Source: Gemmatimonadaceae bacterium
GTDB lineage: Bacteria > Gemmatimonadota > Gemmatimonadetes > Gemmatimonadales > Gemmatimonadaceae
Assembly (NCBI GenBank): GCA_025927495.1
Contig: JAICLH010000007.1
Span: forward strand, 1-37,990
Reading direction: 5' to 3'
DNA: 37,990 nt
The notes below the pieces were generated by a model. It saw only the letters and a list, made by a program, of their open reading frames with translations. It had not been told where the DNA came from and searched no databases. Within the stretch, counting starts at the first letter, position 1; each line of letters begins with the position of its first letter. Position numbers and translations under genes: made by a program. This document shows, piece by piece, positions 1-37,990 of the stretch.

Positions 1-33
1 AGAGCAGCGCGGAGCGCAACCGGTGGGTCCGAA

Positions 34-2031
34 TTGGACGAGCTCTGCATCAACACGGTGCGGACGTTGTCCATGGATGCGGTGCAGCAAGCGAACTCGG
101 GGCACCCGGGCACGCCCATGGCGCTGGCGCCGCTCGCCTATCTGCTCTTCACCAAGCATCTGTGCTACGACGCGGCGCGCCCCGACTGGCCCAACCGAGA
201 CCGCTTCGTGCTCTCCTGCGGCCACGCGTCGATGCTCCTCTACAGCGTCCTCTATCTCACCGGATACGACGTAACGCTCGAGGACCTCAAGCACTTCCGT
301 CAATGGGGCAGCAAGACGCCGGGCCATCCCGAGTACGGCCATACGCCGGGCGTCGAGACGACCACCGGTCCGTTAGGCCAAGGCTTCGCCAACGCGGTGG
401 GCATGGCCCTCGCCGAATATCACCTGGCCGCCGAGTTCAACACGCCGGAAGACGCGGTGATCGACCACCGCACCTACGTGGTCGCCAGCGATGGCGATCT
501 GATGGAAGGCATCTCGCACGAGGCCGCGTCCATCGCCGGACACCTCGGATTGGGCAAGCTCATCGTCTGCTACGACGACAACAGCATTACGCTCGACGGC
601 CCTGCCTCACTCTCCATGAGTGACGACACGGGCACGCGCTTCGAGGCCTACGGCTGGAACGTCATCCGCGTGCCGGACGTGAACGACCTGCCGGTGATGG
701 ACCGCGCGCTGGCACAGGCCCGTGATGTGCATGACCGTCCGACGCTGATCATCGTCCGCTCGCACATCGGCTACGGCAGCCCGCACAAACAGGATACGTC
801 CGCGGCCCATGGCGAAGCGTTAGGCGTAGATGAAGTCAAGCTGACCAAAGAGAATCTCGGGTGGCAGTGGCTGGACACGTTCCACGTGCCGCCCGAGGCG
901 CTCGCCGCGTGGCGCGAGGCCGGCAAGCGCGGCGCGTCGCTCCGCACCGACTGGGAACGCCGCCGCGATGCTTGGGCGGGCCGTCGCCCCGACTCGGCGC
1001 GCGAGCGCACGCGCCGGCTCGAGCGCAAGCTGCCCGACGGATGGCGCTCCGCGCTGCCGACGTTCCAGCCTAACGAGAAGGGCATCGCCACGCGCGCCGC
1101 GTCCAACGCGGTGATCAACGCGCTCGGCCCCAAGATTCCGGAGCTCGTGGGCGGCGCCGCCGACCTGTCCACGTCCACGAAGACCATCATCAGCGCCAGC
1201 GAGCGTCTCGAGCGCGATACGCCGCGGGGACGCAATCTGTTTTATGGTGTGCGCGAGCACGCCATGGCCGCGATCATGAACGGGATGTACGTGCACGGCG
1301 GGATCATTCCGTTCGGCGGCACGTTCCTCATCTTCTCCGATTACATGCGACCGCCCACACGGCTCGCCGCGCTCATGAAGATCCGCCCCATCTACGTGTT
1401 CACGCACGACTCGGTCGGACTCGGCGAAGACGGACCAACGCACCAGCCGATCGAGCAGTTGGCGGCGCTGCGCGCCATTCCCAACATGACGGTGTTCCGG
1501 CCGGCGGATGCCGCCGAAACCGCCGAGGCCTGGGCTGCGGCGCTCGAGATGACGTCGGGTCCGGTGGCGCTTGCGCTCACCCGACAGAACGTGCCGATCC
1601 TGGACCGTACACGCTATGCGGCCGCGTCGGGCGTCGCCCGCGGCGCGTATGTTCTGTCGGACGGCGACGGCGATGGAACACCGGATGTGATCCTTCTGGG
1701 CAGCGGCTCGGAGGTGCACATTCTTCTGGCGGCGCAGGAAACGTTGCTCGGCGCCGGCATCCGCGCACGCGTGGTGAGTGTGCCGAGCATCGAGCGGTTC
1801 TTTGCGCAGCCGGTAACGTACCGTGACCAGGTATTACCGCGCACGACGCATCATCGCATCGCCATGGAAGCGGCGAGCCCGCAACCGTGGTATCGGCTCG
1901 TGGGCGATTCGGGCGTCGTGATCGGCTTGGAGCGCTTCGGCGCGTCGGCGCCGTACGAGCGGATCTACCGCGAGCTTGGCCTAACGGCGGAGCACGTGGT
2001 GTCCGCGGCGCGCGCGATGCTGAATCGCTGA
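34..2031 (+). CDS. tkt: Transketolase (start may lie upstream of window; TTG at 34 is the first in-frame start)
   Basis: Translation with TPP-binding region ([66 protein letters not shown]) and C-terminal Pyr domain ([14 protein letters not shown]). Frame open to the window edge. Confidence 0.95.
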
Positions 2032-2049
2032 CGACTAACGGGAGGATCG

Positions 2050-3177
2050 ATGACTACCGTCCATACGACGAGCAAGATGATGGCGCTTCTCGCCCTCGGG
2101 CAGAGCGTCTGGCTGGACTACCTGCGGCGCGACATGATCCAGAGCGGCGACCTCGCCGCGCGCGTCGCCGACGGACTACGCGGCATGACCTCGAATCCGA
2201 GCATCTTCGAGAGCGCGATCGCCGGCAGCAAGGACTACGATGCAGCATTCGGACGTCCCGAGATCCGCGCCAAATCGGATGCCGACGCGTTCGAGGCGAT
2301 CGCGGTAGAAGATGTGCAGATGGCCGCCGATGTCTTCCGCACCGTCTACGACTCCACCGACGGCGCCGACGGATTCGTGTCGATCGAGGTGAGCCCGTCG
2401 CTGGCGCGCGATACGCAGGGATCGTTGAATGAAGCGCGACGCCTGTGGCGCGAGGTCGGGCGCCCGAACGTCATGATCAAGATCCCCGGCACGCGCGAAG
2501 GATGGCCCGCCATCGAGCAAGCGCTCGAGGAAGGCATCAACATCAACATCACGCTGCTGTTCTCGGTCGAGCACTACAAGGCAGTGGCCGAGGCGTACCT
2601 CAACGCGATGGAAGCGCGCATCGCCCGGCGCCAGCCGGTGAACCGTGTGGCCAGCGTGGCGTCGTTCTTCGTGAGCCGTGTGGACACCGAGGTCGACAAG
2701 CGGCTCGAGAAACTGGGTGGCACCGCGACGTCATTGTTAGGCCAGGCGGCCATCGCCAACGCGAAGCTGGCCTACGAGCTGTTCGGCGAGTTGTTCAGCG
2801 GACCGCGCTGGACGAAGATTCGCGACGCCGGAGCGCGCGTGCAGCGGCCGCTCTGGGCGAGCACGAGCACCAAGAATCCGCGCTACGGCGATGTCCGCTA
2901 CCTCGAGGGCCTCATCGGACCGGAGACGATCAACACCGTTCCGCCCGAAACGCTGCAGTTGTTCGAGGAGCACGGCGTGGTGCGCCGCACGCTGACGCCG
3001 CGCGCCGATGATGCGCGCGCGACGATGCACCAGGTCGCCGACGCCGGCATCGACTTCGATGACGTCACGCAGACACTGGAAGACGAAGGGATCGAGAAGT
3101 TCGAGGTCTCGTTACGCAAACTGTTAGGCGTGATCGCGGGCAAGCGGCAGGCGCTCGGGGTCGCGTCGCGGGCGTGA
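2050..3177 (+). CDS. tal: Transaldolase
   Basis: GLRGMTSNPSIFESAI, VMIKIPGTREGWPAIEQALEEGININITLLFSVEHY, WASTSTKNPRYGDVRYLEGLIGPETINTVP. Confidence 0.95.
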   Translation: MTTVHTTSKMMALLALGQSVWLDYLRRDMIQSGDLAARVADGLRGMTSNPSIFESAIAGSKDYDAAFGRPEIRAKSDADAFEAIAVEDVQMAADVFRTVYDSTDGADGFVSIEVSPSLARDTQGSLNEARRLWREVGRPNVMIKIPGTREGWPAIEQALEEGININITLLFSVEHYKAVAEAYLNAMEARIARRQPVNRVASVASFFVSRVDTEVDKRLEKLGGTATSLLGQAAIANAKLAYELFGELFSGPRWTKIRDAGARVQRPLWASTSTKNPRYGDVRYLEGLIGPETINTVPPETLQLFEEHGVVRRTLTPRADDARATMHQVADAGIDFDDVTQTLEDEGIEKFEVSLRKLLGVIAGKRQALGVASRA

Positions 3178-3809
3178 CGGCATCTCGCGCGATGCGCGAC
3201 GACGGCATCACGCACGTGTTCTTCGACGTCGGCGGTGTGTTGGGCACTCCCGGCTGGTGCACCGCCGATCGCGCCGAAGCAGCGAAGCATTTCGGCTATG
3301 ACCCGACGGAGGCCGAGCACCGGCACGATGCCGTCGTCGGCGCCTGGGAAACCGGCGCCATGACGATGGACGAGTACCTGGACCACACCGTGTTCGCCCA
3401 ACCGCGGGACTTCACGCGCGATGCGTTCACCGCGTTCATGCGGAGCCGCAGCGTGGCCAACGCCGACACGATCGCGTTGGCGCGCTCGCTCGCCGGCACG
3501 GGCCGGTATCACATGGTCACGCTGAACAACGAGTCGGAGGCGCTCAACGTCTACCGCATCGCATGCTTCGGGCTCACGGACATCTTCGACGCGTTCCTGT
3601 CGTCGTGCTGGTTAGGCGTGTCCAAGCCCGCGCGGCGCGCGTACCAGCTGGCGCTCGCGCTCACGCAAGCGCCGCCGGCGCGCAGCGTGTTCATCGACGA
3701 CCGTGAGGAGAACCTCGAGCCGGCGCGCGACGCCGGCCTCCACACCATCCACTTCACGTCGGCCTCCGACCTCCGGACGGCGCTCGGCGCGTTAGGCATT
3801 AACTTTTGA
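3174..3809 (+). CDS. HAD-superfamily (YihX-like, subfamily IA) hydrolase
   Basis: Motif I FFDVGGVL; LNNESEALN; SKPARRAYQLAL; FIDDREENLEPARDAGLHTIHF. GTGA overlap with the tal stop. Confidence 0.85.
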   Translation: MTASRAMRDDGITHVFFDVGGVLGTPGWCTADRAEAAKHFGYDPTEAEHRHDAVVGAWETGAMTMDEYLDHTVFAQPRDFTRDAFTAFMRSRSVANADTIALARSLAGTGRYHMVTLNNESEALNVYRIACFGLTDIFDAFLSSCWLGVSKPARRAYQLALALTQAPPARSVFIDDREENLEPARDAGLHTIHFTSASDLRTALGALGINF

Positions 3810-3823
3810 GCGGACCTGGAACT

Positions 3824-4723
3824 ATGCGATTGGCCATGATCGGACTCGGCCGCATGGGCGGCAACATGACGCGACGGCTCCTCGGCGCCAAACACGAGGT
3901 CGTCGCCTTCGACCGCAGCGCGGACGTGGTGAAAGAGCTGGCTGGGTTAGGCGCGATCGCCGCCACATCGCTGGCCGACGTGTGCGCCAAGCTCTCGGCT
4001 CCGCGCGTCGTGTGGATCATGGTGCCCGCCGGCAAACCCGTGGACGACACCATCGCCCAGCTCCTGCCGCACCTCGCCGCCGGCGACATCATCATCGACG
4101 GCGGCAACTCCAACTTCCATGACACCGTGCGCCGCGGCGGCGAGCTCCGCGCGAAAGGCATCGCGTTCGTCGACTCCGGCACGAGCGGCGGTGTGTGGGG
4201 CCTGGAGAACGGATACTGCCTCATGGTCGGCGGCGAGGACAAAGCCGTGTCGGTGTGCGAGCCCATCTTCACGGCGCTCGCGCCGCAGGATGGCTATGCC
4301 CACGTTGGCCCAACGGGCAGTGGACACTACGTGAAGATGGTGCACAACGGCATCGAATACGGCTTGCTGCAAGCCTTCGCCGAAGGCTTCGAGATCTTGC
4401 ACGCTTCCAAAGAGTTCGACGTCGACCTGCACCAGGTGGCCGCGGTGTGGAACCACGGCAGCGTGGTCCGCTCGTGGATCAACGAGCTGGCCGAGTCGGC
4501 GTTCTCACGCGATCCGTCGCTCAAGGATTTGCGCGGATACGTGGATGATTCCGGCGAAGGCCGCTGGACGGTACAGGAAGCCATCGACCTCGACGTCCCG
4601 GCACCGGTGATCACGCTGTCGCTGCTCACGCGCCTGCGTTCGCGGCAATCGGAGTCGTTCGGCGCCAAAGTGATCGCGGCTTTACGCCACGAGTTCGGCG
4701 GACACGCCGTGCACACCGCATGA
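3824..4723 (+). CDS. gnd: 6-phosphogluconate dehydrogenase, short (GntZ/YqeC-like) form
   Basis: MRLAMIGLGRMGGNMTRRLL, IIIDGGNSNFHDTVRR, FVDSGTSGGVWGLENGYCLMVGG, GSGHYVKMVHNGIEYG. ATG at 3824 within the longer ORF from 3806. Confidence 0.93.
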   Translation: MRLAMIGLGRMGGNMTRRLLGAKHEVVAFDRSADVVKELAGLGAIAATSLADVCAKLSAPRVVWIMVPAGKPVDDTIAQLLPHLAAGDIIIDGGNSNFHDTVRRGGELRAKGIAFVDSGTSGGVWGLENGYCLMVGGEDKAVSVCEPIFTALAPQDGYAHVGPTGSGHYVKMVHNGIEYGLLQAFAEGFEILHASKEFDVDLHQVAAVWNHGSVVRSWINELAESAFSRDPSLKDLRGYVDDSGEGRWTVQEAIDLDVPAPVITLSLLTRLRSRQSESFGAKVIAALRHEFGGHAVHTA

Positions 4724-6285
4724 GCACGACGCCGATTGTTGCACCGGCCACGCTCGCGCGGGAGCATATCGTCGAGCCGTCGATGCGCAAGGCCGCACGG
4801 TGCGCGATGGTCATCTTAGGCGCCGGCGGCGATCTCACGCGGCGTAAGCTCATGCCCGCGCTCGCGCATCTGGCGTGCGACGGCCTCCTCGACCCCGAGT
4901 CGATCATCGTCGGCGTTGGGCGCGACAACTACACGGACGATTCCTATCGATCCGCCATGGGCGAGGCGCTCAAGCACTCGGACGAGATCAAGGTCACCGA
5001 TGGCCCGGCTCTCGACAAATTCCTCGGCATGCTGCGATTCGTGCGCGGTGATCTCAAGGCCGCCGAGACCTACAAGTCAGTCACGCAGCGCGTGTCGGAA
5101 TTCGAGGGCGTCGACGACAGCGAAGCGGGGCGGCTGATCTACCTCGCGATTCCGCCCAGCCTGTATCCCGATGCCGCCAAGCGCGTGTCGGAGAGCGGTC
5201 TCGTGCCGCGTACGGTGCGCGACGACAAGAAGTGGGCGCGCATCGTGATCGAAAAACCGTTTGGCCGTGACCTCGACAGCGCGCGATCGCTCGACAAGCT
5301 GCTGCTGTCGCTCTTTTCCGAGCAACAAATCTACCGCATCGATCACTACCTCGGCAAGGAAACCGTCCAGAACATTCTGGTGCTCCGGTTCGCCAACTCG
5401 ATTTTCGAGCCGGTGTGGAACAGGAACTACGTGCACCACGTACAGATCACCGCCGCCGAGACAGTGGGAGTGGAACACCGCGCATCGTACTACGAGGAGT
5501 CCGGTGTGATCCGCGACATGTTCCAGAACCACCTGATGCAGCTGCTCACGCTCACCGCGATGGAGCCGCCGAACGCATTCGACGCCGACGCCGTCCGCGG
5601 CGAGAAGGCAAAAGTACTCGGTGCGATTCATCCGGTGGCGCCCGAAGATGCGGACGACATCTCGGTGATCGGCCAGTATGACGCGGGGGAAGTGAACGGC
5701 GAGCACGTGCCGGCGTATCGCGACGAACCCGGCGTCGCCAAAGAGTCGCGCGTGCCCACGTATGCGGCCATCCGCTTCACCGTCGACAACTGGCGCTGGC
5801 ACGGTGTGCCGTTCTTCCTGCGATCGGGCAAACGGCTCGCCAAGCACGCGACGGAAATCGCGGTGCAGTTCAAGGAGCCGCCGCACTCGCTCTTCCGTAC
5901 GCGCGACGGGCAGCGTCTCGAGCGCAACGTGCTCGTGATGCGCATCCAACCCGACGAAGGCATTTCGTTGCGGTTCGAGGTGAAGGTGCCCGGCGTGGAC
6001 GTGCAGATGGCGCCCGTGCGCATGGTGTTCAATTACGCGGACGCGTACGGCACGAGCTCACACCCCGCCTACGAGACGCTGCTGCTCGACTGCATGTTGG
6101 GCGACGCGACGCTGTTCGCGCGGTGGGACGAGGTGGAGGCGTCGTGGCGGATCATCGATCCGATCATCGAAGGCTGGAAGAACCCGAACCTCATCAAGCT
6201 GCCCAACTACACCTCCGGCACGTGGGGTCCGTCGGCCGCCGACACGCTCGTCGCCCGCGACGGCGCGGAGTGGCGCGAGCCGTGA
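4720..6285 (+). CDS. zwf: Glucose-6-phosphate 1-dehydrogenase
   Basis: ILGAGGDLTRRKLMPAL, VIEKPFGRDLDSARSLDKLL, YRIDHYLGKETVQNILVLRFANSIFEPVWNRNYVHHVQIT. ATGA overlap with gnd. Confidence 0.96.
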   Translation: MSTTPIVAPATLAREHIVEPSMRKAARCAMVILGAGGDLTRRKLMPALAHLACDGLLDPESIIVGVGRDNYTDDSYRSAMGEALKHSDEIKVTDGPALDKFLGMLRFVRGDLKAAETYKSVTQRVSEFEGVDDSEAGRLIYLAIPPSLYPDAAKRVSESGLVPRTVRDDKKWARIVIEKPFGRDLDSARSLDKLLLSLFSEQQIYRIDHYLGKETVQNILVLRFANSIFEPVWNRNYVHHVQITAAETVGVEHRASYYEESGVIRDMFQNHLMQLLTLTAMEPPNAFDADAVRGEKAKVLGAIHPVAPEDADDISVIGQYDAGEVNGEHVPAYRDEPGVAKESRVPTYAAIRFTVDNWRWHGVPFFLRSGKRLAKHATEIAVQFKEPPHSLFRTRDGQRLERNVLVMRIQPDEGISLRFEVKVPGVDVQMAPVRMVFNYADAYGTSSHPAYETLLLDCMLGDATLFARWDEVEASWRIIDPIIEGWKNPNLIKLPNYTSGTWGPSAADTLVARDGAEWREP

Positions 6286-6998
6286 TCGACCCGCGCGCGG
6301 CCGCCAAGCGCGACGCGGCGGTGCGCGCCGTGGACGCTGTGCAGCCGGGCATGGTCGTCGGGTTAGGCACGGGGAGCACCGCCGCGTTCGCCATCGAAGA
6401 GATCGGGCGCCGCGTGGCCGCGCGCGCGCTGCACGACATCGTCGGCATCCCGACATCCAATGCGTCGCATCGTCTCGCGCTCGAATGCGGCGTCCCGCTC
6501 ACCACGCTCGAGCGACACCCGAAGGTGGACGTGACCATCGATGGCGCCGACGAGGTCGATCCGGCGGGTCGTGTGCTCAAGGGCGGCGGCGGCGCGCTCC
6601 TGCGCGAGAAGATCGTCGCCACGCGGAGCGCCCGGTGGATCCTCGTGATCGATCCGGCCAAGCTCGTGGCGTACCTCGGCGCGCGCTACCCGCTGCCGGT
6701 CGAGGTGGTCACGTTCGGCTGGGAAGGCCACCTCGATGCCCTCCGCTCGTTAGGCGCCGAGCCCGTGCTCCGGTTAGGCGGCGCCGAGCATCCGTTCGTG
6801 ACGGACGAGGGCCACTACCTCATCGATGCGCGGTTTCCTAACGGAATCGTGGACCCGGACGCCGTGCACCATGCGCTGCGCGAGCGTCCCGGTGTGGTCG
6901 AGACGGGGTTGTTCCTCGGGATGTCGCCGGAGATCGTCGTCGGGCGTCAGGCGGACAGGACAAGACAAAGCCGGACAAGTCCGGATAGTGAGCGATAA
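6282..6998 (+). CDS. rpiA: Ribose-5-phosphate isomerase A
   Basis: GTG start overlaps the zwf stop (GTGA). MVVGLGTGSTAAFAIEEIG, VDVTIDGADEVDPAGRVLKGGGGALLREKIVA. C-terminal tail GRQADRTRQSRTSPDSER is encoded by repeat DNA. Confidence 0.93.
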   Translation: MIDPRAAAKRDAAVRAVDAVQPGMVVGLGTGSTAAFAIEEIGRRVAARALHDIVGIPTSNASHRLALECGVPLTTLERHPKVDVTIDGADEVDPAGRVLKGGGGALLREKIVATRSARWILVIDPAKLVAYLGARYPLPVEVVTFGWEGHLDALRSLGAEPVLRLGGAEHPFVTDEGHYLIDARFPNGIVDPDAVHHALRERPGVVETGLFLGMSPEIVVGRQADRTRQSRTSPDSER

Positions 6999-7035
6999 GG
7001 CGGGGATTGTCCGGCCGTGTCCGGCCTTGTCCGCC
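6950..7035. repeat. GGCGGACAAG-type inverted repeat pair between rpiA and dksA-like
   Basis: GGCGGACAGGACAAGACAAAGCCGGACAAG versus reverse complement of 7007-7035 (GGCGGACAAGGCCGGACACGGCCGGACAA). Confidence 0.7.
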
Positions 7036-7386
7036 TTAACAGGTCCTCGCCCACGGGATCAAGTCCAACCGCTCGTACGCAATCGGTTCACCCGTCTTCT
7101 CGCACCGGCCGTACTCGTCGGGACGGTGATACAGCCGCTCCAGCGCCGCGTCGATTTCCTCCAACTCGAGCGTTTGCCGGGCCGCGTTCGACGCATCCAA
7201 CTCCTGGTCTTCCGTGTCGGTTCCCAGATCGGCCAGGTGCACCGGCGCCGACGACAGCTCGCCCGACTCGTCGCGCAGCGATCGCGACGTCTGGGCATGA
7301 TAGCGCGCGAGATCACGCGTCACGCGCTCGCGCTCCTCGAGCAGTCGCACGCGAAAGTGTTCCAGTTGGGCCTTCGTGAATGCCAT
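7036..7386 (-). CDS. TraR/DksA-family zinc-finger-like protein
   Basis: MAFTKAQLEHFRVRLLEERERVTRDL... GTDTEDQELDASNAARQTLELEEIDAALERL...DEYGRCEKTGEPIAYERLDLIPWARTC*. Zn-finger cysteines reduced and C-terminus short. Confidence 0.85.
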   Translation of the reverse strand: MAFTKAQLEHFRVRLLEERERVTRDLARYHAQTSRSLRDESGELSSAPVHLADLGTDTEDQELDASNAARQTLELEEIDAALERLYHRPDEYGRCEKTGEPIAYERLDLIPWARTC

Positions 7387-7387
7387 A

Positions 7388-7521
7388 GAGCGGACAATGC
7401 TAGACAGGGTCTGACAAGGCCGGAGCCTCAAGAGTGGTTAGTTGCGCGGCAAAGCTTGAGCCAGAAACCCTCTCTGTCCGCCACTGTCCGGACTTGTCCC
7501 GCCCTGTCTTGACTTGTCCGC
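7388..7521. repeat. Second GGCGGACAAG-type inverted repeat pair between dksA-like and GH15
   Basis: AGCGGACAATGCTAGACAGGGTCTGACAAGGCCGGA versus reverse complement of the 7485-7521 region (GGCGGACAAGTCAAGACAGGGCGGGACAAGTCCGGA). Confidence 0.75.
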
Positions 7522-7523
7522 CG

Positions 7524-9923
7524 TTATTCCACGACCACCGTGTAGTCGACACCTTCCCATCGCTGATCCGCCGGCCAGAACAGCGTGAAGACGACGCTGT
7601 CACCGGCGCCGAGGCGCGTCGTGGGCAGGTCCGCGATGAACACGCCGAGTCCCGTCGCTTGTGTGGGCGTGTCGGTGGTGGTGCGCCAGTCATCTGCGCT
7701 CCAGTGCACCGTGGCCGGAGCGAGCACCTCGATGCGGAGCGTCCGGCCCTGCGGCAGACGCCTGCGCTTGAGGTTGAACCGCCATGCCGCGTACGCGGAC
7801 GGCGTGCGTTGCAGCACGTAGCGCTGTGCGGTGTACGACGGCGTATCGAACACGCGGCCGTCGGCGATCGAGCGGCAGAGCTTGATGTGTTCCGCGTGCG
7901 CCCACACGAGCGGCATGGCCGAGCCCGCGGGGCGTCCATTGAAGAGCTCGAGATCGGGGATGTCCGGCGCATCCCACGTCTGCTCGGGAATCATCCCCGT
8001 GCTGCTGGTGGATTTTTCCATGATGCGCAGCAGATCGATCGCGCGATCCGGGCGACCCGCGGCGAGCTCGTAGTGCGCGCGCTCGCCGGTGAGCAGCGGC
8101 CAGCAACGCCCAACGCCGCCGCCGTTATAGGGCGACCCGTCGTCGTACTCGCCGTACCGGTCGCCGGTGTAGCGCCGCCAGCCCGGGCCATATGGCAAGT
8201 CGCGCTTGAGCACCGCGTCGATCGCGCGCACCGTATTGACGATGCGGGGATCGTTGGCCGCGCGCAGCCCGAACCGGACTAACGCCAGCGCGTCGGGGCT
8301 CACCACCATACTCGACTCGGCGTCGATGTCGGGCAGTGTCATCTTGATGGGGACGAAGCCTTCTTTCGGCGACGCGGCCGTCGCGGCGGCGATGGGCGCG
8401 ATCCGCACGTAGTAGCCTTCGATGCCTAACTCTCGGGCGAGGTCTGTGTCGGTGGCGTACGTCCACCGCTCGATGTCATCGTTCCAGCCGTCCGCGGTCT
8501 CGCGCAGATAGCGCGCCACATCCATCTCCCCGTGCTGCTCGGCCAATTGTGCAGCCGAGAGCAGCGCCGCGATCTCGACGGCGAGCGTGAAGGGCGACAG
8601 CCCCGCGTTCTCCTCCCACCGGTCCTGCGGCGTGCCCGGTCCGCAGCGCGCGATAAACGCCGCCGCGCGCCTGACGACCGGCCAGACGCGTTCGAGGTCG
8701 GCGAGCGACATCTCGTCCTCTTGCTGCAGCAGGTCGACGAGGAGGATCGGGAACGCTGCTTCATCCAGCTGGACGCCGTTCCAGTACGGCACGCCATCCA
8801 GCCACATGTTCTGCGCCCAGTGTCCGTCGCTCTCCTGCGTCGTCGCGAGATAGTTGAGCACGCGGTGCGCGTCGGCCGTCGCGCCGGCGGCGAGCAGTCC
8901 ACCCGCGGCTTCGACGAGGTCGCGCGGCCAGACGAGGTGGTAGCCGCCGAGGTCGTTGTCGCCCTTGGCGAAGCCCCAGGGAATCGACATGCTCGCGATG
9001 ATGGCCGACGCGAATCGCTTCGATTCGTGCACGCGCAGCGCGGCGGCGCTCACGCCGCGCACCTTGGGGTCGCCCGGCATGCCGGTCTTGTTGATGGGGA
9101 GCGCGTGCTGCCACTGCTGCCAGCCGTGCACGTACGCCGCCTGGGTCCGCTCGTACCCATGGTAGAGCGCCGACCGCGCGGCGAACGCGGCCTTGGCGTC
9201 GTCGCGGCCGAAGCCTAACGCAAGCAGGAACTGGCCGTCGGAGGCGGCGAGGTCGATCTCGCCGGTGAGCGCGACGTTGCCGGAGTCCGCGAGGTCGTAC
9301 TGCCACGTCAGCGTCCTGTGCGCGTCGAGGTCCTGCCACCCGTCGGACACGCCCACGAAGCCGACGCTACGCGCGAGCCACGGCGCGCTGCACGCGAGCG
9401 CGAGTGCGTAGTCGGCGCGCCGCGCGAACAGCATCGGCACGCCCTTGTACTCGTCGAGCCACGCAATGTTTTCCGCGCCGCGGCAGCCCAGGTGTGGGGA
9501 GAGCAGCACGTACAGGTGGTAGTCGGCGAGCGCGCCGCGAAGCGGGACGAACGTCGTTTGCTGGAGCACCGCGTCGTGCCGGACCGATGACACGACGTGC
9601 TTGTCGATCCGGTAGCGCCCGTTCTCGCAGGTATTGCGTAGGCGAAAGGCGGGCACGCCCGGCGCGATGTGGGCGATCTCGTGCGTGGTGTGGCGTTTCT
9701 CTTCCGAGAAGAACTCTTGGCCGTCGGTGACGATCATTCCCATGTCGCGCGTGCACGGCATATCGACATCCGGGAAGTAGATCTCGTTGAAGATGCCGTG
9801 GCTGAGCGTGAACCAGACGTGGCTCGAACCGGTGGGCGAGGTGCCGACGCCGGACTTGGCGCTCGAGGTCCAGCGCGGCTCGATGCCCGGCGCACCGGGC
9901 GCCATGCGCCGATTATTGGTCAT
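7524..9923 (-). CDS. GH15-like glucan 1,4-alpha-glucosidase (glucoamylase)
   Basis: SSHVWFTLSHGIFNEIYFPDVDMP, IPWGFAKGDNDLGGYHLVWPRDLVEAAGGLLA, WPLLTGERAHYELAAG, EQTWDAPD. Internal ATG at 9923 preferred to the ORF start at 9965. Confidence 0.92.
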   Translation of the reverse strand: MTNNRRMAPGAPGIEPRWTSSAKSGVGTSPTGSSHVWFTLSHGIFNEIYFPDVDMPCTRDMGMIVTDGQEFFSEEKRHTTHEIAHIAPGVPAFRLRNTCENGRYRIDKHVVSSVRHDAVLQQTTFVPLRGALADYHLYVLLSPHLGCRGAENIAWLDEYKGVPMLFARRADYALALACSAPWLARSVGFVGVSDGWQDLDAHRTLTWQYDLADSGNVALTGEIDLAASDGQFLLALGFGRDDAKAAFAARSALYHGYERTQAAYVHGWQQWQHALPINKTGMPGDPKVRGVSAAALRVHESKRFASAIIASMSIPWGFAKGDNDLGGYHLVWPRDLVEAAGGLLAAGATADAHRVLNYLATTQESDGHWAQNMWLDGVPYWNGVQLDEAAFPILLVDLLQQEDEMSLADLERVWPVVRRAAAFIARCGPGTPQDRWEENAGLSPFTLAVEIAALLSAAQLAEQHGEMDVARYLRETADGWNDDIERWTYATDTDLARELGIEGYYVRIAPIAAATAASPKEGFVPIKMTLPDIDAESSMVVSPDALALVRFGLRAANDPRIVNTVRAIDAVLKRDLPYGPGWRRYTGDRYGEYDDGSPYNGGGVGRCWPLLTGERAHYELAAGRPDRAIDLLRIMEKSTSSTGMIPEQTWDAPDIPDLELFNGRPAGSAMPLVWAHAEHIKLCRSIADGRVFDTPSYTAQRYVLQRTPSAYAAWRFNLKRRRLPQGRTLRIEVLAPATVHWSADDWRTTTDTPTQATGLGVFIADLPTTRLGAGDSVVFTLFWPADQRWEGVDYTVVVE

Positions 9924-10055
9924 GGAATGGGTGGAAAAAGTGATTGCGAAATGTATGCGTCGCACCCGACCGGTGCACTCGCGCGCCTTGACCTAACGGA
10001 GTCAGCGGAGAAGATTCCTCGCGTCACGACAGCGTCCCCGGCTGGAGGATGATCG

Positions 10056-10412
10056 ATGAAGCGTTTCACGCTCGCAATCGGCATCGCCGTAGCGGCCGCC
10101 TGCTCGGCGGGCCTGGCAGGCTGCACGCATCATGCGCCGTCGGAGCAGCAGGACAAGGGCGCGCCGGCGTTCGTCACGCTCCAGAACGTGCTGCCGAACG
10201 CGTATCAGCTGTACATCACGGACGGCAACCGGCGGCTCGACGTCGGCAACGTGGCCCCGCTCCAAACGGTGCAGATCAAGGTGCCGGCCGAGCTGGTGTA
10301 TCCGGGCGCGCGCCTGGCGTTGCTCGCGCAGCCGACGCTCTCGGGGCGCAACTTGACGGTGCCATTCACGATTCATCCTGGCGCCACGGTTCGCCTGATG
10401 CTCGGCCGTTAG
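10056..10412 (+). CDS. Small lipoprotein of unknown function
   Basis: Signal peptide with lipobox-like AGLAGC; 118 aa; conserved-looking beta-rich body. Confidence 0.7.
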   Translation: MKRFTLAIGIAVAAACSAGLAGCTHHAPSEQQDKGAPAFVTLQNVLPNAYQLYITDGNRRLDVGNVAPLQTVQIKVPAELVYPGARLALLAQPTLSGRNLTVPFTIHPGATVRLMLGR

Positions 10413-10477
10413 GCAGGGCGAAGGCCATCGCGGCCACGGGCCGTCGCACGATTCACGGGATCATCGGAGAGTAGATG

Positions 10478-10490
10478 CCTACAAAGTAGG
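10478..10490. promoter_or_regulatory. Palindrome core CCTAC-AAA-GTAGG (operator-like, copy 1), no obvious cognate gene
   Basis: Same 13-nt core as copies at 17951-17973 and 25190-25216; imperfect complementarity extends outward (ACTCTCCGATG / ACTCCCTGATG). Confidence 0.6.
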
Positions 10491-10813
10491 TGATGACTCC
10501 CTGATGGCTGCCGAGCCGTTGCTCGCGCGTCCATAACATTCTCCTGACATAGCGCGTCACACTCGCGCGCCGATCGCACGCTCGGGGTCATAGCTTCGGC
10601 CGAGCCCGCCTCGGCGTTTGTCAAGGCCGCGTCAAGTTCGTGTGAATCCTGCCGGCGGCGTGCTACCCGCGCGCGGGCCCCGCTCCATCATTTCCCTTCG
10701 TGCCGGGCGGTTTCCGCCCCGCCTAACGTGCCACTGGCGGCGCCAACCCGTGCGTTGACGTCACCGCCCGTGTGTGATCACCACACCCCGAGCGACTGGG
10801 AATAGGAGGCAGC

Positions 10814-13800
10814 ATGGACGCTCGATTTCGTCATGCCTTGATCGCAGCAGCGGCACTTGCGCTCATGCCCACCGTCCTCGCGGCCCAAGACGTCCTCACG
10901 GGCCACGTGACCGGTGAGGGCGGGGCCCCGCTGCCAAACGCCACGGTGTACATCCAAAACACCCGACTCGGCGGCATCGCCGGGAGCGACGGTGCCTACC
11001 GCATTGTTCTTCCCGCTGGCGAAGCCGGCCAAACCGTGACCGTCCTCGCGCGTCTCATCGGCTATCGCGAGCGCTCCGCGGTGGTCAAGCTCACGAGCGG
11101 CACCAACACCGTCGACATCGCGCTCGAGGTCGCGCCCGTGCAGTTGCAGGGTGTGATCACCGTCGCCGAAGGCCAGCAGGTCAAGAAGAGCCAGCTCGGC
11201 ACCTCGGCGCAAGCCGTGAGCAACGAGAATCTCACGCAGGCGCCCAACAACAACTTCGTCGAACAGCTAGGCGCGAAGGTGTCCGGCGTTGAAGTCACAT
11301 CACCCGGGACGCAGGGCGGCTCCGTCGCGATCCGTATTCGCGGCTCCAACTCGATCACCGGCAACAACCAGCCGCTCTATGTGATCGACGGCGTTCCGTT
11401 GCCCACGCGTGACCGCGGCTCCGATGCCAACGGCGGATGGGACTACGGCAGTACCATCAGCGACTTGAACGCCGACGACATCCAGTCGGTCACGGTACTC
11501 AAGGGGCCTAACGCAGCAGCGCTCTACGGCGCCGCCGCGGCCAACGGCGCAATCATCATCGTCACCAAACATGGCGCCAATACCGACGGCAAGATCCAGA
11601 CGCGCCTCAACACCAGCTACTCGTTCGACAAGGTCGGCGTCCTGCCAGACTTCCAGAACTTGTACGGTCAGGGTGCCGGCGGCCAGTTCAGCTACGTCGA
11701 CGGGTTAGGCGATGGAGTGCAGGACGGCAACGACCAGAGTTTCGGTCCCCGGCTCGATGGACGGCCCATCGACCAATTCACCGGTCCGCAGCAGCCGTGG
11801 GTCGCGCATCCGGACAACGTCTCGTCGTTCTTCAACACCGGTGGAACCTTCGAGGCCAATCTGGCCGTCGATGGCGGCAGCGAGAAGTCGAACGCCCGGA
11901 TGGCCGTCGGCGTCCAGAATCAGAGCGGCATCGTCCCCAACAACTACTTCCACAAGTGGACGAGCTCCCTCGCCGGCAACCTCAAGATCGGCGATCGGCT
12001 CACGACGTCCGCGAGCCTCGAGTTCCTTCGCAACAACGGCCTCAATCGCGCCGGCGTCGGCTACAACGCCGGCATTCTCGAGGGCCTTGATGTGTGGTTC
12101 GGGCGCCAGGTCGACATGAATGCGCTCCGCGCGCACTACATGGACTTCAACCAGTTCGGCAACCGCTACAACTGGAACAGCAACTACCACAGCAATCCGT
12201 TCTTTCTGCAATACATGAATCCCGAAGAGGACACGCGCAATCAGTACATCGGTGCCGTGACCGCGACCTATCAGATCAACGACTGGCTGACCGCCACCGG
12301 CCGTGCGGGCGGCGACATCTTCAGCACGCAATCGCAGCAGGACGTGAATTCGCAGAACGTCAGCTGGGCCGGCGCCGGACTCGCGGACCTGACCTTCCCC
12401 GGTGCGTTCTCGCTCTACAACGACAACCAGACGGACTACACGACCACGGCGCTGCTCAACGCCCAGAAGAACGTCACGAGCAAGCTGCAGCTCAGCGGAC
12501 TCATCGCGGCGGCAGAGCGGCAAGAGTCATATCACAGAACGCAGCAGTCCACGCAGGGGATTACCGAAGCCGGCATCTACAACCTGAGCAACGCCGCCAT
12601 CGCGCCGACGCTCGACCAGTACGACGAGAAGGAGCAAACCAACAGCGTGTTCGGATCGGCGTCGTTCACATGGGATGGCTGGTGGACCGTGGAAGGCACG
12701 GCGCGCAACGACTGGTCGTCCACGCTGCCCAAGGGCAAGAACTCGTACTTCTACCCGTCGGTCAACACGTCGCTCGTCCTAACGGACGCGCTTCCTTCGC
12801 TCAAGTCGAACGTCATCAACTACCTCAAGCTGCGCGGCTCCATCGCCAAGGTCGGCAACACTGCGCCGGCGTACTCGCTGCTCACGGTGTTCGACGGCCA
12901 GTCGACGAAATTCGGCGCCTCGCCGCTCTACTCGGCAGACGACGCGTTCGCGAACGCCGATCTCAAGCCGGAGATCACGCGGTCCAACGAGGTGGGCTTC
13001 GAGTTAGGCCTGTTCGGCGATCGCGCGAGCATCGATGCGTCGTACTACTCGCGCGCCACGACAAATCAGATTATCGACATCCCGATTTCGCCGACCACCG
13101 GCTATCAGAAGAAGTGGATCAACGCGGGCAAGATCAGCAACAAGGGCTTTGACGCCTCCCTCAACGTGACCCCGGTTCGTGCGTTCGGCGGCAACTTCGA
13201 GTGGAACACGACGTTCAACGTCGCCAAGAACAACAGCCGCGTCGACGCGCTCACGAATGGCGTCGAGACGATCGTCCTCGGCAGCTCGTGGTACCTCAAC
13301 GAGGAGGCGCGCAAGGGCGAGCCGTACGGCGCACTGTACGGCTACGCCTTCCTGCGTGACCCTGCGACCCATCAGCTGCTCCTCCACGACGGATTGCCGC
13401 AGCTCGGTCCCCAGAAGGTGCTCGGCACCGTGCAGCCCGATTGGACCGGCGGATGGAACAACGAGTTCCGGTACAAGCGGCTCACGCTGTCTGCGCTCCT
13501 CGACATCCACGAAGGCGGCTCGATCTTCAGCATCACGAACTTCTTCGGCCAATACACCGGCGTGCTCGCGTCCACCGTCCACGGACGCGAGAAGGACTGG
13601 AATGATCCCGGTCTCGTGATCAAGGGCATCGACGACGCGACGGGTCAGCCGAACACGACCGTGGTGACCGCTGAGGAGTATTACCAGAGCTTGTTCCCGA
13701 TCCACGAGCCGTTCATTTACAAGGACAGCTACCTCAAGCTCCGCGAGATCCGGCTCGGCTTCGACGTGCCGCCTAACATTGTCAGCTTCATGCATGCGTC

Positions 13801-13963
13801 GCAGCTGCAGATCGCGCTGTACGGCCGCAACCTGTGGACCAGCACGAACGTCCCGAACATCGATCCTGAATTCTCCACGCAGACGGGGAACTTCCAGGGC
13901 GTCGAGTTCGCCTCGCTGGCGAATCCGAAGTCGTTCGGTATCCAGCTCCAGGTCACGCCGTAA
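10814..13963 (+). CDS. SusC/RagA-like TonB-linked outer membrane protein
   Basis: Signal peptide, carboxypeptidase-D-like domain (GHVTGEGGAPLPNATVYIQNTRLGG), plug (IRIRGSNSITGNNQPLYVIDGVPL, VLKGPNAAALYGAAAANGAIIIVTK), long beta-barrel. RBS aggagg upstream. Confidence 0.95.
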   Translation: MDARFRHALIAAAALALMPTVLAAQDVLTGHVTGEGGAPLPNATVYIQNTRLGGIAGSDGAYRIVLPAGEAGQTVTVLARLIGYRERSAVVKLTSGTNTVDIALEVAPVQLQGVITVAEGQQVKKSQLGTSAQAVSNENLTQAPNNNFVEQLGAKVSGVEVTSPGTQGGSVAIRIRGSNSITGNNQPLYVIDGVPLPTRDRGSDANGGWDYGSTISDLNADDIQSVTVLKGPNAAALYGAAAANGAIIIVTKHGANTDGKIQTRLNTSYSFDKVGVLPDFQNLYGQGAGGQFSYVDGLGDGVQDGNDQSFGPRLDGRPIDQFTGPQQPWVAHPDNVSSFFNTGGTFEANLAVDGGSEKSNARMAVGVQNQSGIVPNNYFHKWTSSLAGNLKIGDRLTTSASLEFLRNNGLNRAGVGYNAGILEGLDVWFGRQVDMNALRAHYMDFNQFGNRYNWNSNYHSNPFFLQYMNPEEDTRNQYIGAVTATYQINDWLTATGRAGGDIFSTQSQQDVNSQNVSWAGAGLADLTFPGAFSLYNDNQTDYTTTALLNAQKNVTSKLQLSGLIAAAERQESYHRTQQSTQGITEAGIYNLSNAAIAPTLDQYDEKEQTNSVFGSASFTWDGWWTVEGTARNDWSSTLPKGKNSYFYPSVNTSLVLTDALPSLKSNVINYLKLRGSIAKVGNTAPAYSLLTVFDGQSTKFGASPLYSADDAFANADLKPEITRSNEVGFELGLFGDRASIDASYYSRATTNQIIDIPISPTTGYQKKWINAGKISNKGFDASLNVTPVRAFGGNFEWNTTFNVAKNNSRVDALTNGVETIVLGSSWYLNEEARKGEPYGALYGYAFLRDPATHQLLLHDGLPQLGPQKVLGTVQPDWTGGWNNEFRYKRLTLSALLDIHEGGSIFSITNFFGQYTGVLASTVHGREKDWNDPGLVIKGIDDATGQPNTTVVTAEEYYQSLFPIHEPFIYKDSYLKLREIRLGFDVPPNIVSFMHASQLQIALYGRNLWTSTNVPNIDPEFSTQTGNFQGVEFASLANPKSFGIQLQVTP

Positions 13964-13986
13964 CGCACACCAACGGAGAGCGAACC

Positions 13987-15561
13987 ATGCAGAAGCGATT
14001 CATCTCGTCGGTTGGTGGGTGCATGCTGGTGCTTGCCGCGCTGGCCTGTAACACCAAGAACATCACCGACATCAACACCGACCCCAACACCCCGGTCGAC
14101 GCACCCGCGGGTGCGCTGTTCACGAACGCGGCCATCACGGCCGCGCACTGGGTGGGCAACGGACGCGATCTGCGCGCCACGGAGTTCGTTGCGCAGCACC
14201 TTGCCGAAGTGCAGTACCCGGACGAAGACCGCTACAGCCGCCTGCAGGGGCCGAGCACGACATCGTACTTCGACGATGCGTACTTCCAGGAACTGCAGGA
14301 CCTGCGGAAGGTGATTCAAAAAGGACAATCCGAGACGAATCCGGCGATCTGGGGACCGGCCACCGTCCTTCAGATCTGGACGTTCGAGAACCTCACCGAT
14401 ATCTGGGGCGACATCCCGTATTCGCAGGCGTTAGGCGCAGACTCGACCGGCGGCACGCTCACGCCGGTGTACGACAAGCAGCAGGACATCTATACGTCGT
14501 TCTTCGCGCGGCTCGCCGACGCCGTGACAGCGATGGAGGCCACCGACTCCAGCGGACTCGGCTCCGCCGATCCGTTGTACGGCGGCGACGTCAAGAAGTG
14601 GGTCAAGTTCGCCAATTCGCTCCGGGCACGCCTCGCGATGCACATCGTGAACGTCGACCCGGCGACGGCCAACACGCAGCTCACGGCGGCACTATCCGAC
14701 CCAGGCGGCGTGTTCACCAGCAACGATGACAACGCGAAGATCGTGTGGCCAGGCGACGGAGTATACGACAACCCGTGGGCCGACAACTTCAAGACCCGCG
14801 ACGACCACCGCATGTCGAAGACGCTGATGGATCAAATGGTGCCGTACGACGATCCCCGTGTGGCGATTTACGCGCAGCCTGTCCTCGATTCCACGATCTT
14901 CCCGAACGGCTACGGCGGCATGCCGAACGGACTGAACGCCGACACCGCCGGGACGTGGTTCAACGTCGCCTCACGCCCGGGCCTGGTCTTCTATCCCGGC
15001 GCCACGTCGTACGGACCGTTCGGTGATGGGTCCGGTCTCCGGTGGCCATCATTCATCATGACGTACGCCGAGGTCATGTTCATCAAGGCAGAGGCGGCGC
15101 AGCGAAGCATGGGCGGTCTCGCACCGGGGGAAGCGGCCACCGACTACTACGCCGGCATCCAGGCATCGATGGATCAGTGGGGCGTGACCGATGAAGCCGC
15201 CGTCACTGCGTTCGAGGGCAAGCCCGGTATCGCGTACACGCCGGGGATTCCCGCCGGGCTCGACCAGATCGCGATCCAGAAGTACGTCGCGTTCTATAGC
15301 GATGGCACCCAGGCATGGGTCGACTGGCGCCGCACGTGCCAACCGGCCACGCTGCACGCGGGGCCTAACGCAATCGTGGATTTCGTCCCGCGCCGCTTTG
15401 AATACTCGCAGACGGAATACTCGGTGAACGCGGCCAACGTGAACGCGGCGCTCGCGCAGATGGGTGGGTCGGATGACTTTGCGACCCGCATGTGGTGGGA
15501 CTCCAATCCCACGGCCGCGCCGACGCACACCTCGGGTTGCAACGAACCGACCGGACCGTAA
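13987..15561 (+). CDS. SusD/RagB-like nutrient-binding lipoprotein
   Basis: Lipobox LAALAC; NITDINTDPNTP; directly downstream of the SusC-like gene; typical C-terminal RRFEYSQTEYSVN. Confidence 0.9.
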   Translation: MQKRFISSVGGCMLVLAALACNTKNITDINTDPNTPVDAPAGALFTNAAITAAHWVGNGRDLRATEFVAQHLAEVQYPDEDRYSRLQGPSTTSYFDDAYFQELQDLRKVIQKGQSETNPAIWGPATVLQIWTFENLTDIWGDIPYSQALGADSTGGTLTPVYDKQQDIYTSFFARLADAVTAMEATDSSGLGSADPLYGGDVKKWVKFANSLRARLAMHIVNVDPATANTQLTAALSDPGGVFTSNDDNAKIVWPGDGVYDNPWADNFKTRDDHRMSKTLMDQMVPYDDPRVAIYAQPVLDSTIFPNGYGGMPNGLNADTAGTWFNVASRPGLVFYPGATSYGPFGDGSGLRWPSFIMTYAEVMFIKAEAAQRSMGGLAPGEAATDYYAGIQASMDQWGVTDEAAVTAFEGKPGIAYTPGIPAGLDQIAIQKYVAFYSDGTQAWVDWRRTCQPATLHAGPNAIVDFVPRRFEYSQTEYSVNAANVNAALAQMGGSDDFATRMWWDSNPTAAPTHTSGCNEPTGP

Positions 15562-15568
15562 GACGAGA

Positions 15569-15609
15569 GGGGAGCGCGCGCTGCGCACGCGCGCCAGCGC
15601 GCGCTTCCC
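15569..15609. terminator. Bidirectional terminator-like hairpin between convergent genes
   Basis: Arms GGGGAGCGCGCGCTG / CAGCGCGCGCTTCCC (15 nt each, one G-T pair), 11-nt loop, between the + strand susD-like stop and the - strand gene stop. Confidence 0.7.
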
Positions 15610-15618
15610 GCTCCAGCG

Positions 15619-16059
15619 TTAGTCCGAAGTGCGGACGAAGATCAGAATGACGCCGTACGGGCTGCTCTGATATCCGCCCCGCGGCTGCCCGTTCGGATAG
15701 ATCTCCACGCGCTCCAGATCGTGCACATTCATCATGTCGAGCACGCAGGTGTTGTTGGCCCGCTGGCCATCCACGTAGATCGCCGGATTCGATGACGTCG
15801 TGATCGTGGAACGCCCGCGGAGAAACACGTCGGGACACGGCGTGTTGTCGATGATCTGAGCGGATGGCACGCGCGCCTTGATCAGGTCGAGGAGCGAGCG
15901 GCTCTGCTTCTGCAAGACCGCGCTGGTGAGAATCGTGACGCCACCGGAGGTCTGCACATCCGGCGACGACACCGCCGTCTCCGGCGCCCGATGCGCCGCG
16001 CACGCACACACCAGCGCCACGCCTAACGCGCCCGCCACGCTCCGCACCGAGCCAGCCAT
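15619..16059 (-). CDS. Short TonB-receptor plug-domain-like lipoprotein
   Basis: Lipobox-like VCAC; ...IIDNTPCPDVFLRGRSTITTSSNPAIYVDGQRANNTCVLDMMNVHDLERVEIYPNG...SSPYGVILIFVRTSD resembles a stand-alone plug domain. Confidence 0.75.
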   Translation of the reverse strand: MAGSVRSVAGALGVALVCACAAHRAPETAVSSPDVQTSGGVTILTSAVLQKQSRSLLDLIKARVPSAQIIDNTPCPDVFLRGRSTITTSSNPAIYVDGQRANNTCVLDMMNVHDLERVEIYPNGQPRGGYQSSPYGVILIFVRTSD

Positions 16060-16107
16060 GTGACCTCCGCGGCATCGTCGCCGAGCAAAGGAGTACTGCG
16101 ATGAGCC

Positions 16108-16806
16108 TCAGGCCTGCAGGCGGTACCCGGTTTTGCGCACCGTCAGGATGTGCCGCGGCACGGCAGGATCACGCTCGAGCTTCCCGCGCAGGTTGGCCAC
16201 GTGCGTGTCGAGCGTGCGGCTCACGACGTCGGACTCGTAGCCCCACACTTCCTTGAGGAGCTCGACGCGCGCCGCCGCGGCACCGTCCCGGCGGATGAGC
16301 GCCAATAACAACTCCAGCTCGAGCGGCGCGAGCTGCACCGGCGCTCCCGAGCGCCGCACCTCGCGCGTCGCGGCGTTCACCTCGACGTCGCCAAAACGGT
16401 AGCGAAACGGCTGGGCGCCGTGCTCGTTCGCGCGCCGCGCGCGTGTGCGCTCGATGAGCCCATCCACGCGCGCCAGCAATTCCGATGCGCCAATCGGCCG
16501 CACCGCATGCTGGTCCGCGCCTAACCGAAAGGCCTGCACCCGGTCCGCCTCGCGCCACTCGGTGCTCAACGCGATCACCGGAACCTCGTTGTGCTCCTCG
16601 CGCAGCTCGCGCAAAAACTGGAAGCCCGTCGTCCGCGGCAACGCGAGATCGACCACCACCAGATCCGTGCGCGGAAGCGAGCGCACGCGCTCCATCGCCG
16701 TCTCGACACTGCCGGCGGCCTCGACCGAATGTCCTCCCGTTGCCAGCGTCCTCACCAGCCAATCGGATGCTGTGCGATCCTCTTCGATCACGAGCACCAT
16801 CGTCAT
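16108..16806 (-). CDS. OmpR/PhoB-type response regulator (orphan)
   Basis: Receiver (VLVIEEDRTASDWL, DLVVVDLALPRTTGFQFLREL, GADQHAVRPI) plus winged-helix C-terminus (LAPLELELLLALIRRDGAAAARVELLKEVWGYE...RTLDTHVANLRGKLE...VRKTGYRL). Confidence 0.92.
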   Translation of the reverse strand: MTMVLVIEEDRTASDWLVRTLATGGHSVEAAGSVETAMERVRSLPRTDLVVVDLALPRTTGFQFLRELREEHNEVPVIALSTEWREADRVQAFRLGADQHAVRPIGASELLARVDGLIERTRARRANEHGAQPFRYRFGDVEVNAATREVRRSGAPVQLAPLELELLLALIRRDGAAAARVELLKEVWGYESDVVSRTLDTHVANLRGKLERDPAVPRHILTVRKTGYRLQA

Positions 16807-17124
16807 GCTGCCACCTCTGGGCACCGTACTCACGCGTCAACGCGCAGGTGTGGTCTGCCGTACCGAAGAACACCTTCGCCCCGCTCAAAGCGATGTTCAC
16901 CAGCCTCGGCGCACCAAGATAAGCTTATGCCAGAATTTTGCGAGGAGTCCGCCATAGAAACGATGACCAACCTCTGACATGGCAGAGCCCGTCAACGGAT
17001 CGGCCTGTCATCTCCCAGCCGAACGCAGAGCGACGATCACCAACCTGTCGCTTGACACGGCACCGGGGATCGCTCACCATCGGGTCCCCTTTGGGCTTCT
17101 ATTTTCTCCTTCGCTGGAGGTCCT

Positions 17125-17895
17125 ATGTCCGACTCCCCGGCCAAAGGCCGCATCGTCTGGCACGATCTCATGACCCCCGACGTGCAATCCGCGGTCTCGT
17201 TCTATAAGGAGGCTGTCGGGTGGGGAACCGAGCCGTTCTCGATCGGCAGCGGACCGCCATATACCATGTGGACAGCCTCGGGCACGCCGTTGGGCGGTGT
17301 GATGAACATGACGCCGGCCGCGGCCGACATGCCGCCGCACTGGCTCGCATACGTGAACGTGCCCGACGTCGACGAGACGGCTGAACAGGCCGTCGCCCTG
17401 GGCGGCTCGATCCACAAAGAGCCCACCGACATCCCCGGCGTCGGCCGGTTCGCCGTCATTGCCGACCCACAGGGCGCGACGATCTGCGTCTACACACCGA
17501 AGCAAACCGACACGGCCGCCGATGCGCCGCCCAAGCTGGGCGAGTTCTCGTGGCACGAGCTGAGCACCACCGACGTCGCCGCGGCGCTCGACTTCTACTC
17601 CAAGCTGTTCGGCTGGACCGCCGGCCCCGCGCACGACATGGGTCCGCTCGGCACCTACCAGATCTTCGAGCGCAACGGCGTTCAGTTAGGCGGTATCTTC
17701 GTGTCGCCGCCCGACGACAGGGTCCCGCCTAACTGGCTTGCCTACGTGCGCGTCGACAGCGCCGACCGCGCGGCCGATCGCGTCACCAAGGCCGGCGGGA
17801 AAGTGTTGAACGGGCCGATGGATGTGCCCGGCGGCAGCCGCATCGCGCAGTGCATGGATCCGCAGGGCGGCATGTTCGCCGTCCACTCGATGTAG
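17125..17895 (+). CDS. Two-domain VOC/glyoxalase-family protein
   Basis: Repeated module GRIVWHDLMTPDVQSAVSFYKEAVGW / GEFSWHELSTTDVAAALDFYSKLFGW with PPNWLAYVRVDSADRAADRVTKAGGKV. Confidence 0.92.
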   Translation: MSDSPAKGRIVWHDLMTPDVQSAVSFYKEAVGWGTEPFSIGSGPPYTMWTASGTPLGGVMNMTPAAADMPPHWLAYVNVPDVDETAEQAVALGGSIHKEPTDIPGVGRFAVIADPQGATICVYTPKQTDTAADAPPKLGEFSWHELSTTDVAAALDFYSKLFGWTAGPAHDMGPLGTYQIFERNGVQLGGIFVSPPDDRVPPNWLAYVRVDSADRAADRVTKAGGKVLNGPMDVPGGSRIAQCMDPQGGMFAVHSM

Positions 17896-17896
17896 A

Positions 17897-17945
17897 TCGT
17901 GGTCGAGCCGGCCGCCGTCGCGAAGTGCCTTTTGGAGGACATCAT
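17897..17945 (-). pseudogene. Truncated 5' remnant of the HTH-NTase gene at 25223 (MMSSKRHFATAAGS...)
   Basis: Minus strand ATGATGTCCTCCAAAAGGCACTTCGCGACGGCGGCCGGC aligns with GTGATGCTCTCCAAAAGACAATTTGCGTCGGCCGTCGGC at 25220; identical 14-nt spacing from the palindrome to the ATG. Confidence 0.65.
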
Positions 17946-17950
17946 GGAAA

Positions 17951-17973
17951 AGCTGCCTACTTTGTAGGCAGCT
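17951..17973 (-). promoter_or_regulatory. Palindrome AGCTGCCTAC-TTT-GTAGGCAGCT (operator-like, copy 2)
   Basis: Perfect 10-nt arms; same core as copies at 10478 and 25190; sits upstream (minus strand) of the gene remnant. Confidence 0.75.
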
Positions 17974-18298
17974 AGTGGGGCGCGTCTGAGGTTCGGATAG
18001 CAGTCAAGGGAATGGGGAAGCGCTCGCGACGCTCGCTTGGGGAAGCGCGAACGCTGAGGGAAGCGGCGGCGACGCCGCCTGAGGGGGTGGAAGGACATCA
18101 GGTGTCCCTGGGTGGAGAGTCTCGAATCGCCGAGGCTCGCGCGCATGGCACTCACGTTGTGCAGACCATTGATGTTGTTCCGCCCCTCAGGCGGCGTCGC
18201 CGCCGCTTCCCCCAGCGCAGCGCTTCCCCAAGCGAGCGACAGCGAGCGCTTTCCCATTCCCCATAACCGCTATCAGAATCTCTGACGCAGCTCACTAG
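17972..18298. repeat. Long imperfect inverted repeat (about 110-nt arms, about 95-nt spacer)
   Basis: Left arm CTAGTG...GTCTGAGGTTCGGATAGCAGT...AAGCGCTCGC..GCTCGCTTGGGGAAGCGC...GGGAAGCGGCGGCGACGCCGCCTGAGGGG matches the reverse complement of 18183-18298 along its length. Confidence 0.85.
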
Positions 18299-18455
18299 TA
18301 TCTGATGCCTTCCAAGAATCACATCGCTCCGGTCGATCGCGCGCAGTGGCCGACTCTCGGCGCAACCCGTACTTTCTTGACGGGCGCCGGGTGCCGGCCA
18401 CCCTCGCGTTCAAACCCCAGCCCAAGACATACCGCGCCCCGCGCGCACCATCCCC

Positions 18456-21400
18456 ATGCACATGTCACGTCCGCTCGTCGTGCGTTCCGCTCTCTGTCTC
18501 GCAGCCATCGTCGCCTTTGCTGCGCCGCCACTCGCAGCGCAAGCCAAGCAGAAGGGTGACACCAGCACCGTCCCCGCGAAGCAGCCGTCCAAGGGGAAGG
18601 CTCCTGCCAAACCGGCCTCCGACTCGTCTGCGGACACCACCGCCGCCGCGAGCATCGACTCGCTCGCGTGGCTCGGCATCCGCAACCTCGGCCCGACGGT
18701 GGCCGGCGGACGCGTCGCCGCGGTCGCGGGCGTGCCCGGCGATCCGAACGTGTACTACGTCGGTCCCGGTGGCGGCGGCGTGTTCAAGACCACGGACAGC
18801 GGCATCTCGTGGAAGGCGGTGTTCGAGAAGCAACCCGAGGCGTCGATCGGCGCCATCGCACTCGCGCCCAACAATCCGAACATCGTGTGGGTGGGCACGG
18901 GTGAGGCCAACATCCGCAACGACGTGATCAACGGACACGGCGTCTATCTCTCGACCGACGCCGGACAGAGCTGGCACTTCATGGGCCTTCGCGACGCGGG
19001 ACAGATCTCGCGCATCGTCATCGACCCCGCCAACAGCGACCGCGTATTCGTCGCGGCGGTGGGCAACGCGTGGAAGCCTAACGGAGAACGCGGCGTCTTC
19101 CGCACCACCGACGGCGGCCGCAGCTGGAAGAAGGTGCTGTTCGTGAACGATACCACCGGTGCCGGCGACCTGGTGATGGAGCCCGGCAACCCGAGCGTGC
19201 TGTTGGCCGGCACGTGGCAGGTGCGGCGCTTCCCGTGGAAGCTCGACAACGGCGGGAAGGGCAGCGGCATCTGGCGCTCCACCGACGGCGGCGACACCTG
19301 GACGCGCCTGCACGAGGGGCTGCCCGACGGGCCGTACGGCCGCATTGCGTTAGGCACATCGAAATCCGACCCGACGCACGTGTACGCGATCGTCGAGGCG
19401 AAGTCCGGCCTGCTGTGGGAGACGCACGACCTGGGCGACCACTGGTCGAGCGTCAGCGGCAACCATGCGCTCGACGTGCGCCCGTTCTACTTCTCGCGCA
19501 TCGACGTCTCGCCCACCGACGACCGCCGCGTGTACTTCTCGTCGTTCCAGCTCATGGAAAGCCGCGACGGCGGCCACACGGCGCACGAGATCGACGGCAA
19601 CACGGTGCACCCGGACCACCACGCGCTGTGGATCGATCCGACGAACCCGGCCCGCATGATCCAGGGTAACGACGGCGGCGTCTACGTCAGTCACGACGCC
19701 GGAGCCAGCTGGCGGTACCTCAACAACATTCCGATCGGACAGTTCTACATGGTGGCCGCCGATTCTCGGCAGCCGTTCCGTTTGTGCGGCGGCCTGCAGG
19801 ACAACAACGCGTGGTGCGGTCCATCCAACAATCAGGTCGAAGGCGACGGCAGCGGCGCCGAGTGGTACGCGGTGACCGGCGGCGACGGCGAATACGCGGT
19901 ACCGGCGCCGAGCGACTCGAACATCATTTACGTGGATTCGCAGAACGGGTTCGTCACGCGGCTCGATCTCAAGACGGGCGTGTCGCGCCTCATCCGTCCG
20001 TACATCCCGGGCGTCGAGCAGACGGCGCCGGCCAACCTCAAATACCGCTTCAACTGGACGTCGCCCATCGCAGTCTCGGCGTCTAACGCAAACGAGGTGT
20101 TCCTGGGCGGCAACGTGCTGTTCAAGAGCACCGACGGCGGCGCGCACTGGACGGTGATCAGCCCCGACGTCACGCGCAACGAGAAGAGCAAGCAGGTCAC
20201 GAGCGGCGGCGACGTCGAGTACGACATTTCCGGCGCCGAGACCTACAACACGATCCTGACGATCACCATCGCGCCTACCGACAGCAACGTGATCTGGTTA
20301 GGCACCGACGACGGCAACGTCCAGGTGACCAGGGACGGCGGAAAGACATGGACCAACGTGCGGCCCAAGGCAAAAGGGCTGCCCGACGAGGGCCGAGTGT
20401 ACCAGGTTGGCGTGTCGCCGTTCGATGCCGGCACCGCGTACATCACGCTCGACGACCACGAGTTTGGCGACGACTCACCATACGTGTTCAAGACGACGAA
20501 CTACGGCGGCAGCTGGGCCGCCATCTCGCGCGGCCTGCCGGCGTACGCGGCCCACGTGGTGCGCGAGGATCCGGCGCAGAAGGGCTTTCTTCTGTTAGGC
20601 ACCGACAACGGCCTCTGGTATTCGCGCGACGCGGGCGAGACGTGGAAGTCGCTGGCCAGCGCGTTTCCGACCGCGCCGGTGTTCGACATCCTGTTCGTGA
20701 AGAACACGCGCTCGGTCGCCATCGCCACGCACGGGCGCGGGCTGTTCGTGCTCGACGACATCGCGCCGCTCCAGGCGCTCACGCCGCAGATTGCGTCGTC
20801 GGCGTTTCACGTGTTCGACGTAGAGCCCGCCACGCTCTGGCACTCCAACGAATACGGCGGCCCATCTGCCTCGGCCTACCACGCGCCGAGCACGCCGCGC
20901 GCGGCGGTGATCCGCTACTGGCTCGCCAGGAAGCTCGAGGCGACGGCGGCGCAGAAGGCGCGGCACGAAGGCGCGGTTCGCATCGCGATCCTCGATGCGC
21001 AGAACGACACGGTGTACACCGGCAACGGCGGCGCCAAGGCCGGGATGAACACGTTCGAATGGCGGCTCGGCTACAAAGGCCCAACCAAGTTAGCCATCGC
21101 GCCGGCGCCGCCGCCGGGCGCCGGCGACGATGGTTTCCCCGGCCCCGATGTGCTGCCGGGCACGTATACGGCGCTCATCACGGCGAACGGTCAGACCGAG
21201 CGCCGCGCGATCGAGGTGCGGTCCGATCCGCACCTCGCCTACGATGCCGCCGCGGCGCGCGATCAGTTGACGAGCGCGCTGGCGCTGCGCGACGACGTCT
21301 CGTCGGCCAACGCGATCCTGAACGGGTTGCACAGCTTGCGGCGCCAGTTGGCGGACGTCGATTCGACCGCCACGGCGCTTGCGCCTAACGGAGTGGTCGC

Positions 21401-21728
21401 GGACACGACGGTGCTCCACGCCGCGCACACGCTCGACGACAAGGCGAAGGCGCTCATGGATACGATGTACAACTCGCAGCTCCAGCGCGAAGCGCCGGAG
21501 GACGACATCCATTATTTGCAGGGCTTCTACGACCAACTGGTGGGCGTCGGCTTCGGTGTGCAGTTCGTCTACGACCAGTCGCCGAGCGATCCGGTGAAGG
21601 AGGAGCTGGCGACGGTGAAGAAGGACCTGTCGGGGTACCAGGCGAAGTACGATGCGCTGGTGAAGACCGATGTGGCGGCGTTCAACGCGGTGGCGCAGAA
21701 GGCGGGGGTGCCGGGCGTGAAGCTATAG
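18456..21728 (+). CDS. Secreted BNR/Asp-box (sortilin/VPS10-like) beta-propeller protein
   Basis: Signal peptide; repeated SxDxGxxW-type boxes (TTDSGISWKAVF, STDAGQSWHFMG, TTDGGRSWKKVL, STDGGDTWTRLH, TRDGGKTWTNV, SRDAGETWKSL). Confidence 0.92.
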   Translation: MHMSRPLVVRSALCLAAIVAFAAPPLAAQAKQKGDTSTVPAKQPSKGKAPAKPASDSSADTTAAASIDSLAWLGIRNLGPTVAGGRVAAVAGVPGDPNVYYVGPGGGGVFKTTDSGISWKAVFEKQPEASIGAIALAPNNPNIVWVGTGEANIRNDVINGHGVYLSTDAGQSWHFMGLRDAGQISRIVIDPANSDRVFVAAVGNAWKPNGERGVFRTTDGGRSWKKVLFVNDTTGAGDLVMEPGNPSVLLAGTWQVRRFPWKLDNGGKGSGIWRSTDGGDTWTRLHEGLPDGPYGRIALGTSKSDPTHVYAIVEAKSGLLWETHDLGDHWSSVSGNHALDVRPFYFSRIDVSPTDDRRVYFSSFQLMESRDGGHTAHEIDGNTVHPDHHALWIDPTNPARMIQGNDGGVYVSHDAGASWRYLNNIPIGQFYMVAADSRQPFRLCGGLQDNNAWCGPSNNQVEGDGSGAEWYAVTGGDGEYAVPAPSDSNIIYVDSQNGFVTRLDLKTGVSRLIRPYIPGVEQTAPANLKYRFNWTSPIAVSASNANEVFLGGNVLFKSTDGGAHWTVISPDVTRNEKSKQVTSGGDVEYDISGAETYNTILTITIAPTDSNVIWLGTDDGNVQVTRDGGKTWTNVRPKAKGLPDEGRVYQVGVSPFDAGTAYITLDDHEFGDDSPYVFKTTNYGGSWAAISRGLPAYAAHVVREDPAQKGFLLLGTDNGLWYSRDAGETWKSLASAFPTAPVFDILFVKNTRSVAIATHGRGLFVLDDIAPLQALTPQIASSAFHVFDVEPATLWHSNEYGGPSASAYHAPSTPRAAVIRYWLARKLEATAAQKARHEGAVRIAILDAQNDTVYTGNGGAKAGMNTFEWRLGYKGPTKLAIAPAPPPGAGDDGFPGPDVLPGTYTALITANGQTERRAIEVRSDPHLAYDAAAARDQLTSALALRDDVSSANAILNGLHSLRRQLADVDSTATALAPNGVVADTTVLHAAHTLDDKAKALMDTMYNSQLQREAPEDDIHYLQGFYDQLVGVGFGVQFVYDQSPSDPVKEELATVKKDLSGYQAKYDALVKTDVAAFNAVAQKAGVPGVKL

Positions 21729-21784
21729 TATAGTAGGGAAACAGATGGACGCCTTCTCGCTTTAAGACACAAAGTACTTGACAG

Positions 21785-22390
21785 ATGAGCGACTCTCCCT
21801 ACATTCCGGATATACCGCTGGCCCTCCACGATCGCGCGATCGATGACCTCCGGTTTATCCGCGAGACGATGGAAAGCGCATCATCGTTCACCGCCGTGTC
21901 GGGGTGGGGCGAGGTCGCGATCGGCGTGACGGCGGTCGCGGCCGGGCTCGCGGCGCAGGGGCCGCCGAGTGCCGGCAGATGGTTAGGCATCTGGATCGGC
22001 GAGGCCGGACTCTCGATCGTGATCGGCCTCGCGGCCTCGGCGTGGAAGGCGCGGGTCGCCAAACTGCCGGTCGTCTCGCCGCCGCTGCGCAAGTTCGTGT
22101 TCGGGTTCGCGCCGCCGATCGTGGCCGGCGCGGTCATCACGGCGGTGGCGTCGCGGTTAGGCCTCATGGATGCGCTGCCGGGGCTGTGGTTGTTGCTCTA
22201 TGGCGCGGGTGTGATGACGGGGGGGACGTTCTCGGTGCGCGCCGTGCCGGTGATGGGGGCGTGTTTCATGCTGCTGGGCGGTCTCGCGTTGTTCCTGCCC
22301 GTGGCGTGGAGCGCGTGGCTGCTCATCGCCGGGTTCGGCGCGCTGCACATGGTGTTCGGCGTGATCATCGCCAGGAGGTACGGTGGCTGA
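21785..22390 (+). CDS. Predicted multi-TM membrane protein
   Basis: Several hydrophobic segments ([70 protein letters not shown]). Confidence 0.75.
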
Positions 22391-22460
22391 CTCCAATACG
22401 GCTCGGCGCCGCCGGTCGGCGCCCGGGGCCGCCGCCCCGCGCGGCCGCGCGTGAGGCGCC

Positions 22461-22799
22461 GTGCGTGCGCCCGCCCCGCCCGCGGCGTCGGAGGAATCGC
22501 GCGTGCTCGACTCGCTCATCCATCACCGGATGCGGTTGGGCATCGTGAGCGCGCTGGCGGCCGAAGAGTCGCTCACGTTCAACGAGCTCAAGGCGCTGCT
22601 CCGCACGACGGACGGCAACCTGAGCGTGCACGCGCGCAAGCTCGAGGACGCGGCGTACGTCACGGTCACCAAGCGGTTCGAGGATCGGCGGCCGCGCACG
22701 GAATACCGCCTCACGGCGGCGGGACGCAAGGCCTTGCAGCGGTATCTGGACCACATGGAAGCGCTCATCCGAGCGACGCGGGACACGTTGCAGCGCTGA
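22461..22799 (+). CDS. Small winged-helix transcriptional regulator (PF13601-like)
   Basis: [87 protein letters not shown]. Confidence 0.88.
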
Positions 22800-22821
22800 A
22801 TTTTTTTTCTCCATTCACTTT

Positions 22822-23583
22822 ATGAGACCAAGCACTTTGATCACGCCGATCCCACCCGGCCTCCACGTCGGCATCATCATGGACGGCAACGGGAGATGGG
22901 CCGTCGCCCGCGGACTCCCGCGCCCCGCCGGTCATCGCAGGGGCGCCGAGACCGTCCGCGCCATCGTCGAGGCCGCGCCGGATTTGGGCGTCCGCACGCT
23001 CACGCTCTACGCGTTCAGCTCCGACAACTGGCGGCGCCCCGAACGCGAGGTGGCCGCGCTCATGCGCCTCTTTCGCGCGTATCTCCGCGGCGAAACGCGG
23101 CGGCTCATGCGGAACGGCGTCAAGCTCTCGGTGATCGGGCGCCGCGATCGCTTGGAGTTGCCGGTCACGGCCGCGATCGAGGCCGCCGAAGCCGCGACCG
23201 CGGGCGGCACCACGCTGCACCTGCGCCTCGCCATCGACTACTCGTCGCGCGACGCGCTGGCCCGCGCGGCGACCGCGGTCTCGCGCGACGGTGGCGTCGC
23301 CGTGACGACCGACTCGTTGGGCGTCGCGTTAGGCGCAGCCTACGGCGGCGGCGCCGCCGCGCCCGACGTGGATCTGCTCATCCGCACCGGTGGCGAGCGC
23401 CGGCTGAGCGACTTCCTGCTCTGGGAATGCGCCTACGCCGAGCTCTGGTTCAGCGACGTCATGTGGCCCGCGTTCACCGCGCAAGACTTGGGCGCAGCGG
23501 TCTCCGATTTTCACAGCCGCGAGCGCCGCTTCGGCGGCCTGGTGGCGCAACCCGTTCAGGCGCCCGCGGCGCGGGCGGTGTGA
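22822..23583 (+). CDS. uppS: Isoprenyl (undecaprenyl) diphosphate synthase
   Basis: [87 protein letters not shown]. Confidence 0.93.
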
Positions 23584-23585
23584 CC

Positions 23586-25127
23586 ATGATGACTCAAACT
23601 TCGACGGCGCCGTCCGCTCCGACCTTGGCCGCGTCCGGTCCGGCGTCCCCGACCGAGCCGCAATCGATGGCTGCGATCGCGCGCAACGCCGCGGTGGTCT
23701 GGCCGCCTGCGCTGGCCGTCGGAGCGTTAGGAGCATGGATATGCTTCGATGCCGGCCCGGCGCTCAACTGGGGCATCTGGACCGCCGCTGCATCGTTAGG
23801 CATTGTGTGGACGGTCCGCCGGTCGCAGGGCCGTGTCGGCCTGCCCCTCGCCGTGCTGCTCGCCGCCGCGTGTGCGCTGGCCGCGTGTGCCGCCATTACG
23901 GCCGATGCCAACTTCTTCCCGATCATTCTCCTGGGCGTCACGGTGATGCTGGCGCTGTCGATGGCGCTCGCCGAGGGCGTGCCCGTCGAGTCGATCGGCG
24001 CCGTGTCGTTGGTGCTGACGCCGGTGGTCGGATTCTTCCGGACCATCCGCGAGACCGCGCGCCGCGTGGGCGAGCTCGCCAGTCTACCGCGCGCGGGACG
24101 CGGTGTGCCGCCCGCGTTGCGCGGCGCGGTCCTGGCGCTTCCCGTGGTGTGCGGGCTCGCGCTGCTCCTCTCGGCGGCGGACCCGGTGCTCGCTCGTTTG
24201 CGGGATGATGTCTTTGCGTTGGGCAAGGACGTCCTCTTCGTGCCGCGCATCATCTTTTTCCTCATGCTGACCGTGCTCACGCTCGGCGCGTACGGCATTG
24301 CGCTCCGCCGCAGCCCCGAAGCGCAGACGCAGGACGCGGCGACGCGCCTCACGGTAGGCGACACCGAGCGCTTCGTGGTGCTCGTATCCGTGAGCGGGCT
24401 CTTCGCGCTCTTCTTGGGGCTGCAGGTATCGTACTTGTTCGGCAACGTGCCGGCGGTTGCCGGCAGCGGTGTGACGTACGCCGAGTATGCGCGGCGCGGA
24501 TTCGGCGAGCTCACGGTGGCGGCAACGGTCGCCACGATGCTCGTGGTCTGGCTCGACCAACACGCCGAGAGAGGGGAGGGCGAAGCGCGCGCGCGCTTCG
24601 CGGCGCTGGCGCTGATCTTCCTCGTGCAGCTGCTGCTCGATTCGGCGTATCGCCGCGTGTCGCTTTACGAATCGGCGTATGGGTACACCGCCGCGCGCCT
24701 GTACGCGCGCGTGTACATGATCGGCGTCTCACTCGCGCTCGTCGCACTGGGGATCGAGATCTGGGCTCACGTGGATGTGCGGCGCCTTGTCCGTCGCGTG
24801 TCGCTCCTCGGCGTCGCATCGGTGGTTGCGCTCTCGTGCTGGAACCACGAGGCGTGGATCGCGGGCCGGAACATCGATCGCTTCGCGTCGACCGGGCGTC
24901 TCGATGAGTCGTATCTGGTGAACGGACTGTCGGCCAATGCGGTCCCGGCGATCGTGCGCGCACTCCCGAGTTTGCCGCAACCGACCGCTCGTCGCGTGAG
25001 CGCGCTTCTGGTCGAGCGGTACAGTAAGCGCCGCGCGCTTGGCGGTTTCCGGTGGTATGAGTGGAATCTTCGGGCGCAGCAGGCGCGGCGCGCGTTGGCG
25101 GCGAGCGGTCTGGCGCTTCGGCGGTGA
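23586..25127 (+). CDS. DUF4173-like polytopic membrane protein
   Basis: Internal ATG at 23586; many TM segments; FGELTVAATVATMLVVWLDQ..., RLYARVYMIGVSLALVALGIEIW, WNHEAWIAGRNIDRF. Confidence 0.8.
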   Translation: MMTQTSTAPSAPTLAASGPASPTEPQSMAAIARNAAVVWPPALAVGALGAWICFDAGPALNWGIWTAAASLGIVWTVRRSQGRVGLPLAVLLAAACALAACAAITADANFFPIILLGVTVMLALSMALAEGVPVESIGAVSLVLTPVVGFFRTIRETARRVGELASLPRAGRGVPPALRGAVLALPVVCGLALLLSAADPVLARLRDDVFALGKDVLFVPRIIFFLMLTVLTLGAYGIALRRSPEAQTQDAATRLTVGDTERFVVLVSVSGLFALFLGLQVSYLFGNVPAVAGSGVTYAEYARRGFGELTVAATVATMLVVWLDQHAERGEGEARARFAALALIFLVQLLLDSAYRRVSLYESAYGYTAARLYARVYMIGVSLALVALGIEIWAHVDVRRLVRRVSLLGVASVVALSCWNHEAWIAGRNIDRFASTGRLDESYLVNGLSANAVPAIVRALPSLPQPTARRVSALLVERYSKRRALGGFRWYEWNLRAQQARRALAASGLALRR

Positions 25128-25189
25128 CGCGCGCAAATGGTACGCGTGCGCCGAAACGGTAACGTTCGTAGTTGGGGGGCCATCACATA

Positions 25190-25216
25190 GTTTTTGCCTA
25201 CAAAGTAGGCAAAAAC
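25190..25216 (+). promoter_or_regulatory. 27-bp palindrome GTTTTTGCCTAC-AAA-GTAGGCAAAAAC (operator-like, copy 3) immediately upstream of the HTH-NTase start
   Basis: Perfect 12-nt arms around AAA; outer CATCAC (25181-25186) / GTGATG (25220-25225) extend the dyad across the start codon. Confidence 0.8.
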
Positions 25217-25222
25217 GTCGTG

Positions 25223-26182
25223 ATGCTCTCCAAAAGACAATTTGCGTCGGCCGTCGGCGCCACGGAGAAATGGGTCGACAACGCGGGCCGCATCCTCGGG
25301 CGACGCCTCAGTCGCACCCCATCCGACGCGCGATGGCTCGGCCTCGTCCGGGAAATCACGCAGACTTTCGAAACGACACTCGTGCGCGCCGGCGAGCTCG
25401 CCACGCGCGCGATACAACTCGATCCGCACTCGCCTCCCACGCCAATCGCCGCAAGCCGCGATGGCGCGTTGCGTCTCGTCGTCGACCTCGAGCGGTATCA
25501 TTCTCGATTTGGTGTCGCGCTCGCTGCCGCACTCCTCGATGAACGCCATCACCGCGGGCCGCCGGCTCCGCGCGCCCAGCGTGTGGCCACCTCGCCCTCC
25601 ACAGTCCTCCTTGGAGCAGCGGCGCGCGGCGCGAGTGTGATCCGGCTGCGCGCGTTCGCCTCCCTCTCGCCCGCGGCGAGAGTTGCCGCGTTAGGCGAAC
25701 CGGTGCGGGAGATGCTGTGCGGTCTGGTGCGAAGGGGCGTCGCGTGTGTCGTCATCGGCGATGTCGCCGCCGTCGCCAGAGGAGTGCCACGCGCTCGAGC
25801 ACGCCTCGAGGTGTGCTACGCGTCCGATTCCTGTGTGCCGGCGCGCCTCGCCGACCTCCTGGTCGAATGGAACGCCCGGCCGCTCGACGTCGACGGCGAC
25901 TATCCATTCGTGCCGGATCCACAAACCGTCGCGGACGCGCCGGTTCTCGCCCTCGCGACGCGCCTCGCCGCCGTCGTTCTCAGGCGGGTCGCTCGAGCGG
26001 AGTTCGCGGCACTCGTCGAGGTCTCCGAGGTGCTCGACTTCGGAACGGTTCGGGCACCCGTCCTCGGGCTCCCCGCGCTCATCGCCGCTCTCCGCAACAC
26101 GCGTCTGCCGACTCCGCCCAGCGCCATTCCGGAGCTCGAGGCCGCCGCGGCCTTGATGAATCGCGTAGATTTGAACCCGTGA
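25223..26182 (+). CDS. Unrecognised fusion: N-terminal helix-turn-helix-like domain plus C-terminal degenerate nucleotidyltransferase (AbiEii/MNT-like) domain
   Basis: N-term MLSKRQFASAVGATEKWVDNAGRILGRRLSRTPSDARWLGLVREI. C-term VVIGDVAAVARGVPRARARLEVCYA...VRAPVLGLPALIAALRNTRLPTPPSAIPELEAAAAL resembles the antitoxin/NTase layout. ATG at 25223 preferred to TTG at 25172. Confidence 0.65.
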   Translation: MLSKRQFASAVGATEKWVDNAGRILGRRLSRTPSDARWLGLVREITQTFETTLVRAGELATRAIQLDPHSPPTPIAASRDGALRLVVDLERYHSRFGVALAAALLDERHHRGPPAPRAQRVATSPSTVLLGAAARGASVIRLRAFASLSPAARVAALGEPVREMLCGLVRRGVACVVIGDVAAVARGVPRARARLEVCYASDSCVPARLADLLVEWNARPLDVDGDYPFVPDPQTVADAPVLALATRLAAVVLRRVARAEFAALVEVSEVLDFGTVRAPVLGLPALIAALRNTRLPTPPSAIPELEAAAALMNRVDLNP

Positions 26183-26967
26183 ACTACGCGCCCGAAACCC
26201 TCGAGGGCTGGTACGCCCTCCACCAGATCTTCCGTATCCCGGCCGCCGTGCTCGCCGATGCCGCGGCACGCGACGGGATGTCGCGCGCGCTCGCCGAGCT
26301 GGCGTGTCCAGCCGAGGGAGGCTGGACGGCCGCGGCGCCGCTCATCGGATCGCGCGCCGACGTCATGCTCATCCACTTCCGGCCGACGCTCGATGCCATC
26401 GGAGACGCGCAGCGCCGGTTAGGCAGCGAGCCGTTCGTCGAACGGTCAGCGCTCGTCTATTCTTTTTTGAGCGTCACCGAAGCGGGGCTCTATCATCTGT
26501 CGGCACGCCTCGCCAAGGACGCCGAGGAACGTGGCGGGGCCGTGGGCGACGACGCGTATCGCGAAGCCCTCGCCCAACGGACTGCCGCGGAGCTCGCCGG
26601 CGCGCACGTGCAGCGCCGGTTGTACCCGCAGCCCGTGCCCGACATGCCCTACGTCTGCTTCTATCCCATGTCCAAGCGCCGCGAGCCGGGCCAGAACTGG
26701 TACGAGCTGTCGCTCGAGGAGCGGAGCCGGCTCATGACCGCGCACGGCATGACCGGCCGCCGCTACGCGGGTCGCGTGGTGCAGGTGATCACCGGTGCCA
26801 TCGGGCTCGACGCGTGGGAGTGGGGCGTCACCCTCTTTGCGCGCGACCCGCTCGATTTCAAGAAGCTGGTCACCGACATGCGCTTCGACGAGGTGTCCGC
26901 GCGCTACGCGGAGTTCGGCGAGTTCTTCGTGGGCCGCCTGGCGTTAGGCGGCGAGTGGCCTGCCTAA
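26179..26967 (+). CDS. hemQ: Chlorite dismutase-family protein, HemQ-like (coproheme decarboxylase)
   Basis: GWYALHQIFRIP, ADVMLIHFRPTLDAIGDAQRRL, YPMSKRREPGQNWYELSLEERSRLMTAHGMTGRRYAGRVVQVITGAIGLDAWEWGVTLFARDPLDFKKLVTDMRFDEVSARYAEFGEFFVGR. Confidence 0.9.
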   Translation: MNYAPETLEGWYALHQIFRIPAAVLADAAARDGMSRALAELACPAEGGWTAAAPLIGSRADVMLIHFRPTLDAIGDAQRRLGSEPFVERSALVYSFLSVTEAGLYHLSARLAKDAEERGGAVGDDAYREALAQRTAAELAGAHVQRRLYPQPVPDMPYVCFYPMSKRREPGQNWYELSLEERSRLMTAHGMTGRRYAGRVVQVITGAIGLDAWEWGVTLFARDPLDFKKLVTDMRFDEVSARYAEFGEFFVGRLALGGEWPA

Positions 26968-26974
26968 CGACGCG

Positions 26975-27964
26975 ATGCGGCTCCTCGACAACGGCGGCAC
27001 CACCGACCCGACGCTGAATCTGGCGCTCGAGGAGTACGCGCTCCTCACCCTCGACCTCTCGGATAGCTACGTCCTGTTCTACGTCAACCGGCCGTCGATC
27101 ATCATCGGCAAACACCAGAACACCATCGAAGAGATCGACGCCGACTTCGTGCACGAGCGCGACATCGCCGTCGTGCGGCGCATTTCCGGCGGCGGCGCCG
27201 TCTATCACGACCTGGGCAACCTGAGCTTCAGCTTCATCACCCGCTACACGCCGCAGCGCTTCAACAACTACGCGGAGTTCACCGGCCCGGTCGTGGACGC
27301 GTTGCGCGGGTTAGGCGTGCCGGCCGAGCGCACGGGGCGCAACGACATCGTCGTCGACGGGCGCAAAGTCTCGGGCAACGCGCAAGTGGTGCGCGGCGAG
27401 CGCATGTTCAGCCATGGCACGCTGCTCCTGGACTCGAACCTCGACGACGTCACGCACGCACTCAAACCGAAGCCGGGCAAGGTCGAGTCGAAGGGCATTC
27501 AATCGGTGCGGAGCAGGGTCGCCAACATCAGCGAGTTTCTGCCGGCGCCGCTCCCGATGGAGGATTTTCGCGCCGCGCTCCTCCGCTCTCTCTTTCCCGG
27601 CGGCGGCCCGGTACCCCCGCACGAGCTCTCGGCCGACGATCGCGCCCGCGTCGAGGATCTGGCCAACACGAAATACCGCACGTGGGACTGGAACTACGGC
27701 GAGTCGCCGCCCTTCAACCTCCAGCGGGCTCGGCGGTTCCCGAGCGGCGAGGTCGACGTGCGCCTGTTCGTCGAAGACGGCGTCATCAAGTCGGCCAAGT
27801 TCTTCGGCGACTTTTTCTCCAGCCGCGAGCTCGCGGATCTCGAGCGCTGCCTAACGGGCGTCCGGTATCGCCGCGACGACCTCGCCGAGGCGCTCGGGCG
27901 GTGCGAAGCGGGCGCCTATGTCAGCGGCGTGTCAGAGTACGATTTGCTGTCGTTGATTTACTAG
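26975..27964 (+). CDS. lplA: Lipoate-protein ligase
   Basis: NLALEEYALL, VLFYVNRPSIIIGKHQNTIEEID, VRRISGGGAVYHDLGNLSFSFI, GRNDIVVDGRKVSGNAQVVRGERMFSHGTLLLDSNLDDVTHAL. Confidence 0.94.
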   Translation: MRLLDNGGTTDPTLNLALEEYALLTLDLSDSYVLFYVNRPSIIIGKHQNTIEEIDADFVHERDIAVVRRISGGGAVYHDLGNLSFSFITRYTPQRFNNYAEFTGPVVDALRGLGVPAERTGRNDIVVDGRKVSGNAQVVRGERMFSHGTLLLDSNLDDVTHALKPKPGKVESKGIQSVRSRVANISEFLPAPLPMEDFRAALLRSLFPGGGPVPPHELSADDRARVEDLANTKYRTWDWNYGESPPFNLQRARRFPSGEVDVRLFVEDGVIKSAKFFGDFFSSRELADLERCLTGVRYRRDDLAEALGRCEAGAYVSGVSEYDLLSLIY

Positions 27965-28174
27965 GACGGGCTAACGCCGGTTCACGCAGCTTCTAATCGC
28001 CGGATGCGGACGCACGTTGGCATCCGGGTTGCCGCTCTCGCAGCCCGCGGACGGATCAAGCCGTTCTCATTATTCGGTTCTCAGATTGTGCCTCGCCCGT
28101 CGCGTCGGTGACGTTGCCCGGAAGCGCGTCGTCGCTGTAGTGCCCAACGACCCGTCTCATTTCTACAGGTTTCC

Positions 28175-28831
28175 ATGCGCCGCCTCCACTCGATTCGCAC
28201 ACGCCGCGTGCTCCCGCTGCTCGCCGCCGCGGCCGTCGTCTTTGGCTGTTCCAGCGACTCCGTTACCGGCCCGACCACGCGCGACAACGCGGCGCTCATT
28301 CTCCATTTTGACTCGCTGGGGAATTCGACATCCGGCGACCGCCCCGCGGTCTACTTCGAGATCGCACAGGCGTTGGCTCTGGGCGCGCCGGTGGGAACAG
28401 GCACCGTGACGGTGAACGGGGTCACCACGCGAGTGCATGTGGTGGCGCAAGCCGTCGTGGGGATTTCGGGCGGCGCAGCCCTCGATTCGGAGTACATCGT
28501 GGCCGCGTGGCACGGTGACGGCGCGGACACCGCGGTCGTGTTCTTCCAATCGGGCGGCACTGTGTCGGCCCTGTCGGCGTTAGGCGCGACCTCGAGCGAA
28601 GACTTCGGCGGCACGGCCTCGGTCGTGCCCGGCGCGCTCGGCGCCTCGTGCGCGTCGTTCACCGCGCCGGGCGATATCGATGTTCCCACATCGATCCAGT
28701 GCAACCTGCAGCCTTCTGTGGACTCGTTCTCGATCGTGTTGGGCAGCGGGGACGGTCCGACCGTCACACTGCCTCAGCAAAAGGTGTCTGGGATCCGTGT
28801 CGAAATCGAGTCCCCTCCTCCTCCGTGCTAA
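28175..28831 (+). CDS. Lipoprotein, tandem paralog 1
   Basis: Signal peptide ending FGCSSDSVTGPTT; body similar to the next gene (LDSEYIVAAWHGDGADTAVVFFQS...; VSGIRVEIESPPPPC). Confidence 0.8.
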   Translation: MRRLHSIRTRRVLPLLAAAAVVFGCSSDSVTGPTTRDNAALILHFDSLGNSTSGDRPAVYFEIAQALALGAPVGTGTVTVNGVTTRVHVVAQAVVGISGGAALDSEYIVAAWHGDGADTAVVFFQSGGTVSALSALGATSSEDFGGTASVVPGALGASCASFTAPGDIDVPTSIQCNLQPSVDSFSIVLGSGDGPTVTLPQQKVSGIRVEIESPPPPC

Positions 28832-28954
28832 ATGCCGACTCCCGTTGTCGCAGCGCTCCTCGGCCGTCCTAACCGGTCGCGAGCGCCTCGACCCCATGCT
28901 GGGAACGGTTGCGGCGCCTGGCGGATTCGTTGCCGTCCACGGCTGGGAGGCCCA

Positions 28955-29617
28955 ATGAGCTTCGTACGTTCGTGTCGTGCGTGGCGCGCTGTTCCGCTTG
29001 TGTTCGCTACGTTGCTGGCTGTTGCGTGCTCGAGTGACTCGTCGACCGGCCCGACCACTTCTCAGAACGCGCGGCTGATCGCCCATTTCGACACGCTGTT
29101 CAACGAGACAGCCGACCCCAACCGATCCAGCGCGATGCTCGACATCGCGCAAATCCTGGCCGAAGGCGGTCCGATCGCGACCGGGACGGTGATGGTGAAC
29201 GGCGTAGCGGAACGGTTCAACATGACAGCCGAGCTCCTGGTGCTCGACGAGAACGGTTCGCCGGTCGATTCGCAGTACACGGTCGCGGCGTGGCAGGACG
29301 ACGGGTCAGACAGCATCGTGGTGTTCAATGAAAGCGCGGGCTTCGAGGCCGTGCTCGTGGGGACGCCGGTCGGGTCGGGCGAGTTCGTCGGCGCCGGCAC
29401 TCCGCCGTTGACGTTAGGCGCGCCCGGCGCCGCCTGCACGTCGTTCCTGTCCGTGACGCCGGTGGACATTTCAGCGCCCACACCGGTCCGGTGCCAGACG
29501 CAAACGGCGACGGTGGCCTTTGACGCCGTCACGGTAGCGCAGGGCACCTGGGCGCTTCCTTCGCAGTCGGTGGCGGGCATCCGGGTCGAAACGAATATCC
29601 AGCCTCCGCCGCCGTAA
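28955..29617 (+). CDS. Lipoprotein, tandem paralog 2
   Basis: MSFVRSCRAWRAVPLVFATLLAVACSSDSSTGPTTSQNARLIAHFDTL...VDSQYTVAAWQDDGSDSIVVFNES...VAGIRVETNIQPPPP. Confidence 0.8.
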   Translation: MSFVRSCRAWRAVPLVFATLLAVACSSDSSTGPTTSQNARLIAHFDTLFNETADPNRSSAMLDIAQILAEGGPIATGTVMVNGVAERFNMTAELLVLDENGSPVDSQYTVAAWQDDGSDSIVVFNESAGFEAVLVGTPVGSGEFVGAGTPPLTLGAPGAACTSFLSVTPVDISAPTPVRCQTQTATVAFDAVTVAQGTWALPSQSVAGIRVETNIQPPPP

Positions 29618-30068
29618 GGCGAATGGCGTCAGCGTTAGACTGATTCGCCGTCGAGTTCTGACGCCGCCGGAGCGCCGACCCTCGTGCCCGTCCCTCGTCT
29701 CGTGCTGGAGCGGCCCTGACGCCGACACGATGGTCGAAGTCGAAGAGGCTCCGGGTGAGATGGCCATCCTCGTTACCGATCCGAATAGTCTCTTTCTCGA
29801 TCTGCACACGGGGGGACCGTCGTGACGACTTCGAAACCGGGTCGGCGCTGCACGCAGCCACCCGGCGTTTCATTCCCGGTGGATTCGAGTTGCCGGATAG
29901 AAACAATCATGATGCCGATCACGGCCCAACTGAACGACCAGCCGTTCCCATTCGTCGACTTTGCGATCCCCGCGGAGCCGATTACGGCCATTCGCCGCGA
30001 ATTCAACGACCCGACGCCATGAACCGTGCCGCTGCGCGCGTGGGCTTCCGCGTGCCCGGGCGCCGTCG

Positions 30069-31469
30069 TTAGACCGCCTTCAGCGCCTCGACTAACGACG
30101 TGAGCGACTTCTTCGCGTCGCCGAACAGCATGCGCGTGCGGTCGCGGTAGAAGAGTGCGTTGTCGATGCCGGCGAAGCCGGCGCCCATGCTCCGCTTGAG
30201 CACAATGACGTTGCGCGCCTTGTCGACGTCGAGAATGGGCATCCCATAGATCGGGCTCGCGGGATCATCGCGCGCGGCGGGATTCACCACATCGTTCGCG
30301 CCCACCACCAGCACGACGTCCGTGCTGTCGAAGTCGCCGTTGATCTGATCCATCTCGACGAGCTCGTCGTACGGGATGTTCGCTTCGGCCAAGAGCACGT
30401 TCATGTGGCCGGGCATGCGGCCGGCCACGGGATGGATCGCGAACTTGACATCGACGCCGCGCTTCTCGAGCTCCTGCGCCAGCTCGCGCACCGCGTGTTG
30501 TCCCTCGGCTACGGCGAGGCCGTAGCCGGGGACGATCACCACCTTTCGCGCGTACGCGAGGGCAATCGCGGTATCCTCGGCGCTCGTCTGGCGAACGGTT
30601 TTGGCCACTGCGACGGGGGCGCCGACGGCAACGGCCGCCGTCGCGCCGAACCCGCCGAAGAACACGTTGCCTAACGATCGGTTCATCGCCTTGCCCATGA
30701 GCAGCGTCAGCAGGGTGCCCGACGCGCCCACCAGGATGCCGGCGACCACCAGGATCTGGTTGTGCAGGACGAGACCCGTGAACGCGGCCGCGATGCCGGT
30801 GAGCGCGTTCAACGTCGCGATCACCACCGGCATGTCGCCGCCGCCGATGGGCAGCACGAGCAGCGCGCCCAACGCGAGCGCCACGGCAAACACGATCCAC
30901 GGCGTCGTCGCCGTGTCGCCGCCCACCACCATCGTGGCGCCGAGTGTGAGGATGACGACGAGGAGCAGAGCGTTGACGGCGCGTTGCAGCGGGAACTGGA
31001 ACGGCTTGCTCGACAGCAGTTCCTGCAGTTTGGCGAACGCGACGATGCTGCCGGTGAACGAGACCGATCCGATCGCCGTGCCCAGCACGACGCTCACGGC
31101 TTCGCCGCCGCGCACGGTCGCCGCCATCGAGAGACGCAGGTACTCGGAGAGGGAGACGAGCGCCGCCGTGCCGCCGCCCAACCCGTTCAGGAGGCCGACC
31201 ATCTGCGGCATGGCCGTCATCTGGACTTTGCGGGCGGCGACGATGCCGATGCCGCCACCGATGACGATGCCCAACGCCAGCTCCCAATATGACACGATCG
31301 AGCGGTCGAGCAGCGTGATCGCGAGCGCCAGGAACACACCGGCCGCCGCAAGCAGGTTCCCGTTTCGGGCGGTGGCGGGTGAGCTGAGTTTGCGGAGACC
31401 GAAGATGAGGAGGACGGCAGCGACGATGTAGGCGACAGCGATGATGCTCGCCCGCGTGTCGAGGATCAC
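30069..31469 (-). CDS. pntB: NAD(P) transhydrogenase subunit beta
   Basis: VPGYGLAVAEGQHAVRELAQELEKRGVDVKFAIHPVAGRMPGHMNVLLAEANIPYDELVEMDQINGDFDSTDVVLVVGANDVVNPAA; polytopic N-terminus. Confidence 0.97.
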   Translation of the reverse strand: MILDTRASIIAVAYIVAAVLLIFGLRKLSSPATARNGNLLAAAGVFLALAITLLDRSIVSYWELALGIVIGGGIGIVAARKVQMTAMPQMVGLLNGLGGGTAALVSLSEYLRLSMAATVRGGEAVSVVLGTAIGSVSFTGSIVAFAKLQELLSSKPFQFPLQRAVNALLLVVILTLGATMVVGGDTATTPWIVFAVALALGALLVLPIGGGDMPVVIATLNALTGIAAAFTGLVLHNQILVVAGILVGASGTLLTLLMGKAMNRSLGNVFFGGFGATAAVAVGAPVAVAKTVRQTSAEDTAIALAYARKVVIVPGYGLAVAEGQHAVRELAQELEKRGVDVKFAIHPVAGRMPGHMNVLLAEANIPYDELVEMDQINGDFDSTDVVLVVGANDVVNPAARDDPASPIYGMPILDVDKARNVIVLKRSMGAGFAGIDNALFYRDRTRMLFGDAKKSLTSLVEALKAV

Positions 31470-31762
31470 TTCCGTGCCTCCGGCTTTTTCTTGAACATTT
31501 CGAGCATCCGGTCGGTGACGACGAACCCGCCGAAGACGTTGGCCGCGCCGAGCACCACGGCGATGAAGCCCAGGACGTGGAGGACCGGCGTGTCGGCCGC
31601 GCCCAACACGAGCATCGCGCCTAACAGGACGATGCCGTGGATGGCGTTGGTGGCGGACATGAGCGGCGTGTGGAGAATGGACGGTACGCGGGAGATGACT
31701 TCGTAACCGGTGAAGACGGCGAGGATGACGACGTAGATGGAGAGAACGAGCTCGCGCGTCAT
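31466..31762 (-). CDS. pntAb: NAD(P) transhydrogenase subunit alpha 2 (membrane part)
   Basis: VILAVFTGYEVISRVPSILHTPLMSATNAIHGIVLLGAMLVLG; overlaps pntB start. Confidence 0.95.
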   Translation of the reverse strand: MTRELVLSIYVVILAVFTGYEVISRVPSILHTPLMSATNAIHGIVLLGAMLVLGAADTPVLHVLGFIAVVLGAANVFGGFVVTDRMLEMFKKKPEARK

Positions 31763-32952
31763 ACCTTGGCCCCCGCAGTCCGGTTAGGCGCCGCCTGGGC
31801 CGGCGGGGCGGCCGCGCCCGGCGGCGGCGCCAGGCGCATCTCGCCCTGGGCCGCGATCACCACCGCTTTGGTGATTTCGTCGCTGAAGTCCAACGCGATG
31901 GTTCCTTTCGGAGCGAAATGCATGAGGAGCGCCGCGACGTTGCGCGCGTACATGGCGCTTGCATCGTACGCCATCTGGCTCGGCAGGTCTAACGGAGCGA
32001 GAATCGACACGCCGTGCTCGACCACCGTCTTGCCTGGTTGGCTCAGCTCGCAATTGCCGCCTTGCTCGGCCGCGAGGTCGACGATGGCCGAGCCCGGGCG
32101 CATGGCGCGGACGGTATCGGCGGAAATGAGGATCGGCGCGCGGCGCCCCGGAACCAACGCCGTAGTGATGACCGCGTCCGCTTTGGATGCGTGGTCGTGG
32201 ATGAGCTGTTTCTCCCGCGCGATGTGCTCGGCCGCGAGCTCCTTGGCGTAGCCGCCCGAGTCCTGGGCGTCGTGCTCGGCCACGTCGAGCGCGACGAACT
32301 GGGCGCCTAACGATTGGACCTGCTCCTTGACCACCGGCCGCGTGTCGAACGCTTCCACCACCGCGCCTAACCGGCGGGCCGTGGCGATCGCCTGGAGGCC
32401 CGCGACGCCCGCGCCGATCACGAGGACGCGAGCCGGGCGGATGGTGCCCGCCGCCGTCATGAGCATCGGGAAGAAGCGCTGGATGGCGTTGGCCGCGAGG
32501 AGGACTGCTTTGTAGCCCGCGACCGTGCTCTGGGACGAGAGCGCGTCCATCATCTGGGCGCGGGTGATGCGCGGGACAAGCTCCATGGAGGCCGCCGTCA
32601 CGCCGCGTTGGGCGATCGTGCGCAACCCGTCTTGATCACCGCGCGGATCCAGCAGGCCGATGAGGAGCGCGTTAGGCTTGAGGAGCTCGACTTCGTTCTT
32701 GCCGAGGGTCGCGTTGAAGGCGGGGCGGCGGACCTTGAGGACCGCGTCGGCATCGCCGAGCGCCGCGGCCGCGGACGGCGCAATAGTGCCGCCGGCCGAG
32801 CGGTAGTCGCCATCGGAAAATCCCGCCGCGTCGCCCGCGCCCGATTCGACCGCGATCGCGAAGCCCGATTTGATGAGCTTCGAAGCGACCTCAGGCGTGA
32901 CGGCGACACGTTTTTCGCCGGGGACGGTTTCTCGAGGGACTCCGATTTTCAT
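31759..32952 (-). CDS. pntAa: NAD(P) transhydrogenase subunit alpha 1
   Basis: MKIGVPRETVPGEKRVAVTPEVASKLIKSGF, VLVIGAGVAGLQAIATARRLGAVVEAFDTRPVVKEQVQSLGAQF, GSAIVDLAAEQGGNCELS. Confidence 0.96.
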   Translation of the reverse strand: MKIGVPRETVPGEKRVAVTPEVASKLIKSGFAIAVESGAGDAAGFSDGDYRSAGGTIAPSAAAALGDADAVLKVRRPAFNATLGKNEVELLKPNALLIGLLDPRGDQDGLRTIAQRGVTAASMELVPRITRAQMMDALSSQSTVAGYKAVLLAANAIQRFFPMLMTAAGTIRPARVLVIGAGVAGLQAIATARRLGAVVEAFDTRPVVKEQVQSLGAQFVALDVAEHDAQDSGGYAKELAAEHIAREKQLIHDHASKADAVITTALVPGRRAPILISADTVRAMRPGSAIVDLAAEQGGNCELSQPGKTVVEHGVSILAPLDLPSQMAYDASAMYARNVAALLMHFAPKGTIALDFSDEITKAVVIAAQGEMRLAPPPGAAAPPAQAAPNRTAGAKV

Positions 32953-33174
32953 GCGGGCACCGCCGGGAACGAGGGACCTGATGTCCGGCGGTGGTCAGGG
33001 GAACCGTGTCCAACGCGGACGGGGGAAGTTTATCGCGGCGCGCGGGAGCGGGGAAGCGAGGCAATTATCGCTCTGGCGCGAACTTCGGTGGTGCGAGCGG
33101 GCTCGAGTTGATGTTGAATGCGGGTGGTGGGTCCGGTAGATTGTCGCAGTCGATCGCGCCAGTGTGCGATCAGA

Positions 33175-33248
33175 CGGGACGTGGCGCAGCCCGGTAGCGC
33201 ACCTGAATGGGGTTCAGGGGGTCGCGGGTTCAAATCCCGCCGTCCCGA
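33175..33248 (+). tRNA. tRNA-Pro(GGG), CCA not encoded
   Basis: Acceptor CGGGACG/CGTCCCG, D-arm GCGCAGCCCGGTAGCGC, anticodon arm CCTGA-ATGGGGT-TCAGG (anticodon GGG), T-arm GCGGGTTCAAATCCCGC. Confidence 0.95.
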
Positions 33249-33251
33249 CTC

Positions 33252-33279
33252 GCCCCCGGCCTGATCGGCCGGGGGCTTT
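33252..33279 (+). terminator. Intrinsic terminator-like hairpin after tRNA-Pro
   Basis: GCCCCCGGCC-TGATC-GGCCGGGGGC-TTT. Confidence 0.85.
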
Positions 33280-33906
33280 GTCGTGCCGGCGGGATTTTTT
33301 CCGTCGTCGCTTCGCCTGCGGCTCGCGACAGTCCGGTCAAATCCCGCCTGCTGGATCGTGGGGGCGTGGGGGCGTCGTCGCTTTGCCTCAGGGTTTCTGC
33401 TACGCGCCCGCGTGGCGGCCGGCGCCGCGCACGCGAGCCATCCGCCGTTTCCATTGTTTCCGCTGTTTCCGCGTCCTCCAGAGCGAAGAAGCCAACCAGC
33501 CGGCCCAAGAGGTACTCCCCTCCTTCGTCCTTCTCTGCAATCAGAAACCTCAGACGCGCGCCATTAGAATGGCGCCGCGGGGCGGCGCGCCCGCGTGTGT
33601 GAGTTCGTACGGCCGCTGAAAGAGCGCCACACATCCAGAAGCCGTTCTGCAATCATCGTAGGTGGTCATCGACGTGCTTTACGCGAAACGGCCGCCCCGT
33701 GCAGATGCGGTCGCGGTGCGTTCCGGTGGAATCAGGCCGTAACGAACGCAGCGCCGCAGCAACGTATTCATGAAGCGCGCGGTCGCATCTCAAGTCGACT
33801 GAACCGGGACAAACGCCTGGTATCTCCAATGGACTCCGTTAGGAGCGCGGGTGGCACGCATTATCTCGATGATCGCGAGTCGCAGCACTCCAGCCGAGAT
33901 CATATC

Positions 33907-34341
33907 GTGACCGATCAACCATTTTCGCGCAGGCGTACGATCGCGGCCCTCCTCCTGGCGCCCCTCGCGTCGCCGATCGCCGCCTGGCTGGGGTCTCTCC
34001 TCCATGGCCTGACGATACACCCTCGTGCGGGTGATCCGCCGTGGTCGGTCGCCGCGGCACTCGTCATCATGGTTGCGTTCGTCCTGTTTGCCGCGCCGGT
34101 GTCGTATGTCGCAACCGCCGTGATCGTGTGGCCCGCGTCTCTGTTGCTGCGCTCTGCTGGATCAGTGCGTTGGTGGTCACTTACCAGCATCGGCGCTCTG
34201 GCCGGCGCGGCGCTTCTCCCGGCGTACCTACACTGGCTCGCACCGCGCGGCACGTTCGACTTTTTCCCGGGCGTGGGGCTCGTCTCCGGTGCAGCTGCGG
34301 GATGGGCATACTGGTTCATTGCCGTTCGCGATCTGTCCTGA
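33907..34341 (+). CDS. Small predicted membrane protein
   Basis: GTG start, MTDQPFSRRRTIAALLLAPLASPIAAWLGSLLHG...; four hydrophobic segments. Start uncertain. Confidence 0.5.
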   Translation: MTDQPFSRRRTIAALLLAPLASPIAAWLGSLLHGLTIHPRAGDPPWSVAAALVIMVAFVLFAAPVSYVATAVIVWPASLLLRSAGSVRWWSLTSIGALAGAALLPAYLHWLAPRGTFDFFPGVGLVSGAAAGWAYWFIAVRDLS

Positions 34342-34502
34342 ACTTTGGCGTTAGGCGGTCAAGGGCACGACCGTGGGCTCGCGGACGCGATGGCCGAAAT
34401 TGTCGGAATCGCGTCATTGTGCGGGGCCGCGCAGCCGTCATACGTTGGGCGGAAGAGCCGCTCGCTGCGGCTCACAAACCCCTGCAGCAGGCGCGGTCGT
34501 CG

Positions 34503-35669
34503 ATGTTCACCATTCGCCGCAGATCGGTTCCAATAGAGATTGCGTTAGTCCTCTTGGTCGTCGTCGCGACGCCCGCCGCCTCGCAAGGCGCGCCACGCCA
34601 AACACCGGTCGAGATAGTGGTCCCGAAGAACCCGACACCCGTCGTCGCGAACGGCTCGCGCGTGGTCGTGTACGAGCTGCACGTCACCAACTTCGGCGCG
34701 CGGCCGCTCGTGCTTCGCCGGGTCGAAGTCTTCGGCCAACATGGCGCGCGACTTCTCACGCTCCAGGACTCCACGCTTCGGCGGTCGGTCCGCGTGCTCG
34801 GCGACACGGGCATGGGCGCAGCCATGGCAATGACCTCGGATCATCCACCACGGATCCCGGTTGGGGCGCGCGCGATCGTCTTCATGTGGATCGACATGCC
34901 GCTCGAGGCCCACGTGCCTCGCGCGCTTCGCCACCGGCTGATCTTCGCGACGAGCGACACGTCCGCTACGTCCTACGCCGAGTCGAGCATCGACAGCATC
35001 ATGGTTCCGGTGCTGCGCGAGCGCGTCGTCGGGCTGCGCACACCGCTTCCGCCGGGCGTGTGGCTGGCGGGCAACGGGCCGCGAAACGATTCCGACCATC
35101 GACGCTCGATCACTCCGCTGAACGGGAAGGCGCGCATCGCGCAGCGGTTCGCGATCGATTGGGTGCTGATTGGGCCTAACGGAAACACGTGGCACGACAA
35201 TCGAGACAAGAACGAGGACTACTGGGGCTTCCGCCAACCCATTCGGTCGGTGGCGAGCGGCGAAGTCACGGAAGCCGTGGACAGCATCGCCGACAACATT
35301 CCGCATGCTCCGCTCCCCTCGGTCACCGTGGCGAACATTGCGGGGAACCATGTCATCGTCCGCATCGGTCCGGATCGGTACGTCATGTTCGCGCACTTGG
35401 AGCATGGAAGCGTTCGCGTGCGCCCTGGTCAGCATGTCGCTGCCGGCCAAATCGTCGGCGCGCTCGGAAACTCCGGGCAGACGACTGGGCCGCACGTGCA
35501 CTTTCAGGTGATGGATGCGTCGTCGCCGCTGGCCGCCGAGGGGATTCCGTTCGTCTTCGACCACTTCACGTTCCTGGGCTTCGGCCGGGACTACGAACCC
35601 GACAAGCACCCGACGAGCCCGCGCACGCGAGAGATGCCGTTAGGCGATGCCGTCGTCAGGTTTCCATAG
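34503..35669 (+). CDS. Secreted M23-family (LytM-like) metallopeptidase
   Basis: MFTIRRRSVPIEIALVLLVVVATPAASQ signal; NHVIVRIGPDRYVMFAHLEHGSVRVRPGQHVAAGQIVGALGNSGQTTGPHVHFQVMD. Confidence 0.88.
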   Translation: MFTIRRRSVPIEIALVLLVVVATPAASQGAPRQTPVEIVVPKNPTPVVANGSRVVVYELHVTNFGARPLVLRRVEVFGQHGARLLTLQDSTLRRSVRVLGDTGMGAAMAMTSDHPPRIPVGARAIVFMWIDMPLEAHVPRALRHRLIFATSDTSATSYAESSIDSIMVPVLRERVVGLRTPLPPGVWLAGNGPRNDSDHRRSITPLNGKARIAQRFAIDWVLIGPNGNTWHDNRDKNEDYWGFRQPIRSVASGEVTEAVDSIADNIPHAPLPSVTVANIAGNHVIVRIGPDRYVMFAHLEHGSVRVRPGQHVAAGQIVGALGNSGQTTGPHVHFQVMDASSPLAAEGIPFVFDHFTFLGFGRDYEPDKHPTSPRTREMPLGDAVVRFP

Positions 35670-35758
35670 AGGATGCAATGTCGAAACCACTGAACGGCCG
35701 CGGCACGAGGACGTCCAGGCGAATCGGGTAACTCGCGCAGGACGACGACGTCACCACA

Positions 35759-35992
35759 CTAACGGCGATCGATGCGCACGCGCCAGACCTCCGGCCCCTG
35801 TTCCTCGTACGTCCAGGTAAACGTATCGGGCCGTTCGGCCACCAACTGGTACCGGAGCGGAAGCGGATCGTGATCGTTCACGAGCAGCATGGACTGGCCG
35901 CGGTCCAGGCCGTCGAACGTCCGGAAGATCGCGGGATGCTTGTCGCGCGGCGGAATCACGCGCACGTCGAGCACGACAGGATTGATGGACAC
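35759..35992 (-). CDS. DUF2249-like small protein
   Basis: MSINPVVLDVRVIPPRDKHPAIFRTFDGLDRGQSMLLVNDHDPLPLRYQLVAERPDTFTWTYEEQGPEVWRVRIDRR; GTG start at 35992 chosen from homology-like layout. Confidence 0.75.
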   Translation of the reverse strand: MSINPVVLDVRVIPPRDKHPAIFRTFDGLDRGQSMLLVNDHDPLPLRYQLVAERPDTFTWTYEEQGPEVWRVRIDRR

Positions 35993-36020
35993 TTGGTGGA
36001 ATGGGTGAATGGTGATGTGC

Positions 36021-36863
36021 CTAACTCTCAGAGCGCCATATCCGGACGTGCACCGCGCCGTCGCGGCTCTCGTCCGTCTGGTAGGCGAACCCGCGCTCGG
36101 CGAGCAGCGGGAGCAGAAACTGCGGCACGCGGTCGTTGACGTGCACGAGCGTGTGCCCGTCGGGCAGCAGCTCGAGCGCGGCCAGCGTGCGCACGAGCGG
36201 CTCGGGCGGCGTGAGTCCCCGGACGTCCAACCACTGCGTCGATGGATCGCCGTCCGGCGCGGTCGGTCGGCCGGGGCGCGGGGAATCCGCGACGGGGGAC
36301 TCGGGAGCGGGCCCATCCGCGCGCCAGAACCACACGCGCCAGTCGTCCGCGCCGTCGGCGCACGCCTCGTGCGCCAAGCCGCGCTTGCCTAACACCGCGT
36401 ACAGCGGAACGGGTTCGAACAGTGTGCGGAGCTGCAGTACCGCGTGAGCGGGCAGCTCGGCCACGGCGGCCATGATGCGCGAGAACGGCTCGCGCCCAGA
36501 GCGGAGATCATCGCGGACGTCGAGCTCCACGATGCGAGCCGTTGTCGGGTGGCGCGCTGTCGCGCCCGCGGCGCTGCGTGCGGGCGGCTCGTGGCCGCTC
36601 TGCGAGACAGCCGGAACCGGCGTTTCGATCCCGAGCGCGTCATTGAGATCGTGCACGAGCTGATCGGTGGACACGCGGGCGGTGCGCGCTGCCTGCTCCA
36701 CCGTCACCAGACGCGCCATGACCCGCCTCATCGCCCGGTTGCGCAACTTCGCGAAGTGCGGCGCGTGCCGCACGAATACGTCGATCAACGACTCGTCGCG
36801 GGCCAACACATCGCTCACGCGATCTGTCGCGGTGACCGGCGCCGATTCGCGGGCGCCGCTCAT
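36021..36863 (-). CDS. DUF1858 plus tandem DUF2249-like domain protein
   Basis: VSDVLARDESLIDVFVRHAPHFAKLRNRAMRRVMARLVTVEQAARTARV; ELDVRDDLRSGREPFSRIMAAVAELPAHAVLQLRTLFEPVPLYAVLGKRG; LDVRGLTPPEPLVRTLAALELLPDGHTLVHVNDRVPQFLLPLLAERGF. Confidence 0.82.
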   Translation of the reverse strand: MSGARESAPVTATDRVSDVLARDESLIDVFVRHAPHFAKLRNRAMRRVMARLVTVEQAARTARVSTDQLVHDLNDALGIETPVPAVSQSGHEPPARSAAGATARHPTTARIVELDVRDDLRSGREPFSRIMAAVAELPAHAVLQLRTLFEPVPLYAVLGKRGLAHEACADGADDWRVWFWRADGPAPESPVADSPRPGRPTAPDGDPSTQWLDVRGLTPPEPLVRTLAALELLPDGHTLVHVNDRVPQFLLPLLAERGFAYQTDESRDGAVHVRIWRSES

Positions 36864-37990
36864 GCGGGCCTCCCGCGGGGCTTGCCTAACGCAACACGGA
36901 CGATCTGGCCCGCGAACAACAGGACGCCGGCAAGGAACAACGCTGTCGCGGTGTACGTGCCGGCGCGCCAGCCCGAGAGTATCGCACCGGCAGCCAGAAG
37001 GATCGCCCCGGTCATGAGACCGAGTTGCACGCGCGCCACCGACGCGGAGTACATCTCGGCGACGGTTGGTGTGGTGGGAGTTGCCTTCCCGGCGTAACGG
37101 GCCGTCCATGCGAGGAGCGGCACGATCTTGTAGAAGAACCCGACGACGAAGAGCACGATGCCGCCGAGCAGCCCAACGAACACGTACGTCGTGGCGAGGC
37201 GCGCCGCCTGCGGGCCGCGCCAGAGCACGAAGGGGCCGAGCACGGCGTCGGCGGCGAGAAACGCCAGCGCCGTGGCGGCGAACCGCACGCCGATGTCTAC
37301 CTGTTTGCGCACGCGCGCCCGGAAGAAGCGCGAGGCCTGGTAGATGAAGCACGCCACGCCTAACTCGAGCAGCAGGGCGCCGGCCCAGGCGGCCGCCGCG
37401 GTGCCGGTCACGAGGCCCGTTCCGAGGAACGGAAGCCCGATCGCAAGCGCCGCCAGTGCGCGCCGGGTCCACCGCGTGTCGGCGCCGTGCGCGAGCAGGA
37501 ACATCGGCAGCAGCCGGTGCGAGACGCCCACGATCATCACCAGCGCCCACCCGACAATAGCGACGTGCAGATGCGTCGCCAGAACCCGGACCCGCGCCGC
37601 CGCAATGAATCCGGTGTGCGCGTTGTGCAGCAGCACAACGCCCAACACGAGCGTGGACGACAGATACGTGATCGCGATCGCGATGGCGGCCCACGTCACG
37701 TCGCGGGTGCGCGCGCGCGGCAGGGTCGCCGCGACGTTGGCCACGGCGAGCACGATGCCAATCGCGACGAGACACACACCAACGTGGTCGAGGACCGTCG
37801 AGCGTCTTGCAACGCCTACCGCAAACAGGCCGACGCCCGGGCCGAATGCGGCGAGGCTCGCGTGTCCGGCCCATGGCCACCGGATCGGCGCGCCGAGCGC
37901 GACGGGAAGCAGTTGGTACAGCGCGCCGAAGATCGTCGTCGTGAGCCAGCCGAGCGTGAAGAGGTGCGTGACGCCGGCGACGTGCGGCGA
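36860..37990 (-). CDS. Polytopic membrane protein, heme-copper oxidase subunit I/NnrS-like; partial at right edge
   Basis: THLFTLGWLTTTIFGALYQLLPVALG and ATHLHVAIVGWALVMIVGVSHRLLPMFLLAHG; many TM helices; frame open to window end; ATGA overlap with downstream gene. Confidence 0.75.
   Translation of the reverse strand, partial: SPHVAGVTHLFTLGWLTTTIFGALYQLLPVALGAPIRWPWAGHASLAAFGPGVGLFAVGVARRSTVLDHVGVCLVAIGIVLAVANVAATLPRARTRDVTWAAIAIAITYLSSTLVLGVVLLHNAHTGFIAAARVRVLATHLHVAIVGWALVMIVGVSHRLLPMFLLAHGADTRWTRRALAALAIGLPFLGTGLVTGTAAAAWAGALLLELGVACFIYQASRFFRARVRKQVDIGVRFAATALAFLAADAVLGPFVLWRGPQAARLATTYVFVGLLGGIVLFVVGFFYKIVPLLAWTARYAGKATPTTPTVAEMYSASVARVQLGLMTGAILLAAGAILSGWRAGTYTATALFLAGVLLFAGQIVRVALGKPRGRPA

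Follow-up and report, generated by a model that had tools for sequence, protein, structure and literature searches.

The window, as we call the whole stretch of 37,990 nucleotides analysed here, comes from a soil-type bacterium of the Gemmatimonadaceae. An open reading frame at 25223..26182 (+) encodes a fusion protein (P0001) of 319 amino acids, as the first-pass annotation had read it, with orthologues in three further genomes of the same genus (G097, G099 and G100) and a dN/dS of about 0.36. The locus lies between a gene following uppS, which we take to be DUF4173-like, and hemQ, a HemQ/chlorite-dismutase family gene (26182..26967, +) that is the next gene, marks the conserved locus and is outside the system. 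In G098, of the same genus, the DUF4173-hemQ junction is contiguous without the fusion gene, and in G096 no match to the fusion protein was found beside hemQ. Elsewhere in the window, at about 18015-18265 in the gap before the gene at 18456, a large imperfect inverted repeat was seen with arms of about 70-80 nt (GGAATGGGGAAGCGCTCGC... / ...GCGAGCGCTTTCCCATTCC).

A perfect 12+3+12 inverted repeat (GTTTTTGCCTAC-AAA-GTAGGCAAAAAC) was confirmed at 25190-25216, ending 6 nt ahead of the ATG at 25223. None was expected from 100 dinucleotide shuffles, and the 27-mer is beyond chance. An outer dyad, CATCAC (25181-25186) and GTGATG (25220-25225), has the same centre and runs through the start codon, as had also been noticed earlier. 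The two belong to a 45-bp dyad element at 25181..25225 (+) of the form CATC-N6-7-TTTTTG-CCTAC-AAA-GTAGG-CAAAAA-N6-7-GATG, the final ATG of which is the gene's start codon; a covariance model matched this copy at E 6.5e-14, the copy having belonged to the training set of the model. The inner palindrome (25190..25216, no strand assigned) is presumed to be the operator proper and is equal in size to the operators of the two-gene relatives described below. As RNA, the 25181-25225 stretch has a predicted fold of -28.1 kcal/mol (z -8.3). A promoter-box scan placed no standard promoter ahead of the window gene, whose own boxes are weak.

Searches of Pfam, NCBIfam, PADLOC and PDB sequences with the whole window protein found nothing. 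The AlphaFold2 model, for which the input was an alignment of the window protein with the proteins of the related loci, was confident, with a pLDDT of 91.8 and a pTM of 0.85. It begins with a winged HTH domain, probably of MerR type (aa 1-66; 25223..25420, +; pLDDT 93-98), the second helix of which spans aa 15-25 (EKWVDNAGRIL). The model and the alignment then place a beta-hairpin and a long helix at aa 67-110 (25421..25552, +), possibly a dimerisation segment; D88, R91 and G112 are close to invariant in the alignment of the window protein and its relatives. An antitoxin-like helical tail (aa 124-158; 25592..25696, +) corresponds to the C-terminal tail that the relatives' free HTH proteins carry. 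A PDB profile match of this tail to the designed repeat protein 8etq was discarded as a helix-composition match. The remainder is a pseudo-nucleotidyltransferase (NTase) domain (aa 159-315; 25697..26167, +) in which the GG, GS, DxD, third D, K and D motifs are all replaced.

The fold of this C-terminal domain was recognised in two ways. A profile from the free (active) NTases matched it with 86 bits over nearly the whole length, and in a Foldseek search of the PDB the top hit was MenT1 from the MenAT1 complex (E 8.5e-4, probability 1.0), ahead of TM1012 and then the ANT(2'') NTases. For the free HTH protein of a two-gene relative, modelled with a pLDDT of 86.4, the best PDB matches were CvkR and RacA (rmsd 1.7-1.9 over 61 residues, E > 0.5). 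The HTH-like N-terminus and NTase-fold C-terminus proposed from the sequence were both borne out, the former probably as a MerR-type domain, on AlphaFold models and Foldseek matches with weak E-values. When aligned with relatives, members of the window's genus have GG changed to GD, GS to GV or GA, and DxD to RLEV or LLEI; the window protein has GD, GV and RLEV, and its K and D are absent. The proposed replacement of D-x-D by ARLEV agrees with this alignment, in which the relatives retain D-[LIV]-D. Catalytic motifs were replaced in all four gene-bearing members of the genus. Between G100 and G099, dN/dS was 0.37 for the dead NTase domain versus 0.21 for the HTH part, and judged by these rates the dead domain has been kept under purifying selection.

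The family search covered 180 genomes, six of the window's genus and 174 others. Close full-length orthologues (~53% identical) were found in the same genus only. In most other genera the two halves are separate adjacent genes, HTH first and NTase second, and across the Gemmatimonadota the relatives are mostly such tightly coupled pairs, with an overlap of 1-4 nt or a gap of a few nt and with an intact NTase. The free HTH protein is ~160-200 aa long and the free NTase ~160 aa. The free NTases retain G-G, G-S, D-x-D, third D, K and D, and some exceed the Pfam cut-offs for DUF2204 and AbiEii. Alignment with these pairs shows the window gene to be a fusion of their HTH and NTase genes, and the anatomy and ancestry of its protein are well supported. 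From its layout and family, the two-gene arrangement is probably a toxin-antitoxin-like operon; neither the NTase nor the HTH protein of the two-gene form gave a match when plasmids were searched. The toxin-antitoxin-like function suggested by the first-pass annotation would hold as an ancestral link, but a working toxin today is judged unlikely because the motifs essential for AbiEii toxicity are gone.

In genus g7, what follows the HTH protein in the fusion is a truncated NTase piece that lacks the catalytic motif, or else a longer, degenerate NTase; at nine g7 loci (L015, L016, L018, L020, L021, L024, L032, L072 and L073) the fused NTase fragment lacks the catalytic half. Many family genomes also have a separate group of proteins of ~126-134 aa with the HTH and middle part only (profile 5-122) and neither tail nor NTase, for example G042:C2:244685-245050, G001:C14:53935-54288 and G163:C1:274138-274503. 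The antitoxin-like tail occurs without the HTH at G087:C238:15052-15665, L025 and G014:C2:555079-555237; in G087 it stands directly ahead of an NTase, which suggests that the tail is a partner module of its own. G177 has a second, more distant NTase ORF (L014 341-835, +) upstream of its two-gene module.

An inverted repeat no more than 45 nt from the start was detected in 17 of 48 distinct loci at p<=0.01 (dinucleotide shuffles; ~0.5 expected). Fourteen of these are among the 44 loci outside the window's genus, so that many homologues there have a palindrome ahead of them at this threshold. These operator-like palindromes are clade-specific in spelling and alike in position and form (e.g. AAATATATCTAG-TCG-CTAGATATATTT), with centres mostly 13-22 nt upstream of the start. 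At about 12 two-gene loci (raw scan count) the palindrome falls between the two boxes of a TTGAAA/TATATT-like promoter, in a spacer of 17-18 nt, and the -10-like box ends 5-6 nt upstream of the ATG. The half-sites track the sequence of the HTH helix: EKW[VI][DE]N is paired with CCTA[CT]..GTAGG in the window's genus and, as an independent case, in two genomes of another genus, G174 and G173. The core in G174 is identical to that of the window and is present only at its own HTH promoter. Likewise, TCTAGNNNCTAGA was found in 4 of the 12 two-gene genomes tested, once in each, at the HTH gene's own promoter. Operators so placed would fit autoregulation. Since a palindrome closely precedes the start codon in many relatives, each with a spelling of its own, the operator reading is well supported, and the candidate operator spanning the start codon of the window gene is judged likely. 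At one of the loci (L002 3800-3960) a tandem 19-20 nt repeat (GCGCTGAAACGGTACC-like) was seen upstream of the operator, and single copies resembling it occur in the window near 25130-25165.

The earlier description of an operator at the gene's own start stood as likely, but the site is not private to the gene: the palindrome belongs to a 45-bp element of which dispersed copies exist. Its exact core, AAA spacer included, recurs elsewhere in its own genome, including two further places inside the window, which holds three copies of the element in all. Both had been missed, as had more across the genome. One (10462..10506, +) is 3' of a lipoprotein-like gene and the other (17940..17984, -) is 3' of a glyoxalase-like gene. 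Aligned copies define the 45-bp dyad, and pairing falls sharply beyond CATC/GATG. Exact cores numbered 10, 6, 8 and 11 in the gene carriers G000 (the window's genome), G097, G099 and G100, and 0 in G096 and G098 of the same genus, where the gene was not found. Among the 174 other family genomes the exact core was seen only in G174, at its own HTH promoter, and in G079, without arms; reversed-pattern controls gave 0-1. The G079 core (L090) lies inside a called ORF and was put down to chance.

With the covariance model, distinct copies numbered 11 in G000, 6 in G097, 10 in G099 and 15 in G100, of which two of the 11 in G000 (C230:52 and C236:287) may represent a single site where contig ends overlap. 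One convincing copy was found in G098, which is 81% complete and in which the gene was not found. No copy was present upon inspection in G096, G174, G173, G177 or G079, and the weak covariance matches L158 and L163 (G098), L149 (G096) and G100:C40:32258 were also rejected, the element being absent on inspection. The co-occurrence of gene and copies is drawn from six draft genomes, that of the window being 75% complete.

Simple gene calling places most copies between genes, often 10-90 nt after a stop codon, and some in divergent regions. Their neighbour genes are functionally mixed, and two copies lie between apparently convergent genes. The mixed neighbours and 3' positions argue that this is not an ordinary promoter regulon. 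Many copies occupy orthologous places across the genus, and one is common to all four carrier genomes, flanked by genes that, by eye, we take to be DoxX-like and YCII-like; orthologous sites can also be without the element. Changes on both sides of a pair were found in 41 cells, versus 20.4 ± 4.6 when shuffled (0/500; the shuffle ignores kinship), and a compensating example comes from the orthologues L117 and L118, between which a C-G pair has changed to T-A. In 7 orthologue pairs of G099 and G100, 3.5% of element positions differed versus 8.1% of flank positions, a comparison in which the cores were selected by the search and the bias favours the element. Behind the 17940-17984 copy lies a relic of the HTH gene's opening codons (17895..17942, -; MSSKRHFATAAGSTT versus MLSKRQFASAVGATE, 30/45 nt), which adjoins the 3' end of the glyoxalase-like gene; at least one copy therefore came from duplication of the HTH gene's 5' end. 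Around another dispersed copy, 234 nt were 100% identical between G000 and G100 (L085 1296-1529 and L122 1818-2051). Other flanks shared by these genomes are only about 83% alike; the identity, at a contig end, points to recent transfer or assembly contamination.

We consider it probable that the window gene is a catalytically dead, domesticated toxin-antitoxin fusion that has become a multi-site DNA-binding protein. The ancestor would have been a MerR-type HTH antitoxin or repressor followed by an AbiEii/MenT-like nucleotidyltransferase, with the two proteins joined in one chain and the enzyme dead in the window's genus. The fusion protein most likely binds the 45-bp dyad as a dimer or dimer of dimers. 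At its own gene, binding over the promoter region and start codon would shut off transcription. The same dyad would be bound at some 6-15 intergenic chromosomal places, where it could regulate neighbours or organise the chromosome. Binding of the dispersed dyads by the protein would most simply account for the shared core, the match of helix and half-site, and the co-occurrence. Against this explanation are the G098 copy without the gene, the mixed neighbours, the many copies 3' of genes and the weak promoter boxes of the window gene. Repetition of the palindrome between genes suggests that the pair has turned into a genome-wide DNA-binding system. The full course of events, in which the pair was fused, disarmed and domesticated and its former operator multiplied into chromosome-wide 45-bp palindromes, which would have made a selfish module into a global regulator or a system that organises the chromosome, is put forward tentatively, at somewhat under even chances.

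With such neighbours and positions, the alternatives to an ordinary regulon are chromosome organisation or a REP-like repeat. The main rival, which we regard as unlikely, is that the dyads belong to a mobile palindrome of the REP or MITE kind that spreads by its own route; one copy would have come to rest at the HTH promoter, and the protein would have no role at the others. As with REPs, the copies lie between genes, often shortly after the 3' end of one; the relic of the first codons means that copying of the region happened, orthologous sites are sometimes without the element, and the both-side changes could stem from hairpin template switching. However, the 6-15 copies are far under the >100 usual for REPs (PMC2817692), the core is identical to the HTH operator in another genus, which has no dispersed copies, and copies are retained at orthologous places across species. 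A RAYT transposase as the cause of spread was unsupported, with no Y1/RAYT in 5 of the 6 genus genomes and only a truncated one in G100. Control at the RNA level, in which a transcript hairpin hides the start codon and the dispersed copies are mRNA 3'-end hairpins, seems improbable. The very stable RNA fold (z -8.3), the many copies 3' of stop codons and the covarying pairs would agree with it, but the palindrome of many relatives is in a promoter spacer, the -10-like box being 5-6 nt away from the ATG, and therefore would not be transcribed; copies also occur in both orientations relative to the preceding gene and in divergent regions, and a T-run terminator is absent.

Two further readings concern the protein. 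A dead NTase fold that binds a nucleotide or RNA and thereby alters DNA binding is rather doubtful, less so than the RNA hairpins, and would refine rather than replace the domesticated fusion. The domain is under purifying selection though catalysis looks impossible, and nucleotides are bound by other NTase-fold proteins; yet the glycine/serine and lysine positions for AbiEii nucleotide binding or toxicity are also lost, and a purely structural or oligomerisation role fits the same data. That antitoxin-like and toxin-like parts fused into a single-chain system are still active is very improbable, since none of the four genus members retains any of the catalytic motifs and equivalent single mutations abolish AbiEii toxicity (PMC3985639). 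For the preferred reading, a dead, multi-site fusion, the relatives would offer a natural series for the taming of a toxin-antitoxin module: a free HTH protein with an active NTase, a fusion with a dead NTase and elsewhere a truncated NTase, the last step sitting in another genus. It would also be a simple, testable case of a private operator turning into a dispersed set and, if binding is confirmed, an unusual origin for a global DNA-binding protein.

Among known systems, AbiE has the same layout as the two-gene relatives. There, the gene of the wHTH antitoxin AbiEi is followed, with a 4-nt overlap, by that of the pol-beta-like NTase AbiEii; AbiEi binds inverted repeats at its own promoter, its autoregulation has been demonstrated, and single mutations in the NTase motifs of AbiEii abolish toxicity (PMC3985639). 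An inverted repeat at the promoter or start is likewise found at the window gene (25190-25216) and in many relatives, and NTase motifs I-IV (hG[G/S], DhD, K, D) are present in the two-gene relatives but absent from the window protein. The bicistronic overlapping operon of those relatives contrasts with the single fused gene and dead NTase of the window, and the HTH here is probably MerR-type instead. Neither the window protein nor its relatives had a Pfam or PADLOC match to the AbiEi family, and dispersed operator copies were not described for AbiE in the literature searched. Within the DUF2204/AbiEii/DUF6036 superfamily of Pfam, the two-gene NTases pass or approach cut-offs; the window protein matches none, having a homologous fold with the metal-binding DxD replaced (RLEV/LLEI). 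MenT1 of Mycobacterium tuberculosis MenAT1, the best structural match to the window NTase domain, is catalytically active, whereas that domain is dead, and its 7.4-kDa antitoxin MenA1 has no DNA-binding domain (PMC10435456, PMC11375011; PDB 8an5).

An HTH-plus-wing fold like that of CvkR and RacA is probable for the window family (Foldseek E > 0.5). Classical MerR proteins have an effector or coiled-coil domain, while the window family has neither and carries an NTase fusion. A precedent for a MerR-type antitoxin exists in the MerR-like antitoxins of PIN toxins (PMC2701414), where the toxin is a PIN nuclease and not an NTase. The literature yields these and NTase toxins with other antitoxins; for the combination described here, no match was found in the open-access literature, absence there being weak evidence. 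As to the element, REP/RAYT systems also have intergenic palindromes, often 3' of genes. Those systems have high copy numbers and a cognate Y1 transposase, against 6-15 copies here and no RAYT in 5 of 6 genomes, and the 45-bp element differs from them in having a core equal to the HTH operator.
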